The translations under genes were made by a program, and so were the position numbers. 64,000 bases of DNA from Sphingomicrobium sp. XHP0239 (GTDB lineage Bacteria > Pseudomonadota > Alphaproteobacteria > Sphingomonadales > Sphingomonadaceae), in assembly GCF_039555325.1 (NCBI RefSeq), contig NZ_CP154608.1, positions 1,116,001-1,180,000 on the forward strand. The letters are read 5' to 3'. The notes under the pieces were generated by a model, which saw nothing but the letters and a program-made list of their open reading frames with translations, searched no databases and was not told the origin of the DNA. Of the stretch, positions 1 through 64,000 are shown one piece after another. Position 1 is the stretch's first letter; each line of letters opens with the position of its first letter.

Positions 1-1320
1 CCCGAATTCGTTGGCGCCCATCACAGCCTGGTAGAAGAGGCCCGTGAGCATCCCGGCGAAATTCACCATGAGGATCACGAGGAACACCGCCGCAATCTTT
101 GGAAGAGTCATCACCCACGCGGGAACGGGCGCACTGTCGACGATCTCGTTTAGTTTCGCATCGCGTTCGCGCCACACCGCCTCGCCCCCGTAGAAGGCCG
201 CGATGATCAGGATGAAGAGCGAAAAATTAGTCCCGACACCGTCGATGGTGCTGGCGACGGTGGGATAGCTCCCAGCGCCATAGTTGCCGCCGCCCCACAG
301 GAAGGCCGCGGTCATGCCGATCGCGATGAGCAGCAGGATGACGAGCCCGGGGCTGCGCAGGATCTGGACGGTCTCGACCTTCAGGCGCGATACGAGCTGG
401 GTCCAGATACTGCCACCGGTGGGCTGAACCCGCGCGCCGCCCAGCGTCGGCTCGATGGCTGCGAGTTGCTCCTCCTTGCGCTTGCGCTTGGCCAGCTTCT
501 TTAGCTGGCGCTTCGACGCGGGTTTGTCCGCGAAGCTGAACCGCCACAGGGTGACGGCGAAGAACGCGGCCGCCAGCAGCAGGACGAAGACCCGGTTGAA
601 GCCGAACAAACCCTCGAGCTGGATCAGCCGCGTATTCTGTTCGGACGCCGTCCAGTAGCGGGTCGTCTCGACGAAGGCCCCGGTGCCGAGCGGCTCGAAC
701 CGCGCGAAGAGCTCACGCAAGTCGGGATTGGAGCCCGCCAGTCCGGAGACCACCAGATAGCCGACGACGAAGATCACGACCCCGACGTAACTCCACAGCA
801 TCGAACGGGTGAGTGTCGCGAGCATGAAGAGGAATGCGCTGGCCAGAATGACGTTAGGGAGCGCGAGCGTGAGATAGGGCCAGCCGTAATAGGCGAATTT
901 CTGCGGCCCGATGGTTTCGGGATCCACCCACGGCATCAACGTGCCGATGAAGGCGCCGAGCAGGACGGGGATGAACCCGACCGCCGCTACCGCGACACCG
1001 CCGCCGAACCGGCCGAGCAGCATCTGGTACTTCGTGACCGGGGTCGCACGGATCATCGGTGCGAACTTGGTCTGGTCGTCGCGAACGATCGAATTGGCGA
1101 CGAAGGCGGTGATGACCATCAGGTAGAAGATCGTCGAGATGCCGGTGAGCAGCGACAGCGCCCAGGGCGAATTCTCGTACATCTGCCCGCCCGCATTGAT
1201 CTGGACGGTGTCCGATGCGGTGAGGCCGAACCCCAGCATGAAGAAGATGACGCTGCCGACCCAGAAGGTCGGGCTGGAAAGATGGTAGCGAAGCTCGAAG
1301 GCGGCGATCTTGGCGATCAT
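1..1320 (-). CDS. ABC-2 type transporter permease, cut by window edge
   Basis: The reading frame starts at an ATG at 1320 (MIAKIAAFELRYHL) and is still open at position 1, giving 440 visible residues. It shows an N-terminal block of hydrophobic segments, a strongly basic cytoplasmic linker around residues 260-280 (KPASKRQLKKLAKRKRKEE), then a second hydrophobic block. This double layout fits an integral-membrane ABC-2 permease. It lies 16 bases downstream of its ATPase on the same strand, so the two form an export operon. Long permeases of this layout in related bacteria are often fused to a C-terminal M1 aminopeptidase domain. That part would lie outside the window, so the fusion is inference. 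Substrate unknown. Confidence 0.8.
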   Translation of the reverse strand, partial: MIAKIAAFELRYHLSSPTFWVGSVIFFMLGFGLTASDTVQINAGGQMYENSPWALSLLTGISTIFYLMVITAFVANSIVRDDQTKFAPMIRATPVTKYQMLLGRFGGGVAVAAVGFIPVLLGAFIGTLMPWVDPETIGPQKFAYYGWPYLTLALPNVILASAFLFMLATLTRSMLWSYVGVVIFVVGYLVVSGLAGSNPDLRELFARFEPLGTGAFVETTRYWTASEQNTRLIQLEGLFGFNRVFVLLLAAAFFAVTLWRFSFADKPASKRQLKKLAKRKRKEEQLAAIEPTLGGARVQPTGGSIWTQLVSRLKVETVQILRSPGLVILLLIAIGMTAAFLWGGGNYGAGSYPTVASTIDGVGTNFSLFILIIAAFYGGEAVWRERDAKLNEIVDSAPVPAWVMTLPKIAAVFLVILMVNFAGMLTGLFYQAVMGANEFG

Positions 1321-1336
1321 GGCGGATCCTCCTTCT

Positions 1337-2209
1337 TCAGGCCGCGCGGCGGCTGTCGTGGAGGGTCGCGAAATAGACGTCCTCCAGTCCGCCCTCGACC
1401 GGCTCGGTCCCCGCCGGCTGGCTTTCCGACAGCAAGTGGACGATCGTCTTGCCCGCGAACAGGCGTGTCGAAATGACATCATGCTGCTCGCGCATCGCGT
1501 CGAGCTGGTCATGTTCGATGGTCTTCTTCCACACGCGCCCGCGAGTGGAAGCGATGAGGTCGGCGGGACGTCCTTCCAGTTCCACCCGCCCGTTCGCCAG
1601 CACCGCCATGCGCGGGCAGAGATCCGCGACGTCGTCGACGATATGGGTCGACAGGATCACGACCTTTTCATCGCCGATCCCCGCGAGGAGGTTGAGGAAA
1701 CGGTTGCGCTCCTCGGGGTCCAGCCCCGCGGTCGGTTCGTCGACAATGATCAGATCGGGGTCGCCGATCAGCGCCTGCGCGATCCCGAAACGCTGTCGCA
1801 TCCCGCCAGAGAAGCCGGCAATCGATTTCTTGCGGACGGACCACAGGTTGGTCTGGTTGAGCAGTGTCTCGACGACCGCCTTGCGATCGCTGGCCGCAAT
1901 GCCCTTCAGGACCGCCATATGGTCGAGCATCTGATAGGCCGATACGCGCGGATAGACCCCGAAGTCCTGCGGCAGATAGCCGAGGCGGCGGCGCAGCGCG
2001 TCGGGATCCGCGATCACGTCCAGATCGCCGAACATGATGCTGCCTTCGCTGGGCGTCTGGAGCGTCGCGATGGTGCGCATCAGCGTGGACTTGCCCGCGC
2101 CGTTGGGTCCCAGCAGACCGAACATTCCCTTGGGAATATCCAGCGTCACGTCGTCCAGTGCGCGCGTGCCGTTGGGATAGGTATGGCTGAGATTGGCGAT
2201 CGACAACAT
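1337..2209 (-). CDS. ABC transporter ATP-binding protein
   Basis: This 290-residue nucleotide-binding subunit powers the permease encoded just downstream. Visible motifs in order are the Walker A GPNGAGKS near residue 35, a Q-loop region (YLPQDFGV), the signature FSGGMRQR, Walker B with DEPTAGLDPEE, and the H-loop STH. The order GGMRQR then DEPTAGLD is typical of ABC-2 exporters of the CcmA/NatA class. The C-terminal 80 residues after the H-loop form the usual small extension. The ATG at 2209 is the first in frame. The 165-base gap to the divergent nitronate monooxygenase gene should carry both promoters. Confidence 0.92.
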   Translation of the reverse strand: MLSIANLSHTYPNGTRALDDVTLDIPKGMFGLLGPNGAGKSTLMRTIATLQTPSEGSIMFGDLDVIADPDALRRRLGYLPQDFGVYPRVSAYQMLDHMAVLKGIAASDRKAVVETLLNQTNLWSVRKKSIAGFSGGMRQRFGIAQALIGDPDLIIVDEPTAGLDPEERNRFLNLLAGIGDEKVVILSTHIVDDVADLCPRMAVLANGRVELEGRPADLIASTRGRVWKKTIEHDQLDAMREQHDVISTRLFAGKTIVHLLSESQPAGTEPVEGGLEDVYFATLHDSRRAA

Positions 2210-2374
2210 GATAGGCCCCCCGTCTGAATGTCTCGACGGTTATGTGGTGCCCTATTGGGCTAGGACGCTCAAGCCGCGCTTAGACGAATGGGCGGGGGGG
2301 AGCCGCGAACGGCGCGGGGCTAGGCTTTTCGCGCCCGCCTGTTATGCGTTGCGAAACGCGACCGAGGAGCCTTC

Positions 2375-3319
2375 ATGAGCCTGCCCCCCATCTTCGACAC
2401 GCTGCGCATCCCCGTGATCGGCGCACCGCTCTTCATCATCTCGCATCCCGCGTTGGTGATCGCGCAATGCAAGGCGGGGATCGTCGGCAGCTTTCCGGCA
2501 CTGAACGCCCGCCCCGCGAGCCAGCTCGACGAATGGCTGGCCGAGATCAGCGAGACGCTCGAGGCGCACAACCAGGCCAATCCCGACAATCCGGCGGCGC
2601 CCTTCGCGGTCAATCAGATCGTCCATCCGTCCAACACCCGATGGGAGGAAGACCTCAAGCTGTGCGAGAAATACAAGGTCCCGATCGTCATTACCTCGCT
2701 CGGTGCACGCGAGGAGCTGAATACGGCGGTGCACGGATGGGGCGGGATCACGCTCCACGACATCATCAACAACCGCTTCGCCAACAAGGCGCTGGAGAAG
2801 GGCGCCGACGGCCTGATCGCGGTCGCTTCCGGCGCGGGCGGTCATGCGGGCAATCTGTCGCCCTTCGCGTTGATCCAGGAGATCCGGGATTTCTTCGATG
2901 GCCCGCTCTTCCTGTCGGGCGCGATCGCACATGGCGGGGCGGTCCTCGCGGCGCAGGCGATGGGAGCCGATGGCGCCTATATCGGCTCACCCTTCATCGC
3001 CACGCACGAAGCGCGGGCGATGGACGACTATAAGCAGGAAATCGTCGACAGCGGCGCGGACGACATCGTCGGCTCGTCGCTCTTCACCGGGGTCTACGGC
3101 AATTATCTGAAAGGCTCGATCACCAAGGCCGGGATGGACCCCGACAATCTGCCGGAGAGCGATCCTTCGCAGATGAACTTCGGCGGCGCGAAGGCGTGGA
3201 AGGACATCTGGGGGTCGGGTCAGGGCATCGGTCGCGTGAAGGAAGTGATGGGCGCGGGCGACCTCGTCGCGAAACTCGCCGACGAATATGCCGACGCCAG
3301 AGCGCGGCTAGCCCGCTAG
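2375..3319 (+). CDS. nitronate monooxygenase (2-nitropropane dioxygenase family)
   Basis: This predicted 314-residue FMN enzyme oxidises alkyl nitronates to carbonyl compounds and nitrite. It has the TIM-barrel pattern of the family: an N-terminal PVIGAPLF strand, a central ASGAGGHAGN segment carrying the conserved histidine used as catalytic base, and the phosphate-binding stretch LSGAIAHGGAVLAAQAMGAD with IGSPF. Length is normal. A GAGGAG ribosome site lies a few bases before ATG 2375. Its last 12 bases overlap the end of the convergent thioesterase gene. The family also contains enoyl-ACP reductases of the FabK type, so the exact substrate is not fixed. Confidence 0.88.
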   Translation: MSLPPIFDTLRIPVIGAPLFIISHPALVIAQCKAGIVGSFPALNARPASQLDEWLAEISETLEAHNQANPDNPAAPFAVNQIVHPSNTRWEEDLKLCEKYKVPIVITSLGAREELNTAVHGWGGITLHDIINNRFANKALEKGADGLIAVASGAGGHAGNLSPFALIQEIRDFFDGPLFLSGAIAHGGAVLAAQAMGADGAYIGSPFIATHEARAMDDYKQEIVDSGADDIVGSSLFTGVYGNYLKGSITKAGMDPDNLPESDPSQMNFGGAKAWKDIWGSGQGIGRVKEVMGAGDLVAKLADEYADARARLAR

Positions 3320-3745
3320 CGTCTCGTAGGCCGAACGCCAGTCGTCCGGCATCGACTTGGGGCGGCGCGTCCCGGCATCGACGATCACATGGGTGAAATG
3401 CCCCTCCGCTGCGGGCGTCGCTGCGCCCTCGGCGAACACGCCGAGATGCCACGTCAAGCTCGATCCGCCTAGACGGGCGATGCGGAGTCCGATCTCGACC
3501 TTCTGGGGATAGGCGAGCGGTGCGAAATAGCGGCACCCCGTCTCGACCACGAGCCCGATCGTCTCGCCCGCAATGTCGAGCATGCCGCGTTCGATCATCC
3601 ACCCGTTCACCGCGCTGTCAAACCAGAAGTAATGAACGCTGTTGTTGACGTGGCCGTAAGGGTCGTTGTCGTTCCAGCGCGTCGCCTGAGGCGCAAAATG
3701 ACGGTAATAACCGCGCGGACGCGGATCGGGCCGATCGCTCACCAC
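3308..3745 (-). CDS. hotdog-fold acyl-CoA thioesterase
   Basis: A 145-residue protein of the 4-hydroxybenzoyl-CoA thioesterase (YbgC/FadM-like) group. The diagnostic stretch is RWNDNDPYGHVNNSVHYFWFD, where the aspartate of NDPYGHVNN is the known catalytic residue of the group. The remainder (GLVVETGCRYFAPLAYPQ, then SLTWHLGVF) matches the hotdog beta-sheet order. The family hydrolyses acyl-CoA thioesters in the cytoplasm. The start overlaps the end of the upstream iron alcohol dehydrogenase gene by 7 bases, so the pair is probably translationally coupled. Acyl chain specificity cannot be read from sequence. Confidence 0.87.
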   Translation of the reverse strand: MVSDRPDPRPRGYYRHFAPQATRWNDNDPYGHVNNSVHYFWFDSAVNGWMIERGMLDIAGETIGLVVETGCRYFAPLAYPQKVEIGLRIARLGGSSLTWHLGVFAEGAATPAAEGHFTHVIVDAGTRRPKSMPDDWRSAYETLAG

Positions 3746-4884
3746 GCCGCCTCGTAAAGGCGGGCGGCGTCGTCCTCATCGATAGGACAGGGATTGTTCA
3801 CCAGCAGGCGTTGCTGCTTCATCGCCTCGCGCGCCAGCGTCGGGATATCCTCGCGCGGGATGTCGTGGTCGCGCAGCCGCGGCTTCAGACCGCTCGCGAC
3901 GACCAGTTCCTCGAGCTTCGCGATCAGCCGCTGCGTGCGTCCCTGACTTGCCTCCCCTTCGCAGTCCGGGTCGATGATCGGGGCGAGTTCGGCGTACAGC
4001 TCGCGCGCCGCTTCGCTGTTATGCTCCAGCACCGGGCGCAGCATCAGCGCGTTCGAGAGGCCGTGCGGCAGGTGATAAAGCCCGCCAAGGGGATAGGCGA
4101 GCGCATGCACCCCCGCGACCGGTGCGTTGGCAAACGCCAGCCCCGCGAGATGCGCACCCAGCAGCATCGCCGCGCGGGCGTCCCGGTTGTCCGGCGTCTC
4201 GCACGCGGTCAGCAGATTGTCGGCGAGCAGCTTCAGCGCCTGTTTCGCCAGCATGTCGCTCAGCGGGTTCTTCGCCTTGGCCGATGTGAACGCCTCGATT
4301 GCGTGGACCATCGCGTCGATCCCCGTTGCGGCGGTCAGCGCTCGCGGTTTGCCGACCGTCAGCCCGGGATCGAGCGCCGCCCAGGTCGCACCGATCGCGC
4401 GGGCGTTGACCCCGCGCTTCTCTCCGCCCTCACAGGTGATGATCGACACGGGCGTGGCTTCCGAACCGGTCCCCGCCGTGGTCGGCACCAGTGCGAGGGG
4501 CAGCCCCTTCCCGCTCGCCTGCTCCACGCCCCAGATGTCGTCCAGATCATCTCCCGATCCGATCAGGTAGGCGGCCAGCTTGGCGACATCCATCGGGCTG
4601 CCTCCACCGAACCCGACGACGTGGGTGACCGCCGCCTCCGTGCCCATTCGCGTCGCCGCCTCGAGGGTATCGCGCGAGGGATCGGCCTCGACCGCGTCAT
4701 AGACGTGAACCTCCTGACCAGCGGCCGCCATCGCATCGCGGAACGGAGCGGCCAGGCCGCTCTCGATCATGTGGGTGTCGGTGACGAACAGGCAGTCGCC
4801 CTCGGGCAGTGCCTCCGCGAGTCGCGGCGCCACATCCTCGCCGCCGAGGATGACCGGACCCGGATTGAATTGCCATTGTGCCAT
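3739..4884 (-). CDS. iron-containing alcohol dehydrogenase
   Basis: A 381-residue group III alcohol dehydrogenase, NAD(P)- and iron-dependent. Visible are the nucleotide-binding FGGGSPMDVAK, the family signature LVPTTAGTGSEATP, and metal-binding elements with DAMVHAIEAF and GLYHLPHGLSNALMLRPVLEHN, which contain the conserved His ligands. Length is normal. It probably starts a two-gene operon with the thioesterase, since the reading frames overlap by 7 bases. Physiological substrates in this family range from short alcohols to lactaldehyde and hydroxy acids. The thioesterase neighbour hints at acyl or aldehyde metabolism, but that is inference. Confidence 0.9.
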   Translation of the reverse strand: MAQWQFNPGPVILGGEDVAPRLAEALPEGDCLFVTDTHMIESGLAAPFRDAMAAAGQEVHVYDAVEADPSRDTLEAATRMGTEAAVTHVVGFGGGSPMDVAKLAAYLIGSGDDLDDIWGVEQASGKGLPLALVPTTAGTGSEATPVSIITCEGGEKRGVNARAIGATWAALDPGLTVGKPRALTAATGIDAMVHAIEAFTSAKAKNPLSDMLAKQALKLLADNLLTACETPDNRDARAAMLLGAHLAGLAFANAPVAGVHALAYPLGGLYHLPHGLSNALMLRPVLEHNSEAARELYAELAPIIDPDCEGEASQGRTQRLIAKLEELVVASGLKPRLRDHDIPREDIPTLAREAMKQQRLLVNNPCPIDEDDAARLYEAAW

Positions 4885-4894
4885 GGCGGCAAAG

Positions 4895-5404
4895 CTAGCG
4901 GTCGAGGCGTCCGTCCGACAAGTCCTGACGCAACCGCCCCATCAACTCGCGCGCCGGGCTCGGGGCCGCGCCGGGCTCGTGCGCCTGTTCGTCCAGCCGC
5001 TTGACCCGCTCGTAGAGATCGGCGCTCTCGCGTATCAGCCGTTGCGCCTGTTCGGGAAAATGTTCGACGAGGGCTTCGTCGAACGGGTTGGCATGGCCCA
5101 GGCGCCGCTCGATCACCGCGCTGCCGCCGCGGGCGATCTCCCCCGCCTCGACCGCCCGCTGGGTCAGCAGCCAGGCGACGATATGCATGATTCGCGTCGT
5201 GACCTTCAATGATTCGCAGGCGAATCCGACCCGCGCGGTGGCGACCAGCCCGTCGCGATCGACCCGCCCGGCCCCGTCGAAATAGGTCCGCGCCTCGTCG
5301 GCCAGCACCATCGCTTCGGTGTAGAGACTGTCGACCAGCCGCGGCGTCAGGCGCAATTCCTCGCCGTCACCCTTGTCGTTCGCCTGGTCCATCCGTTCGC
5401 CCAT
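4895..5404 (-). CDS. DUF1465 family protein, RcdA-like
   Basis: A 169-residue, mainly helical protein. The segment from LVDSLYTEAMVLADEARTYFD through AFACESLKVTTRIMHIVAWLL (seen here with VGFACESLK) is the hallmark of DUF1465. This family includes RcdA, the Caulobacter adaptor that helps ClpXP degrade CtrA. If function is conserved, this is a cell-cycle proteolysis adaptor acting in the cytoplasm. The C-terminal acidic/arginine-rich tail is variable in the family. GGAGG sits only one base before ATG 5404, so the Met at 5392 (MDQANDKGD) is a plausible alternative start. It lies 10 bases upstream of the alcohol dehydrogenase gene. Confidence 0.82.
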   Translation of the reverse strand: MGERMDQANDKGDGEELRLTPRLVDSLYTEAMVLADEARTYFDGAGRVDRDGLVATARVGFACESLKVTTRIMHIVAWLLTQRAVEAGEIARGGSAVIERRLGHANPFDEALVEHFPEQAQRLIRESADLYERVKRLDEQAHEPGAAPSPARELMGRLRQDLSDGRLDR

Positions 5405-5478
5405 GCCTCCTTATGCCCCTTCAACGCACCGGACCCAAGGATCCGGTCCCTCCGATCCCGAAACGGGACGCCGCACCG

Positions 5479-5676
5479 TCACGCGATGATATCTGGCGTG
5501 GTGTCGTCGGCCAGCGCCGCAATCTCGTCCTTCAGTTTCAACTTCGCCTTCTTCAATCGCGCCAGCTCGAAAAGATCGCTGTTTCCCGCCCTTTCGGCGC
5601 GCGCGATTTCGGCATCGAGTCGCCGGTGTTCCGCGCGCATCGCGGCCAGCAGGACGAGAGGATCATCGTCGTTCAT
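5479..5676 (-). CDS. YdcH-like (DUF465) small protein
   Basis: A 65-residue charged protein predicted to form a helical hairpin. The segment LRAEHRRLDAEIARAE (seen as MRAEHRRLDAEI), a turn with an LKKAKLKLKDEIAAL stretch, and an acidic tail match the DUF465/YdcH family. The molecular function is not established. A second copy of the family (5813-5968) lies divergently 136 bases away, so the two may share a control region. Confidence 0.8.
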   Translation of the reverse strand: MNDDDPLVLLAAMRAEHRRLDAEIARAERAGNSDLFELARLKKAKLKLKDEIAALADDTTPDIIA

Positions 5677-5812
5677 CGGACCTTCCTATCGCCAATGCAC
5701 GGCGCGGTCACCGGCGCCGTTTCCGCGACGAGATTCGAGTCGGTATGGCGACTTTGCAAGTCTTCTGTGGTTTGATCGGTTCATCGACAACGACTCAGCG
5801 AAAGGACGTTCG

Positions 5813-5968
5813 ATGGAAAATGCGCATGTCGCGGCTCTTAGCGAAAAGCATCACAAGCTGGACCACCAGATCGAAGTGGAAGAGCATCGCCCCCAGCCCG
5901 ACACGGCCCTGATCCAGCGTCTGAAGCGAGAGAAATTACGACTGAAAGACGAAATCAGCGAGAGCTGA
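5813..5968 (+). CDS. YdcH-like (DUF465) small protein, second copy
   Basis: A 51-residue protein starting at ATG 5813, preceded by a GAAAGGACG ribosome-binding region. The sequence has two predicted helices, SEKHHKLDHQIEVEE and LIQRLKREKLRLKDEI, with the same hairpin architecture as the divergent neighbour at 5479-5676. A longer upstream frame exists but lacks family similarity, and the start used here gives the usual length. A strong bidirectional terminator follows 25 bases after the stop. Role unknown. Confidence 0.82.
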   Translation: MENAHVAALSEKHHKLDHQIEVEEHRPQPDTALIQRLKREKLRLKDEISES

Positions 5969-5993
5969 CGCTTCACCGGGAGCGAATGCAAAG

Positions 5994-6033
5994 AAAAGGG
6001 GCCGCGCGATCCGACGATCGCGCGGCCCCTTTG
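5994..6033. terminator. bidirectional intrinsic terminator
   Basis: A 13-bp perfect stem (GGGGCCGCGCGAT paired with ATCGCGCGGCCCC) with a 6-base loop, flanked by AAAA on the left and TTT on the right. It sits between the convergent YdcH-like gene and dksA and can terminate both transcripts. Confidence 0.85.
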
Positions 6034-6055
6034 ATATTGGATCGGCAAGGAACGC

Positions 6056-6523
6056 TCAGTCGGTGCGTTCGTCGCGGCTCACGCGCTCGGTGCGCTCGTG
6101 CTTTTCCTGCGCCTCCAGGGTCATCGTCGCGATCGGGCGCGCCTCCAGACGCTGCAGCGAGATGGGATCGCCAGTCACGCTGCAATAGCCGTACTCGTCC
6201 GAATAAAGCCGACGGATTGCGGCGTCGATCTTCCCGATCAGCTTGCGCTGACGGTCGCGGGTCCGAAGCTCCAGGCTCCAGTCGGTCTCGCTCGACGCGC
6301 GGTCGGCGAGGTCGGGTTCGCGAAGGCTGTCGATCTGGAGCTGCGCGAGCGTGGCGCGGCTCTCTTCGACGATGGATTCCTTCCATTCCTTCAATTTCGC
6401 GAGGAAATAGGCGCGATGCCGGTCGCACATGAACTCTTCCTCGTTCGAGGGACGATAGTCGTCCTCGAGCGTGATTTCGTCGAATTTCGGTTCGCCGTTC
6501 AGGTCGTGAAGCGCCGTCGCCAT
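6056..6523 (-). CDS. dksA: RNA polymerase-binding transcription factor DksA
   Basis: A 155-residue DksA/TraR family protein. The long coiled-coil (YFLAKLKEWKESIVEESRATLAQLQ to LELRTRDRQRKLIGKI) inserts into the RNA polymerase secondary channel in characterised members. It is followed by the globular end YGYCSVTGDPISLQRLEARPIATMTLEAQEKHER. Only one cysteine remains of the four-cysteine zinc finger, which is the usual alphaproteobacterial form. It potentiates ppGpp effects on rRNA and amino-acid promoters. It ends 23 bases from a strong terminator. A perfect 16-bp palindrome lies about 40 bases upstream of the start. Confidence 0.93.
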   Translation of the reverse strand: MATALHDLNGEPKFDEITLEDDYRPSNEEEFMCDRHRAYFLAKLKEWKESIVEESRATLAQLQIDSLREPDLADRASSETDWSLELRTRDRQRKLIGKIDAAIRRLYSDEYGYCSVTGDPISLQRLEARPIATMTLEAQEKHERTERVSRDERTD

Positions 6524-6563
6524 TCAAACACCCTCCCAAGATCCAGTCCTGATCGTCCAGCGT

Positions 6564-6579
6564 GCGGGCCATGGCCCGC
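6564..6579. promoter_or_regulatory. perfect 16-bp palindrome upstream of dksA
   Basis: GCGGGCCATGGCCCGC reads the same on both strands and lies 41 bases before the dksA start codon, within the 264-base divergent dksA/surE spacer. It could be an operator or a leader hairpin. No regulator is identified. A looser inverted repeat, TCGGCAT (6604) and ATGCCGA (6629), follows. Confidence 0.4.
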
Positions 6580-6685
6580 CCCTGTCGCCAGAGCGATTTT
6601 ATGTCGGCATTCCCGTTACTTATGGGTGATGCCGATACCCCGCGTGCCCTGTAACTAGTTTTATATCCATTAACAAGCACTGACC

Positions 6686-6694
6686 TGTGGATAA
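6686..6694 (-). promoter_or_regulatory. DnaA-box match between dksA and surE
   Basis: TGTGGATAA on the plus strand is the complement of TTATCCACA, a perfect DnaA box. It lies about 95 bases upstream of surE. A second perfect copy lies upstream of ccrM in this window. A single 9-mer can occur by chance, so its regulatory use is uncertain. Confidence 0.35.
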
Positions 6695-6787
6695 GTCGGC
6701 GGTAGCGGACGACTGTTGCATCGCGGTTTCATGTTTCGCGCGGTCACAAGGCTTGCACCGCGACCCGGCGGCGGCGACAGTCGCTCC

Positions 6788-7552
6788 ATGCGCATCCTTC
6801 TTACCAACGACGACGGCATCCACGCCCCCGGCTTTTCCGTGCTCGAGGAAATCGCCGCCCCCTTCGCGAGCGAACTGTGGGCGATCGCTCCGGCCGAGGA
6901 ACAATCGGGCGCGGGGCACAGCCTCACGCTCCACTCTCCCCTCCGCATCCGCAAGCACGGGGATCGACGGTTCGCGGTCGCGGGCACCCCGACCGATGCC
7001 GTCATGCTGGCGCTCGGCCATCTGATGAAGGACAATCGGCCCGATCTCATCCTCTCAGGGGTCAACCGCGGCGCCAATCTGGGCGAAGACGTGACCTACT
7101 CGGGGACCGTCTCGGCGGCGATGGAAGGAACGCTCGCAGGCATTCCGGCCATCGCGCTCAGCCAGTGCAGCATGGCGCCGGGCACCAGCGACGGCGTCAA
7201 GTGGGACGCAGTTCGCGAATGGGCCCCCAAGGTTCTGGACCGGTTGATCGACGCCCTCCCCCCGCGCGGCACCTTGCTCAACGTGAACTTCCCCCCGCTG
7301 CCTGCCGACGAGGTGCGCGGCATCAAGGTGTGCGAACAGGGCTTTCGCGACATGTCGCGGCTGAAGGTCATCGAGCGCAAGGATCCGCGCGGGTTTCGCT
7401 ACTATTGGTTCGGCACCGGCGAGACGGTCGAGACCCCCGGTCATCGCACCGACCTCGAAGTCATCGCCGACGGCTACGTCGCGGTTTCGCCGCTCCACCT
7501 CGACCTCACGCATCACGCCAGCCTCGAGAAATATCGCGGCCTATTCGCCTAG
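6788..7552 (+). CDS. surE: 5'/3'-nucleotidase SurE
   Basis: A 254-residue metal-dependent nucleoside monophosphate phosphatase of the survival protein E family. The N-terminus MRILLTNDDGIHAPG carries the metal-binding Asp pair. SGAGHSLT and the loop SGVNRGANLGEDVTYSGTV complete the active site. The ATG at 6788 gives the canonical N-terminus, and the longer upstream frame adds only a non-conserved extension. In many bacteria surE belongs to a stationary-phase survival module; here the pcm and nlpD partners are absent. The 3' end overlaps the convergent phosphatase gene by 4 bases. Confidence 0.95.
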   Translation: MRILLTNDDGIHAPGFSVLEEIAAPFASELWAIAPAEEQSGAGHSLTLHSPLRIRKHGDRRFAVAGTPTDAVMLALGHLMKDNRPDLILSGVNRGANLGEDVTYSGTVSAAMEGTLAGIPAIALSQCSMAPGTSDGVKWDAVREWAPKVLDRLIDALPPRGTLLNVNFPPLPADEVRGIKVCEQGFRDMSRLKVIERKDPRGFRYYWFGTGETVETPGHRTDLEVIADGYVAVSPLHLDLTHHASLEKYRGLFA

Positions 7553-8277
7553 CTCGTCAGAAAATCGACCGCGTCGCCTTCGAGCCGTGCCGCGGTGAGC
7601 GTTCCGGACGCGTAGCATCCGGTGTCGAGACCGATGCGGTTCTTCTTCTTCTGGGGTTCCTCGCTGACCGTGTGGCCGTGGACGACGATCAGGCCGTGAT
7701 CCTTCTTCGACGACAGGAAATCGTCGCGGATCCAGATCAGGTCACGTTCCTTTTGATCCTCCAGCGGGACGCCGGGCCGGATCCCCGCATGAACGAACAG
7801 ATAGCGACCGATCTTCTTCGAGGTCTTAAGGGTGCGAAAGAAGTCGAGATGCGCGTCGGGGACGTGACGACTGATGAGCTTCTTGACCGACGGCGTATTG
7901 AACAACGCCTTCTTGTCGACGCCATAGCTTTCGAGCGTCTGGATGCCGCCATAGGCAAGCCAGCCCAGCGCCTTTCCCTCCAGTGCCTCGAGCATCGCCG
8001 CCTCGTGATTACCCTTCAGGAAAATCTGCCTGTCGCCCGGAAGATCGTCGCTCAGCAGCCGTTCGACGACACCCGCGCTGTCGGGCCCGCGGTCGATATA
8101 GTCGCCCAAAAAGACGATCGTCGATTTGCCCTCATAGCCATCGAGGTCCTTCGCGATGCGTTTCAGCAACCGCTTCAGCTCCTTGTCGCACCCATGCACG
8201 TCGCCGATCGCATACACGCGCTTGCCGGGTTTGAGCGCAGGTGTGGGATCGGGGGTCGAAGACGTGTGTTTGGCCAT
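7549..8277 (-). CDS. metallophosphoesterase, serine/threonine phosphatase-like
   Basis: A 242-residue calcineurin-like phosphoesterase. The five family motifs are visible: GDVHGC near residue 25, GDYIDRG, GNHE, a VHAG and VVHGHT. It resembles bacterial PPP phosphatases of the PrpA/PrpE type and Ap4A hydrolases, so the substrate is undecided. The start at 8277 (MAKHTSSTPDPTP) is the first Met before the catalytic domain. The frame extends upstream antisense to the UDP-glucose dehydrogenase gene, but that part is a shadow. Confidence 0.88.
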   Translation of the reverse strand: MAKHTSSTPDPTPALKPGKRVYAIGDVHGCDKELKRLLKRIAKDLDGYEGKSTIVFLGDYIDRGPDSAGVVERLLSDDLPGDRQIFLKGNHEAAMLEALEGKALGWLAYGGIQTLESYGVDKKALFNTPSVKKLISRHVPDAHLDFFRTLKTSKKIGRYLFVHAGIRPGVPLEDQKERDLIWIRDDFLSSKKDHGLIVVHGHTVSEEPQKKKNRIGLDTGCYASGTLTAARLEGDAVDFLTS

Positions 8278-8421
8278 CGGCCCACCATGCCGACGGCGCG
8301 GGGTGCGATCAATGCGTGTGACGGAAGACGACCGACCTTGCCCGGCGATCTTGCCCGCGTGGTCGCCAGCGCGTAGGGCGGGCGCCGACTTGTGGATCGT
8401 TCGCTTCCCAGGAGAGCAAAG

Positions 8422-9726
8422 TTGAGAATCGTCGTTATCGGAACCGGTTACGTGGGCCTCGTTTCGGGCGCCTGTTTCGCCGATTTCGGGCACCAGGTGA
8501 CCTGCGTCGACAAGGATCCCAAGAAGATCGAGATGCTCGAGGATGGCGTCATGCCGATCTGGGAACCGGGTCTGGAACGCCTGGTCGAAGCCAACGTGAC
8601 CAAAGGACGGTTGACCTTCACCACCGAACTCGCGCCCGCGCTGCCGGAGGCCGATGCGGTGTTCATCGCGGTCGGCACCCCCTCGCGCCGCGGCGACGGT
8701 CATGCCGATCTCACCTATGTCTTCGCCGCGGTGGAGGAACTGGCGCAGGCGCTGAAGCACCCCGTGGTCGTCGTCACCAAGTCGACCGTTCCCGTCGGGA
8801 CCGGCGACAAGATCGCCGCGATTCTGAAGGAAGAAGGCGCGCCTGAAGGCTGCACCGTTGCCTCGAATCCCGAATTCCTCCGCGAAGGCGCCGCCATCGC
8901 GGACTTCAAGCACCCCGACCGCATCCTCATCGGCGCCGATGACGATGGCGCCCGCACGGTGCTGCGCGAAATCTACCGCCCGCTCTTCCTCAACAAGGCC
9001 CCAATGCTCTTCGTTAGCCGCCGCACGGCCGAGCTGACGAAATATGCCGCGAACGCCTTCCTCGCGACCAAGATCAGCTTCATCAACGAGATGGCCGACC
9101 TGTGCGAAGCCGTCGGAGCGGACGTGCAGGACGTCGCGCGCGGCATCGGGCTCGATAACCGCATCGGTCCCAAGTTCCTCCACGCCGGCCCCGGTTATGG
9201 CGGAAGCTGCTTTCCCAAGGACACGCTGGCGCTGCTCAAGACTGCCGAGGAAGCCGGCGTCGATAGCAAGATCGTCAGTGCGGTCGTGAAGGTGAACGAC
9301 GATCGCAAGAACGCCATGGCGGCGCGCGTCGAGAAAGCCCTGGGCGGCAGTGTGTCGGGCAAGACCATCGCCGTCCTCGGCCTGACCTTCAAACCCAACA
9401 CCGACGACATGCGCGACGCGCCGTCGATCCCGCTCGTCAACATGCTCTGCGAGAGTGGCGCGACCGTTCGCGCCTTCGATCCGGTCGGTATCGACATGGC
9501 GAAGAAGCATATGCCCGACGGCGTGCACTATGCCGAGAATGCCGAGGCGGCGACCGACGGCGCCGACGTCTTGGTCATCGTCACCGAATGGGACGAATTC
9601 CGTGCCCTCGACCTCGCCGGCATCGCCGATCGCATGAACGGCAATCAACTGGTCGATCTGCGCAACATCTACGACGCTGCGGAGGCCGAACGGGCAGGCT
9701 TCGTCTATACCGGTATCGGTCGGTAG
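8422..9726 (+). CDS. ugd: UDP-glucose 6-dehydrogenase
   Basis: A 434-residue enzyme that oxidises UDP-glucose to UDP-glucuronate for polysaccharide synthesis, using NAD. The N-terminus RIVVIGTGYVGLVSGACFADFG is the Rossmann motif. The catalytic cysteine lies in GYGGSCFPKDTLAL, and GLTFKPNTDDMRDAP marks the C-terminal UDP-binding domain. The start is taken as TTG 8422 because AGGAGAG ends 5 bases before it and the protein then begins exactly at the Rossmann strand. An ATG at 8392 would add ten non-conserved residues. Closely related GDP-mannose dehydrogenases share the fold, but overall length and motifs favour UDP-glucose. Confidence 0.9.
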   Translation: MRIVVIGTGYVGLVSGACFADFGHQVTCVDKDPKKIEMLEDGVMPIWEPGLERLVEANVTKGRLTFTTELAPALPEADAVFIAVGTPSRRGDGHADLTYVFAAVEELAQALKHPVVVVTKSTVPVGTGDKIAAILKEEGAPEGCTVASNPEFLREGAAIADFKHPDRILIGADDDGARTVLREIYRPLFLNKAPMLFVSRRTAELTKYAANAFLATKISFINEMADLCEAVGADVQDVARGIGLDNRIGPKFLHAGPGYGGSCFPKDTLALLKTAEEAGVDSKIVSAVVKVNDDRKNAMAARVEKALGGSVSGKTIAVLGLTFKPNTDDMRDAPSIPLVNMLCESGATVRAFDPVGIDMAKKHMPDGVHYAENAEAATDGADVLVIVTEWDEFRALDLAGIADRMNGNQLVDLRNIYDAAEAERAGFVYTGIGR

Positions 9727-9738
9727 AAACCCGGCGGT

Positions 9739-10158
9739 TCAGGCGCGCGCACTGTCCAGTTCGAACAGGGGGATGGCGACCTCGAACCCCTTGCCCTCGG
9801 CATCGATGAGCTGGAAACTGCCGACCATCGAGCCTTCGGACGTGTCGAGCGGGCATCCCGAGACGTAATCGTGGCTGCCCCCCGGCGCGATCACCGGCAT
9901 CTCGCCGACCACGCCTTCGCCCCGCACTTCGTGCCGCACACCCAGACCATCCTTGATGACCCAGTGCCGGCTGATCAGTTGCACCGGCTGATCGCGTCCG
10001 TTCTCGATCCGCACATGATAGGCCCAGAACCAGCGATTGTCCGCGGGCGAGGATTGCTCGGGCATGAAATTCACGCTGACCCTGACGGTGACGTCGCCCG
10101 TCGTCGCCGAATAGGGAAAAAAGGCCTCGAGCGTACCGGAGAGCGGAGTTTCGGTCAT
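9739..10158 (-). CDS. apaG: Co2+/Mg2+ efflux protein ApaG
   Basis: A 139-residue single-domain protein with the ApaG/FBXO3 immunoglobulin-like fold. Characteristic stretches are FWAYHVRIEN, LISRHWVI, GEGVVGEMPVIAPGGSHDYVSGCPL and GSMVGSFQLID. The start at 10158 (MTETPLSG) is chosen because the upstream extension is an Arg/Pro-rich shadow. The biochemical role in bacteria is unresolved. It lies 11 bases downstream of recO on the same strand and ends 12 bases from the convergent ugd stop. Confidence 0.93.
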   Translation of the reverse strand: MTETPLSGTLEAFFPYSATTGDVTVRVSVNFMPEQSSPADNRWFWAYHVRIENGRDQPVQLISRHWVIKDGLGVRHEVRGEGVVGEMPVIAPGGSHDYVSGCPLDTSEGSMVGSFQLIDAEGKGFEVAIPLFELDSARA

Positions 10159-10169
10159 CGCCCCCGAGG

Positions 10170-10907
10170 CTAGGCGAGTCCGGCCGCACGGCGCAAGCGC
10201 GTAAGCAGCCGTTCTCTCGCATCGAGCGCTCGTGCCGCACGATCGGTCAGGAGATCGCGCTCGATGAAATGGCCCGAAAGGGTCAGGCCGTCGAGGATCG
10301 CGGGCCACTCTCCCGCCCCGCCTTCGAACAGGAACGCGGGCAAGGGCAGCAGCTTGTCGCCATAGGGTTCGGCCGCCCCCCGGCTCACGGCGCGGCCCGA
10401 ACGGGGGCTGACCGCGACCAAGTCGTCGGCTTCACCCGTCACCGCGCACCCGGACAGGTCGAGCCCGTAGCCAAGTTCGGAGAGCAAAAGCAGTTCGAAC
10501 CGCACCAGCCCGCTCGCCCATTCCCGCGCCGCGGCCGCACTGGCGACGGCATCGAGCAGCGCGGCGAAGCCGTCGGCGATCGCGGGATAGGGTTGGCGCT
10601 CGGGCAGGCTACTGGCGACCAGCGCGCAGCTCCATTCGATCGCCGCCGCAGGGAGCGGCTCGCCGAGGAGCGGCCCGCGCGACACCACCAGTTCGACGCT
10701 CGCTTGCGGCAGTTCGTTCTCGCTGCGTGCCGACAGATCGAGACGGACGATGTTTCCCGGCAGGAGAGTCGGCCCCATTCGCCGACCGTGCGCCCCGCGC
10801 ACATAAGCTGCGACCAGCCCCTCGTTCCGCGACAGGCCGCGCACCACCGCACCACGTTCGCCATGATCGCGAACCGCGACGATGATCGCGTCGAGGCTCA
10901 GCCGCAT
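10170..10907 (-). CDS. recO: DNA repair protein RecO
   Basis: A 245-residue recombination mediator that works with RecR to load RecA on SSB-coated single-stranded DNA. The N-terminal OB-fold is recognisable in DAIIVAVRDHGERGAVVRGLSRNEGLVAAYVRGAHGRR. The helical part with RFELLLLSELGYGLDLSGCAVTG follows. The C-terminal zinc-cysteine set is reduced, as is usual in alphaproteobacteria. Nine bases separate it from the upstream uvrC gene, giving a uvrC-recO-apaG run of mostly DNA repair genes. Confidence 0.93.
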   Translation of the reverse strand: MRLSLDAIIVAVRDHGERGAVVRGLSRNEGLVAAYVRGAHGRRMGPTLLPGNIVRLDLSARSENELPQASVELVVSRGPLLGEPLPAAAIEWSCALVASSLPERQPYPAIADGFAALLDAVASAAAAREWASGLVRFELLLLSELGYGLDLSGCAVTGEADDLVAVSPRSGRAVSRGAAEPYGDKLLPLPAFLFEGGAGEWPAILDGLTLSGHFIERDLLTDRAARALDARERLLTRLRRAAGLA

Positions 10908-10916
10908 CGGCTCGTC

Positions 10917-12854
10917 CTACCCGCGCGGATGGAAATAATCGTAGACCTGCCGCGCGACCGCCTTGCTGATTCCCGGCGCCCGCTCGAGATCCTGCAGTCC
11001 CGCCGACTTGACCGCCTTGGCCGTCCCGAAATGCATCAGCAGCGAGCGTTTGCGATTGGGGCCGACGCCCGGCACATCGTCGAGGGTCGATCCGGTGAAA
11101 CTCTTCGCGCGCTTCTGGCGGTGCGATCCGATCGCGAAGCGGTGCGCCTCGTCGCGGAGCCGCTGGAGGTAGAAGAGAAGCGGCGCGTTGGTCGGAAAGG
11201 TAATTTCGCGCCCGCCCGGCAAATGGAACACCTCGCGCCCCGCGTTGCGGTCGGGGCCCTTGGCGACACCGACGACCGGCACGTCCTCGACGCCCGCTTC
11301 CTCCATGATCTGCATCACGCTCGACAACTGCCCCTTGCCCCCGTCGATCAGCAGCAGGTCGGGCCAGTCACCCTTTTCGCGCGTGGGATCTTCCTTGGCG
11401 AGGCGCGCGAAACGGCGGGTCAGAACCTCCTTCATCATCCCGAAATCATCGCCAGGCGTGATGTCGGACTTGATGTTGAACTTGCGATAATTGTTCTTCT
11501 TGAAACCCTCGGGTGTCGCCACGATCATCGCGCCGACCGCGTTCGTGCCCATGATATGGCTGTTGTCGTAGACCTCGATCCGCTCGGGCGGGTCTTCTAG
11601 TTCGAACGTATCGGCGAGGTCGCGCAGCAGCTTGGCCTGCGTCGTCGTCTCGGCCATCCGGCGGTCGAGCGCTTCCTCGGCGTTGCGGCGCGCCTGCTCG
11701 ATCAGCTTGCGGCGTGGACCGCGCTGCGGCTGCGTCACCACGACCTTTCGTTCGGCGCGTTCGCTCAACGCTTCGGCGATCAGTTCGTGCTCGGCCGGCA
11801 AGTCGTCGACGAGCACGGCCTTGGGCGGCGGCACCTCCTCGTAGAACTGCATCAGGAAGTCGGCCATGACCTCGGCGGGCTCCAGCCCTTCGATATGCGT
11901 CGGGAAGAAGGCCCGGTGTCCCCAGTTCTGCCCACCGCGGATGAAGAAGGCCTGCACGCATAGCGTCCCCGCCTTGCGCGCGGCGGCGAACACGTCGGCA
12001 TCACCCAGTCCCTCGGCATGAATGGTCTGCGACCCCTGGATGTAGGTGAGCGAGCGCAGCCGGTCGCGGTAGATGGCGGCGAGTTCGAAGTCCTGCTTCT
12101 CCGCCGCCGCCGCCATCTGCTTGCCGAGCTTGTCCTGGACGCCCGTCGACTTGCCCGCGAGAAACGCCTTCGCGTCGGCCACGTCGGCGGCATAATCCTC
12201 AGGACTGATCCGCCCCACGCACGGCCCAGAACAGCGCTTGATCTGATAGAGCAGGCAGGGCCGGTCGCGCCCGCGGAAGAAGCCATCCGAACAACTGCGC
12301 AGCTGGAAGATCTTCTGCAGGCCGTTCAGCGTCTTGCGCACCGATCCCGCGCTGGCGAACGGCCCGTAATATTGCCCCTTGGTCCGCCGTGCGCCGCGAT
12401 GCAGACGCACCTGCGGAAAGTCATGATCCTCGCGCAGCAGGATGAAGGGGAAACTCTTATCGTCGCGGAGCAACACGTTGTACGGCGGACGGAAGCGCTT
12501 GATCAGTTGCGCTTCGAGCAGCAGCGCCTCGGCCTCGGTCTGGGTCGTGACGATGGTCATGGAGCGCGTCTGCGCGACCATCCGCTGGAGACGCTTGGAG
12601 AGCTGTTTGACCTGCGTGTAGTTGACGACCCGCGATTTCAGCGCCCGCGCCTTGCCCACGTAAAGGACGTCGCCGCGCTCATCGAGCATCCGATAGACAC
12701 CCGGGCGGCCCGGCAGCGTCCGCACCGTATCGCGGATCGCCTTCACCCCCGCGTCGAGATCGGGCTTGCCCGCCCCCTTGACGGTCGCGGTAGCCTTTTC
12801 CTCGTCGAAACGCTCTTTCGCGTCCGGTCTGTCGGGTCGATCCGCCTTGCTCAC
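10917..12854 (-). CDS. uvrC: excinuclease ABC subunit C
   Basis: A 645-residue UvrC that makes both incisions in nucleotide excision repair. Order of domains: GIY-YIG nuclease near residues 45-110 (GRPGVYRMLDERGDVLYVGKA), a UvrBC-binding UVR motif around QDFELAAIYRDRL, the RNase H-like 3' half with EVYDNSHIMGTNAVGAMIV and DLLLIDGGKGQL, and a C-terminal helix-hairpin-helix (DDVPGVGPNRKRSLL). There is no ATG before the nuclease domain. The GTG at 12854 gives MSKADRPDRPD and is the most plausible start. The frame upstream of it is a shadow within the GH16 gene. Confidence 0.93.
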   Translation of the reverse strand: MSKADRPDRPDAKERFDEEKATATVKGAGKPDLDAGVKAIRDTVRTLPGRPGVYRMLDERGDVLYVGKARALKSRVVNYTQVKQLSKRLQRMVAQTRSMTIVTTQTEAEALLLEAQLIKRFRPPYNVLLRDDKSFPFILLREDHDFPQVRLHRGARRTKGQYYGPFASAGSVRKTLNGLQKIFQLRSCSDGFFRGRDRPCLLYQIKRCSGPCVGRISPEDYAADVADAKAFLAGKSTGVQDKLGKQMAAAAEKQDFELAAIYRDRLRSLTYIQGSQTIHAEGLGDADVFAAARKAGTLCVQAFFIRGGQNWGHRAFFPTHIEGLEPAEVMADFLMQFYEEVPPPKAVLVDDLPAEHELIAEALSERAERKVVVTQPQRGPRRKLIEQARRNAEEALDRRMAETTTQAKLLRDLADTFELEDPPERIEVYDNSHIMGTNAVGAMIVATPEGFKKNNYRKFNIKSDITPGDDFGMMKEVLTRRFARLAKEDPTREKGDWPDLLLIDGGKGQLSSVMQIMEEAGVEDVPVVGVAKGPDRNAGREVFHLPGGREITFPTNAPLLFYLQRLRDEAHRFAIGSHRQKRAKSFTGSTLDDVPGVGPNRKRSLLMHFGTAKAVKSAGLQDLERAPGISKAVARQVYDYFHPRG

Positions 12855-12894
12855 CCCAGCGAAGATAGGCGGCGCGGCGTGCTTTTTCGAGGGA

Positions 12895-13791
12895 CTATTC
12901 GCGCCCCCACACGCGAACCCAATCGACCGCCATCTCCGGTTCGCCGCGCTGGATCGCCTCCAGCGTCGACTGGGGCAGGCCGTAATAGGGTGCGTCGATA
13001 TTATTGACCTTCGCCGGATAGACGCCGCCGACCGCGAAATTGAGGATGAGATATTTGGGGTTGTCGTAGGACCAGCGCCCCAACTCCTCGATCTCGGGCT
13101 TCGTGATCCGCCAGTAGGCACGGTCGTCGACCAGGAAGGTCATGTCGGTCGGTGTCCATTCGACGGCATAGCGATGCCAGCCCGTCACGTCCTCGCCGTC
13201 GGGAAAGTAGAAGCGTCTCACCGGTGCTTCCTCGCCCGCATAGCCGGGACCGTGGACGGCGACGCCGATCCAGTCCTTCTCGCCGACATATTCCAGCACG
13301 TCGATCTCGCCCGTGTCGGGCCACTGTCCGTTGCCCAGCAACCACCAGGCGGGCCACACGCCGCGGTGATCGGTCATCTTGATGCGCGCCTCGGCGCGGC
13401 CATAGGCAAAATCGAACTTGCCCTTGGAGTTGATCCGTCCGGAGACGAAATCGGCCGTTCGGCGCTCCGACTGTTCCGCCCCGGCGCGATACTCGGGCTT
13501 GAGCACCAGGACGCCGCCATCGGCGCCCGGCATGGCGGAGCGGAAGGAGATGACTCCCGGCTCATCGACATAGACCTGAAGCTCGTCGTTCACCCAGAAG
13601 TCGGGCCCTTCGACGTTCCACTTCGCCCGGTCCAGCGTGCCAGCGTCGAAATCGTCCTCGAACAGGATCGTGCGGGCACTGTCGACCGGCGCGGTCCCGA
13701 TGATTTCTCCGGCCAGCGGACGCGTGTCGGTGGTGGCGGCACACCCCGCCAGCAGCAGGCTCGTCATTCCGATTGCAAGCGTCCGGATCAT
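12895..13791 (-). CDS. GH16 family glycoside hydrolase, lipoprotein
   Basis: A 298-residue predicted beta-glucanase/laminarinase-type enzyme. The start at 13791 follows an AGGAGAG site and gives a lipoprotein signal with lipobox LLAGC, so the mature protein is expected to be membrane-anchored outside the cytoplasm. The catalytic signature is GEIDVLEYVG near residue 170, matching E-x-D-x-x-E with nucleophile and acid/base Glu. Trp-rich substrate-cleft segments include VWPAWWLLGNGQWP. A perfect 20-bp palindrome lies 15 bases upstream. Exact glycan (laminarin, agar, carrageenan or mixed-linkage glucan) is not decided by the motif. Confidence 0.9.
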   Translation of the reverse strand: MIRTLAIGMTSLLLAGCAATTDTRPLAGEIIGTAPVDSARTILFEDDFDAGTLDRAKWNVEGPDFWVNDELQVYVDEPGVISFRSAMPGADGGVLVLKPEYRAGAEQSERRTADFVSGRINSKGKFDFAYGRAEARIKMTDHRGVWPAWWLLGNGQWPDTGEIDVLEYVGEKDWIGVAVHGPGYAGEEAPVRRFYFPDGEDVTGWHRYAVEWTPTDMTFLVDDRAYWRITKPEIEELGRWSYDNPKYLILNFAVGGVYPAKVNNIDAPYYGLPQSTLEAIQRGEPEMAVDWVRVWGRE

Positions 13792-13805
13792 GCGGGCTCT
13801 CCTTC

Positions 13806-13825
13806 CCTTGTGAACGTTCACAAGG
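13806..13825. promoter_or_regulatory. perfect 20-bp palindromic operator before GH16 gene
   Basis: CCTTGTGAACGTTCACAAGG is an exact palindrome centred on CG, 15 bases upstream of the GH16 start codon and next to its ribosome site. The TGTGAACGTTCACA core resembles LacI-family operators. No LacI-type regulator is encoded in the window, so it would act in trans. Confidence 0.65.
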
Positions 13826-13868
13826 AATGTGCCCCACGAAATCGCCGCTGTCCAGAGACGCGCAACCC

Positions 13869-14582
13869 TCAGGCGGGGGCGGCGTCCTTCTCGTCCTCGA
13901 GCAGCCAGTCGACCGCCGCCGCCGCATGGATCGCGGTGCTGTCGTAGACCGGAAGCACGTTGGCCCGCGCATCGACCGCCAGCACCAGCTCGGTACAGGC
14001 GAGGACGACCCCATCGGCCTTCTGCTTGTCGAGTTCGGTGATCACACTCTTCAACTCGCGCTGGCTGTTGCGGGTCACGATCCCCTTGGCGAGCTCCTCG
14101 AAGATGATGCCGTCGACGGTGTCGATCACCGGTTCGGGCAATTCCATCACCTCGAACCCCGCGGCCTCGTAACGCTCGCGCGCGAACCCCTCGCTCATCA
14201 GGATCCGCGTCCCCAGCAGCGCGATGCGCTGTCGCTCGTCCTCCTTCAACCGCGCGGTCACGGCATCGGCGATGTGAAGGATCGGCAGATCGGTCGCTTC
14301 GGCGACGTCGTCGGCGTAGCGGTTGGTCGTGTTCGACGCGATCAGGATCGCTTCCGCCCCGCCGGCTTTCAGCGCCTCGCCCGCCGCCACGATCCGCCGC
14401 CCCGCGCGCTTCTTCTGCCCCGCACGCTGCAACTTGGCGTAGGGCGCCAGGTCGATGCTTTCGATCAGCAGCCGCGCGGAATGGAGCCCGCCCATCCGCC
14501 GCGCGACGCCCTCGTTGATGTGACGATAGTAGAGCGCGGTCGAGTTCCAGCTCGTCCCGCCGATGATCCCCAGTTTGCGCAC
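13869..14582 (-). CDS. aspartate/glutamate racemase family protein
   Basis: A 237-residue member of the Asp/Glu racemase superfamily. The N-terminus KLGIIGGTSWNSTALYYRHINEGV is typical. The second catalytic cysteine is present in VVLACTELVLAVD. At the first catalytic site the sequence is IASNTTNRYAD, with Ser where many members have Cys. Known E. coli YgeA-type racemases use a Thr/Cys pair there, so this variation does not by itself mean loss of function. Substrate amino acid not determined. The 77-base gap to the GH16 gene holds the palindromic operator. Confidence 0.85.
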   Translation of the reverse strand: MRKLGIIGGTSWNSTALYYRHINEGVARRMGGLHSARLLIESIDLAPYAKLQRAGQKKRAGRRIVAAGEALKAGGAEAILIASNTTNRYADDVAEATDLPILHIADAVTARLKEDERQRIALLGTRILMSEGFARERYEAAGFEVMELPEPVIDTVDGIIFEELAKGIVTRNSQRELKSVITELDKQKADGVVLACTELVLAVDARANVLPVYDSTAIHAAAAVDWLLEDEKDAAPA

Positions 14583-14665
14583 GTGCTGCGAAGCTCCCCT
14601 TGCCCCCGCGACCGGGGCAATCCGGCTGGGGGCTTTAACCCAGTAAGCGGTTGAATGATGGCCCC

Positions 14666-16306
14666 TTAGTCGAGCTTTTTGACGATTTCCTCAACCATTT
14701 TCTTGGCATCGGACAGAAGCATCATCGTCTGGTCGCGAAAGAACAGCTCGTTCTCCACCCCGGCATAGCCCGCTCCGCCCATCGACCGCTTGATGAACAA
14801 TGTCGTGCGCGCCTTTTCCACGTCGAGCACCGGCATGCCGTAGATCGGCGAGGATTTGTCGGTCTTGGCGCTGGGATTGGTCACGTCATTGGCACCGATG
14901 ACGAAGGCGACGTCCGCCTGCGCGAATTCGCTGTTGATGTCTTCCAGCTCGAACACCTCGTCGTACGGCACGCTGGCCTCGGCGAGCAGCACGTTCATAT
15001 GCCCCGGCATCCGACCGGCGACGGGATGGATCGCATATTTGACCTCGACGCCCTTCTCCTTGAGCAGATCGACCATTTCGCGCAGGGCATGCTGCGCCTG
15101 TGCCACCGCCATCCCGTATCCGGGAACGATGATGACCTTGTCGGCCTGGCCCAACATGAAAGCGGCGTCCTCGGCGCTGCCCTGCTTGTAGGGACGATCG
15201 ATCGCAGGGCCCGTGTCGCCGCCGCCCCCGCTGTCCTGACCGAAGCCGCCGGCGATCACGCTGATGAAGCTGCGGTTCATCGCCTTGCACATGATGTAGG
15301 AAAGGATCGCACCCGACGATCCGACCAGCGCGCCGGTAATGATCATCGCGCTGTTGCCGAGCGTGAAACCCATCGCCGCGGCCGCCCAGCCCGAATAGCT
15401 GTTCAGCATGCTGACGACGACCGGCATGTCCGCCCCGCCGATGGGGATGATCAGCAGGAATCCGACGAGAAACGCCAGAACGGTGATCGCGATGAAGAGT
15501 TCGGGGGAGGCGAACATCGCGGTCGCGAAGATGCCAGTCAGCACGACGATCGCAACGAGCGTGCCCAGGTTGATGACATGGCGCGCGGGAAGCAGGATGG
15601 GCGAACCGCTCATCCGTCCCGACAGCTTGGCGAAGGCGATGACGCTACCGGAAAAGGTGATCGCGCCAATGGCGACGCCCAGCGCCATCTCGATCCGGCT
15701 GACCGTGCCGATGGCGAAGTCGGACGTGCCCCCGACGGGGACGAGAAGTCCGAACGCCTCGGGGTTCATGAAGGCAGCCCAGCCGACCAGGACCGCGGCA
15801 AGACCGACAAGACTGTGGAACGCGGCGACCAGCTCGGGCATCGCGGTCATCGCGATGCGCCGCGCAATGGTCAGACCGATCGCGGCGCCGATCGCGATCG
15901 CGCCCAGGATCGGGCCCAGGACGGACCAGTCGATCTCTGTCCCTTGAATCGTGATTGTGCCGTCGACGACAGGCTCTGTCATGCGACGCGGCAAGTGGGT
16001 GACCATCGTCACGACCACCGCGATCGCCATGCCGACCATGCCGTAGGTATTTCCCTTCCGACTGCTCGCCGGGCTCGAAAGGCCGCGGAGCGCAAGGATG
16101 AAGCAGACGCCCGCGATCAGATAGGCGAGCATGACCCAGCCGGGCACGGGGACATCGTGTCGCGACAGCGATTCTGCCGTGCCGTCGTACCGGTCGAGCA
16201 TCGCTTCGCATTGCGCGACGGTGATGTCGGCGGAGCATTCGACCGCGAAGGCGGGTTCGGGCAACAGGATCGCGGCCGCGATGGCAAGGATCAGGAAACG
16301 CAGCAT
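14666..16306 (-). CDS. pntB: NAD(P) transhydrogenase beta subunit, with signal-peptide extension
   Basis: A 546-residue proton-translocating transhydrogenase beta subunit. It couples hydride transfer from NADH to NADP with proton entry. Multiple membrane spans (residues about 55-340) are followed by the NADP-binding dIII domain with VIIVPGYGMAVAQAQHAL, HPVAGRMPGHMNVLLAEA and VIGANDVTNPSA. Typical PntB is about 460-480 residues. This one has roughly 55 extra N-terminal residues: a clear signal peptide ending PEPAFA, then a short segment with two cysteines (VECSADITVAQCEAML). The start overlaps the stop of the upstream subunit as TGATG, so coupling supports this start. Confidence 0.92.
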   Translation of the reverse strand: MLRFLILAIAAAILLPEPAFAVECSADITVAQCEAMLDRYDGTAESLSRHDVPVPGWVMLAYLIAGVCFILALRGLSSPASSRKGNTYGMVGMAIAVVVTMVTHLPRRMTEPVVDGTITIQGTEIDWSVLGPILGAIAIGAAIGLTIARRIAMTAMPELVAAFHSLVGLAAVLVGWAAFMNPEAFGLLVPVGGTSDFAIGTVSRIEMALGVAIGAITFSGSVIAFAKLSGRMSGSPILLPARHVINLGTLVAIVVLTGIFATAMFASPELFIAITVLAFLVGFLLIIPIGGADMPVVVSMLNSYSGWAAAAMGFTLGNSAMIITGALVGSSGAILSYIMCKAMNRSFISVIAGGFGQDSGGGGDTGPAIDRPYKQGSAEDAAFMLGQADKVIIVPGYGMAVAQAQHALREMVDLLKEKGVEVKYAIHPVAGRMPGHMNVLLAEASVPYDEVFELEDINSEFAQADVAFVIGANDVTNPSAKTDKSSPIYGMPVLDVEKARTTLFIKRSMGGAGYAGVENELFFRDQTMMLLSDAKKMVEEIVKKLD

Positions 16307-16590
16307 CACTTGCGCTCCTTCTTCCTGTACATAGCCAGCATCCGCTGGGTCACCGCGAAGCCGCCGAAGATGTTGATGCTCGCCAGCACGACGCCGACGA
16401 GGCCGAGCCATTTGGCGATCGCATTCCCGCTCGCCGCCGCCGCGATCAGCGCCCCGACGATGATGACGCTGGAAATCGCGTTGGTCACCGCCATCAACGG
16501 CGTGTGCAGCGCCGGGGTGACCGACCAGACCACGTAATAGCCGACGAAACAGGCCAGCACGAAGATCGACAGGATCGAGATGAAATCCAC
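16306..16590 (-). CDS. pntAB: NAD(P) transhydrogenase alpha subunit part 2
   Basis: A 94-residue membrane protein with three predicted spans (ISILSIFVLACFVGYYVVW, AISSVIIVGALIAAAAS, WLGLVGVVLASINIFGGFAV). It contains TPALHTPLMAVTNAIS, the conserved segment of the transhydrogenase dII domain. It forms the membrane part of the split alpha subunit known from Rhodospirillum. It overlaps pntB (TGATG). Its soluble partner pntAA lies 2.9 kb away at 19456-20631, separated by an unrelated opposite-strand gene. Confidence 0.93.
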   Translation of the reverse strand: MDFISILSIFVLACFVGYYVVWSVTPALHTPLMAVTNAISSVIIVGALIAAAASGNAIAKWLGLVGVVLASINIFGGFAVTQRMLAMYRKKERK

Positions 16591-16731
16591 TTGGGCGCCC
16601 CTCCGATTGAACGCGCGACCATGGCAAGGCGCGTCGCACGTGTCGAGGGGCCAGCGACACCGCCGCCGGGCAAGCGGTTAACCGCATTGGGGTTTCCCTT
16701 TTGATAACCTTTCTATGGGACAAGCGTCGTC

Positions 16732-19044
16732 ATGGCGACAAATGCCCCCACCCGCCGCGGCGTCGACGACCGCAAGTCGGCTGCCGGCAAGGCCCCCAAG
16801 CTGTTCGTATGGACGGTGCTGGCGGCGCTGTTGGTGGGACTGCTGGAACTGGGATTGCCTCTCGACGACGCCGGACGCAGCCTTCGCAACTTGATGCACA
16901 AGGAAAGCGCCAGTGGCGATATCGTACTCATCAAGGTCGACAAGGAGAGCCTTGATGCAATCGGTGCCTACAACCCTTGGCCGCGGGAGGTCTTTGCCGA
17001 GATCATCGAAGAAGCCAACGCCCTCGGCACGGAGCAGATTTTCTTCGACATGGTGTTTGCAGGAAGATCTTCTTCGGACGACGTTCTGGAAAAGGCCCTG
17101 CTTGACGCCCGAAACGTGACCATCGCCGCCACCGAAAACCGTGTCGTGGACGATAGTGTATCGTCGCTGGAGCTTCCGGAAGAACAATTCGAACGCGCGG
17201 CCGATCTCGGATCCATCAACGCCTATTTCAACTTCCAGTCCGCAGCGTGGCAACTGGCGTATACAGACCAGATAGGCTCGCGAGCCATCCCGACCTTCGC
17301 ATCCAAGATGGCAGGCGTCAGAGGCGAGGTGGGGGAAAACTTTCTGATCGATTACTCGATCCAACCCCAGAGCGTCCCGTCGATCAGTGTCGTCGATCTC
17401 CTTGAAGGCCGTGTCGATCGCGCCGTGCTGGAAGGCAAGACGGCGATTGTCGGCATCGCAGTGATGCAGTTGGGCGACCAGGTGTACCTTCCGGGGACGG
17501 GACGGCGACCGGGCGTCTATGTACAGATTCTAGGGGCGGAAACTTTGAAAAAGGGTCGCCCTATTGATCTCGGCTGGCTACCGGCGGTTATCGTCGGCAT
17601 TGTTGCGCTAGCAATCGCATGTTGGTCGACCAACGTGGTGACACGTTTCGTCGTTCTTGGCGCCACACCCTTCGCGCTGTTCTTCACGGCGATCGCACTT
17701 GAGATGCACCTGATATTCGTCGAGCTTTTCGCGGGTATTTTCGCCGTTCTCGTTGGCCTATCGGTGTTCACTTGGCGCTTCTTCCGCAGCCGAGGATACG
17801 TCAACGCTCTTACCAATCTGCCGAATCTCGCCGCGCTCCGCAGCGAGAAAAGCGGCAACGACAAGCCGCTGATCGCGGCGCGGGTCCACAACTTCGCCGA
17901 AATCAGCTCGACCCTCAACGCTGATGGCGAGAAGCGACTGGTCGAACAGATTGCCGCGCGTCTGGCGCTGGGGCGCCACAGCGGTTGGAAACTCTACCAG
18001 GGCGACGAGGGAATTTTTGCGTGGTTCGTCGATCCTCATACGGCTGTCGCGAACCATCTCGAGGCGCTGCACGCGCTTTTCCGTAGTCCGGTGACCGTAG
18101 AAGGACAGCCGTTCGACGTAGCGGTCAGTTTCGGCGTGGAAATGGGCTCGGGACGCAGTCTCGCCAGTCGGCTGAACAGCGCGCTCGTTGCTGCCGACGA
18201 GGCCGAGAACGACGCCATCAAGTGGAAGTATCACGACCCCGCACGTCTCGAAAGCACGCCCTGGAAGCTGTCTATGCTGTCGCAGCTCGAGGACGCAATC
18301 GAGAACGGCGAAGTCTGGATCGCACTTCAGCCCAAGGTCGAGCTCAAGAACCAGCGCGTCGTCGGCGCGGAAGCGCTCGCGCGGTGGACCCACCCCGAAA
18401 AGGGGCCGATCAGCCCGCTCGAATTCGTCGCAGCGGCGGAACAGAGCGACCGCATCGGGAAACTCACCCATTTCGTGCTTGAGGAAGCGGGCAAAGCGGC
18501 GGTGCGCCTTCGGCGGATCGAGCCCAAGTTCTCCGTAGCGGTCAATCTGTCCGCCCGTATGCTCAATGATCGCCATCTCACGGGACATGTTCTCTCGATG
18601 CTCGATCGATACGATCTCCCGCCCGAGGCCCTGACTCTGGAACTGACGGAAACCGCTGCGCTCGCCGGTACGGGCGCAGACATCGAGTTGCTCTCGCAGC
18701 TTCGCTCGATCGGCATCAATATCTCGATCGACGACTATGGTACCGGCCTGTCGACGCTCGACTACCTCAAGCGCGTGCCGGCCAACGAGCTCAAGATCGA
18801 CCAGAGCTTCATTCGCGCCATGCGCGACAACCGATCCGACATGATCATGGTCCAGTCGACCATTGCCCTTGCCCACTCGCTCGGCCGCACGGTTGTGGCA
18901 GAAGGAGTGGAGGACAAGCAGGTCCTCGAGCAGCTCATTCAGCTCGACTGCGATCAGGCGCAGGGCTTTGCGGTGGGCCGCCCGATGACCCTCAAGGAAC
19001 TCGATCGTCGCCTGACGCGCGAACGCGACCGTCGCGCTGCCTGA
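16732..19044 (+). CDS. CHASE2 sensor with degenerate GGDEF and EAL domain
   Basis: A 770-residue inner-membrane c-di-GMP protein. Order: one N-terminal TM helix (VWTVLAALLVGLLELGLPL), a periplasmic CHASE2 domain (about residues 45-275, with NPWPREVFAEIIEEA and IFFDMVF), three TM helices (about 285-350), a GGDEF-like domain whose active-site loop reads GDEG (424-427) and is therefore probably inactive, then an EAL domain. The EAL domain keeps E-A-L at 547-549, NLSARML, ELTETA, IDDYGTGLSTL, KIDQSF and VVAEGVE, so phosphodiesterase activity is likely. Ligand unknown. The gene sits between the two halves of the pnt genes, and its GC content looks slightly lower than its neighbours. Confidence 0.9.
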   Translation: MATNAPTRRGVDDRKSAAGKAPKLFVWTVLAALLVGLLELGLPLDDAGRSLRNLMHKESASGDIVLIKVDKESLDAIGAYNPWPREVFAEIIEEANALGTEQIFFDMVFAGRSSSDDVLEKALLDARNVTIAATENRVVDDSVSSLELPEEQFERAADLGSINAYFNFQSAAWQLAYTDQIGSRAIPTFASKMAGVRGEVGENFLIDYSIQPQSVPSISVVDLLEGRVDRAVLEGKTAIVGIAVMQLGDQVYLPGTGRRPGVYVQILGAETLKKGRPIDLGWLPAVIVGIVALAIACWSTNVVTRFVVLGATPFALFFTAIALEMHLIFVELFAGIFAVLVGLSVFTWRFFRSRGYVNALTNLPNLAALRSEKSGNDKPLIAARVHNFAEISSTLNADGEKRLVEQIAARLALGRHSGWKLYQGDEGIFAWFVDPHTAVANHLEALHALFRSPVTVEGQPFDVAVSFGVEMGSGRSLASRLNSALVAADEAENDAIKWKYHDPARLESTPWKLSMLSQLEDAIENGEVWIALQPKVELKNQRVVGAEALARWTHPEKGPISPLEFVAAAEQSDRIGKLTHFVLEEAGKAAVRLRRIEPKFSVAVNLSARMLNDRHLTGHVLSMLDRYDLPPEALTLELTETAALAGTGADIELLSQLRSIGINISIDDYGTGLSTLDYLKRVPANELKIDQSFIRAMRDNRSDMIMVQSTIALAHSLGRTVVAEGVEDKQVLEQLIQLDCDQAQGFAVGRPMTLKELDRRLTRERDRRAA

Positions 19045-19201
19045 CCTCTATCCCTAGCGAACACTGTTGACCGTTTCTCGCTGGTAACGACCCGGCGATA
19101 CGGCAGTTCTTCGCACTCCTTCCTCTCTGCAATCCGCCAATCCGTGAGCACCACCGTGCGGAAACGATCAGCACGCTGAAGTAGGCATTATAGTAAATTC
19201 C

Positions 19202-19230
19202 TTGCTTACCATTCCTATTAAGGTTAATAC
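19202..19230 (+). promoter_or_regulatory. sigma-70-like promoter of the microprotein gene
   Basis: TTGCTT at 19202-19207 and TAATAC at 19225-19230 with a 17-base spacer form a good housekeeping promoter. The start of transcription is expected near 19237, leaving a 5' leader of about 38 bases before ATG 19275. Confidence 0.5.
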
Positions 19231-19274
19231 TGTTCCTGCACTAGGGCATGTCGCCCGCAACTAGGGGACGAAAA

Positions 19275-19358
19275 ATGGTAAAGAAGATCGAAGGCCGTAA
19301 AGGCTTCTGGGACTGGGTACTCGGCGGTGGCTGGGGTTCGACCGGCGGCGCTGGCTAA
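19275..19358 (+). CDS. 27-residue Gly/Trp-rich microprotein
   Basis: A complete small transcription unit. AGGGGA lies 7 bases before ATG 19275, the coding region has 27 codons ending in TAA, a TTGCTT/TAATAC promoter lies upstream and a hairpin with a T-run follows 25 bases after the stop. The peptide is basic at the start (MVKKIEGRKG), has an aromatic centre (FWDWVLGGGWG) and a Gly-rich end (STGGAG). No family is recognised. It follows the CHASE2-EAL gene on the same strand by 230 bases. It could be a peptide signal, a small membrane-associated regulator or a peptide-natural-product precursor. None is proven. Confidence 0.6.
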   Translation: MVKKIEGRKGFWDWVLGGGWGSTGGAG

Positions 19359-19380
19359 GTCCTCGCTACAATCAAAAGAT

Positions 19381-19408
19381 TGACCCGGCTTCGGTCGGGT
19401 TTTTCTTT
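19381..19408 (+). terminator. intrinsic terminator after the microprotein gene
   Basis: ACCCG-loop-CGGGT stem with a GGCTTCGGTC-like tetraloop region, followed directly by TTTTTCTTT. It ends the plus-strand microprotein transcript. A separate 10-bp hairpin (GATCGAGCGG, loop CACA, CCGCTCGATC, 19434-19457) abuts the stop codon of pntAA on the other strand. Confidence 0.8.
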
Positions 19409-19455
19409 GCCTTCAGTCGGTTAGCCGACATTGGATCGAGCGGCACACCGCTCGA

Positions 19456-20631
19456 TCATCCCATGGCGCGAAGGCGCTCATGGACGATCTTTCCGCCCTT
19501 CGTCAGGCGGATCCCGGCGACGATCTCGTCATCGTCGGGCAACACGAGCCACGGCGAATCACCCGCCGAATCGCTGTGCGCATCCTCTTCCGATTCGGCA
19601 CTCGACTCCTCGATGAATGCGAGCAGGAAATTGGCGATGTTCCGCGAATAGAGTGCAGCGGCATCGCTCGCGAGCGCGCGCGCGGGCTGTACAGGCCCCA
19701 TGATCTGGACCCCGTGGCGTTCGACCGTCGCGCCCGCCGTACATCCCTCGACGTTGCCCCCCGCTTCGGCCGCGAGATCGACCACCACGCTGCCCGCCCG
19801 CATCGTCGAAAGCTGCGCATCGCTGATCAGCCGCGGCGCCGGCCGCCCGGGAATGAGCGCGGTCGTGATGACGATGTCCTGTTTGGCGAGATGGTTCGAG
19901 ACCAGTTCGGCCTGCGCCTTGCGATACTCCTCCGAGGTCTCGCCGGCATAACCGCCCTGCCCCTCGCCCTCGATCCCCTCGACATCCTCGACGAAGATCG
20001 GCTTGGCGCCGAGCGACTGGATCTGTTCCTTCGTTGCCGATCGCACGTCCGTGGCACTGACCTGCGCGCCGAGCCGCGTGGCGGTCGCGATCGCCTGCAA
20101 ACCCGCCACGCCCACGCCCATGACGAACACCCGCGCGGGGCTGATCGTCCCGGCCGCGGTCATCATCATCGGAAAGGCGCGCCCGTAGAGATGCGCGGCG
20201 TCGATGACCGCCTTGTATCCCGCCAAGTTCGATTGCGAGGACAGGATATCCATCGATTGCGCGCGGGTGATGCGCGGCATCCATTCCATCGCCAACGCTT
20301 CGATCCCGGCCTTCGCATAGGCCTCGATCGTGTCGCCGCGCGTCGCTGGCGACAGTGAGCCGATCAGCAGTGCGCCGCTCTTCGCTCCCGCCAGGTCGGC
20401 GGGCGGCGGTCCCTGAACGACCAGGATCGCGTGCGCATCGGCGATGGCTTCCTCGCGCGACACGATGGTCGCGCCGGCGTCCTCGAAGGCTGCGTCGGAA
20501 AAGCCCGCTCGCTCGCCCGCGCCCCGTTCGACCGCGACCCGCGCGCCCTTGGCGACAAGCTTTCCGACGGTTTCGGGGATGGCCGCGCAGCGCGGCTCGT
20601 CCTGCGCTTCCTTGAGGACTCCGAGCTTCAT
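19456..20631 (-). CDS. pntAA: NAD(P) transhydrogenase alpha subunit part 1
   Basis: A 391-residue soluble NAD(H)-binding dI subunit of the transhydrogenase. Family motifs seen: MKLGVLKEAQDEPRCAAIPE, RITRAQSMDILSSQSNLAGYKAV, FVMGVGVAGLQAIATATRLGA (Rossmann fold), and ALIPGRPAPRLIS. The ATG at 20631 overlaps the stop of the upstream oxidase subunit gene as ATGA, which fixes the start. The usual membrane part follows as a separate gene (pntAB), but here it is 2.9 kb downstream beyond the opposite-strand CHASE2-EAL gene. The C-terminus carries an acidic Ser/Asp/Glu-rich stretch before the last 35 residues. Confidence 0.93.
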   Translation of the reverse strand: MKLGVLKEAQDEPRCAAIPETVGKLVAKGARVAVERGAGERAGFSDAAFEDAGATIVSREEAIADAHAILVVQGPPPADLAGAKSGALLIGSLSPATRGDTIEAYAKAGIEALAMEWMPRITRAQSMDILSSQSNLAGYKAVIDAAHLYGRAFPMMMTAAGTISPARVFVMGVGVAGLQAIATATRLGAQVSATDVRSATKEQIQSLGAKPIFVEDVEGIEGEGQGGYAGETSEEYRKAQAELVSNHLAKQDIVITTALIPGRPAPRLISDAQLSTMRAGSVVVDLAAEAGGNVEGCTAGATVERHGVQIMGPVQPARALASDAAALYSRNIANFLLAFIEESSAESEEDAHSDSAGDSPWLVLPDDDEIVAGIRLTKGGKIVHERLRAMG

Positions 20632-20774
20632 CCGGCGATGATGATCATGACGACGATGACGATCGGAATCACGATATAGATCGACCATTTGAGCAGCGTC
20701 AGAAACAGCGACCAGCTCGAATTATGTTCGTCGTAATCCATTTCCGTGGCGGTCGGATATTTCTTCTCGGCCAT
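20628..20774 (-). CDS. aa3-type cytochrome c oxidase subunit IV
   Basis: A 48-residue protein with a polar N-terminus (MAEKKYPTATEMDYDEHNSSW) and a single hydrophobic helix to the end. This matches the small bacterial aa3 oxidase subunit IV family (COX4_pro_2), whose role is accessory. It is translationally coupled to pntAA by a 4-base overlap. That arrangement next to pnt genes is common in alphaproteobacteria. Confidence 0.85.
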   Translation of the reverse strand: MAEKKYPTATEMDYDEHNSSWSLFLTLLKWSIYIVIPIVIVVMIIIAG

Positions 20775-20919
20775 TGAGGGTCCCTTTTCTGCTGCCCGTC
20801 GGCATTTTCGCGCTTCTTCTATCAACCGCGCGGCCCTGCCCACAAGCCCCCACGACACCGCAATCTTAACCGCCCTTTCATCGCTTTGCGTTAAGCCGAC
20901 GGGAATAAAGGAGACGCCC

Positions 20920-22356
20920 ATGCGCGACGACACGCCCCGCTCGCTGTTGCTTTTGGACTCGGACGCCGACGAACGGCGCCTGGTCTCGAAGGTCGCGCAG
21001 CGTGCCGAATGGATGGTGGTGGGCGCCGCCGACCTGTCGACCGCGATCGCGCTGCTGCAGGGGCCGCACGGGCGCGAAGTACGGGCGGCGGTCCTGTCGA
21101 GCTGGACGCTCGGCGACGGCTCCGAACGGATCGAGGCATTGCGCGACGTGGCGCCCGACCTTCCGGTCATCGTCCTGGCCGCCGGTGGCGACGTCAGCGT
21201 CGCGGTCGACGCGATGCGCGCCGGCGCGAGCGATTTCCTGACCAAGCCCGTCACCCCCGAGCGTCTTCTCGAAGCCCTCGACACCCATGCGGACCGTCGC
21301 CGACCCGCGGGCGAGCTGGCACCCATTTCCGAAAAGATCGACGCACCGCTGGAGCTCGAGCAGCTGGTCGGCTCCTCTCCGGGGCTCCGCGCTGCCCAGG
21401 CCGTCGCCGCAAAGGCCGCGCGCAACCGCCTTCCGGTGTTCATCTGCGGCGAACCCGGCACCGGCAAGGAAACCTTCGCCCGCGCCATTCACCAGGCAAG
21501 CCTTCGCGCCGCTTCTGCGCTCGTCGTACGCGACGCGAAGCTGACCAGCCCCAACGCCATCGACAGCGAACTGTTCGGCCATGCGGAAGGGGCGTTTCCC
21601 GGCGCCTTCACCGAGAAGACCGGCGCCCTCGTCGATGCGCATGAAGGCACGCTGCTCCTCAAACATGTGAACCGCCTTCCCCCACGGACGCAGAACCTGC
21701 TCGACCGTGCGCTCGCAACGGGCGAGGTGCGCCCGCTCGGCACCAACGGTTCCTCCAGCGTCGACGTGCGGCTGATCGTCACCGCCGAAGGCCCGCTGTC
21801 GCTCGACTTCGATGACCGATTGAAGGAGCGGATCGAGGCGACTGCGGTCGTCCTCCCGCCGCTGCGCGAACGTTCCAGCGACATTCCCGCGCTCGCGCGT
21901 CACTTCCTCGCCCGCATTGCCGAACAACCGGGCATGCGCCCGCTCGCGATCGACAACGACGCGCTCGCCGTCCTCATGCGCTACGGTTGGCCGGGCAATC
22001 TGCGTCAGCTCGCCAGTGTGCTGTTCCGCGCGGCGGTCGCTTGCGAGGGCGCCAGCCTCACCGCCGAGGACTTTCCCCACATCGCGATCCAGTCAAGCTT
22101 CACCAAGCGGCGCAGCGACGCGCGACCGACGCTTTCGGCCCACGGTTCCGAACAGGCCCTGCGGGGCTCGGGTCCGGTGACCGTCTTCGACGACGAAGGG
22201 CACATCCGCCAGCTGTCGGAGATCGAGGCAGACCTCATCCGCCTCGCCATCGGTCACTATCGCGGACGCATGACCGAAGTTGCCCGCCGGCTCGGCATCG
22301 GACGCTCGACCCTCTACCGCAAGCTCGGCGATCTCGGAATCGACACCGCCGCCTGA
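20920..22356 (+). CDS. atypical sigma-54-activator-like response regulator
   Basis: A 478-residue protein with NtrC architecture: receiver-like domain (1-125), AAA+ domain (about 145-380) and a Fis-type HTH (MTEVARRLGIGRSTLYRKLGDLGI). It departs from the family at key points. The expected phospho-acceptor Asp region reads VLSSWTLGDGS (58-68), so the Asp is replaced by Ser. GAFTGA is GAFPGA. Walker A is intact (GEPGTGKE from residue 177), but the Walker B Asp-Glu is replaced by Lys-His (GTLLLKHVNRL, 248-249). It probably does not work as a standard phosphorylated ATPase. The start at 20920 follows AAAGGAG. Confidence 0.85.
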   Translation: MRDDTPRSLLLLDSDADERRLVSKVAQRAEWMVVGAADLSTAIALLQGPHGREVRAAVLSSWTLGDGSERIEALRDVAPDLPVIVLAAGGDVSVAVDAMRAGASDFLTKPVTPERLLEALDTHADRRRPAGELAPISEKIDAPLELEQLVGSSPGLRAAQAVAAKAARNRLPVFICGEPGTGKETFARAIHQASLRAASALVVRDAKLTSPNAIDSELFGHAEGAFPGAFTEKTGALVDAHEGTLLLKHVNRLPPRTQNLLDRALATGEVRPLGTNGSSSVDVRLIVTAEGPLSLDFDDRLKERIEATAVVLPPLRERSSDIPALARHFLARIAEQPGMRPLAIDNDALAVLMRYGWPGNLRQLASVLFRAAVACEGASLTAEDFPHIAIQSSFTKRRSDARPTLSAHGSEQALRGSGPVTVFDDEGHIRQLSEIEADLIRLAIGHYRGRMTEVARRLGIGRSTLYRKLGDLGIDTAA

Positions 22357-22375
22357 CGCCGCTAGCGAAACGGGC

Positions 22376-23077
22376 ATGACCCGCATCCTCATCACCGGCG
22401 CCGCGAGCGGCATCGGCAAGGCCTGCGCCGAACATTTCGATACGGCGGGGGCCGACCTCGTCCTCGTCGACCGCAATCGCGACGCCCTCGCCAAGGTCGC
22501 GGGCGAACATGAACATCACATCGCCGATGTCGCCGATGCCGGCTTCTGGTCCCGTCTCGATCCCGGTCCGCTCGACGGGGCGATCGTCAATGCGGGGATC
22601 GGCAGCGCCGCTCCGATTACGGACCTTACGTTCGAGGATTGGCGAAAGGTCATGGCGGTCAACCTCGACGGCGCGTTCCTTACCCTGCAGGCGGCGCTCC
22701 GGCACGCCACCGAGGAGGCGAGCATCGTCACGATCGCTTCTGCCAGCGGACTGAAAGCGATCCCGCAAACGGCCGCCTACGGAACGAGCAAGGCGGCCCT
22801 GATCCACCTGACCAAGGTCGCCGCCGCGGAGGCCGCATCGCGCCGGATCCGCGTCAACGCCATCGCGCCGGGGGGCGTCGACACGCCGATCTGGGACCCA
22901 ATGGTCGACCCAGCACAGGGCAGGGAGAAATTCATGCGGGCGATGGAGGCGACCGTGCCGATCGGACGCTATGCCCAACCAGACGAAATCGCGCGTCAGG
23001 CGGCCTTCCTGATGAGCGAGGCCGCCGCGACCATTACCGGCAGCGTCCTCGTCTGCGACGGTGGGTTCACTCTCTAG
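22376..23077 (+). CDS. SDR family NAD(P)-dependent oxidoreductase
   Basis: A 233-residue classical short-chain dehydrogenase. Cofactor motif TGAASGIGKA is at residue 7, NAG is present in AIVNAGIGS, and the catalytic Ser-Tyr-Lys appear as IASASG, AYGTSKAAL. The C-terminal GGFTL end is typical. The gene follows the sigma-54-like gene by 19 bases on the same strand, so they may be co-transcribed. Its 3' end overlaps convergent folP by 4 bases. Substrate unknown. Confidence 0.9.
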   Translation: MTRILITGAASGIGKACAEHFDTAGADLVLVDRNRDALAKVAGEHEHHIADVADAGFWSRLDPGPLDGAIVNAGIGSAAPITDLTFEDWRKVMAVNLDGAFLTLQAALRHATEEASIVTIASASGLKAIPQTAAYGTSKAALIHLTKVAAAEAASRRIRVNAIAPGGVDTPIWDPMVDPAQGREKFMRAMEATVPIGRYAQPDEIARQAAFLMSEAAATITGSVLVCDGGFTL

Positions 23078-24150
23078 ACCCGCGGCGTCAGCGCCTGGTC
23101 CTTGAGGCCGCGCCAGACCTTCAGCGCCTGGACCGTTTCGGGAACGTCGTGCACGCGAACGATCTGCGCGCCCTGGTCCGCCGCCTTCAGCGCGAGCGCC
23201 AGGCTCCCTGCCAGCCGTCGGTCGGCCGGGGCCTCGTTCGACAGCGCGCCGATCATCCGCTTCCGGCTCGCTCCCAGCAGCACGGGACATCCGAGGCCGT
23301 GAAACATCGCCAGCTGGTTCATCAGGTCGAGATTGTGCGCGATCGTCTTGCCGAACCCGATCCCCGGGTCGACGATGATCCGCGACCGGTCGATCCCCGC
23401 CGCCTCCGCCCGCGCGATCCGATCCTCCAACCACAGCCACACGTCCGCTGCGACATCGTCGTAGGTCGGATTGTCCTGCATCGTCGTGGGATCGCCCTGC
23501 GCGTGCATCAGCACCACCGGCACCCCCGCCTTGGCGACCACATCAGCCGATCGTTCGTCCCAACCCAGCGCCGAAACGTCATTCACAAGGTGGACGCCCG
23601 CCTCGATCGCCGCTTCCATCACCGCGGCCTTGCGGGTGTCGATGCTGACCGCATTGCCACCGCGCGCCAGCCGCTTGATCAGCGGCACGACCCGGTCGAT
23701 CTCGTCGCCTTCCCACACGGTCTGTGCCCCCGGGCGCGTGCTTTCTCCGCCGATATCGAGGATCGCCGCCCCCGCGCCCGCCATGTCGGCCCCCGCGAAC
23801 GCCGCCGCGTCCAGATCTTCGTAAGCACCGCCGTCCGAAAAGCTGTCGGGCGTCGCGTTGATGATCCCCATCACCCGCGGCTGATCGAGCGGAATAGTCC
23901 GCTCGCCCAGCATCAGCGGTGGGCGCGGCGCGGTGATCCGCTGCCACTGTGCCGCCATGTCCTCGTCGAAGCGATCCTCGATCCCCTCGACCGGCACCAG
24001 ATCGCTTCCCGCTCGCCGGTTGGCATCGTCGAGCGCGATCAGCTCGACGCTCGCAAACCACAACAGGCCGCCCGCCAGTCGCGCGACCTTGCCGTCATGC
24101 CCGAACGGGGCATCGACGAACCCCGTCGGCCGAAGAATCGTGCGTGTCAC
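23074..24150 (-). CDS. folP: dihydropteroate synthase
   Basis: A 358-residue enzyme joining pABA and hydroxymethyl-dihydropterin diphosphate in folate synthesis. Motifs: VMGIINATPDSFSDGG, GAAILDIGGESTRPGA, VSIDTRKAAV, HLVNDVSAL, VVLMHAQGDP, DPGIGFGKT and the C-terminal RVHDV. The family is usually about 280 residues. Here an N-terminal extension of about 80 residues precedes the barrel. It starts 7 bases after ccrM on the same strand, so the two genes are probably co-transcribed. Confidence 0.94.
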   Translation of the reverse strand: MTRTILRPTGFVDAPFGHDGKVARLAGGLLWFASVELIALDDANRRAGSDLVPVEGIEDRFDEDMAAQWQRITAPRPPLMLGERTIPLDQPRVMGIINATPDSFSDGGAYEDLDAAAFAGADMAGAGAAILDIGGESTRPGAQTVWEGDEIDRVVPLIKRLARGGNAVSIDTRKAAVMEAAIEAGVHLVNDVSALGWDERSADVVAKAGVPVVLMHAQGDPTTMQDNPTYDDVAADVWLWLEDRIARAEAAGIDRSRIIVDPGIGFGKTIAHNLDLMNQLAMFHGLGCPVLLGASRKRMIGALSNEAPADRRLAGSLALALKAADQGAQIVRVHDVPETVQALKVWRGLKDQALTPRV

Positions 24151-24157
24151 GGGCGGC

Positions 24158-25474
<1,317 letters not shown>

Positions 25475-25484
25475 GGACCGAAAA

Positions 25485-26069
25485 CTAAAGCAGATGAAGT
25501 TGCGCGACCGGCGCGAAACTGCGGCGATGAATGGGGCTCGGACCCCGGCTGCGCAGTGCCTGAAGATGTGCCGCCGTGCCGTAGCCTTTGTGCTGTCCGA
25601 ACCCGTATCCGGGGTGCACGACCTCATAATTCGCCATCATCTCGTCGCGGCGATGCTTGGCGACGATCGAGGCTGCGGCGATGCACTTCTCGCGCGCGTC
25701 GCCGCCCACGATCGCCCGGGCTCCGCCCCACCGCCATTCGGATCGACGTCCGGCGGGAGTCATGTTCCCGTCGATCAGGATTTCCGCCGGATCGCAGCCC
25801 AGCGCCTCGCAGCATTGCGCGACCGCCCTGCTCATCGCCAGCATGGTCGCCTGGAAGATGTTGAGCGCGTCGATCTCTTCGACGCTGGCCAGGCCGATGC
25901 CATATTTGCATCGCTCCTCGATCCGCCCCGCCAGCACCGCCCGCCGCTCCGGCGACAGCTTCTTGCTGTCGTCCAGTCCGCGGATCGGCTTGCCGCACAG
26001 GTGGACCGCCGCCGCCACGACCGGCCCCGCAAGGGGTCCCCGCCCCGCTTCGTCGACGCCGACGATCAT
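25485..26069 (-). CDS. rnhB: ribonuclease HII
   Basis: A 194-residue RNase HII, which cuts the RNA strand at single ribonucleotides in DNA. The N-terminus IVGVDEAGRGPLAGPVVAAAV carries the DEAGRG active-site motif. LDDSKKLSPERR, the Asp of ILIDGN, and AAASIVAKHRRDE follow. The ATG at 26069 gives the canonical N-terminus; the upstream frame is a shadow. It lies 19 bases after the thiD fusion gene. The 175 bases downstream, before ccrM, contain the GANTC cluster. Confidence 0.95.
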   Translation of the reverse strand: MIVGVDEAGRGPLAGPVVAAAVHLCGKPIRGLDDSKKLSPERRAVLAGRIEERCKYGIGLASVEEIDALNIFQATMLAMSRAVAQCCEALGCDPAEILIDGNMTPAGRRSEWRWGGARAIVGGDAREKCIAAASIVAKHRRDEMMANYEVVHPGYGFGQHKGYGTAAHLQALRSRGPSPIHRRSFAPVAQLHLL

Positions 26070-26088
26070 GGTCGGATCGCCGACTGCA

Positions 26089-27294
26089 TCAGGCCGGCAT
26101 TTCCTCCGCACCCTTGCCCATCCGCCACGGCGGATAGCGGCGGTTTTCGCCCGCCTTGTACAGAAACACCGCATTGCCCGCCGGGTCGCGCAACCGCGCC
26201 TCGCGCCACATCCACGGCTGTGCGCGCGGTCCATGCTCGAACGGCAGCCCCTCGCGCGCCAGGCGCTCGACCCGCTGGTCGAGATCGTCGCATTCGAAAT
26301 AGACCGCGAAATTCTCCGCCGTCGGCGCGTCGGGGTCGCACTGCACCGACAATGTCGCGCCGCCACCGGTCTCGAACCGCGCATATTGGTTGTCGGGGCT
26401 GTCGACGATCTGCCGCAGCCCGATCTTGGAATAGAATTCGACCATCTTGTCGTAATCGGTTCCGGTCACGGTCAGCTGGTTCATCCGCGGCGGCGCCATG
26501 CGATCCGCTTCCCCGACGTCGAGCCGCACCTGGCTGATGCCCAGCGGACCCGACCCCCCGCCGAAGCCCGGCGCCTCGTGCAGCGCCATGCGCACGAACA
26601 TGCGCGCCCGGTCGATCGATTCGTTCATCGAATGACCCGCGCCCATGAACGTCGCGATCGCGCTCGACAGGGTACAGCCGGTGCCGTGATCGTGGACCGT
26701 CTCGATCCGCGTGCCCTGCCAGCTGGTGATATTGTCGTCCTCGATCAGCGCGTCGGCGACCGCCTCGCCCTCCTCGTGTCCCCCCGTCAGCAACACCGGT
26801 GCGCCATGCTTGCCGACCAGTTGCAGGGCGGCGGCGATCGGCTCCTCCTCGCCCGTCAGCGCGACGACCTCGGGCGCATTGGGCGTGGCGAGCGTCGCCA
26901 CTTCGAACAGCTGCGCCAGCGCCTCGATGGTCGCCTCGTCGGCCAGCGCCACGCCACTTGTCGTCACCATGACGGGGTCGAGGATGATGGGGATCTTCCT
27001 ATCGAGCGACTTCAGCCGATCGGCGATCGCGCGGGTCGTGAAGGCGCTGCCGGTCAGCCCGATCTTGATCGCGTCGACGTCGAAATCGGACAGGACCGCG
27101 TCGATCTGCGCCAGCACCGTTTCGGCGGGCACCTGATGGACCGCATCAACGCTCTGCGTGTTCTGCGCGGTGATCGAGGTGATGGCGGTCAGCGGATGCG
27201 CGCCCAGCATGGTGATGGTGCGAACGTCCGCCTGGATCCCCGCGCCCCCGCCGCTGTCGCTTCCCGCGATCGTCAGAATGATCGGAATGCTCAT
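26089..27294 (-). CDS. thiD: ThiD kinase fused to a VOC domain
   Basis: A 401-residue fusion. Residues 1-265 form hydroxymethylpyrimidine(-phosphate) kinase for thiamine synthesis: [51 protein letters not shown] and the anion-hole [14 protein letters not shown]. Residues about 285-395 are a vicinal-oxygen-chelate (glyoxalase-like) domain with [33 protein letters not shown] and [13 protein letters not shown]. No stop or start separates them. The kinase core is complete. The VOC substrate is unknown. The gene overlaps glmM by 4 bases. Confidence 0.9.
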
Positions 27295-28628
27295 GCCACC
27301 TCTTCGATCGCGTTGACGACATGGTCGACCCATTTCTCGACCAGCCCCGCATCTTCACCTTCGGCCATCACGCGAACGAGCGGCTCGGTGCCGGACTTGC
27401 GGATCACCATCCGCCCGTCCGATGCCAGTGCCGCCTCGGCCTCGCCGATCGCCTTCTTGACGTGCGCGTCGGCCAGCGGATCGCCGCCCGAATAGCGCAC
27501 GTTCTTCAATAGCTGCGGAATGGTTTCGAACTGGTTGAGGATTTCGCTTGCCGGCCTGCCCCCCGTCACCATCGCGGCCAGTACCTGCAATCCCGCCACC
27601 AGTCCGTCGCCGGTCGTCGCATGGTCGGTCAGGATGATGTGCCCCGATTGCTCGCCGCCCACGTTGCAGCCGGTCTCGCGCATCATCTCGAGGACATAAC
27701 GGTCGCCGACCTTCGCCCGGTGCAGCCCCAGCCCGTGCGCCTCCAGATGCCGCTCGAGGCCGAGGTTGCTCATCACCGTCGCGACCAGGGCATCGCCGCG
27801 CAGCTGTCCCCGGTCCTTCAGCGCCAGCGCCATCAGCGCCATCAGCTGGTCGCCGTCGATCAGCTTGCCCTTCTCGTCGCAAACGATCAGTCGGTCGGCG
27901 TCTCCGTCCAGCGCCAGGCCGATGTCCGCACCGGTCGCGACGACGGTCTCGCGCATCGTGTCGGTCGCGGTGCTGCCGACGCCCTTGTTGATGTTGGTCC
28001 CGTCGGGATTGACCCCGATGGTGACGAGGTCCGCCCCCAGCTCCCACAGCGCCAGCGGCGCGGCCCGGTAGGCAGCACCGTTGGCGCAATCCAGCACGAC
28101 CTTGAGGCCGTCCAATCGCAGTTCGTCGGGAAAGGTCGACTTGGCGAAATGCACGTACCGCCCGATGGCATCGTCGATCCGCTGGGCACGGCCCACATGC
28201 ACGGCATCGACCAAATCAGGTTCATCGACGATCAGCGCCTCAATCGCCGCCTCGGCCTCGTCGGACAGCTTGTAGCCGTCGGGCCCGAACAGCTTGATGC
28301 CATTGTCCTCATACGGATTGTGGCTCGCCGAGATCATCACGCCCATGTCGGCGCGCATCGAGACGGTCAGCATCGCCACCGCGGGCGTCGGCATCGGGCC
28401 CAGCAGCACCACGTCCATGCCCACGCTGGTAAAGCCCGCCACCAGCGCGCTTTCCATCATGTAGCCCGACAGGCGCGTGTCCTTGCCGATCACCACCCGG
28501 TGCCGGTGGTCGCCGCGCTGGAAATGCGCCCCCGCGGCCTGCCCGACCTTGAGCGCCAGTCGCGCAGTCATCGGATCGGCGTTGGTACGCCCGCGAATCC
28601 CGTCGGTGCCGAAGAATTTCCGTGTCAT
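27291..28628 (-). CDS. glmM: phosphoglucosamine mutase
   Basis: A 445-residue enzyme converting glucosamine-6-phosphate to glucosamine-1-phosphate for peptidoglycan and LPS precursors. It shows the N-terminal [13 protein letters not shown], the phospho-serine loop [17 protein letters not shown], the metal loop [12 protein letters not shown], the sugar loop GGEQSGHI and the phosphate-binding end [16 protein letters not shown]. Length is normal. It lies 22 bases downstream of the NnrU-family gene and overlaps the thiD fusion by 4 bases in one minus-strand run. Confidence 0.96.
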
Positions 28629-28650
28629 GACAACGGCGTCTAACCGCCCG

Positions 28651-29328
28651 CTAGAACCACGTCCACAACCCCACCGGCGCGCGGCCGAGCCAGCCGTGGG
28701 CGTAGGTCGCCACGAAGAACAGGATCGTGCCGCCGATCAGCGCGAACATCCCGGGCGCGTGAAAACCGCGCGCGAAGGGAAAGTAGGACGTGTTCGCCTC
28801 CCATTCGCTCCAGCTCTCGCCCATCAACCGGCGCTTCTTGATATCCTGCCCCCACGCGCCGCCCAGCGCGGTCACGATGATCGCCAGGCTCAGCACGATG
28901 CTCGGCCAAGTCGGATTGACGAGGATGTGCGTCACTCCCCACAGCGCGAAACCCCACATCATCGGATGCCGCGTCGTCGCGAAGACGCCGGTCGCGGGAC
29001 GGGCCGCATAGGCGTCGGCATCGGGATGCGGCAACGCCGGGTTCTTCACCAAGCTGCCCACGAACGCGATCGACCCGATCCACATCAACAGGCTGCCCAC
29101 ACCCCACATCGGTACCGACACGCCCCACAGCCATGCGGCATCGATCTGCGCAGGCCCGTAGCTTCGCGCCGCCATCACAAGCGTAACGAGGCTGACGATC
29201 GAATAGACGGCCGAGAACCCCTTCTCGCCCAGCATCCGTACCATCGGCGTGCGCAGTGGATGGCTCATCGCCAGATGGGTCGCGGCGAACGCGACCGACC
29301 AGAAGGCGAGCCACCCGAGCGCGTTCAT
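28651..29328 (-). CDS. NnrU family membrane protein
   Basis: A 225-residue integral membrane protein with about six hydrophobic helices. The segment [25 protein letters not shown] carries the RHP motif of the NnrU/isoprenylcysteine methyltransferase-like fold. NnrU proteins were first linked to nitric-oxide-related genes, but the biochemical role is unclear. The start at 29328 overlaps the stop of the preceding amidohydrolase gene by 4 bases (ATGA). Confidence 0.85.
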
Positions 29329-30623
29329 CGGCGATAGGCGGGCGGAAGGCTCTGCCGCTGGATCGTTCGATAGCGCCGCGCGAGCCGCGACTGGCGCGTC
29401 GTCAGGTCCTGCTCCACCCCGTCGATCCACACCCGCTCCGCCGCGCTGCCCAGTTCGAGCGGATCGCCCGACCACAGCACGACGTCGGCTCGTCGCCCGG
29501 CGCGGAGTGATCCGATCTCGCCGTCCATCCCCATCATCGCCGCGGGTCGGGAGGAGATCATCGCGAACGCATCGTCCCATTCGACCCCGACGTGACCCGG
29601 CAGCCGCTGCAAGGCGACCAGATTGCCCGCCAGCTGACGGCCGTTGCGCGCGTTGCGGTTGAGGAAGTCGGACAGCACCGCCACCCCGACATCGACCCCC
29701 GCCGCGCGCAGTCGCCCGATGTTGGACTGGGTCGAGGCCAGCATCTCGAAACTGCCGGGACGGTTGAGCGTGGGTTCGGCGATCACCGGCACGCCCGCCG
29801 CTGCGATCCGGTCGGCCACCATCCATCCTTCGGCCGCCCCCATCAGGACGAGGTCGAGCCGCGGAAAGTCCTCGCGCAGCCGCAGCAGGTTGACGATATC
29901 CTGCGCGCGGTGAACCGCGACCAGCATCGGCACTTCGCCGCGTAGAACGGGGCGCAGCGCCTCGATATCGGCTTCGAGCAGGAAATCGCCGTCGGGCCGG
30001 TCGCCCTCGCGTCGCCCGTCGCGTGCTTCCAGAAGCGCGTCGCGCAGTTCGAGCGCGCTGGCTGAGCGCGATCCGCCCGCCAGCCCCGCGCCGCCCTCGC
30101 CCAGATAGACGAGCTGGAAGGCGCGTGGCCGTGTGACGGGGTCGTAATCCTTGGCGGTGTCGATGACCGCTCCCTGCCCCGCGAAGATGCTTTGTTCGGG
30201 ACCCGGTGCGACGATCGCGCGGGTCACGCCGTCGGCGCGGCTCACCGCGATCGGCTCGGACATCGGATTGATCGACCAGACGACATCGATCGCCGCGCTG
30301 TAGGGCGAACCGCCCGCGCTGACGTCGTTCGCGCCGCCGGCACCGCCGTCGACTTCGGCCAGCCCGATGCGGCTGAATCCCGCGACCAGTCCCGGCGTCA
30401 CCCACTTGCCGGTCGCATCGACGGTGGTCGCCCCCGCCGGCACAGCCACGCTGCCCGCCGGGCCCGCCGCGACGATGCGGCCATTGTCGACGATGACGGT
30501 GCCGCCTTCGATCGGCGCCGAGCCGTCGCCGACCACCACTTTGCCGCCGGTGAAGGCGACCGGCTGGGCCAACGCGGGCGAGGCGGCGAAGGCGAGCAAG
30601 GATGCGAGCGCGAAACGGATCAT
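29325..30623 (-). CDS. amidohydrolase-like protein lacking the HxH motif
   Basis: A 432-residue secreted protein with signal peptide MIRFALASLLAFAASPALA. The fold is that of metal-dependent amidohydrolases: PVAFTGGKVVVGDG at the start and GSLRAGRRADVVLWSGDPLELGS at the end. The strand that normally carries the HxH metal ligands (as in TPGLIDAHSHLG) reads TPGLVAGFSRIGL, so these histidines are missing. MLVAVHRAQDI retains one later His. It may be a non-catalytic partner of the adjacent, intact amidohydrolase, whose frame overlaps it by 4 bases. Confidence 0.83.
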   Translation of the reverse strand: MIRFALASLLAFAASPALAQPVAFTGGKVVVGDGSAPIEGGTVIVDNGRIVAAGPAGSVAVPAGATTVDATGKWVTPGLVAGFSRIGLAEVDGGAGGANDVSAGGSPYSAAIDVVWSINPMSEPIAVSRADGVTRAIVAPGPEQSIFAGQGAVIDTAKDYDPVTRPRAFQLVYLGEGGAGLAGGSRSASALELRDALLEARDGRREGDRPDGDFLLEADIEALRPVLRGEVPMLVAVHRAQDIVNLLRLREDFPRLDLVLMGAAEGWMVADRIAAAGVPVIAEPTLNRPGSFEMLASTQSNIGRLRAAGVDVGVAVLSDFLNRNARNGRQLAGNLVALQRLPGHVGVEWDDAFAMISSRPAAMMGMDGEIGSLRAGRRADVVLWSGDPLELGSAAERVWIDGVEQDLTTRQSRLARRYRTIQRQSLPPAYRR

Positions 30624-32023
30624 TTGACGTCTCCTTCACCGGGCTGGCCGAGTTCGAAATCGCTCACCGGGCGGCGGCTCGGGTCCTGCGCGTCGAACAT
30701 CAGCGCGCCGTCGATCCACACCTTCGTCGGGCGCGAGTAGATGCTGTAGGGATTGCCGTTCCACAGGACGACGTCGGCCATCTTGCCGGGTTCGAGGCTG
30801 CCGGTCTGGTCGAAGATGCGCAGCGACTTGGCGGGGTTGGCGGACAGCCACTGCCACGCCTCGGCCTCGCTGATCTGAATGCCCTGGCGGCGGCCCGCGG
30901 CCAGCGCCTTGGCGGCTTCCTGCTGCAACCGCTGGATGCCGTCCGGATCGTCCGAATGAACGATCGCGCACGCACCCGCGGCGTGCACGTACGGCACGTT
31001 TTCGAGGATCGCGTCATAGCTTTCCATCTTGAACCCGTACCAGTCCGCCCACATCGACGCGCAGGTCCCCTGGTCGCGCAGAAGGTCGGCGATCTTGTAG
31101 GCTTCGACCGCATGCTCGAAGGTCGCGATCTCGTACCCGAACTCCTCGCTCATCTGCAGCATGATCGCCATCTCGTCGGCGCGGTAGCAATGGTTGTGAA
31201 TCCGGATATCGCCGTCCAGCACGCCGCGCAGCGTATCCATCGTCAGATCGCGGCTCGGCTCGTCGCCGCCGTTTTCCTCATATTCGTCCCATTCGGCGTC
31301 ATACTCTCGCGCCTCGATCCACTGCGCGCGGGTGACGGCGACGTTGCCCATCCGCGTCGCCGGGCCGCCGCTCTCGCCATAGACGCGCTTGGGGTTCTCT
31401 CCGCACGCCATCTTGAGGCCATAGGTCGCTCCCGGGAACTTCATGTCCATCACGCTGCGCCCCGGCACGTTCTTGAGAATGACCGACCGTCCGCCGAACA
31501 GGTTGGCGCTGCCCGGCAGGATCTGCAGCGAGGTAATTCCGCCATTCGCCAGCGCGCGCGAGAAACCCGGATCCTGCGGCCACACGCTATGTTCCGTCCA
31601 GACGTACGCGGTGTTGGGATCGACCGCCTCGTTCCCATCCGAGTGGCTCTGGGTCGAGGGCGAGGGATAATTGCCGAGGTGGCTGTGCACGTCGATGATG
31701 CCGGGGGTGAGGTACATGCCGCTGCCGTCGATCACCCGCGCACCCTCGGGCGCGCCGACGCTGCCCGCCGCGCCGATCGCGCTGACGATCCCGCTTTCCA
31801 GGAGGATCGCGCCATTGTCGATCTGCCCGCCGACCCCATCGTAGATGGTCGCCCCCGTGATGAGCGTCGGAACCGAGGGATAGGCCTGGTAGGTCGAGGG
31901 ATAGGGATTGCGGTCGAAGAAGGTCGGCGGTGCCTTGGCGTCTTCGTTGCCGGTCGTCGCGCAGGCGCCGAGCCCGGCGGCAAGCGTCGCGACGAGCAAA
32001 GTGGTGGTGTGCAAGCGAGTCAT
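30620..32023 (-). CDS. amidohydrolase, secreted lipoprotein-like
   Basis: A 467-residue amidohydrolase with an N-terminal export signal ending LAAGLGACATT, which looks like a lipobox with Cys. The metal-binding HSH is intact (TPGIIDVHSHLG). Later ligands appear in IHNHCYRAD, FEHAVEAY and CAIVHSDDPDG. The C-terminus GSLEPGKMADVVLWNGNPYSIYS is typical. The substrate may be a peptide or cyclic amide (imidazolonepropionase/prolidase-like group), not determinable here. It probably heads the run to glmM, thiD and rnhB, since a terminator for the upstream transporter lies at 32073-32108. Confidence 0.87.
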   Translation of the reverse strand: MTRLHTTTLLVATLAAGLGACATTGNEDAKAPPTFFDRNPYPSTYQAYPSVPTLITGATIYDGVGGQIDNGAILLESGIVSAIGAAGSVGAPEGARVIDGSGMYLTPGIIDVHSHLGNYPSPSTQSHSDGNEAVDPNTAYVWTEHSVWPQDPGFSRALANGGITSLQILPGSANLFGGRSVILKNVPGRSVMDMKFPGATYGLKMACGENPKRVYGESGGPATRMGNVAVTRAQWIEAREYDAEWDEYEENGGDEPSRDLTMDTLRGVLDGDIRIHNHCYRADEMAIMLQMSEEFGYEIATFEHAVEAYKIADLLRDQGTCASMWADWYGFKMESYDAILENVPYVHAAGACAIVHSDDPDGIQRLQQEAAKALAAGRRQGIQISEAEAWQWLSANPAKSLRIFDQTGSLEPGKMADVVLWNGNPYSIYSRPTKVWIDGALMFDAQDPSRRPVSDFELGQPGEGDVK

Positions 32024-32072
32024 CTGGGAGCCCCCGTCAGGAATGTCGCCGCTCACCGTAATCGCGGCGGGA

Positions 32073-32108
32073 CAAAAGAAAAGGGCGGAAGCCGCAGCTC
32101 CCGCCCTT
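32073..32108 (-). terminator. intrinsic terminator of the POT transporter gene
   Basis: On the minus strand an 8-bp perfect stem (AAGGGCGG with CCGCCCTT) and 12-base loop are followed by TTTTCTTTTG. It separates the transporter gene from the amidohydrolase run. Confidence 0.82.
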
Positions 32109-32133
32109 CGTGTTTCCGATGGGTCGCGACCCG

Positions 32134-34023
32134 TCAGATATTGCGCCCGGGTTCGTCCCCCGGACCCGGCGGATTGGTCGCCGGATGCAGACCCGCTTCC
32201 TGGTTCTCGAGCCCGGCCTGCGCCTGCCCTTCCAGGTCGTCGCCGACATCGTCGTCGCGCAGCGTCTCGAGGTGCATCAGCTTCTTGACGAGGCTGCTGA
32301 CCAGCATGACGAACACGCCGATCCCGATCGCGGTCAGGCCCATCGTCCAGTAGACACCGAGCGCGCTTTCCCGCGTGATGTCGCCACCCTCGCCCTCGCC
32401 CATCAGCGAGCCGAGGAAGCCTGCGACATAGTTGCCGCCAGCCGTCCCGAAGAAGAACGCCGCCATCATCAAGCTCGCCATGTGGCGAACCGACAGCCGG
32501 TTCATCGCCGACAGCCCGACAGGCGACAGGCACAATTCGCCGGTCGTCGACAGCAGGTAGAAGAGGAAGATGAACAGCACGGGGACCAGTGCGTCGCCCG
32601 CATTGTTCGCGCCCCAGACCAGCACGACGAACGCCAGACCCATCTGGACGATGCCCAGCCCCATCTTGGCGGGCGTCGAGGGTTCGATGCCCTTGCGACC
32701 CATCCACTGCCATAGCGCCGCGAAAATTGGGCCGAGCAGGATGATGTAAATGGGGTTGATCGACTGGAACAGCGAGGTCGGAACGCCCGCGCGATCGACG
32801 AAACGATCGGTGAACAGGTTCACCGAACCGCCCGCCTGTTCGAACAGGCCCCAGAACACCGGCATCAGCAGGATGAAGAAGATCATCGCGAAGACGCGGT
32901 CACGGGCATGGTTGCTGTACTTGCGACCTTCGATCACGCACGCCGCGATCACGAGGCCGAGACCCACCAACGCACCGATGGCGGCGATGGTGTCGCCCCC
33001 TTGCGTGGCGATCATGTAGGCCGCGGTTCCGAGCAGCACGAGTACGCCCGCCATGAAGATCGGACGGGTCGAGCCGTCGCTGATCCGACCGCTTTCATCG
33101 CCCAAGCGATAGAGCGCCTGCTGCAGGACGTAGCCGAGCAGCAAAATGCCCGAAACGAGCAGGATCCACCCGACCGCTGCCTGGAACTGGATGAGCGCCC
33201 AGATGACGAGCACGCCGAGCAGGCCGACCCCGTAGAGCAGCCACTCGAAGTTCATCCCCGCGACCTTCTGCTTCAGCTTGGCCGGAACCGGGCTTTCGCC
33301 CTGGCCCATGAGAAGCGGCTTGCCGAGGACGAACACCACGAGGCCGAGCAGCATCCCGATGCCCGCCGCGCCGAAGCCGTAGGCCCAGCCGATGGTCTCG
33401 CCGAGATAGCCGGCGATGATCGTGCCCGCCGCGGCGCCGAGGTTAATCCCCATGTAGAAGATGGTGTAGGCGCTGTCGCGGCGGATGTCGGTGCGCGGAT
33501 AGAGCTGGCCGACGATCACCGAGATGTTCGCCTTGAGGAAGCCCGAACCGACGATGATGAACGCCAGTGCGAGCCAGAAGATGTTGAGCGTGGGATCGTT
33601 CTGGTAGCCCGACCCGTCACCTTCGAACGCCATGAAGAAATGGCCGAAAGTGAGGAGGACCGCGCCGAACGCGACCGCCTTGCGCTGACCCAGATACTTG
33701 TCGGCCAGCCAGCCGCCGAGCACCGGGGTGATGTACACGAGGCTGGTATAGGCCCCGTAGATAAGGTTCGCGCTGCCATCGGAATACATCCAGTGGCGAA
33801 CGAGATAGAGGATGAGCAGAGCGCGCATCCCGTAGTAGGAGAAGCGCTCCCACATTTCGGCGAAGAACAGGACGAACAGGCCCTTGGGATGGCCCAGCAC
33901 TTCCTGCTTGGGCCGCGTGATGACCGCGAGGCCGACCGCAAGGAAGGCGAACAATACGATGGCGGCGATGACGACAATCCAGTCGCCCTCCGCCCATGCG
34001 GAAATCGGTTTCAAATCGGTCAC
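32134..34023 (-). CDS. POT/PTR2 family peptide MFS transporter
   Basis: A 629-residue proton-coupled oligopeptide symporter with about 14 membrane helices. The family motif ExxER is in FFAEMWERFSYYGMRALL. The PTR2 signature is near FYMGINLGAAAGTIIAGYLGE. A charged Gln/Asn-rich C-terminal tail of about 50 residues follows the last helix. GTG 34023 is preferred as start because GGGAGGG lies just upstream and the protein then starts MTDLKPISAW; an ATG-led start at 34083 lacks this. The secreted amidohydrolases downstream could supply or process its peptides (inference). Confidence 0.92.
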   Translation of the reverse strand: MTDLKPISAWAEGDWIVVIAAIVLFAFLAVGLAVITRPKQEVLGHPKGLFVLFFAEMWERFSYYGMRALLILYLVRHWMYSDGSANLIYGAYTSLVYITPVLGGWLADKYLGQRKAVAFGAVLLTFGHFFMAFEGDGSGYQNDPTLNIFWLALAFIIVGSGFLKANISVIVGQLYPRTDIRRDSAYTIFYMGINLGAAAGTIIAGYLGETIGWAYGFGAAGIGMLLGLVVFVLGKPLLMGQGESPVPAKLKQKVAGMNFEWLLYGVGLLGVLVIWALIQFQAAVGWILLVSGILLLGYVLQQALYRLGDESGRISDGSTRPIFMAGVLVLLGTAAYMIATQGGDTIAAIGALVGLGLVIAACVIEGRKYSNHARDRVFAMIFFILLMPVFWGLFEQAGGSVNLFTDRFVDRAGVPTSLFQSINPIYIILLGPIFAALWQWMGRKGIEPSTPAKMGLGIVQMGLAFVVLVWGANNAGDALVPVLFIFLFYLLSTTGELCLSPVGLSAMNRLSVRHMASLMMAAFFFGTAGGNYVAGFLGSLMGEGEGGDITRESALGVYWTMGLTAIGIGVFVMLVSSLVKKLMHLETLRDDDVGDDLEGQAQAGLENQEAGLHPATNPPGPGDEPGRNI

Positions 34024-34162
34024 TAAGGTCCCTCCCAGTGGACGGCGGGGCGGGTTCATCGCCCGTCGCCATCGAAATGTCATACGCGCGGCACACTAGC
34101 GTTTCGTTTCGGTCTGTGAAGCATTTGTTGACGAAAGCTGTGGCGCGAGAGACACGGGCGCG

Positions 34163-34738
34163 ATGGAAACGAACGACACCTCCTCGCTGTTGGCCCATCT
34201 AGAGACCCGCCGCTCGGCCCGCCCGCGCGATATCGTGGCGCCCGGACCCGATGCAGCGCAGCTTGGCGAGATCCTGCAACTCGCGGCGCGCACGCCCGAT
34301 CATGGCGCTCTCGTCCCCTATCGCTTCCTATTGATCGAGGATCGCGAGGCGCTGGCCGACCTGTTCGAGACCGCCTGTTCCGCGGAAGATCCCGATTGCA
34401 CGCCGTTGAAGCGGCAGAAATTCCGCGACAAGGCGCAATGGGCGCCGACGCTCGTCGCACTGATCGCCGCCCCGATCGAACGGCACAAGATCCCCGTGTG
34501 GGAACAGGAACTCACCGTCGGGGCGGTGGGCATGAATCTCCTTCACGCTGTCCACGCTCACGGTTTCGTCGGCGGCTGGATCACCGGCGCGCAAAGCTAC
34601 GCCCCCGCGGTCGTCGATGCCCTGTGTCGTGGTGGGGAGCGGATCGCGGGCTTCTTCTACATCGGCTCGCCCGGCGAACCGCTGACCGAACGCGATCGAC
34701 CGGCGATGGACGCGATCGTCTCCCGCTGGCCCTCGTAA
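34163..34738 (+). CDS. nitroreductase family protein
   Basis: A 191-residue FMN flavoprotein of the nitroreductase group. The N-terminal RRSARPR lines the flavin site, and AARTPDHGALVPYRFLLIED is the YdjA-like motif (PDHG-x-L-x-P-x-R). WITGAQSYAP and FFYIGSPGEP complete the domain. YdjA-type members are minimal nitroreductases of about 185 residues, which this matches. It reads divergently from the peptide transporter across a 139-base spacer. Confidence 0.9.
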   Translation: METNDTSSLLAHLETRRSARPRDIVAPGPDAAQLGEILQLAARTPDHGALVPYRFLLIEDREALADLFETACSAEDPDCTPLKRQKFRDKAQWAPTLVALIAAPIERHKIPVWEQELTVGAVGMNLLHAVHAHGFVGGWITGAQSYAPAVVDALCRGGERIAGFFYIGSPGEPLTERDRPAMDAIVSRWPS

Positions 34739-34764
34739 AGGCGTCCGCCTGCAACCGGTCGCGA

Positions 34765-34793
34765 TTGCAACTTTATCTGCGCTGCTGTATTAA
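34765..34793 (+). promoter_or_regulatory. promoter giving a leaderless GntR transcript
   Basis: TTGCAA at 34765-34770 and TATTAA at 34788-34793 are spaced by 17 bases. The -10 box ends seven bases before the A of the start codon at 34800, so transcription is expected to begin at or next to the AUG. No Shine-Dalgarno is present. Confidence 0.55.
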
Positions 34794-34799
34794 GCCAGC

Positions 34800-35150
34800 A
34801 TGACGCTCGCCAAGACCCCGGAAAAACCCGTCTACGTCCGTATCCGCGAAGAAATCGGCAACGCCATTCTCGTCGGCCAGTACGGCGATGGCGATGCGCT
34901 TCCCTCGGTGCGCGTGCTTGCGGGGGAGATGGGTGCCAATCCGCTGACCGTGGCGAAGGCGTATCAGGGTTTTCAGGACGATGGACTGGTCACCGTCAAA
35001 CGCGGCGTCGGCATGTTCGTCGCCAAAGGCGCTCGTGACAGGCTGCGGGCCGGCGAACGCGAACGCTTCCTCAAGAAGGAATGGCCGGAGATCCGCGACC
35101 GGATGGACCGCCTCGGCATTGACGCCGACGACCTCCTCACCGGCGCCTGA
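34800..35150 (+). CDS. short GntR-family (YtrA-type) transcriptional regulator
   Basis: A 116-residue regulator with the winged-helix of the GntR family: VYVRIREEIGNAILVGQYGDGDALPSVRVLAGEMGANPLTVAKAYQGFQDDGLVTVKRGVGMFV. The ligand-binding C-terminal domain is reduced to about 35 residues, as in the YtrA subfamily. YtrA regulators often control ABC transporter or neighbour operons. Here the stop codon abuts that of the convergent acyl-CoA dehydrogenase gene, so no target is obvious. The gene seems to have a leaderless mRNA. Confidence 0.88.
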   Translation: MTLAKTPEKPVYVRIREEIGNAILVGQYGDGDALPSVRVLAGEMGANPLTVAKAYQGFQDDGLVTVKRGVGMFVAKGARDRLRAGERERFLKKEWPEIRDRMDRLGIDADDLLTGA

Positions 35151-36824
35151 TCAACCCAGCGCGTCGGCCTCGACCGCATAGAGCAGGTCCGCCCCCGCCC
35201 CCGCCGATGCGCCCAGCCCGAACGCTTCGGGCACGACGGTCGCATTAAAGAAGGCGCTCGCCGCCTTCGTCCGCTCGTCGGCATCGGACGCGTGCGCCAG
35301 TTTCTCGAGCAGCCAGCCTCCGACCATCACCGAACACATTTCCAGGAACGGAGTCGCGCCCGCCAGCCGGTTGTCCGGCTCGGCGCCACGCAGCATCGCC
35401 GCCGTCTGGTCCACCGCGTCGGTCAGCGCCCGCATCCGCTCGTCCTCGGTATCGGCGCGTATGTCGGCGACCAGCCCGTCGAAGGCGAGCCCGCCGTCCA
35501 TGTCCAGCTTGCGCCCGACCAGATCCGCTGCCTGGATGCCGTTGGTACCTTCGTAGATCGGCGCGATCCGTGCATCGCGCAGGAACTGTGCCGCACCCGT
35601 TTCCTCGACATAGCCCATGCCGCCATGCACCTGGATGCCGAGGCTGGCGACCTCGCATCCGACATCGGTCGACCAGGCCTTCGCCATCGGGGTCAGGACG
35701 TCGCCGCGCATCCGCATCTGCTTGTCGCCCGCTGCGCCCCAGTCGAGACAGCCGAAGGTGTAATAGCAAAGCGCGCGTGCCGCATCGGTCAGCGCCCGCA
35801 TCCGCATCAGCATCCGGCGCACGTCGGGATGTTCGGCGATGGCGCTGGCCGCCCCCGCCCGGGCACCCTGCTTGCGTTCCGCGGCATAGGCGACCGCTTT
35901 CTGCGTCGCGGCCTCGGCGATGCCGACGCCCTGGAGGCCGACGTTCACGCGCGCATTGTTCATCATCACGAACATGGCCTTCATTCCGCCATGCTCGGGT
36001 CCGATCATCCAGCCCTTCGCGCCGCCCTCGTCCCCATATTGCATGATGCAGGTGGGCGAGGCGTGGATGCCCATCTTTTCTTCCAGCTTTGTGCAGACGA
36101 CGTCGTTGCGCGTACCGTCGGGCAGCACCTTGGGCACCAGGAACAACGAGATGCCGCGCGTGCCCTGCGGCGCGTCGGGCGTGCGGGCGAGCACCAGGTG
36201 GATGATATTGTCGGCAAGGTCGTGCTCGCCATAAGTGATGTAGATTTTCTGACCCGAAATCAGCCAGTTGCCTTCGCCGTCCGGTATCGCCTTGGTGGTC
36301 AGCGCCCCGACGTCGCTCCCCGCCTGCGGCTCGGTCAGGTTCATCGTCGCGGGCCATTCGCCCGACACGATAGGTGCGAGGTAGGTATCCTTCAGCGTGT
36401 CCGATCCATAGGCTTCCAGCGCCTCGATCGCCCCCAGGCTGAGCATCGGACACAGCGCGAAAGCGATGTTGGTGGCGTTCAGATTTTCCATCAGCGCCGC
36501 CGACAACGACAGCGGCATTGACTGACCGCCATATTCCTCGGGCGCCGACAGGGTCATCCACCCCCCTTCGACGAATTGCTGATAGGCTTCGCGAAAGCCC
36601 TCCGGCATCGTGACCACACCGTCGTCGAGCTTCGCGCCGACCGTATCGCCTTTCTCGCGCAACGGCAGGAACTCACCGACCGCAAACTGCGCCGCACCCT
36701 CCAGGATCGCCTCGACCGTGTCGGCGTCCGCACCCTCGAACCGATCGCTCTTGGCGAGCTCGGGAAGGCGAACGACATCGCGCAGAATGCGGGCCTGGGT
36801 GGCGACCGGAACGGAGAATGACAT
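35151..36824 (-). CDS. acyl-CoA dehydrogenase (DmdC/AcdA-like)
   Basis: A 557-residue FAD-dependent acyl-CoA dehydrogenase of the large subgroup that includes 3-methylmercaptopropionyl-CoA dehydrogenase DmdC. Flavin and substrate motifs: MNLTEPQAGSDVGAL, WLISGQKIYITYGEH, and the catalytic Glu in PIYEGTNGIQAADLVGRKL. The group has an extra C-terminal helical domain seen from about residue 440. Length fits. The fatty acyl or sulfur-containing substrate cannot be told from motifs. It is divergent from tsaC. Confidence 0.9.
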   Translation of the reverse strand: MSFSVPVATQARILRDVVRLPELAKSDRFEGADADTVEAILEGAAQFAVGEFLPLREKGDTVGAKLDDGVVTMPEGFREAYQQFVEGGWMTLSAPEEYGGQSMPLSLSAALMENLNATNIAFALCPMLSLGAIEALEAYGSDTLKDTYLAPIVSGEWPATMNLTEPQAGSDVGALTTKAIPDGEGNWLISGQKIYITYGEHDLADNIIHLVLARTPDAPQGTRGISLFLVPKVLPDGTRNDVVCTKLEEKMGIHASPTCIMQYGDEGGAKGWMIGPEHGGMKAMFVMMNNARVNVGLQGVGIAEAATQKAVAYAAERKQGARAGAASAIAEHPDVRRMLMRMRALTDAARALCYYTFGCLDWGAAGDKQMRMRGDVLTPMAKAWSTDVGCEVASLGIQVHGGMGYVEETGAAQFLRDARIAPIYEGTNGIQAADLVGRKLDMDGGLAFDGLVADIRADTEDERMRALTDAVDQTAAMLRGAEPDNRLAGATPFLEMCSVMVGGWLLEKLAHASDADERTKAASAFFNATVVPEAFGLGASAGAGADLLYAVEADALG

Positions 36825-36871
36825 TCGAAATCCTTCACAAAGCGGGTTGCGGACTGCATAGCGCGCCGATC

Positions 36872-37792
36872 ATGGCCCCGCCACTCCCGACCGAAATCCG
36901 CCCCGCCGACAAGGACGGCATCGAACGTGCGGTTCGTTTGCTGGAACAGGGCGCGCCGGTCGCGGTGCCGACCGAGACGGTCTACGGCCTCGCCGCAGAC
37001 GCGACTGATTCCATGGCCGTGGCGCGAATTTACAAGGCGAAGGGGCGGCCCGACTTCAATCCCCTCATCACGCACGTTTTCGATATCGAGGCGGCGCGGC
37101 GGCTGGCTGTGTTCTCGGACGAGGCATTGGAATTGGCGGATGCGCACTGGCCGGGGCCGTTGACCCTTGTCCTGCCGCGGCGTCCAGACACGGAAATTTC
37201 TGAGGTCGTAACCGCGGGCCTCCCGACCATCGCGATCCGCGTGCCCGCGCATCCGGTGATGCGCGCGTTGCTCCATCGCTTTGGCAAACCGCTGGCGGCG
37301 CCGAGCGCCAACGCCAGCGGGCGCATCAGCCCGACCCAAGCGGGCCATGTCGCGCACAGCCTGGCGGGCCGCATCCGGCTGATCCTCGATGGTGGATCGA
37401 CCGATGCCGGGATCGAGAGCACCATCGTGGCGGTGTCGGGCGACAAGCTCCGGTTGCTACGCCCCGGCCCGATCGACGTGGAAGGCGCCACGCAAGCGTC
37501 CGGTGATGCGATCGAAGCGCCCGGACAATTGCCGAGTCATTATGCGCCACAAAAGCCGATCCGGCTCGATGTGTGCAAGGCCGCCGAGAACGAAGTTCTC
37601 ATCGGCTACGGCGATGTACGAGGCGATCTGTATCTGGGAGCAGACCCGGTGACCGCAGCATCGCGCCTGTTCGCCCTGCTGCATGAAGCCGACGAGGCCG
37701 ATGCCGAGCGCATCGCCGTCGCCCCTATTGAGGGCGAGGGTCTGTCGGCCGCGATCCGGGATCGGCTCAAACGGGCTGCCACTCCGCGCTGA
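36872..37792 (+). CDS. tsaC: L-threonylcarbamoyladenylate synthase
   Basis: A 306-residue Sua5/YrdC/YwlC protein that forms threonylcarbamoyl-AMP for t6A37 tRNA modification. YrdC domain motifs: VAVPTETVYGLAADATD, IYKAKGRPDFNPLI, WPGPLTLVLPRR and PSANASGRISPT. It has the C-terminal Sua5 domain (LPSHYAPQKPIRLDV onward), so it is the long Sua5 type. The ATG at 36872 gives the expected N-terminus; an earlier ATG at 36818 would overlap the divergent gene and add 18 unmatched residues. Confidence 0.93.
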   Translation: MAPPLPTEIRPADKDGIERAVRLLEQGAPVAVPTETVYGLAADATDSMAVARIYKAKGRPDFNPLITHVFDIEAARRLAVFSDEALELADAHWPGPLTLVLPRRPDTEISEVVTAGLPTIAIRVPAHPVMRALLHRFGKPLAAPSANASGRISPTQAGHVAHSLAGRIRLILDGGSTDAGIESTIVAVSGDKLRLLRPGPIDVEGATQASGDAIEAPGQLPSHYAPQKPIRLDVCKAAENEVLIGYGDVRGDLYLGADPVTAASRLFALLHEADEADAERIAVAPIEGEGLSAAIRDRLKRAATPR

Positions 37793-37825
37793 TCCTCAGC
37801 GACGACGACATTCGCCGAAGAGGCC

Positions 37826-38371
37826 TTAGGCCCCCACGCCGTCCTTCACCTTTTCCGCGAAGCTCTTGCGAAACTTGCGCAGCTTGGGATCGATGATCGC
37901 CATGCAATAGGGGTTGGTGCGCCCATTCTGCGCATAATAGTCCTGATGATAGTCCTCGGCCGGATACCAAGTGTCGTCGGGTTCGATGGTCGTCACGACG
38001 CGTCCGTCGAGCTTTTCGTTCTCCGCCGCGATCGCTTGTTCGGCGACGGCGCGCTGTTCGTCGTCCTGTGGGAAGATGGCGCTGCGGTACTGCGTCCCGA
38101 TATCATTGCCCTGTCGGTTGAGCTGCGTCGGGTCGTGTGTCGCGAAGAAAATCGCGAGCAAATCCTCGTACGAGATGACATCGGGATCGAACGTCACCTT
38201 CACCGCCTCGGCGTGGCCGGTGTCGCCGCCGCAGACCTGGCGATAGGTCGGATTGACGACTTCGCCGCCGATATAGCCGCTTTCGACGCGTTCAACGCCG
38301 ATCACGTCGAGGAACACCGCTTCGGTGCACCAGAAGCAACCGTTGGCGAGGATGGCAGTTTGGGTGGACAT
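37826..38371 (-). CDS. msrA: peptide-methionine (S)-S-oxide reductase MsrA
   Basis: A 181-residue repair enzyme for oxidised methionine. The catalytic Cys is in [11 protein letters not shown], followed by [29 protein letters not shown] and [22 protein letters not shown] resolving Cys near the C-terminus is not obvious (one Cys in NPYCMAI). A 10-bp inverted repeat lies immediately upstream and its proximal arm includes part of the AGGAGA ribosome site. It may control translation or be an operator. Confidence 0.95.
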
Positions 38372-38382
38372 GGCAATTGGTC

Positions 38383-38406
38383 TCCTATCTTGCCCTCAAG
38401 ATAGGA
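38383..38406 (-). promoter_or_regulatory. inverted repeat overlapping the msrA ribosome site
   Basis: Arms TCCTATCTTG (38383-38392) and CAAGATAGGA (38397-38406) with a 4-base spacer pair perfectly. On the msrA strand the second arm ends in ATAGGA, part of the TAGGAGA Shine-Dalgarno. Folding would hide it. As DNA, the 24-base palindrome could instead be a dimer operator. Confidence 0.5.
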
Positions 38407-38446
38407 TGCGCCACGCGGCAGAAAAGGGTCAGCGCGCCCGGTAAGA

Positions 38447-39145
38447 CTAGCTGTAGCTGGCTTTCAGACTGGCCAGCTCGAGCCGCTTGGCCATCCATTC
38501 GGCCAGTTCCTCGAATTCGAGCGGACGATCGAAGACGATCCCCGCGCGGCGATCCGAATACCAGCGGATCTCGCCCTTGATCGGGCGCAGGCTTTCGACG
38601 ACCACCACCACCTTCTGGCCGAGGCAATATTCCTCGATCGGTTCGACCTTCATCCCGCCCAGCGAAATATCGTGAACGTCGACGGTGTAGTAGAGCTTGC
38701 CGATCCGGACATTGGCCTTGCAATCGACGTGCAGTCGCGGCGGACGCGGGCGAAAGCCGTGGCGCGGCTTGCGACCGGCAAGCATCTCGCCGAGATCGAT
38801 GTTCTGTTCGAACTTGAAGCCCGCCGTGCCCTCACGGGTCCAGACGACCTTGCCCGGGATCATCTGCGAATTCAGCTCGAGGCTCACGATGTCGCCGACT
38901 TCGTAGGCATTGGTCACCTCGGCCATCAGCCCACCCGCGGACAGGTTGCGGACCCGGACCAACTGTTCTTTGCCGGACTGGTCGACGCATTTGGCGACCC
39001 GCAACATGGGCATCACTCGCTCGTCGATGCGGCGCTCGACGGGGCGCGGGACTTCGGTCGTCAACGAGAAGATCGTCGATTCAAAAGCGAGATTGTCCTG
39101 CCCGAAAGGGCGGTTTTGGCGTCGGCGGATGAACGAGCCCAGCAT
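38447..39145 (-). CDS. tandem PilZ domain protein
   Basis: A 232-residue cytoplasmic protein with two PilZ-like units. The first has ERRIDERVMPML and NLSAGGLM (RxxxR and N-x-S-x-x-G). The second has RPPRLHVDCKANVRIG and DISLGGMKV, the D-x-S-x-x-G form. PilZ domains bind c-di-GMP through these residues, so one or both halves may be effectors. It reads divergently from a receiver-EAL pair, giving a local c-di-GMP cluster. Output target unknown. Confidence 0.85.
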   Translation of the reverse strand: MLGSFIRRRQNRPFGQDNLAFESTIFSLTTEVPRPVERRIDERVMPMLRVAKCVDQSGKEQLVRVRNLSAGGLMAEVTNAYEVGDIVSLELNSQMIPGKVVWTREGTAGFKFEQNIDLGEMLAGRKPRHGFRPRPPRLHVDCKANVRIGKLYYTVDVHDISLGGMKVEPIEEYCLGQKVVVVVESLRPIKGEIRWYSDRRAGIVFDRPLEFEELAEWMAKRLELASLKASYS

Positions 39146-39275
39146 CCGATACTCCTGTCAGGAACCTATCAGTCGCTGCACCCTATCGTGCCCGAGGTTA
39201 AAAAGACGTTTCCTCTCCGAGACTTCCGCGCTAGTGTTGGTTATCGATGCGTTAACCACGAGCAAGAGGAAGCGA

Positions 39276-39671
39276 ATGACGGCACGCCCGCCCCGGCTGC
39301 TCCTGATCGACGACGAGCCCGCGCTAGCGCGCTTTCTTGCCGATGCCGCGCGGATCAGCGGTTTCGAGCCGGAAATTGCCGTCGATCACCGCGATTTTCG
39401 CGAGCGGTTCGGCGCACAGCGACCCGACATGGTGGCGATCGATCTCGGCATGCCGGGGATGGATGGGATCGAATTGCTGCGTTTTCTCGCCAGCGAAAAT
39501 GCCGATCAGCCGGTGATGATCATCTCCGGCTTCGATGAGCGCATCATCGACACGGCGTTCCGATTGGGCGAGGAACTGGGTCTCACCATGGTCGGGCCTG
39601 TTACGAAGCCGGCCCGGCTGGACGCGCTCGAAGCCTTGTTCGACAGCGTGCGCGAACGGCTGGCGGCGTGA
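39276..39671 (+). CDS. single-domain response regulator
   Basis: A 131-residue receiver domain with no output domain. Acidic pocket LLLIDDEPAL, phospho-acceptor Asp in MVAIDLGMPGMDG, Ser/Thr position in MIISGFDE, and Lys in GPVTKPAR are intact. The start at 39276 follows AAGAGGAAG. Its stop overlaps the GTG start of the EAL gene (GTGA), so it probably acts with that phosphodiesterase. Confidence 0.9.
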   Translation: MTARPPRLLLIDDEPALARFLADAARISGFEPEIAVDHRDFRERFGAQRPDMVAIDLGMPGMDGIELLRFLASENADQPVMIISGFDERIIDTAFRLGEELGLTMVGPVTKPARLDALEALFDSVRERLAA

Positions 39672-40510
39672 GCCCGGTCGTGGGTAGCGACGACAAGACC
39701 CTTCTCGGCGGTTTCGAACGGGCACTCGTCGAGGACCGGCTGACTCTCGTCTATCAGCCCAAGATCGATCTTTCGACCGGCGCGCTGCTCCGGGTCGAGG
39801 CGCTCGTGCGCTGGGAAGACGAGACCTATGGCGCCGTTCCGCCGGCCCGCTTCGTGCCGCTTGCCGAACGTCACGGTCTGATCGACCCGCTGACCCATTG
39901 GGGTCTCGATGCGGCCTTCACGCAATGGAAGAGCTGGCGCGATGCCGGGATCGATACCGGTCTTGCCTTCAACATTTCCGCCATCAGCCTCAAGAAACTG
40001 GGATTTCCGGATCTCGTCGAGCGCAAGTGCGCCGAGCACGGGCTGCCGGTCGAGAAGCTGGTGCTCGAGCTGACCGAGAGCGCGACTCAGCCGCTCGTCA
40101 TGCTGATGGACACGCTGACCCGTTTTCGGATCAAGGGCATCGAGCTGGCGATCGACGATTTCGGTGCAGGCTATTCCAGCCTGATGCACCTTCGCCAGCT
40201 GCCCTTCACCGAGCTCAAGATCGATCGGTTCTTCACCAACGATGCGGTGCGCTCGCGCGAGAGCCGGGCGATCATCCGCTCGATCATCGGACTGGCGCAC
40301 GATCTCGGGATCAGGGCGACGGGCGAGGGCGTGGAAAGCGATACGCAGCTTCACATGCTGCGGGCCGCGGGGGCCGACATCGCGCAGGGATACCGGATCG
40401 CCAGACCTTTGGCACCGCGCGATCTACCCGCCTGGATCGACCGCTGGAGGCACGAATGGAATGCGCTTCAGTCGGACGGCGAGGACGATCCCAGCGCCGC
40501 GCTGATCTGA
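39668..40510 (+). CDS. EAL domain c-di-GMP phosphodiesterase
   Basis: A 280-residue stand-alone EAL domain starting at GTG 39668, overlapping the receiver gene stop. Catalytic elements: RVEALVRW (EAL), FNISAIS, ELTESA, IDDFGAGYSSL, KIDRFF and TGEGVES with the Glu retained. It should hydrolyse c-di-GMP in the cytoplasm. Together with the receiver it resembles a split two-component phosphodiesterase. Its 3' end overlaps the convergent CoA-transferase gene by 43 bases. Confidence 0.9.
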   Translation: MSPVVGSDDKTLLGGFERALVEDRLTLVYQPKIDLSTGALLRVEALVRWEDETYGAVPPARFVPLAERHGLIDPLTHWGLDAAFTQWKSWRDAGIDTGLAFNISAISLKKLGFPDLVERKCAEHGLPVEKLVLELTESATQPLVMLMDTLTRFRIKGIELAIDDFGAGYSSLMHLRQLPFTELKIDRFFTNDAVRSRESRAIIRSIIGLAHDLGIRATGEGVESDTQLHMLRAAGADIAQGYRIARPLAPRDLPAWIDRWRHEWNALQSDGEDDPSAALI

Positions 40511-41595
40511 TCGTCGTCGAGCCCGGCAGCGCGTAGCACCTCGCGCGCGCCATCCTTACCAGCGCTTCGCGCAAACGGTTCGGGACGCTCTCCATAGCGC
40601 GGCACAGGTGCTGGCGCCCTCCCCTTCCCCAACAGTGCGAATGCCCCTCGCTCTCGATGCTGCGGATGACGATCGATCTCGTCGATGGCCGGAACGAGCG
40701 TGACACAGGCATCCTTGCCGGCAAACGCTTTTTCCCATTGGCTCGAGGGTTCCGCGCCGATGCGCTCCTCGATCACCTCCGCCTGCTCGGACCATCTCGA
40801 CTTATCGTCGTTCGCGAACAACGGGTCGGACTCCAGCCCGAGCGTCTTCAGGAATTGCCGCCGAAACTGCGGTTCGAGCGCACCCACGGCGATATATTGA
40901 CCGTCCGAACAGCGGTACGTGCGATAGAAGGGAGCGCCGCCGTCCAGATGGTTGCTCTCCGGCTCACCAGACCATTCACCGATCTGCGACAGACCGAACA
41001 GCATGCTGCCCACGAGTGCAGTGCCTTCCGTGATTGAGGCGTCGATGACCCGACCCTTCGACGCTCCCCCGCGCACTTCCAGCAGCGAAGCGAGCATGCC
41101 GAAACACAGCATCATGGCGCCGCCCGCATAGTCGGCGATCAGGTTAGCCGGCGGTACCGGAGGGTGGTTCCTGGCCCCCATTCCCCGCAGCAAGCCCGAC
41201 ATGGCGAGGTAGTTGATGTCGTGCCCCGCCTGCTGGCTCAGCGGTCCGGTCTGGCCGTAGCCCGTCAATCGACCGATCGCGAGCCGGGGATTGATGGCCT
41301 GCAACTCGGCGGGGCCGATGCCGAGCGCTTCGATCCGTCCCGGTCGATACGGATCGATAAGGGCGTCGGCGTCCTTCACCAGTGCGAACAGCGCCGCGCG
41401 GGCGTCCTCGCGACGGAGGTCGAGAGGAAGATCGATGCGACCGCGTTCGACCGGATCTTCGGGGAGCTTCAGCCGATCCGCGCGCTCGATGCGGATGATC
41501 CTCGCCCCGTGGTCGGCAAACATCATCGCGGCGAAAGGAGCGGGCCCGATACCCGCCAGTTCGATGATCGTCAGATCCTGAAGAGGCCCTGCCAT
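40468..41595 (-). CDS. CaiB/BaiF CoA-transferase (alpha-methylacyl-CoA racemase-like)
   Basis: A 375-residue family III CoA-transferase. It has the N-terminal GPLQDLTIIELAGIGPAPFAAMMFADHGARIIRIER, and its GYGQTGPLSQQAGHDINYLAMSGLL places the conserved Asp used in CoA-ester or racemase chemistry. GMGARNHPPVPPANLIADYAGGAM is typical of alpha-methylacyl-CoA racemase. The ATG at 41595 is preferred over TTG 41625, because the family usually starts MxGPL. It faces the EL222-like gene divergently across 116 bases. Confidence 0.87.
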   Translation of the reverse strand: MAGPLQDLTIIELAGIGPAPFAAMMFADHGARIIRIERADRLKLPEDPVERGRIDLPLDLRREDARAALFALVKDADALIDPYRPGRIEALGIGPAELQAINPRLAIGRLTGYGQTGPLSQQAGHDINYLAMSGLLRGMGARNHPPVPPANLIADYAGGAMMLCFGMLASLLEVRGGASKGRVIDASITEGTALVGSMLFGLSQIGEWSGEPESNHLDGGAPFYRTYRCSDGQYIAVGALEPQFRRQFLKTLGLESDPLFANDDKSRWSEQAEVIEERIGAEPSSQWEKAFAGKDACVTLVPAIDEIDRHPQHRERGAFALLGKGRAPAPVPRYGERPEPFARSAGKDGAREVLRAAGLDDDQISAALGSSSPSD

Positions 41596-41711
41596 CGTCG
41601 AAGTAATGACGCGGCTTTCGTCCAAGTCAAATCCGCTCTTCGTACCGACATGGCCGCCGCCGCCCCGCTCCGGGTCTTTTCAAGGCGTAAGGAATTACCC
41701 ATATTGATACC

Positions 41712-42383
41712 GTGAACGACCAGAATCCCAGTGGTGGCGCTCCGCGTCCGACGCCTTCTCCGACCGTCGCGCCCGAAAAAATTGCGCCGGCGGCATCCGT
41801 GACACGGCTGATCGAATCCAGCCCCGTCGCTTCGGTCATCTCGGATCCGCGCCTCAAGGACAATCCGATTGTCGCCTGTAATGACGCGTTCGTCGAATTG
41901 TCGGGGTATGATCGCAAGGAGATACTGGGCCGGAATTGTCGCTTTCTGGCCGGCCCCGGAACGGAACCTTGGCTGTCGGAAACGATCCGCGAGGGTGTCC
42001 GCGAGCGGAAACCCGTGCTGGTGGAGATTCTCAACTACAAGAAGGACGGAACACCCTTCCGCAACGCGGTCGTGGTTGCCCCGATCTTCGACGATGACGA
42101 CGAGCTGGAATATTTCCTCGGGTCTCAGGTGGAATTGTCGGACAATTCGCCGGGACCGTCGACATCGCGCCGCATCCAGAGCGCCGAAATGGTGAAGACG
42201 CTTTCACCCCGCCAGCGCCAGGTGATGCAGATGGTTGCTTCGGGCCTTCGAAACAAGCAGATCGCCTACGAACTCGGCCTGTCGGAAAAGACCGTGAAAA
42301 TGCACCGCGGTCTGGTGATGGAGAAGCTCAACCTGCGGACCAGTGCCGACCTCGTCCGGACGGCGGTCGAAGCGGGCATCTGA
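41712..42383 (+). CDS. LOV-HTH blue-light transcription factor, EL222-like
   Basis: A 223-residue photoreceptor. The LOV core has the flavin-adduct motif GRNCRFL with Cys76, plus [25 protein letters not shown] and [13 protein letters not shown]-alpha-like linker leads to a LuxR-type HTH ([39 protein letters not shown]). Blue light should form a Cys-flavin bond and free the HTH to dimerise and bind DNA, as shown for EL222 of Erythrobacter litoralis. I recall that protein as nearly the same length and very similar. The start is GTG 41712; no ATG precedes the domain. Confidence 0.93.
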
Positions 42384-42491
42384 TCGGTCGGAACGGAGCG
42401 CCTCACTTTTGCGCTACTGCGTGCTCCGCCAAAGAGCTGAAAGTCATGATGGGAGGCGGAATTGCTCCGTCCCATTTCAAATTGTGACCGA

Positions 42492-42620
42492 TCAGTCGGT
42501 CGACCGGGGTAGATTGTCGCGCACGACCTGACAGCGTGCCCGCAGTCGCTGTGGAATCCGGATTTCCGCTTTCTTGGGCGGATCGAACTGGGCGGCTGCC
42601 ACGCGTTTGCAAATTGTCAT
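42492..42620 (-). CDS. possible 42-residue basic protein
   Basis: A short frame from ATG 42620, preceded by a purine-rich GGGAGAG ribosome site, encoding a basic, Arg-rich peptide (MTICKRVAAAQFDPPKKAEIR ends the first half) with two cysteines. No family is recognised. The good ribosome site is the main support. It may be a small regulator or a chance frame. Confidence 0.35.
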   Translation of the reverse strand: MTICKRVAAAQFDPPKKAEIRIPQRLRARCQVVRDNLPRSTD

Positions 42621-43283
42621 TTTCTCTCTCCCTTGCCCTCTCAAAGATTCACGAGGTGGGGAGTTGCGCTTATCCGTTACGGGCACGACGAGACGTGTGA
42701 AATGTCGGAAAAGGCGAGAAAGATTAGGATACATGCCGGCCTAACCGGTGGGTCTCGATCTGAACAAAACGTTTGTCGACGAAACAATCTTTCAACGTTG
42801 GAAAGGAAAATGGCTGGGGTGCCAGGATATGCAGCCCCAGCCCCTCGCGGGGATAAGGTGAGCGGATGCCCCTCATCGCGAGATCGAGGAGACCTCTCAT
42901 AATGGCGTGCATCGGCTTTACAGAATCACGCTTCTTTTAGGTTCGAGCAGACTTAACATCCGCCTTTCCCCTCTTCAGCCTTCCTTGGCGGACGCCGCTT
43001 CGACCGTCTGGCAGCGTACCGCTCGTCCTAAAGGTGTTGAGCCAAGCCTTTGCCTGCAAAAGCTTCGAGGTTGAGTTGGACAGTGGTCGCGCAGTTTGAT
43101 CAGCGCGGCAGACCAAAGGAAATTCATTGTCGAGCGGATCATGTTGCGCGGCGCGAAGATCGCTTTCTGAGGCCTTGGCAACGCTAGCAGCCGAGCGCGC
43201 CTCTTAAACCATGCAAGCCTGAACACTTAAGAAAGTGCTCGACGTCTGTTCTCACGCGATGCTTCGCCTGCCATGCTTTGAAC
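42621..43283. other. 663-base gene-poor stretch at the core/accessory border
   Basis: No supported gene lies here. Short frames at 42724-42912 and 42975-43226 on the minus strand have no recognisable domain or ribosome site. The stretch looks less GC-rich than the flanks. It contains the GGCTGGGG/CCCCAGCC hairpin at 42812-42842 and a small CACTT/AAGTG hairpin near 43217. Confidence 0.6.
42812..42842 (-). repeat. hairpin resembling a terminator or tRNA-Gln 3' end
   Basis: GGCTGGGGTGC pairs with GCA-G-CCCCAGCC (one bulge) around an 8-base loop. On the minus strand the hairpin is followed by TTTTCCTTTC, which fits a terminator. The minus-strand bases 42829-42811 read ATCCTGGCACCCCAGCCA, which resembles the 3' end of a tRNA-Gln including CCA. 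No rest of a tRNA is present. Confidence 0.45.
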
Positions 43284-44008
43284 ATGACGAAGCTCGTAAT
43301 TGCGAACTGGAACGTCGAATGGGCGACCTCGCGATCTCAAAGGGGGAAGGCAATCAATGCCATCCTCTCCAAGGAGTCTCCGGATCTCGTATGCCTGACT
43401 GAAGCCAACTCCTCCTTTTTTGATAGCGAACACGTCATCGAGGCCAGCGTGGACTATGGATATGAGCAAGACGGCGACCGGCGGAAGGTTATCCTCGGCT
43501 CCAATCGACCCTGGTCCAACGTCACCCGCGGCGAAGATCTCGCCCTTCCGCCGGGCAGGTTCGTTGCGGGCACCACCGATACGGCTTTCGGCCCCGTCCA
43601 TGTCATCGGGGTGTGCATTCCCTGGCGCGACGCGCACGTGCGGACGGGGCGCCGGGATCGACGGCCGTGGGAAGAGCATCTTCTGTTTCTGAAAGGCCTT
43701 GAGCCATACCTAGCCGACCGGACGGGCCGCACGATCGTAGTCGGCGACTTCAACCAGCGACTTCCCCGGCGCCGACAGCCCGCGGAGGTGCATGAAGCCT
43801 TGATGCGCTGCTTCGGTCCCCATTGGAAGGTTGCCACCGAAGGACTGACAGACGCTGCGGATCCCACGCTATTGATCACCTCGTGGTCGGCGATGAGCTT
43901 CGCGCCGATATATCGGGCGTCCTGCCCGCTACGAACGGAGCGGGCTTAAGGCTGTCCGACCATTTCGGTTTCACCGCCGCAATCACCGAGGCTCAGCAGC
44001 CGCGCTGA
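43284..44008 (+). pseudogene. endonuclease/exonuclease/phosphatase gene with a frameshift
   Basis: An EEP-superfamily (DNase I-like) gene. From ATG 43284 the frame gives KLVIANWNVEW, the catalytic Glu in LVCLTEANS, and VVGDFNQRL with the Asp-x-Asn pair. Around 43840-43870 the family reading leaves this frame, which drifts to a stop at 43949. The expected end (HAIDHLVVGDELRAD to LSDHFGFTAAI, stop 44008) continues in the -1 frame. That fits a one-base deletion. The catalytic DHF histidine is therefore in another frame. Either a true pseudogene or a sequencing error. Confidence 0.75.
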
Positions 44009-44030
44009 TCTAACGTGCGCCCCGGCGCGT

Positions 44031-44723
44031 TCAGGCGAACGGATCATCCGTCCGCCGCGAGGCGAAGCGCTCAACATGCTGCCGAAGGCGGTCTTTGGAC
44101 GCCGGCTCGTGGGACGACGCTTCGGCCACGCGCCGTTCGCAATCGGCGGCAACCCGCTCGAGAAGATCGATCAACTCGGTCAGCCGTCGCGATCCCCGCT
44201 CCTCCGGCATTTCTCGTGCTTCTGCGAGGTCCTGGCGGATCAAAGTCGGCACATGCCGGTTCGCCATCCGCTGCACCTCCATCGCTCCGAGATCGAGGCT
44301 TCGCCCCTCGCACCACCGCGAAGCTCTCTTCATGCTCTCGCGCACGACGCTGATCCGTGCGGCGCTTTCGGGCATCACTGCGATCAACCGGTCCCAAGGA
44401 TCGCGTGAAAATGCCCAAGGGGTCGGTCGTTTCGGAATGGGCGGTAGCTCCGGCGCCACGACCTTCCGATCCTCGACGGCCGGGACCGGCAGGCGTGCGA
44501 TGATCAGAAACGAGAGCGCGAAAACCGACAGCGTTACAACGAACGGAATCCAGCCATCCTCGTCCCCGGTGGGCACAAACGAAACGGCCAGCATACCCCC
44601 CACGATCGCGAGAACAGTCGAGAGCACGATGACCTTGAACCAGTGCAATGCGGATTGCAGCAACGGCCTAGCGAAAAAGAAGAAGAAAACGGCGAGCGCC
44701 GCCAGAGTCCACCATAGAGCCAT
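44031..44723 (-). CDS. membrane protein of unknown function
   Basis: A 230-residue protein with three hydrophobic N-terminal segments (about residues 5-20, 30-50 and 58-77). A cytoplasmic, charged, helical C-terminal part of about 140 residues (EERGSRRLTELIDLLERVAADCERRVAEAS) follows. No domain is recognised. The neighbours on both sides are broken genes, so it may belong to a decaying accessory segment. Alone on its transcript, 124 bases from the M50B remnant. Confidence 0.6.
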   Translation of the reverse strand: MALWWTLAALAVFFFFFARPLLQSALHWFKVIVLSTVLAIVGGMLAVSFVPTGDEDGWIPFVVTLSVFALSFLIIARLPVPAVEDRKVVAPELPPIPKRPTPWAFSRDPWDRLIAVMPESAARISVVRESMKRASRWCEGRSLDLGAMEVQRMANRHVPTLIRQDLAEAREMPEERGSRRLTELIDLLERVAADCERRVAEASSHEPASKDRLRQHVERFASRRTDDPFA

Positions 44724-44847
44724 TCGGAAACGTTAGGAGCGCACATCGGACCGGTAAAGTCGGACGACTCCTTGGCGCTCTGCTGGGCGCATCCTCAGTA
44801 ACTTTTACCGCTCGTGCGATATGGCCTGAAGCTAAACCGCCCGCGTC

Positions 44848-45564
44848 TCAACGCCGAAACACCGCCTTGAAGCTCCACGCCATCAACGCGAGGATCGCCA
44901 AACTGATCAGCGTCCCCCAGACCCAGTAGGGCAGCAGCAACTGGTCGGCGATCGCGCCCGTATCGGATTGATGCATCGTCCCGCCGACATTCCCTCCGTC
45001 GCTGAAGAGATAGCCGAACTGCTGCCAGGCGCTGATGCAGGCTTGGATGCCGAGCAACTGCACCGCCATGCGCTGGACGTTGGGTGTACCGCGGCGTGCC
45101 AACAGGAGGATCAGGGCACCCAATGCTGGCAGCACGAGCCAGCCGGTCACCGACCGCACCCAGATGACCGTAGTCACGATCAAGGCGGCGCCAAGAAGGG
45201 TCAGCCCCGCGCGCGATGCGGTCGCCTTTCTGGAGGAGATGATGAGCAACGATCCGGCCAGCGCCGGCCCTATGGGACCGCTCGCCGCGATGAACGCATC
45301 GGTCACTCACCAGCCGTCCGCAGGACGCAACAGCCGCGCATACCCCGAGCCGTCGGGAAAAATGACGAGGTGATCGAAGCGCGAGCCCGTCACCATGGCA
45401 GCAATCCCGTGCCCCATTTCATGAAACCAGGTGGCGAGGATCGTGAAAGGGTAGAGGATCAGGCTCCCGATAGCGGTCTGCCACAACAAGATCGAAACAA
45501 GGCCAATCCCCAGCAGCGTGAAGACCTGGCCTTTTCGGGAAACAGGCATAGGAGAAGCGATCAT
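44848..45564 (-). pseudogene. M50B-type membrane metallopeptidase with in-frame TGA
   Basis: Residues 1-85 (45564-45310) hold the zinc motif HEMGH at 48-52 within ILATWFHEMGHGIAAMVTG, and end ADGW followed by TGA at 45309-45307. The next codon is GTG, and the same frame continues for 152 codons with TDAFIAASGPIGPALAGSLLI, several TM helices and SDTGAIADQLLLPYWVWG, the normal rest of the Peptidase_M50B family. Together they make a gene of family length (about 238 residues) broken by a nonsense codon. Alternatives are readthrough, or two coupled proteins, since TGA is followed directly by GTG. Confidence 0.75.
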
Positions 45565-45708
45565 TCGTTCGCCCTAATCGTTCAGCATCCGCACGGCCAT
45601 AGGCCGACAACGCATAGAATGTCGCCGCCGACCACCCAGAAATGCTGCGAATTCTCGTAATCGTTTGACGCCCCGTGCTGCTTCCATCAGGTCAGTGACC
45701 GGGGGAGT

Positions 45709-46395
45709 ATGCTTCATCAACGCCATCATCTGACGAACCGCCTGCACGAATGGCGAGAGCGGCGATACGAGGCAGCGGCGCTCGAGCTGCAGCAACTTGC
45801 CGCCGACCTCGTTACCGATATCACCGCCGAGATTGCCTTCCTGCCGGACCGCGCCCTCCTGCTGAAGCAGGTCGGCTACATCAAGCGACGGGTCGTGAGA
45901 GAAATCGACGCAGCCGCGAAGGCTACGATGGAGCGTCATGTGGCCAAGGCGAACGAGGAGCTGCGCTTGCTCGCCGAAGAGATGCTCGCATGGCAGTCTT
46001 CACGAGCCGATCATCTGGATGCGGAAACCTTGCGAGCGCTCGGCGACGTTGCGTCGGCTGCGGCGCCGCTCGCGGGTGATCTCGCTGTCACCGCGTCGCT
46101 CTCGAGTCTTGCGAAGGTCGCGAGCGCCGGCATCCTCGGCTTGGGTGTCGCCCCTTTAATCAGCTGGCCGGCCGTCATCGTGGGCGGGACGGTGGCATCG
46201 GGCCTTCTCGCGACAGGCGTCATCAGGGCCAATCCGCTGGCAGCCAAAGCGCGCCGCCGTCTCGTCGAAGCAACGCGCGACACCATCGTCGCACATCTCC
46301 TCACCGGCTCGGAAAAGCAGCCTTCATTGTTGCGACAGTATGGCGACATGCTCGATCGAACGGTCGAAAACGCAAGGGGTCCTGATCGAATATGA
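45709..46395 (+). CDS. unknown protein with coiled coil and hydrophobic hairpin
   Basis: A 228-residue protein. An N-terminal amphipathic helical part (EWRERRYEAAALELQQLAADL, then a coiled coil to about 120) is followed by a strongly hydrophobic glycine-rich stretch at about 140-175 (AGILGLGVAPLISWPAVIVGG). The tail is basic. No family recognised. It overlaps the following gene by 4 bases, so they form one operon. The pattern of long helices plus a hydrophobic hairpin resembles membrane-inserting effectors (alpha-pore-forming type), which is inference. Confidence 0.65.
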   Translation: MLHQRHHLTNRLHEWRERRYEAAALELQQLAADLVTDITAEIAFLPDRALLLKQVGYIKRRVVREIDAAAKATMERHVAKANEELRLLAEEMLAWQSSRADHLDAETLRALGDVASAAAPLAGDLAVTASLSSLAKVASAGILGLGVAPLISWPAVIVGGTVASGLLATGVIRANPLAAKARRRLVEATRDTIVAHLLTGSEKQPSLLRQYGDMLDRTVENARGPDRI

Positions 46396-47405
46396 TTGAA
46401 CACATCGTCACGCGCGCCATTCCCGCCGCCGCACAGGCCGGCCTGCAGAGTGGAGAGCTGTCGCTGTTCGGGTCGGTCATTCGCCACGCCAGTTCGGGCC
46501 AGATCGCCTACCATCTCCAAGAGACGGGCGCGGTCGCAAAATTCCTCGCATCCGCCAATCCGCTCGGCGGCATTGGTAAATTCGCTGAGGTTGCCGCACA
46601 ACTGGGCGGCGACATGATGCTCTACCGACAGGGTCAGCAGATCAAGGAATCGGTCGAACTCGTCCTTGCTCAGCAGGTCACCGGGCTCGCGCTCTCCGGT
46701 GCAGCGCTAGGCGTTTCCGTCCTCGGCTTTGCGGCCTTGTCACGAAAGATCGGGAAGATCGATTCGAAGATCGACGCGCTGGCGGCCGGGCAGGACGCCA
46801 TATTGAGCGCGGTCGAGGATCTGCGTTCGGCAACAGTCACGCAGGATCTCGTCGATCTCAAGACGATCGCGCAGCAATGGGAAGAGAGCTGGTCGCTGTC
46901 CTCGCCCGCCGCGCAATTGGAGCGAGTGGCTGATGGCGGGCACCGGCTCGCCAACCGTTTCCACGAACGCGCAATGGTGAGCCTGACGCAGCACGGCGAC
47001 GTCCTTGCCGCGTCTCCCCTTCTCGATGCGCACGGGCTGGCCCAGGCCACCCGTATCGCGGCAAGGCTCGCTTCCGACGAAAAGGCCGCCGCCATCGCCG
47101 CCTCGCACGACGCGATGCTGCAATATGACGAGCTCGTCGACCATGCGAATGCCACCCGCGGGGCGATCGAACATCTCGGGCAGGAGTGGGACGCGACGTC
47201 GGCGGAGGGGCGCGAGGCACTTCAGCGACAGCTTGCCGACCGTCGCCACATCGCCACCGCCCTCCGAGACCGTGCCGACGCAACGGATGCGACGAGCGAC
47301 CTGATCAAGCTTCTCGCCCAGCGCTCGGCGAATGGACGCGCGTTTCTCGAGAGGGCTAGAGCCGAGGAGGAAGCGCCCTTCCTACTGATCGAGGCGTCAA
47401 ACTAA
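46392..47405 (+). CDS. unknown helical protein with one membrane segment
   Basis: A 337-residue mainly helical protein. Residues about 98-120 (GLALSGAALGVSVLGFAAL) form a hydrophobic helix. It is followed by a charged repeat-like helix KIGKIDSKIDALAAGQDAILSAVEDL and a long coiled-coil C-terminal half (about 150-330). No catalytic motif is visible. It is translationally coupled to the upstream gene and convergent with the RelE-helicase gene (29-base gap). It may be a second component of a two-protein membrane module in the defence region. Confidence 0.65.
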   Translation: MIEHIVTRAIPAAAQAGLQSGELSLFGSVIRHASSGQIAYHLQETGAVAKFLASANPLGGIGKFAEVAAQLGGDMMLYRQGQQIKESVELVLAQQVTGLALSGAALGVSVLGFAALSRKIGKIDSKIDALAAGQDAILSAVEDLRSATVTQDLVDLKTIAQQWEESWSLSSPAAQLERVADGGHRLANRFHERAMVSLTQHGDVLAASPLLDAHGLAQATRIAARLASDEKAAAIAASHDAMLQYDELVDHANATRGAIEHLGQEWDATSAEGREALQRQLADRRHIATALRDRADATDATSDLIKLLAQRSANGRAFLERARAEEEAPFLLIEASN

Positions 47406-47434
47406 TTAGGCGCTCTGGTAGTGCTGGACAACAG

Positions 47435-49495
47435 TCAGCGAAATGACCGCAGGTCGTCCAGAAACTCGCTTCCCGGCGCGACGCCGGTCACCAGCAATTG
47501 ATCGCGGGCGCGGGTGCAGGCGACGTAGAGTAGGTGTCGCTCGGTTTCGAATGCGGCTTCCAATTCGCCAACATCGCCAATTGCATCGAAACGCGATGGG
47601 TCGGGGATCACATCCTCGTCGCAAGCCATCACTGCGACCGCGGGGAATTCGCGCCCCTTGGCCTCGTGCATCGTGACGACGCGAACGCCTCCGTCGTCGT
47701 ATCCGTTGAAGCCTGCCTCTTTCGCAGCAGCACGCGCCCGATCGAACTGATCGCGACTGCGCACGAGGATCGCGATGTCGGAGGGAGCGATGTCGTCGCG
47801 GACACAGGCCTTCAAGAAGGAGCCGACGGCCAACGCCTCGTCCTCGACGCCGTCGAAAAGGCGAATGTCCGGCTCGGGTCCATCGAAGACGGACATGGTG
47901 CCTCGCCTTCCTTCCTCCACCCCGTCCATGTCGGTGATCGACGGCGGGAGAAGCCTGTCTGCCATCGCCCTGATCTGGTGGGATGTGCGGTAATTGACCT
48001 TGAGCGAGTGGCTGCGTCCGCGAATGTCGAGCCCGAGCTTCGCCCAACTGAACGGTAAGCGGAAGATCCGTTGCCCGATGTCCCCCGCCAAGAAGAGCGC
48101 GTCCCCAAGATCCTGCCCGGCCTGGGCCAGAAAGCGCACCTGCGCCACGGTCAGGTCCTGCGCCTCGTCGACCACGACATGGTCGAACGGCAACCGACCT
48201 CCCCCCTTTATCCATTCGGTGACGCGGCCGAAGATCATGGCATTGGTCACGAGATTGCGTTTCCTGAGGCACTCCCGCACGTAATCGAAGACGCCCCACG
48301 CCGCTTCACGCTGGGCCGCGCCCAATCGAGTGCGACGACCGACGCGAGGAATCACCGCATAGCTTTCCTCGTCGACGACTCCCCACGCGTCCACCAGCTC
48401 GGTCCATTCCTCGAGAAGGAAGGTCTCGGTCAGACCGCCACCGAGGCCCGCATCCTTCGCAGCACCGATCATCGCCCGGATTTGCGAGGGCGTCGCGCGA
48501 TTGGGATGACCACACAACCCGGTGTAGAGTTCGCTGGCAGCCTGATCGAGCGTTCGCACCGTCATGCGCTCCCTCACCGCGGTTCGCGACTGCGTGAGCA
48601 GATCGAGCTTCGTGGACAAGGACGCGGCGAGATCTTTGGTGAAGGTCGTTACGAGGACCCGGGCATCCGAATTCGCTTCCGCAAGATGAACCGCGCGATG
48701 CAGCGCGACGATGGTTTTGCCCGTCCCCGCAGACCCCGTGACGCGCGTCGGTCCCGTCACCGGGCGTGAGACTAGGTCCCTTTGCGCCGGATGGAGGAAG
48801 ACCGCCCATTTCTCGAACGGCGCATCCAGCGCGGCCTGCAATTCCTCGATATTGTCGAGCACGCGGAAGCGGCGCTGTGCGTCGGGATGTGCGAACGGGT
48901 TCTCGCCCGCATCCACAGGCTCGACGACATGGTCCTCCAGCTTTCCGCCTGTCGCAAAATCATAAAGCGCCTCCGCGGCCTCGGCGGGCAGACGGTCGAA
49001 CAGCCCATCGACTTCGGCCGCGGCCATCGCGCGCACCGCTTCGAGCCAGTCGCGCGGAACGCCGACATCGAGCAACTGATCGTCGCTCAGGGCCCAAAAC
49101 GGCTGCTCCGTCGCGAACTCAGGACTGGCGACAGGCTGGTCGGCAACGCTGGTCGGATTCTCCGTTCGCTCGACAAGCTGGACGATCTGCATCGCCCCGG
49201 TCCGCTCGTGCGGGACGATTTTGCGCCGTTCAGCCCAGCGGTACGCATCGTCGTGATGTCCGACGTACGCCAGCAGATTGTCCTCGCCGTCGCGTCGCAG
49301 GATGATGCGAAGGTCGCGGCTGACCCGCGCGGACCAGAGGTTGTCGTCGCCGGCGCGCTTGATCCGCTCAAGACTAAGCCCCCCGCCCTTTGGGTCAGTC
49401 ATCAGATCGAAGGTCGTGATCTTGACCTGCTTCTGCTCCTGATGACTCAGCTTGCCGAGGGCATCGGCGAAGGTGGAAGAATAGAGGAGGGTCAC
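47435..49495 (-). CDS. RelE-like domain fused to UvrD-type helicase
   Basis: A 686-residue fusion. Residues 1-92 match the RelE/ParE fold (SLERIKRAGDDNLWSARVSRDLRIILRR and YVGHHDDAYRWAER). The rest is a superfamily 1 helicase: Walker A GSAGTGKT (254-261), VVVDEAQD, GDIGQRIFRL, VNYRTSHQI, VVTMHEAKGREF and LYVACTRARDQLLV. The helicase motifs are intact. This pairing occurs in defence islands. It is the last gene of the minus-strand run, overlapping the coiled-coil gene by 4 bases. The RelE part may bind nucleic acid or the ribosome; free toxin activity is not shown. Confidence 0.9.
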   Translation of the reverse strand: MTLLYSSTFADALGKLSHQEQKQVKITTFDLMTDPKGGGLSLERIKRAGDDNLWSARVSRDLRIILRRDGEDNLLAYVGHHDDAYRWAERRKIVPHERTGAMQIVQLVERTENPTSVADQPVASPEFATEQPFWALSDDQLLDVGVPRDWLEAVRAMAAAEVDGLFDRLPAEAAEALYDFATGGKLEDHVVEPVDAGENPFAHPDAQRRFRVLDNIEELQAALDAPFEKWAVFLHPAQRDLVSRPVTGPTRVTGSAGTGKTIVALHRAVHLAEANSDARVLVTTFTKDLAASLSTKLDLLTQSRTAVRERMTVRTLDQAASELYTGLCGHPNRATPSQIRAMIGAAKDAGLGGGLTETFLLEEWTELVDAWGVVDEESYAVIPRVGRRTRLGAAQREAAWGVFDYVRECLRKRNLVTNAMIFGRVTEWIKGGGRLPFDHVVVDEAQDLTVAQVRFLAQAGQDLGDALFLAGDIGQRIFRLPFSWAKLGLDIRGRSHSLKVNYRTSHQIRAMADRLLPPSITDMDGVEEGRRGTMSVFDGPEPDIRLFDGVEDEALAVGSFLKACVRDDIAPSDIAILVRSRDQFDRARAAAKEAGFNGYDDGGVRVVTMHEAKGREFPAVAVMACDEDVIPDPSRFDAIGDVGELEAAFETERHLLYVACTRARDQLLVTGVAPGSEFLDDLRSFR

Positions 49496-49854
49496 GTCTT
49501 CCGCGGCTCCTCGACAACTTCATCATCCGGAAATGTCGAAGCTTTTCGAGCTGCCTGTCGTGCTTGCTCGGCGAGGCGCAGATCGCTTCTGGGTTTCTCA
49601 AGCGCCGCACGCGCCTTCTTCACGCGCTCTTCGGCCTCCTTCACCAACTTGTTCGATTGCGCTCGCCACTGAAAAACTGACAGACCTGCGCGGCGCGCCT
49701 TCTCAATCGTGAGGAAGCCTCTAAATTTATCAGTCTTTTTGCTGGCTTTTTTCTTCCTTTTCTTCTCGATTTTTCCACGCGCCAGTCGCCCTAGCCCTAC
49801 GAAAGACCCGTGTAGCCCGGCCCAGCCGGAGCCCCCAACGCGGCGCTTCTTCAC
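49492..49854 (-). CDS. small basic coiled-coil protein in the restriction operon
   Basis: A 120-residue protein from GTG 49854, which has GGAGG ten bases upstream. A Gly-rich beginning is followed by a very basic run (GKIEKKRKKKASKKTDKFRG) and a charged helix (NKLVKEAEERVKKARAALEKPRS to LAEQARQAARKAS). The tail is acidic. No family recognised. It lies 5 bases after the methyltransferase and overlaps the helicase by 4 bases, so it belongs to the same unit. Likely a nucleic-acid-binding or bridging subunit (inference). Confidence 0.6.
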   Translation of the reverse strand: MKKRRVGGSGWAGLHGSFVGLGRLARGKIEKKRKKKASKKTDKFRGFLTIEKARRAGLSVFQWRAQSNKLVKEAEERVKKARAALEKPRSDLRLAEQARQAARKASTFPDDEVVEEPRKT

Positions 49855-49859
49855 CCCCT

Positions 49860-52800
49860 CTAAACCTCCAGCACCTTCATCACCTCGTCGCCGAGATGGT
49901 TGACCACCTTCACCGCGACCCGCCCGTCGCTCGGCCGCTCGAACGGCCGTGACCGCGTCCGGTTGAGGCTTTCCCACGCTTCCTGGTCGATCTCGGCCTT
50001 CAGCGTGGTCTTCAGCGCCTTGTACGGATCGTTCGCGCCCGGGAAGTAGGCGTGGCGCACGAAGAAGCTCTCGTAATTGTAGTCCGTGTCGATGAACCAC
50101 ACCGCGATGTCGTCCGCGTCGCCGCTCTCGATTTGGCCGCCCTTGTACATATCGACGCCCATCACCTCGATGCTGACCATGCCCTCGCCCTCGTCGTGCA
50201 CGGCGATGTCGGGCTCGCCGAACACGGTGAATAGGTTGCCTGCACCGGTGTTGGCGAGGTCGGGCATGTGGAGGTCGGGGTTGATGCGCGCCTGCAGCAC
50301 GGTGAGCGGACCCATCTTGGTGAGCTCGCCCGCATGCGCGTCGAAGTTGAACGCGGCAGCGATGAGAATGTCGAACCCGGCGTCGCAGGCTTCCTTCGCC
50401 GCGGCCACCAGCGCGGGGCGCGACACGGTCCCATATTCGGGTCCGACGAAGATGGCGGCACGGCGCGTCGGCCGGTCGCCCGAATTGGGAAATTTCCCAA
50501 CTTCCTCCTCGCCGTCGCTCTCCGCCTCGTCGAGCGATCGCTGCACGACCGTGCCCTCGGCGACCACGAATTCGCCCGGCCACAGCTTCATCGTCTCGAA
50601 GACGAGCTTGTCGGCCTTGGCGCGCTGCTGCACGCCCGAGCGCTTGAGATTGTCGAGCACCATCTCGGCAAAGTCGGCGCGTTCGCCGCTTTCGCCTTTC
50701 TTGGCCCTGCCCTCGGCCGCCTCGATCTCGTCGAAAAGGCTGTCGTCCACGTCCACGGCGGGGACGCGGTGGGGGCTGAGGCTTTCGACCGTGAACGGGC
50801 CGGCCACGCGGACGCGGCTCTTGTCCTCGTAAGGCTGGTCGTAGAGATATTCGGTGTCCGCCTTGGCGGCGATGCTGGCATCGATTTCCTGCTGACGTTC
50901 GATGCGCAGCTTCCACCATTCGGCGTGAAGCTTCTCGCACTCCGGGTCGTTCCAGGGATCGACCGGATGTTCGGGCAGCGTGTCGAGAGTGTAGTCGCGG
51001 CCCAGATCCTCATTCAGCTTGCCGAGCCACTTTATGCGAACGGCATCTGAGCCGGGACCGCGCGCCTTCTCCAGCGCCTTCGCGGCATCGTCAGGCCACG
51101 GCGCGCCGGGTTCGCGCGGCATGGTCCATTCCTCGAAGCGCGGCCGGTCGGGGTCGGAGCCGTCGCGGCCGCGCATCGCGTTGATCTCGGCGCGCAGGGG
51201 TTCGAGCTTTTCCTGATACTCCTCCCAGATCGTGTCGATCTCGGCATTGTTGGCGATACTTTTGAGTGTGATGTGCGGCACGCGCTTGTAGACGAAGCCC
51301 TGGCGGATGCGGCCCTGTGTCGGCGTGTCGCGCGGCGGGGTGCGGGTGATCTCGCCTTCCTTCACCTGCCCCTCGCGGCTGTCGGCGAGCAGATACCAGG
51401 GATAGCGTGCGCCCATGATCCGCGCCCGGGCGAGCGCGAGCGCGACCCGGCTCGTGTCGATCGTGATCCACCGCCGCCCCCACTGCTCGGCGACATAGGC
51501 GGTGCTGCCCGAGCCGCAGGTCGGATCGATCACTAGGTCACCGGGATCGGTTGTCATCAGGATGCAGCGTTCGATTGCGAGGTGAGCAGTCTGAACGACG
51601 TAGACTTTCTCGCCACCGAATTGGTTTTGACCGACAGTATCCGTCCACACATTAGCAATGGGAAAAACAGGATTGTCTTGAAGTCTACGAAGCTGACCGA
51701 GTCCCTTTCCTGCTTGGACGACGCGACCCGCGAGCATCAAGCGGGCCATACCCTGTTCAGTCGTGCCCCACCATCTCGGCTCCGATCGATATTTCTTTCC
51801 TCGAAAATTAATGTCGTAGCGCGAGCCGGGGCCAGGTTTTGTAAGGTCGCCCACTCCAGCAAGTTCGCCGTCGGTGATATTCTGAGGATCGTTACGTTCG
51901 TCACGAGTGGCTGCTCGGATCACTCCATCTGAAGCTAGAACTTTGGTCAATCCGGTAGCGCCCTGTTCCGGCGTTTTATTCAACATTAGCTGGCGATATT
52001 TGATGCGGTCTTTCTCTTTCGCATACCAAACGATGTAATCATTAGCAGTAGGAAGGAGGTTAGCGCCAAACCCGGAATTCTTGTTGAAGCTGATTAAACT
52101 GACGAAGTTCTCGTCCCCAAATACCTCGTCCATTAGCGCTCGGACCCGGTGGACGTTCTCATCCGAGATCTGGACGAAAACGCTGCCGCTCTCGGTCAGC
52201 AGGTCGCGCGCGACAGTCAGGCGGTCGCGCAGATAGGTGAGGTAGGAGTGGATGCCGTCCGCCCAAGTGTCGCGGAAGGCTTTCACCTGCTCAGGCTCGC
52301 GCGTCAGGTGATCGGCCTTGCCGTCCTTCACATCGCGCGATGTGGTGGACCACTGGAAGTTAGAGTTGAACTTGATGCCATAGGGCGGGTCGATATAGAT
52401 GCACTGCACCTGGCCCTTGAGCCCCTCGCGCTCCGCCAGCGATGCCATCACCTTCAGTCCATCGCCCAGGATCATGCGGTTCGACCAGTGCTGGTCATGC
52501 GCGTAGAACTCGGTCCGCGCCTCCGGATCGACGCCATTGAAATCGGCGAAGAGATCGCCGAACAGCCCGGCCTCGTCGTCTGCTTCGTCGCGCTGGCTGG
52601 CGCGCTTCAGGTCTTCGATCAGCGCCTTGGGATGAATCTTCTCCTGGATATAGAGCGGCGGCGCCTCGACCACGAGGTCCGACCAGTCCGCCACATCCTT
52701 CCCCCGCCACACCAGCTGCGGATCGAGATCGCGATTGCGCCGCTCGTAAGCGACCTCGATCGGCCGCTTGACCTCGGCATCGACGAAGGTCTCGAGCTCC

Positions 52801-52877
52801 GCCGTCGGCGCGTTCTTGCGGGTTGCCTCGTCGTGCGTGAGGGTTTCGACGGTGAGGGGTTTCTTGGGCTTGGGCAT
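49860..52877 (-). CDS. type III-like DNA adenine methyltransferase (Mod)
   Basis: A 1005-residue beta-class N6-adenine methyltransferase. DPPY is at 163-166 in CIYIDPPYGIKFNSNFQW, followed by LTESGSVFVQISDENVHRVRALMDE and the SAM motif VIDPTCGSGSTAYVAEQWGRRWITID. A long C-terminal half (from about 540) carries further domains, presumably DNA recognition. The ATG at 52877 shares a base with the stop of the preceding gene (TAATG), fixing the start. With the Res gene it forms a type III-like restriction-modification pair; recognition site unknown. Confidence 0.9.
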   Translation of the reverse strand: MPKPKKPLTVETLTHDEATRKNAPTAELETFVDAEVKRPIEVAYERRNRDLDPQLVWRGKDVADWSDLVVEAPPLYIQEKIHPKALIEDLKRASQRDEADDEAGLFGDLFADFNGVDPEARTEFYAHDQHWSNRMILGDGLKVMASLAEREGLKGQVQCIYIDPPYGIKFNSNFQWSTTSRDVKDGKADHLTREPEQVKAFRDTWADGIHSYLTYLRDRLTVARDLLTESGSVFVQISDENVHRVRALMDEVFGDENFVSLISFNKNSGFGANLLPTANDYIVWYAKEKDRIKYRQLMLNKTPEQGATGLTKVLASDGVIRAATRDERNDPQNITDGELAGVGDLTKPGPGSRYDINFRGKKYRSEPRWWGTTEQGMARLMLAGRVVQAGKGLGQLRRLQDNPVFPIANVWTDTVGQNQFGGEKVYVVQTAHLAIERCILMTTDPGDLVIDPTCGSGSTAYVAEQWGRRWITIDTSRVALALARARIMGARYPWYLLADSREGQVKEGEITRTPPRDTPTQGRIRQGFVYKRVPHITLKSIANNAEIDTIWEEYQEKLEPLRAEINAMRGRDGSDPDRPRFEEWTMPREPGAPWPDDAAKALEKARGPGSDAVRIKWLGKLNEDLGRDYTLDTLPEHPVDPWNDPECEKLHAEWWKLRIERQQEIDASIAAKADTEYLYDQPYEDKSRVRVAGPFTVESLSPHRVPAVDVDDSLFDEIEAAEGRAKKGESGERADFAEMVLDNLKRSGVQQRAKADKLVFETMKLWPGEFVVAEGTVVQRSLDEAESDGEEEVGKFPNSGDRPTRRAAIFVGPEYGTVSRPALVAAAKEACDAGFDILIAAAFNFDAHAGELTKMGPLTVLQARINPDLHMPDLANTGAGNLFTVFGEPDIAVHDEGEGMVSIEVMGVDMYKGGQIESGDADDIAVWFIDTDYNYESFFVRHAYFPGANDPYKALKTTLKAEIDQEAWESLNRTRSRPFERPSDGRVAVKVVNHLGDEVMKVLEV

Positions 52878-53896
52878 TATTTGCGGTCCTGCGGCGCGCA
52901 TTTGTGCGTGATTTCGAGTTCCTCGATCAATCGGCGATGATCCTCCTTCAGTGGGTCTTCCGTCACTAGTGCGACCTCGATTAGCTTGCCCTTCAAACTA
53001 GGCATTGCTTCAGAAACCGCCCGATATTTCACGCATTGAAATATCCCGCGATAATGTTCGGGATCCCCGCAAAACCGCGGTTTGACCTCAACAAGCCATA
53101 GCGTGTCAGCAGTTTCCAAGAGCACGTCGGCGACGTCTGCAGAGTCCAATCGAAATTCTGGCTCCGCTTCAATGCAATGCGGTTCGCCGGTCACAAATTC
53201 GGGGTTATTTTTGACCCACTCCTTGAGGTTGCGATGCGCATCGCTTTCGCCGCGTGGGTCGTAACCGTACGGCTTTCCGCCGGAATCGATCTTCAGCTTT
53301 GAATGATTAGGCGTGGCAAGTTTGTCCGGGTCGTCAGCCCACGAGGCGGCTTCAGAAATCGATACTTGTTTCTGCAGCCAATCGAGCATTTTGCGACGCG
53401 ACAGCTTTTTGTCTTCGGAATCTTTGGCGTTGCCTCCGTTAACGTAATAGATGCCGGTCGATCCAATTCGATGTCCCACTGGGAGCTGGAATTTCTCTCG
53501 CTCATCCAATGGGATCAAAGCGGCGTGTTCGCTCACCAAGCTGAATTTGTATCGGTCGGCTCCTTTAATTGTGGGGAACGACGGATCGCCGTCATATTCC
53601 TTCCGCACCTCATATGGCACGATACTCGCACCTTCATACCAACCGACAAGTCGTAGCCTCGATCTATCGTCCGGCTTCGACACGAGAAAGACCGTCCATT
53701 TTTGGTCCGTCTTGTTCGCCAGAGATTCTGTACTGCGGAGATAGGCGTAGTAGCGCCCCTCGTGTGGTTTAAAGTTGAAAGCCTCAACCCCGGTGCCGTG
53801 ATCGCGCACATAGCCATGGCTGCTCTTGACCGGTGTGCCGCCATAATCTTCCGACCAGCCGATATTCGCGATGATCACATTCTCCCACATGCTCAT
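52877..53896 (-). CDS. PD-(D/E)XK nuclease with possible PUA/EVE-like reader domain
   Basis: A 339-residue protein between Res and Mod. Residues 1-165 have a pattern reminiscent of PUA/EVE-like reader folds (WTVFLVSKPDDRSRLRLVGWYEGASIV at 67-93, then YKFSLVSEHAALIPL); I cannot name a family. The C-terminal part has EWV (226-228), D257 in DVADVLLE, E270-V-K272 in LWLVEVK and FQCVKYRAV, the arrangement of PD-(D/E)XK nucleases. It starts in a 4-base overlap with Res and ends sharing a base with Mod. Modified-DNA recognition coupled to cutting is inference. Confidence 0.75.
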   Translation of the reverse strand: MSMWENVIIANIGWSEDYGGTPVKSSHGYVRDHGTGVEAFNFKPHEGRYYAYLRSTESLANKTDQKWTVFLVSKPDDRSRLRLVGWYEGASIVPYEVRKEYDGDPSFPTIKGADRYKFSLVSEHAALIPLDEREKFQLPVGHRIGSTGIYYVNGGNAKDSEDKKLSRRKMLDWLQKQVSISEAASWADDPDKLATPNHSKLKIDSGGKPYGYDPRGESDAHRNLKEWVKNNPEFVTGEPHCIEAEPEFRLDSADVADVLLETADTLWLVEVKPRFCGDPEHYRGIFQCVKYRAVSEAMPSLKGKLIEVALVTEDPLKEDHRRLIEELEITHKCAPQDRK

Positions 53897-56800
53897 GCCC
53901 CCACTCCATCCATCCAGTCCTGGATCACCCGCTCGAATTCGCTCTGCATCGTCCATTTCTCGGTGAATTCGGCGAAGGCCCAGCGGCCCATCGTGCCGAG
54001 CGTATTCACCCCCGGCACCCAATAGGTGCGCATCGTGTCGGCCTTGTCCTTCGCATCCTCGTTGCGGAAGCCCTTGATCTCGACGACCACATGTAGCGGA
54101 TCGTCCGGGCCTTGGCCGTCGTCGACCTTCAGGATGAAGTCGGGCCGATAGCGGCGCGCCTCGCCGCCGGCGCGATAGGGCACCTCGAAGCCGAGGTTGT
54201 GGTTCTTCACCCAGGCGAGCACGCGCGGATGTGCATCGGCGACGCGGCAGAACTCCAGCTCCCAGTCGCTGTCCGCGATCGCATAGTTGACGTGGCACTT
54301 GGGGCCCGTCTGGTAGCGGTCCTGACTGGTGTTGAAGCCGACATGCCGGGTCGAGCCCTCGCGATTGTAGGGGTCGAGCATGGCGATGACGCGATTGCCG
54401 CCCTCCTCGCCGCGGTGGATCGCCTTCTTGATGCGTTCCGCCACCCGGTCGGCGATGTCGTAGTAGAGCAATTGCGCAGGCTGCGTGTCGCCCTTCAGCA
54501 CCAGATGGTCGGCCATCCAACGACGGACGATCTTGCGCATCTCCATGACAAGCGAGGGGTTCGCGATCTCGCCGTCTTCGGTGAAGTGGCGCTGGACGAG
54601 ACGGTTCGCGAGCTTGAAGACGATTTCGGTCTGCCGCTTCATCGAGAGATGGTCGAGATTGAAGTCCGCCGTCTCGCCGATGATCCCCGAGTTCACCGTC
54701 TTGGTCGCGCCCGCCAGTTCGGGTGTCAGTTCGAGCGTGGAATCATCGTTGAATTCTGCGCTCAGCGTGTCGCGCGGCAGTTCGGTGCGATAGCCCTCGA
54801 CCCGCGGGAAACGGATCTCGACGTCGTCGCGCTCGGGGCTGATCGCCTCGACGCGCACCATCGGCGGCGGCGGGGTGATGTTCGCCTGGACGGGCTGAGC
54901 GGTGAAGTCGAACGGGATGCCGAAGATGTCGGCATATTCGACCGCGAACTTGCCCTCCGCATCGGCTTGGTACGACACGCGGCGCAGCGCTCGCCCGATG
55001 ACCTGCTCGCAGAGGAGCTGTGTCCCGAACGCGCGGACACCAAGGACGTGGGTGACCGTATTCGCGTCCCACCCCTCGGTGAGCATCGAAACGGAAACCA
55101 CGCAGCGAATGTTGGCACCCAGTTGCCCCGGGCGCCCGACGGTATTCATCACCTCGCGCAGGATCGCCGTGTCATCGATCTTCTCGGCCGCGGCTCGGTC
55201 GCCGGTGCGCTGGACGAACTCCTCCTTAAATCGTTCAATCTCACTCTGTGCGGCGTTCTTGAACTCCGCACTGATCGCCTCGCCGCTGTCGATCTGCTGA
55301 CTGTCGATCAGAAGCGTGCGCATCAACGGAAGCTCCGTATCGTCCGGTGCGTAGTTTCGGAAAAGCTCGCACTTCCCTCGCTGGAGCGTCCGGTTCCCGT
55401 TTTTGTCCTCGACCTCGTAGCCCGCGATGTAATCGTGGACGAGCTTACTAGTCGCCGTGTTGTTGCAGACGACGATAAAGACGGGTTCGACGTTGAGGCC
55501 GGCGGCTTTCCAAGCATCGAAGGTCTTCACGTAATGGCCGTAGAGCGCGTCGATCGCAGACAGCAGCTCGTTGGGCAGCTTCTGAGGATCATCGAAGCCC
55601 GACTTGCCGCGCCCCTTCTTCGGGAGCTTCTTGCCAATATGCTCCCACAGGTCGCGAAACATCGGCATGTCGCCATGCTCGACGTTGTCGACGATCGGCA
55701 CGCGCGGCAGCTTCACGATGCCGCACTCGATGGCGTCCATCAGGCTGAAGTCGCTCATGACCCAGCCGAACAGCGATCCCTCGCGGTAGCCCGAGCCTTT
55801 CAGGAAAAATGGCGTGGCCGACAGATCGTAGACCATGTTGATCCCGAGCGTGCGTTTGACCGCCTCGAGACCGCTGATCCACAGCCGCGCCGCCTCGTTG
55901 TTCTCCTTCGCTTCGGCCTTCTCGTCGCCCTTGAGGGTCTTCTCCTCCTCCGCCGTCAGCGGGCGCTCGCGGTAGCAGTGGTGTGCCTCGTCGTTCAGCA
56001 CGACGACGTTTTTCATACCCAGCAGCGGTCCTGCCACACGCCGCAGCATCGCACCGTCGCTCTCGGGCTTCGTGACCGTATTCAGCGCCGCCTGCTGGAC
56101 CTTGTTGAGGCTGACCTCGTCCTTCTTCTTGAACGAGTGATAGTTCGTGATGACGATCTTCGCCTGCCCCAGGTCGCGGAGCATGTCCTCGGGCACGAGT
56201 TGGCGGTGCGCGTAATAGCTTTCGGGGTCATTCGGTTGCAGCACCCGCAGCCGATCCTTGATGGTGATCCCCGGCGCGACGATGAGGAAGCCCTTGCTGA
56301 ACTTCTTGGCGTTCGGATGGCGTACCGCGTTCAATGTGTGCCATGCGATCAACATCGCCATCACCGTCGTTTTCCCCGCCCCGGTCGCCAGCTTGAGCGC
56401 CATCCGCATGAGGGCCGGATTGGAAGCGGCATTAGCGGCTTCTAGGTGCGTCCAGAACCTACGGCCCTGCGCAGAAGTCTTAGGGGCAACCTCGGTTAGC
56501 CAGATAACCGTTTCGACCGCCTCGATCTGGCAGAAGAAAGGGGGAAGAGGCATTTCGCCGGACCGCCAATGCCGAAGCAGCCGGGCGGTAGTGGGCGTTA
56601 CATGCCACTGGCTTTCCGACAATGTCCTCCAACTGGCGACAGCCGACCGAATTCCGTTGATGACTTCGGTCGGATTATATTCCTGACCGCCCTCACCGAG
56701 AAGAAAATCGCCCTGTTCCGCCGAAGCATTCCTGCCTCGGCGGGTCCTCGCCTTGGGAATAGGCGTCGTGAGGTCGCTTTTTCGTCGGCCGGGCTCGATA

Positions 56801-56901
56801 ATTCCAGTCGGCTGACCACCCTCGCCGAGATGCCAATGCCGGTCCGGCAGCGCATAGGGTGAGTTGAGGATCGGCGATTGAAAGAACTCTTCACTACTCA
56901 T
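53893..56901 (-). CDS. type III-like restriction helicase-nuclease (Res)
   Basis: A 1002-residue superfamily 2 helicase with a C-terminal nuclease. Walker A LATGAGKTT is at 171-179, the DEAH-type box NDEAHH at 303-308, then VYDLSATPFFL, MLTEGWDANTVTHVLG and QVIGRALRRVSY. Near the C-terminus RPDFILKVDD and HVVVEIKGF give a PD-(D/E)XK site. It resembles the BPTD_3080-type restriction endonuclease group. ATG 56901 (MSSEEFFQSP) is preferred to TTG 56919. It precedes the reader-nuclease gene by overlap and follows the UDG-like gene by 64 bases. Confidence 0.9.
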   Translation of the reverse strand: MSSEEFFQSPILNSPYALPDRHWHLGEGGQPTGIIEPGRRKSDLTTPIPKARTRRGRNASAEQGDFLLGEGGQEYNPTEVINGIRSAVASWRTLSESQWHVTPTTARLLRHWRSGEMPLPPFFCQIEAVETVIWLTEVAPKTSAQGRRFWTHLEAANAASNPALMRMALKLATGAGKTTVMAMLIAWHTLNAVRHPNAKKFSKGFLIVAPGITIKDRLRVLQPNDPESYYAHRQLVPEDMLRDLGQAKIVITNYHSFKKKDEVSLNKVQQAALNTVTKPESDGAMLRRVAGPLLGMKNVVVLNDEAHHCYRERPLTAEEEKTLKGDEKAEAKENNEAARLWISGLEAVKRTLGINMVYDLSATPFFLKGSGYREGSLFGWVMSDFSLMDAIECGIVKLPRVPIVDNVEHGDMPMFRDLWEHIGKKLPKKGRGKSGFDDPQKLPNELLSAIDALYGHYVKTFDAWKAAGLNVEPVFIVVCNNTATSKLVHDYIAGYEVEDKNGNRTLQRGKCELFRNYAPDDTELPLMRTLLIDSQQIDSGEAISAEFKNAAQSEIERFKEEFVQRTGDRAAAEKIDDTAILREVMNTVGRPGQLGANIRCVVSVSMLTEGWDANTVTHVLGVRAFGTQLLCEQVIGRALRRVSYQADAEGKFAVEYADIFGIPFDFTAQPVQANITPPPPMVRVEAISPERDDVEIRFPRVEGYRTELPRDTLSAEFNDDSTLELTPELAGATKTVNSGIIGETADFNLDHLSMKRQTEIVFKLANRLVQRHFTEDGEIANPSLVMEMRKIVRRWMADHLVLKGDTQPAQLLYYDIADRVAERIKKAIHRGEEGGNRVIAMLDPYNREGSTRHVGFNTSQDRYQTGPKCHVNYAIADSDWELEFCRVADAHPRVLAWVKNHNLGFEVPYRAGGEARRYRPDFILKVDDGQGPDDPLHVVVEIKGFRNEDAKDKADTMRTYWVPGVNTLGTMGRWAFAEFTEKWTMQSEFERVIQDWMDGVGA

Positions 56902-56965
56902 TCGAATACTGCCCCCCAACTTCGGCGTGGAAGATAACCCGCTTTTCGATGACGACGCAAACGAT

Positions 56966-57622
56966 CTAGCGCTTCATCGACGCGAACGACGCTGCTTCCT
57001 TAAATAGTTTTTCGACGTCTTCGCTCTGGCCATTATCGCGGCCGAAGATGCCGTATCGACTGGGATGGGGCATGGCGAGGATGCGCTTGCCGTCCGGACT
57101 GTCGTAGACATCGATGCTGGCATTGCCCCAGCCCGTCGACATTCGAGCGACCCATTTCGCTTCCATGAGCTCTGCAAGATACTGCGCGGGCATCTTCCCC
57201 ATCGTGATGAAGAGCTGCGCCGGGGAAATGCCCAGCACCCAAGTCCAAAGCTTGCGCGCCGTCTCGATCGCCGCTTCGCGATTTTCGAGCTTATCCCATG
57301 TCGGCGAACGGAATGGCACGAATTGCGCGCAGAGCACGTCGTCCTCGGCCAAACCGAGGAGCTCATGCCAGCGATGAATCTGCTTCTGGAGCGGGTTGTA
57401 CGTATCTCTCGCGCCCCACCTTTCCGAGAAATAGGTATTCTTCTCGCTGTCCCAGTGTCGGCCATATTGAGAGGGATCGCCGCCGCCACCGGGGTTCAGC
57501 CCGACAATGGCGACCTTTGCCGACCGAAGTGCTTCCTCGGGCGTCCCCATGAACGACCAGCCAAGCTTATGGCCTTGATCCTCATAAGCCTTTTCGATGA
57601 CGTCCTTTGAAAATTCTTTCAC
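56966..57622 (-). CDS. uracil-DNA glycosylase-like protein in the defence cluster
   Basis: A 218-residue protein with the UDG-superfamily pattern: motif 1 VAIVGLNPGG (G-x-N-P-G type, as in TDG/MUG enzymes), a central GISPAQLFITMGKMPAQYLAEL, and motif 2 AMPHPSRYGIFG. The start is GTG 57622 with AAAGGGGAT upstream. UDG enzymes remove uracil or modified bases. The active-site Asn in GLNPG is present, but activity is unproven. It lies between the tandem-AAA gene and Res on the same strand. A role in handling modified phage DNA is inference. Confidence 0.78.
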   Translation of the reverse strand: MKEFSKDVIEKAYEDQGHKLGWSFMGTPEEALRSAKVAIVGLNPGGGGDPSQYGRHWDSEKNTYFSERWGARDTYNPLQKQIHRWHELLGLAEDDVLCAQFVPFRSPTWDKLENREAAIETARKLWTWVLGISPAQLFITMGKMPAQYLAELMEAKWVARMSTGWGNASIDVYDSPDGKRILAMPHPSRYGIFGRDNGQSEDVEKLFKEAASFASMKR

Positions 57623-57696
57623 TTTCTATCCCCTTTATTCTTGTCATTCGTGATCGAGTGGAATCATGCCGTAAAGCGTGCGCGCCGGACACTAGA

Positions 57697-59706
57697 TCAA
57701 TTGGAAAGCCGCTGTGCCGCTTCTTTGGCTAGCCATCCTGCGATGACGTCAGGGTCGCGTTCGCCAAGAAGCGCTGCTCGCCTTCGGACCACATCGAAAT
57801 CTCCCGGCGTCAGCGACGCCGCAAAATGGCCGGTAGTGGGAAGGGGTTCGCCAGTCATGCGCCTGAACAGCGTAGCGCTCTGATCGACATTGAGGCTGTC
57901 AAACGAGACACGCAGCGCGAAGCGCCGCTGGCTGGCCGGGTCGAGCATGGTCGCAAGATTGGTGGTGGCGACGAACGGGTGCTCAAGATCCTCCATCTGC
58001 CGGAGCAGCTCGTTGGTCTGCGAGCGTTCCCAGCTACGATGCGCAGCCCTTCGATCGGCGAGGAAATCGTCGGCCTCGTCGATGAGCAGCAAACTTCTCG
58101 ATCGCCTCGCCTCCGCGAACGCATCGGCGATGGCCTGCTCGGTACCACCGACATAGCAGTCGAGGAGATCTGACCCGCGCTTTTCGATGAGGTCGAGCCC
58201 CAATCGTCGCGCGAGGAAGCGGGCGTAGGCGCTCTTGCCGGTGCCCGAAGGTCCGGAAAGCAGCATGCTCCACCCCCGCGTCGATGAGTGCACCAGCCGG
58301 TCGCAGAGCGAACGGAGGTCGATGTCCGCGTTGGAGAGGTCAGGGTCAAAATCGAACAACTGTTCACGATATCGCGGGCGGCGGCCGGTCGTCGCCAACA
58401 TCATCTCCTCACCGGCGAGGATGGCGTCTTTTGCATTACCGCCAATGCGCGAGGCCGTCTTCATGGCGCCAGCGACGATCGCCGGCGTGACGTCGAGTTG
58501 CGCAAGTTGCGCAGCCTCGTCTTTATGCAGTGGGATGCCCTCTGAGCGGCTGACCTGAAGGGCAATCCGCTCTCGCTTCGAGCGCGAAGGCTTGTCGAAT
58601 CGAATAGCCAGGGCCATGCGACGAATGATCGACTCCTCGATGGCACGGGTCTCGTTCATGATCCATATGAGTGGCACCTGCGGGCGATCGACAAGGTTAT
58701 TGAGCCACATCTTGGATCGTTTCGCAGGAAACCCGCCGCCCAAGATCAGGACGTCATCGGCCTCATCGAAGATCAGCAGATGATCGTTCGATCCTCCGGT
58801 GATCGCTTGCAGCGTTCTGAGCTCCTGCAATCGATCCCTACGGTCCGGCTCCTCTCCATTGGCGTCGGTCTCGCCCACAAGGATCGGACGTCGACCCACG
58901 TCTTTCGCAATCAGTTTCGCGAACTCGGTCTTTCCCGTGCCGGGCGGTCCGTAAAAAAGCAGCGATGCGGGAGCGCCGCTGGCGACGATGCGCCGCACGA
59001 GCGAGGCAACATCGCCGAGGTGATCGAAATCGGAAAAATCCAAATTTGTCGGATCGACCTCAGGCAAGAGCAGGCGTTTAAGATCAGTTTTCCGCGAGAT
59101 CCCGGATCGGGCGACGCGGATCAGAAGATCCGACGTGCGGATTTCTCCATCGCCATACTTACCGATCAAGCCAGCTTGCACCAACTTCGATGATGACGCC
59201 ACGCAGCGTTCGAACTCGGTCGCAGACAGCCCGACCAAAGGTGAGATCGCTGCAAAATCTGCGGAACTCTGACGCCCGGATTTTCCGAGTGCTTCGAGCA
59301 GCTCCTCCCAGCGTTGATCGATGGCTGAACGCGCTAGGACAAGCGCGATACGTGTGGAGGCCTCATCTGCGCCGACCATTTGGCACAGCGCCGTAATTCC
59401 CAATTTCAGTGGGCTTTTACGCAATGGTCGTCGCGGCGCCGGGCGAGCAAATCGTTTAGCAATTGCTGGCCGATCATTGGGCGCAATGGCATCCAGATCG
59501 AAGTGGGGTGCATCCGGGTCGGAAAGGTGAGAAGCATAAACCCGCAGCAGTTCTTCGGCCGACTTCCGCAGGCGCGTTTCTGAAAGGTGTCGAACGGCCG
59601 TCACCCACGCGTTTCGAAACGCCTCGAACTCGAGGTCAACTTCGTTCGGCGCGGCCTCTCCGGGAATGCGGTCGGCTACTGTTGATTGGAAATTCTCGGT
59701 CTGCAT
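57697..59706 (-). CDS. tandem AAA+ ATPase
   Basis: A 669-residue ATPase with an N-terminal helical domain (about 1-215) and two AAA+ modules. Module 1 has FYGPPGTGKTEFAKLIAK, LLIFDEADDVLILGGG and NETRAIEESIIRRM. Module 2 has LSGPSGTGKSAYARFLARRLG, LLLIDEADDFLADRR and ATNLATMLDPASQRRFALRV. Both Walker A and B are intact. This is the CDC48-like/COG0464 group seen in defence and proteolysis contexts. Position between mcrC and the UDG-like gene suggests an accessory motor or switch in the cluster. Function unassigned. Confidence 0.85.
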   Translation of the reverse strand: MQTENFQSTVADRIPGEAAPNEVDLEFEAFRNAWVTAVRHLSETRLRKSAEELLRVYASHLSDPDAPHFDLDAIAPNDRPAIAKRFARPAPRRPLRKSPLKLGITALCQMVGADEASTRIALVLARSAIDQRWEELLEALGKSGRQSSADFAAISPLVGLSATEFERCVASSSKLVQAGLIGKYGDGEIRTSDLLIRVARSGISRKTDLKRLLLPEVDPTNLDFSDFDHLGDVASLVRRIVASGAPASLLFYGPPGTGKTEFAKLIAKDVGRRPILVGETDANGEEPDRRDRLQELRTLQAITGGSNDHLLIFDEADDVLILGGGFPAKRSKMWLNNLVDRPQVPLIWIMNETRAIEESIIRRMALAIRFDKPSRSKRERIALQVSRSEGIPLHKDEAAQLAQLDVTPAIVAGAMKTASRIGGNAKDAILAGEEMMLATTGRRPRYREQLFDFDPDLSNADIDLRSLCDRLVHSSTRGWSMLLSGPSGTGKSAYARFLARRLGLDLIEKRGSDLLDCYVGGTEQAIADAFAEARRSRSLLLIDEADDFLADRRAAHRSWERSQTNELLRQMEDLEHPFVATTNLATMLDPASQRRFALRVSFDSLNVDQSATLFRRMTGEPLPTTGHFAASLTPGDFDVVRRRAALLGERDPDVIAGWLAKEAAQRLSN

Positions 59707-59791
59707 TCAAACGGAATACAATGGTCATACGACATATTCGGTCGGATCAATTGAAACCGTCGGGTGCCTGCAAAGAGAAATCGTTATCGCA

Positions 59792-61123
59792 CTAACTAGC
59801 CTCGCAGTCCGCCCAATCGCGGGCTGCATGGTCTGTTGTCACCAAGGGCCGTGTCAGCGAATGAAGCGCGGAGACGATCGCATCTTCACTAGCGGCAATA
59901 TCCAGCGTTCCGATCGAAAGCCGGTCCGCCCCACCGACGATGCCGAAACCCCTCTGCATCCGCGACCCTGAACCCGGGTCGGCAGGATACAGCAACATCA
60001 GTTCTTTCGTCCGGTAGAGCCGTGCATAGGCCATCAGCTGGTAGACATCGCCCTGCTGGATCCCGCGCTTGCGGTCGGTCGGCTCGCCGAGCTTTTTCCA
60101 CTTGGTATCGATGATCGCGACGATCTCGCTCCCACGGTAGAGAATGAAGTCGGGCTTCGTCTGGAAGAGGTTGCCTCTCTCGAGATGCTCGCCTGTGTGA
60201 TCGCCTAAGCAGAAAGCGCGCCCGCCCTGTTCGGTCACGCTGATGTCCGTCCCCGCCCACGCTTGCCGGAGCAGCGCGCCGACATAGGCCTCGAACAGAT
60301 CGTTCATCGGAAACAGCAGGGTGATGCCTGCCTTGCCTGGCGCGTGGTGGGTCGCCTGCCAGTCGCGGCGAAGCAGCAGTTCGGCGAGATCGAGGAGACC
60401 TTTCCAGCGACGGTTCGTGCGGTCGATCTGCACCTCGTCCCACGGCAACATCGACAGCGGCTTCAACTCGATGTCGGCGAAGGCGTGACGAAGTTCGGAA
60501 AGTCGCCGCTGCGTCTCGAAACTTCTTGCGTGGTGGGCGAGCGAGGTCACTGCGGCGGCCATGATCTGCATGAGCGGAGTGTTGGCGTCGAGTTCGTCGA
60601 AGCAGCACGCCAGTCGATCGGGCCGGACGGCATGATGCGTGAATTGCCGAGCCACATCGAGCCGGCCCCGGAGCGCTACGAGGTCGTCGTGATGGCCTTG
60701 GTAACGCCGCGGGAGCCCGCGCCGTACTTCGCCGAGAAGCTGGTCGGCGAACACGCGGATGATGATGTCGAGCAGCGTCTCTCCCTGGCGCGCAAGATCG
60801 GCTGTAGCCCCGATCGAAAGATCGAGACCCAGCGCCACCTGCAGCATCCGCAACAGCCGGGAACGGACGTTGGCAGCGTCCTCGTCCGCAAGATCGGGGT
60901 CGACCTTCGGAAGGATCTCGAGGCTGCACCCCTCCGCAGCGATGACCCCCACCATCTGACGCGCACTCAGTTTCGTGTGGAGATCGACGAGGACATTCGT
61001 CCCTTCTTCGTGCGCGCAGGGATGCGCCCTCGCCGCGGCGAGCAGGGCGTCAGCCTGCGAACGCGTGAAGCCGCCTTCGCCGACCGGCCTATTCCCCCAC
61101 TCGCGAACGCTGAGGTGCGTCAT
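59792..61123 (-). CDS. mcrC: McrC nuclease subunit of an McrBC system
   Basis: A 443-residue McrC-family protein. The N-terminal MTHLSVREWGNRPVGEGG and CSLEILPKVDPD segment binds McrB in known systems. The C-terminal PD-(D/E)XK site is TKPDFILYRGSEIVAIIDTKWKKL followed by GIQQGDVYQLMAYARLY. McrBC cuts DNA with modified cytosines in two half-sites, driven by the McrB GTPase. The 4-base overlap with mcrB supports a complex. An 85-base gap separates it from the tandem-AAA gene. Confidence 0.92.
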   Translation of the reverse strand: MTHLSVREWGNRPVGEGGFTRSQADALLAAARAHPCAHEEGTNVLVDLHTKLSARQMVGVIAAEGCSLEILPKVDPDLADEDAANVRSRLLRMLQVALGLDLSIGATADLARQGETLLDIIIRVFADQLLGEVRRGLPRRYQGHHDDLVALRGRLDVARQFTHHAVRPDRLACCFDELDANTPLMQIMAAAVTSLAHHARSFETQRRLSELRHAFADIELKPLSMLPWDEVQIDRTNRRWKGLLDLAELLLRRDWQATHHAPGKAGITLLFPMNDLFEAYVGALLRQAWAGTDISVTEQGGRAFCLGDHTGEHLERGNLFQTKPDFILYRGSEIVAIIDTKWKKLGEPTDRKRGIQQGDVYQLMAYARLYRTKELMLLYPADPGSGSRMQRGFGIVGGADRLSIGTLDIAASEDAIVSALHSLTRPLVTTDHAARDWADCEAS

Positions 61124-64000
61124 CCTTCGAGCTGGGCTTGCGACGCAGCGTCCGACAAGCCCGCGAGCTTGCGGTAAGCATCGACGTCGAAGCTGTTACG
61201 GACGCTCCAGCGTTTCCGGTCCCCGACGTCATTCATTCCGGGTGGCGCTTTGAGAGCAGCTTCTTCGATAAAGCCATCGCCCAACACTGCGTGGATGCGG
61301 CCGAAGTCCTCGAAGAAATACTCCTGCAAGAGCGGAATGACCTTGCGCCGTATGACATCGTCGATCGCCGCTTTGTCGCGGCTCCCATCGCCCATGAAGA
61401 AAGCGTGACCGATCGAATGTTCGCGGTCGAGCAGGAATTCGATCCGGGCATTGATCGTTTCCAGCACCTTACGAAGCGGGATGCCGCCAACGTCCTCGGG
61501 AAGCAGGCTCGGGTCCGGCGCGACTTCCTCGAACTGGAAACGTCGCCGGAGCGCCGTGTCGAGCAGTGCGATCGAGCGGTCGGCGGTGTTCATGGTACCG
61601 ATGAGATGGAGGTTGGCAGGAACGCTGAACGAGCGTTTCGAATAGGGCAGCGTCACGCTCAGAGCATTGGCCATGCCAGCGCGTTTGTCTGGTTCGATCA
61701 GGGTAATGAGCTCGCCGAACACCTTCGAGATGTTCGCGCGGTTGATCTCGTCGATGATGAGAACGTGCGGAAGCAGGTCGCCCTCCTCGCCATCGTTCTC
61801 GCCGCTGTTCATCAATCGCTCGAGCGCCGCTTCATTGAGCTGCGATTTGGGAAGCGGATAGATGGTGTCGAGGCTAAAGCGCTTGTCGGGCATGAGCTCG
61901 CCCACCGGCAGCCCTTCCGCATCGCTCCATAGCCATCGGACCGCACGCCGATGCGAATATTTCCCTGAGCTGCGCGGTGCATATTCGTAGGGTCCTTCGA
62001 CAAGACCGATGGCACGGAAGGCATTAAGGCCCTTCGTTACGACCACCACATCTCCAATCGAAAGCTGGTTACGGAAACGGTCCGGCGACTTCACCACCCC
62101 GTGCCGGACGGAGATATCTTCATCGGGCGCACCGGCTCGCGCGACTTCGAGAATAGCCTCTTGATCGTCGAACCGAGGGTCGCTCCAGTCGGCATTTCCA
62201 AAGCCCAATAGGAGCACGGACTGCTCTAGCGCTTCTTCGAACACCCACTCGCTGTGCGGATCGTTGGATTGCCCGAGCGACATTTTGAAGACCTGTCGGC
62301 CATCAAGCGTGAGGCGATCCCCGCTCCGCTTGACCCGCCGCGCGGCGCGTTCTGCAATGCGATGGAAGACTCCACTCTCGGCCTTGAGGCGAAAGCCCTG
62401 CGATGCCCCATCGTCGCCCTCGGCGATGTCGGGTCGCAACCCTTCAATGAAATCCTCGTATCCGAACGACTGGTGAAAGGTCACAAAGTCGATCTGGCGG
62501 CTGTCGATGAGTTCGCGATATCGCGTCATCAGCGCGGAGCGCCGCTCTTCCTGCGTGTCTCCCGAAGGCACGTCCCCGTCGCAAAGGCGGACAGCCTCCG
62601 CCGCGGTCCGATAGGTTTTCCCGGTGCCCGGCGGGCCGTAGAGAATGAGGTTTGTCGGCTTCATCGTGATGTCTTTCTCGTGCGTGCTCGGGAACAGGCG
62701 GTCGCGCCAATAGGGTTGGGCGAGGAACCATTCGATGTCCTGCTCCTCACCTTCCAGAAGGAAACGGCGCAGGCGATCGGCAGTCTCGTTCTCGCCGGGG
62801 TCGGACAGCCGCCAAACCGTGCCGTTGTTGGTGTAGAGGTACCACGTGCGGGCCTCCGCCCACTCCTCCCAATCCACCCCGACCCGAACACCATCTTCGC
62901 TAACCTCCGTGATGGTCCCCAACGCCGTGAACCGCATCCCACTCACGCGACCGCCATTGGCGTCAAACGGGAGATCGTCGGACTGGTGAAAATAGTGACG
63001 CATCGCGATGTGGTCGCCGACCTGCATCGCCCGCATGCGGTCGTTATAAGCGCTGCCGCTATCGTTCAGCAGGCTCCATTCTTCGCGCTGGACGAAGCGC
63101 GTCGTCCCGTCTTCTTCGCCCGAACGCGCCGTCACGATCCACAGCGGCGTGTCGTCGAGAACGCCCGGCTCGCCGAGCCGCGTGCTGCATGCCACCCAAA
63201 TGAAACCCTGGACGTCCCACAGATCGCGCGGCTGCCAGCCCCACTCGTCTCGCATGATGACGAAGAGCTCTTCGGCTTTTGCGGTCGCGCGGGCAAGTTC
63301 ATCTGCAGTGAGCGGCGACCAACCAAACAGCCGCTCGTCTTCGAGCGCGAGAAAAAGATTGGTGAACCGGTCGGTGCGAAGACCGATCGCCCGCGCAGGA
63401 TGCGTGAGCGCGGCAACCAGCGTCGGGATGGTCCGGCTGTCGCTGTACGGATTGCTTTTCGCGCTGGCGAATGCGGGCTCCCAGGTTCGCTCGACGAACT
63501 CGATCACCGCCGCCTGAGGGTCCTCGCTCAGCGCGATATCGGCAGCCGCTTCTTCGAGCAGCCCCGGATGATCGCGACGACGATCCCTCAGACCATTTGC
63601 CATTCGCCAGCCGAGCAGATTGCTTTCCAGCCCGCCGTCGCCTGCGATCAAATCGAGCAGGCGCCCGCCAAGCGCGCGCCTGTCATTCGACAGGGTCTTC
63701 ACCGCCTCGGCCGCGGCGTCGATCAGCTTGCGCTTGTAAGCGTCCTCTTCCTTGGCGAATTGTTGCGAACCGGGAAAGCCGCCGGAGCCTTCAAAGTCAG
63801 GAAACTTCTTAAGAAAGCGCCGCTTCAATCGAATTAAAGCGTCGTCCTTACCGGCGGCGGCAGGCCATAATCCTTCACGAGTTGGATTGTTCGGCAGCCA
63901 AGCTTCGATTGCGTCCCGCCTTGCTTCCAACATAGCCTCAAAGGCTTCAGCATCTTCCCTAGTGGCACGAAAAAGGCCGTCTAAACCGAGGCTATCTGCC
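61120..64000 (-). CDS. mcrB: McrB GTPase subunit, probably cut by window edge
   Basis: An AAA+ McrB with Walker A LILYGPPGTGKTYRTA, Walker B HVLIIDEINRANISKVFGE and the GTP-specific signature MNTADRSIALLD. An EVE/PUA-like insert lies inside the AAA region (IGDVVVVTKGLNAFRAIGLVEGPYEY), as in many McrB. A second such stretch is N-terminal (GDHIAMRHYFHQSDD with LGTITEVSEDG). The first Met in the visible frame is at 63933, but it lacks a ribosome site and the frame stays open to 64000 with coding-like residues, so the start probably lies outside. Confidence 0.9.
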   Translation of the reverse strand, partial: ADSLGLDGLFRATREDAEAFEAMLEARRDAIEAWLPNNPTREGLWPAAAGKDDALIRLKRRFLKKFPDFEGSGGFPGSQQFAKEEDAYKRKLIDAAAEAVKTLSNDRRALGGRLLDLIAGDGGLESNLLGWRMANGLRDRRRDHPGLLEEAAADIALSEDPQAAVIEFVERTWEPAFASAKSNPYSDSRTIPTLVAALTHPARAIGLRTDRFTNLFLALEDERLFGWSPLTADELARATAKAEELFVIMRDEWGWQPRDLWDVQGFIWVACSTRLGEPGVLDDTPLWIVTARSGEEDGTTRFVQREEWSLLNDSGSAYNDRMRAMQVGDHIAMRHYFHQSDDLPFDANGGRVSGMRFTALGTITEVSEDGVRVGVDWEEWAEARTWYLYTNNGTVWRLSDPGENETADRLRRFLLEGEEQDIEWFLAQPYWRDRLFPSTHEKDITMKPTNLILYGPPGTGKTYRTAAEAVRLCDGDVPSGDTQEERRSALMTRYRELIDSRQIDFVTFHQSFGYEDFIEGLRPDIAEGDDGASQGFRLKAESGVFHRIAERAARRVKRSGDRLTLDGRQVFKMSLGQSNDPHSEWVFEEALEQSVLLLGFGNADWSDPRFDDQEAILEVARAGAPDEDISVRHGVVKSPDRFRNQLSIGDVVVVTKGLNAFRAIGLVEGPYEYAPRSSGKYSHRRAVRWLWSDAEGLPVGELMPDKRFSLDTIYPLPKSQLNEAALERLMNSGENDGEEGDLLPHVLIIDEINRANISKVFGELITLIEPDKRAGMANALSVTLPYSKRSFSVPANLHLIGTMNTADRSIALLDTALRRRFQFEEVAPDPSLLPEDVGGIPLRKVLETINARIEFLLDREHSIGHAFFMGDGSRDKAAIDDVIRRKVIPLLQEYFFEDFGRIHAVLGDGFIEEAALKAPPGMNDVGDRKRWSVRNSFDVDAYRKLAGLSDAASQAQLEG

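Follow-up and report, generated by a model that had tools for sequence, protein, structure and literature searches.

A probable type III-like restriction-modification operon with a RelE-UvrD helicase as third core subunit and two internal cargo slots

Introduction

The genes of the type III restriction-modification (RM) enzyme EcoP15I lie in the order mod-res. Payne 2024 is said to describe another system, Hma, as a host of embedded defence genes. According to the available text of PMC8565338, Hma consists of the helicase HmaA, the m5C methyltransferase HmaB and the ATPase HmaC. Defence genes embedded in type I RM systems (TgvAB, PMC11411939; DarTG2, PMC12255303) and in BREX (BrxU, PMC12373910) are described in the accessible portions of those papers, and hsdS-hsdR is proposed in this literature as a recombination hotspot. 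In the part of the ARMADA preprint available (PMC12458937, Bell et al. 2025), deletion of ArmD or alteration of its Walker A motif abolishes defence.

Here we describe a five-gene operon from Sphingomicrobium sp. XHP0239 that is probably a type III-like RM operon with a third core subunit, a RelE-UvrD helicase, and two internal cargo slots. No description of the trio of Res, Mod and RelE-UvrD was found in the titles and abstract starts listed by searches of open-licence literature; the Payne 2024 preprint may include the scaffold.

Results

The window analysed is the whole 64,000-nucleotide stretch of contig NZ_CP154608.1. The initial annotation described five minus-strand genes linked by overlaps or a 5-nucleotide gap, and all were recovered at the same positions. 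The first, Res (53893-56901), encodes an SF2 helicase of the BPTD_3080 family with a C-terminal PD-(D/E)XK-type endonuclease motif. It overlaps by 4 nucleotides with a gene for a predicted reader-nuclease (52877-53896; 339 amino acids), which is followed by Mod (49860-52901), a beta-class N6/N4 DNA methyltransferase with a DPPY motif. A 5-nucleotide gap separates Mod from a small gene with a GTG start (49492-49854; 120 amino acids), and this overlaps by 4 nucleotides with the gene for a RelE-UvrD (ArmD-like) helicase (47435-49495), also starting with GTG. Res, Mod and RelE-UvrD are core genes 1, 2 and 3, and the reader-nuclease and small genes are the cargo of slots 1 and 2; the unit contains no further large gene. 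The labels first given to the helicase-nuclease, the methyltransferase and the UvrD helicase were borne out by family models (NF046055, MTase_III, UvrD_C and UvrD-helicase). Family-model searches with Pfam and PADLOC also identified McrBC, IetA-like AAA and JukB-like genes near the operon, which therefore sits in a defence island.

Res matched NF046055 with 1254 bits in an NCBIfam search (cut-off 800) and the Pfam model ResIII (PF04851) with 39.7 bits, above its cut-off, while RE_endonuc scored 15.5 bits, below its cut-off of 23.4. The only PADLOC match was REase_III, at 27 bits, and phmmer comparison with PDB chains gave no solved structure matching Res at E<=0.01. Walker A, DEAH, motif VI and the PDF..EIKG motif were conserved across 121 aligned Res reading frames.

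Mod matched PF01555 (N6_N4_Mtase) and PADLOC MTase_III (PDLC03632), the latter with 1167 bits, by far the best score among the 25 of 46 PADLOC matches listed. It is related to EcoP15I Mod (E=2.8e-13) and its variable region lies centrally, between the DPPY motif and motif I. The family alignment favours an internal ATG at 52877, which would shorten the overlap with the preceding gene from 25 nucleotides to 1, so Mod likely starts there. A variable cassette (51570-52105, minus strand) coincides in position with the target-recognition domain (TRD), and DNA identity to close relatives breaks there (n=6). TRD identity was uncoupled from that of the Mod core (r=0.10, p=0.06) and from that of the helicase (r=0.05) in Mantel tests uncorrected for the species tree.

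To follow the gene order in other genomes, 172 loci were examined: the window and 171 others (L008-L178), drawn from genome matches (the best 80 of at least 579), 64 viral loci, 20 class regions and 7 plasmids. Nine loci lacking a Mod above 300 bits and 32 with a Mod at 300-600 bits only were set aside, leaving 131 with a Mod above 600 bits. Among these, Res lay upstream (within 6.5 kb) in 120, RelE-UvrD downstream (within 8 kb) in 85, and both in 81; as the loci come from best matches and selected sources, these counts are not population frequencies. These 81 loci, which span several phyla, have Res before Mod and RelE-UvrD after it on Mod's strand. An order-level search added 14 distinct complete units, giving 95 from several bacterial groups. 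Two loci (L018 and L019) have the order Mod-Res with RelE-UvrD on the opposite strand. The gene order sought thus recurs as far as the Res-Mod-RelE/UvrD core is concerned, but the cargo genes swap.

These data bear on the possibility that Res and Mod form a plain type III RM pair, with the helicase and slot genes as defence-island passengers that share the operon. The island setting of the window is consistent with this, as is the function of RelE-UvrD in another system, ARMADA, according to the accessible part of the preprint. RelE-UvrD was moreover not seen at 39 of the 120 loci with Res and Mod, in 25 of which the sequence continues for 6 kb or more downstream, indicating that RelE-UvrD is optional. 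However, the three genes are collinear in 81 of 131 loci, and pairwise identities of Res and RelE-UvrD are correlated across these 81 units (r=0.87, Mantel test uncorrected for the species tree) while slot genes turn over. We therefore regard a plain RM pair as unlikely.

Exchangeable cargo occupies two slots, between Res and Mod and between Mod and UvrD. A second slot-calling pass gave the exchange and occupancy counts. Both slots are empty in 13 of the 81 tabulated units. In all six close relatives DNA identity ends at the end of Res and returns at the start of Mod; five of them show the same loss at the end of Mod and a return at the start of UvrD. The slots exchange at gene boundaries. Cargo elsewhere includes GmrSD-, SoFic-, IetS-, Lamassu- and HerA-like proteins, among others. 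From the first slot set, which omits genes with a reading frame that continues open into Mod, the window's slot 2 gene among them, 144 slot proteins of at least 110 amino acids were scanned, excluding viral loci. PADLOC models matched 16 of 20 cargo representatives, chosen from these non-randomly for length, and none of 10 control genes. In the first slot set as a whole, 99 of 235 slot reading frames had no relative in any other slot, and a large part of the cargo may therefore be unstudied; slot genes were called as open frames without a coding model, and small ones may therefore be false.

The slot 1 protein is predicted to combine an EVE/YTH-like reader (residues ~1-185) with a NucS/EndoMS-like PD-(D/E)XK nuclease (217-339), the type of nuclease domain expected of type IV enzymes, in which D257, E270 and K272 are invariant among 10 aligned sequences. 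The model has a mean pLDDT of 73.9, with residues 15-37 and 187-216 below 50, and the fold matches of its N-terminal part have Z scores that unrelated folds also reach. Searches with Pfam models (E<=0.1) and with PADLOC and NCBIfam models (both E<=0.01) gave no match, and a profile search of PDB sequences returned nothing useful. Four near full-length and two partial homologues were found. Judging from the structural model, the slot 1 gene probably encodes a type IV-style enzyme acting against modified DNA.

The slot 2 protein has a Gly-rich N-terminus, a pI of 11.2 and 35 K+R against 14 D+E, in agreement with its original description as basic; the coiled coil of that description is putative. 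Its gene has two homologues (P0009 and P0010), and relatives of the protein occupy slot 2 of L038, L040, L205 and L209; Pfam models gave no match at E<=0.1, nor did PADLOC or NCBIfam models at E<=0.01. A role as antitoxin of the RelE domain was considered and set aside: the protein is strongly basic, and 14 of 85 loci have no more than 60 nucleotides between Mod and RelE-UvrD, indicating that the RelE domain is tolerated without a slot 2 protein.

The initial annotation took the five genes for one joint unit. The genes are real and coupled, but the five-part set is not fixed, and what recurs is the three-gene core. An integrated five-part machine, whose reader-nuclease and small basic subunits steer a Res/Mod complex onto modified DNA, would fit the tight gene overlaps. 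It would also fit a Croceibacterium locus (L038) with the full reader-nuclease and a related small basic protein, and two further loci (L031, linked via L038, and L205) that pair such a small protein with a domain-variant slot 1 gene. Against it stand the cargo-free units, the occurrence of the two reader-nuclease halves with other partner domains in slot 1 of other loci, and the presence of GmrSD or nothing in place of the reader-nuclease in genomes of the same genus (L209 and L220). Such a machine is very improbable.

The helicase passed the Pfam cut-offs of UvrD_C and UvrD-helicase and was matched by PADLOC GajB models. Its SF1 motifs are intact, with K260 in motif I. The N-terminal domain (residues 1-95; 49211-49495, minus strand) is confidently modelled as a RelE fold. 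It matched ParE_like weakly (E=0.13), its homologues scoring better; phmmer comparison of this region with PDB sequences gave just weak, unrelated matches, and a profile of it gave no PDB match at E<=1. The assignment was settled by a fold search, whose matches include Cami1, a RelE-type CRISPR effector, on the ribosome. The domain was present in all 85 RelE-UvrD reading frames above 500 bits, with R63, H81, Y85 and W87 invariant in every one. Two near-invariant histidines of the domain are replaced in the window's clade: the window carries E43 and R67 at positions that are His in 81 and 79, respectively, of the 85 relatives.

In 385 genomes of the class, 17 RelE-UvrD copies above 500 bits were found, 14 with Mod nearby and three truncated by a contig edge. 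An internal stop interrupted RelE-UvrD in three of the 22 matches from the order and in two of the 20 from the class. A plasmid (L230) carries a RelE-UvrD 74% identical to the window's in a different operon that lacks both Res and Mod, and phage records yielded no RelE-UvrD at E<=1e-25.

The RelE domain raises the possibility of a phage-triggered abortive system, overlapping with the explanation that we favour, in which cutting by Res would activate RelE through the UvrD motor and stop translation. The confident fold, the four invariant residues and the match to ribosome-bound Cami1 are consistent with this. The altered histidines count against it. So does ARMADA with ArmD, for which the accessible part of the preprint describes protection without growth arrest (PMC12458937), arguing against a strong RelE toxin effect. 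We consider an abortive system doubtful.

Discussion

In the type III-like operon with a third core subunit, Mod would methylate adenine at a site read by the exchangeable target-recognition region, thereby marking self. The restriction activity that we infer for Res would have it travel along unmethylated DNA and cut via its C-terminal PD-(D/E)XK domain. In the putative helicase step RelE-UvrD, co-inherited with Res, would load where Res has broken or remodelled DNA and aid degradation or clearance, and RelE activity may be directed at nearby mRNA. The presumed link between cargo and core is that slots 1 and 2 serve as entry points for other defence genes under the operon's expression. The predicted modification-dependent endonuclease of slot 1 would then attack phages whose modified bases let them escape the core.

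Tentatively, RelE-UvrD may be a general third motor of unrelated methylase-helicase immune systems, linking restriction to a RelE effector directed at translation; the two slots and the TRD may form a platform of three cassettes that evolved so that effectors and specificity can be exchanged rapidly. As one RelE-UvrD motor serves two methylase-helicase architectures, the function of its RelE domain is directly testable by comparison. The operon family brings a widespread type III-like scaffold, one open to systematic search, under the principle of "guilt by embedding", and genes between a BPTD_3080 Res and Mod, or between Mod and RelE-UvrD, are good defence candidates.

Among described systems, Hma was rejected: no Hma model matched Res at E<=0.01 although PADLOC-DB includes HmaA, and Mod is an N6_N4_Mtase. 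Gabija was rejected likewise, as no GajA was among the matches listed for the five genes (the best 25 for Mod and for the helicase). A type III-derived system with two motors, as first suggested, is probably right for the type III-like Res and Mod with their UvrD helicase, but the other two genes are exchangeable cargo. The operon resembles type III RM in its beta-class Mod, with DPPY and a central variable region, and in its Res, with an SF2 motor and a C-terminal PD-(D/E)XK-type motif. It differs in that Res precedes Mod, in its extra helicase gene and cargo slots, and in a Res without a phmmer match to solved chains and with just 27 bits to REase_III; Mod has ~1,010 amino acids, against 644 in EcoP15I Mod.

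With ARMADA type II, as far as its available description goes, the operon shares a methylase-helicase layout that ends in RelE-UvrD (ArmD); the RelE domain and GajB-like UvrD helicase that define ArmD are encoded by the last gene of the window operon, and by sequence the window helicase is homologous to ArmD. An E. coli plasmid locus (L226) matches the ARMADA type II order by annotation, and a Thermus locus (L227) resembles it; the full-length RelE-UvrD of the former is just ~33% identical to the window's. ARMADA type II itself was rejected, since ArmD alone is shared: where that system has the BrxHII-like ArmA, PglX-like ArmB and YprA-like ArmC (PMC12458937), the window has Res and Mod. As in the embedded-defence systems, to judge from the accessible reports, defence genes lie between core genes of another system; here, however, the scaffold is different and provides two separate slots and an exchangeable recognition region. 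Finally, with its predicted reader the slot 1 protein would resemble EVE-domain type IV enzymes, for which the available text of Bell, Wolf and Koonin (2020; PMC7641849) describes an EVE-like reader joined to an endonuclease domain in a defence setting. It differs from them in an N-terminus without a Pfam match at E<=0.1, in its NucS-like C-terminus and in its place within a type III-like operon.

Gene organization and recurrence of the core

The five minus-strand genes described in the initial annotation are present in the window (bases 1116001–1180000 of a 2.42-Mb genome, one contig). Res (53893–56901), Mod (49860–52901, with a start at 52877 more likely) and the RelE-UvrD helicase (47435–49495) form the core. 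A reader-nuclease (52877–53896) occupies slot 1, between Res and Mod, and a basic protein of 120 aa (49492–49854) occupies slot 2, between Mod and RelE-UvrD. The reader-nuclease gene overlaps Res by 4 nt and Mod by 25 nt (1 nt with the Mod start at 52877), while the basic protein gene is separated from Mod by 5 nt and overlaps RelE-UvrD by 4 nt.

Using Mod as bait, loci were collected from genome contigs (the best 80 of at least 579), viral contigs (64), genomes of the class (20 regions) and plasmids (7). Counts refer to the 131 loci with Mod above 600 bits, out of 163 above 300 bits. In 120 of them Res lay no more than 6.5 kb upstream of Mod, in 85 RelE-UvrD lay no more than 8 kb downstream, and 81 had both around the same Mod. 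Complete units were found in at least eight phyla, as assigned from record titles (Pseudomonadota, Acidobacteriota, Gemmatimonadota, Cyanobacteriota, Planctomycetota, Nitrospirota, Verrucomicrobiota and Actinomycetota). The reverse search of the class yielded 17 RelE-UvrD copies above 500 bits in 16 of 385 genomes; Mod was near 14 of these (in L018 and L019 it is on the strand opposite to the helicase), and the other three begin at a contig edge. In the order, 22 of 396 genomes matched RelE-UvrD at E ≤ 1e-100. One match is the window itself and another (G531) a RelE-UvrD fragment without Mod. In all 20 loci retrieved Mod adjoins RelE-UvrD, with Res visible in 18 and the other two ended by contig ends. 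Fourteen of these 18 were distinct from the 81 and from one another (four were repeats), giving 95 complete units. Eleven plasmid records reached 45% identity; a Mod match lies near RelE-UvrD in 10, and L230 is the exception. The three-gene core is thus recurrent.

Exchange of cassettes within a conserved frame

Both slots were occupied in 48 of the 81 units, slot 2 only in 15, slot 1 only in five and neither in 13; L219 is one further cargo-free unit. Forty pairs had a Mod identity of 0.8 or more. In these, slot 1 contents were unrelated in 30, related in eight, empty on one side in one and on both in one, and slot 2 contents were unrelated in 29, related in four and empty on one side in seven. 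Two other species of the genus have GmrSD (L209) or nothing (L220) in slot 1.

The DNA of the window was aligned to 10 relatives. In six (L035, L036, L037, L202, L205 and L217), Res aligned at 74–77% identity up to a stop at 53890–53933, and alignment restarted at the Mod start (52867–52897), was interrupted from about 52100 to 51570–51620, the target-recognition domain (TRD) region, and then continued to the Mod end. In five of these relatives it restarted at the RelE-UvrD start (49502–49319). The sixth, L205, has a slot 2 gene related to that of the window, and here the alignment was continuous through the slot. Alignment likewise continued into slot 1 of L038 and slot 2 of L209, where the cargo is related to that of the window, and through slot 2 of L040, which has no Res; L220 aligned in pieces only. 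These sharp boundaries therefore indicate that three cassettes (slot 1, TRD and slot 2) are exchanged within a conserved frame.

Pairwise identities across the 81 units were correlated between Res and RelE-UvrD (r = 0.87), Res and the Mod core (r = 0.61) and the Mod core and RelE-UvrD (r = 0.58; Mantel p = 0.001 for each), correlations that can also arise from common descent of whole loci or species. The Mod core and its TRD were uncorrelated (r = 0.10, p = 0.06), and it is the contrast with the TRD and slots that is informative.

Cargo genes

Pfam matches of 144 slot proteins included, among the 25 families listed of a total of 77, AAA_15/AAA_21, GmrSD, Bro-N, NYN, SIR2_2, Peptidase_S8, HerA DUF87 and PIN. 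A PADLOC scan of the same proteins gave matches to 462 families (E ≤ 1e-5), of which many are overlapping ATPase models. Of 20 representatives chosen from larger clusters and long proteins, 16 had a PADLOC match at 1e-10, to families including HEC-05, HEC-06, SoFic, IetS, HerA, LmuB, NsnB/AriA-like, BrxHI/DrmD-like and PDC; no such match was obtained for 10 control genes taken from the window beyond the island. The reader-nuclease and small basic protein of the window matched no PADLOC family. In Picosynechococcus pAQ5 a toxin-antitoxin-like UPF0175/DUF3368 pair lies in the Res-Mod slot (L033:9217–9961). In L009 (2080–4947) and L026 (7127–9988), slot 2 codes, ahead of RelE-UvrD, for a BrxHI/DrmD-like helicase some 955 aa long; the family was matched with the L009 protein and extended to L026 through their similarity. 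These genes may link the core to ARMADA-like helicase sets.

Flanking genes

On its 5′ side the unit is flanked, on the same strand, by a UDG-like gene, by a double-AAA gene that has IetA-like matches, by McrC and by what we take, from position and sequence, to be McrB. The UDG-superfamily and IetA-like genes fall between McrC and Res (56966–59706). In L038 (Croceibacterium mercuriale), the match to the McrBC DNA of the window ends only 300 nt before the Res alignment begins, so this region may be a third exchange site, 5′ of the core. Downstream, a JukB-like gene (41 bits, PADLOC) is convergent to RelE-UvrD across a 29-nt gap; with its short partner of no assigned family (together 45709–47405) it possibly forms a JukAB-like pair.

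Proposed mechanism and comparison with known systems

Most likely, Mod would mark self DNA, Res would cut DNA lacking this mark, RelE-UvrD would process or clear the cut DNA, and slot 1 cargo would cover phages with modified bases. A literature search, whose coverage excluded the Payne 2024 preprint, listed none that deals with the Res-Mod-RelE/UvrD set or with the slots. Published reports describe defence genes embedded in type I RM and Hma (PMC11411939, PMC12255303; Hma defined in PMC8565338) and in BREX (PMC12373910).

Related genes also stand in other arrangements. In Qipengyuania citrea (L230:7787–19757) a RelE-UvrD helicase 74% identical to that of the window, without Res or Mod, is flanked by a TM0106 RecB-like nuclease with a small gene and by a DUF4011 protein, perhaps a different system employing the same motor. 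A related scaffold, with the order of its core genes switched, is that of Thermus brockianus (L231:9989–17205), where a divergent Mod-DUF3800-Res set precedes an AbrB/PIN pair. Thermus L227 (446–13986) and Haematobacter L229 (1–14100) are ARMADA type II-like by annotation. Both have further genes between those of the core (an NYN gene; a small gene of no assigned family), and internal slots may accordingly be a general trait of RelE-UvrD operons.

R63, H81, D82, Y85 and W87 are kept in all eight aligned RelE-UvrD proteins; the clade of the window has E43 and R67 in the RelE domain where most relatives have His. The invariant residues argue for use of the domain, and the analogy with ARMADA, which defends without growth arrest, argues against a strong toxin. 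In the ARMADA preprint (PMC12458937), deletion of any of its four genes caused loss of protection, and a Walker A change in ArmD abolished protection whereas a Walker B change cost only part. The ARMADA gene order is seen in an E. coli plasmid locus (L226), whose helicase is about 33% identical to RelE-UvrD of the window over its full length. The division of labour proposed for the core and slot 1 is similar to that reported for TgvAB within a type I RM locus (PMC11411939).
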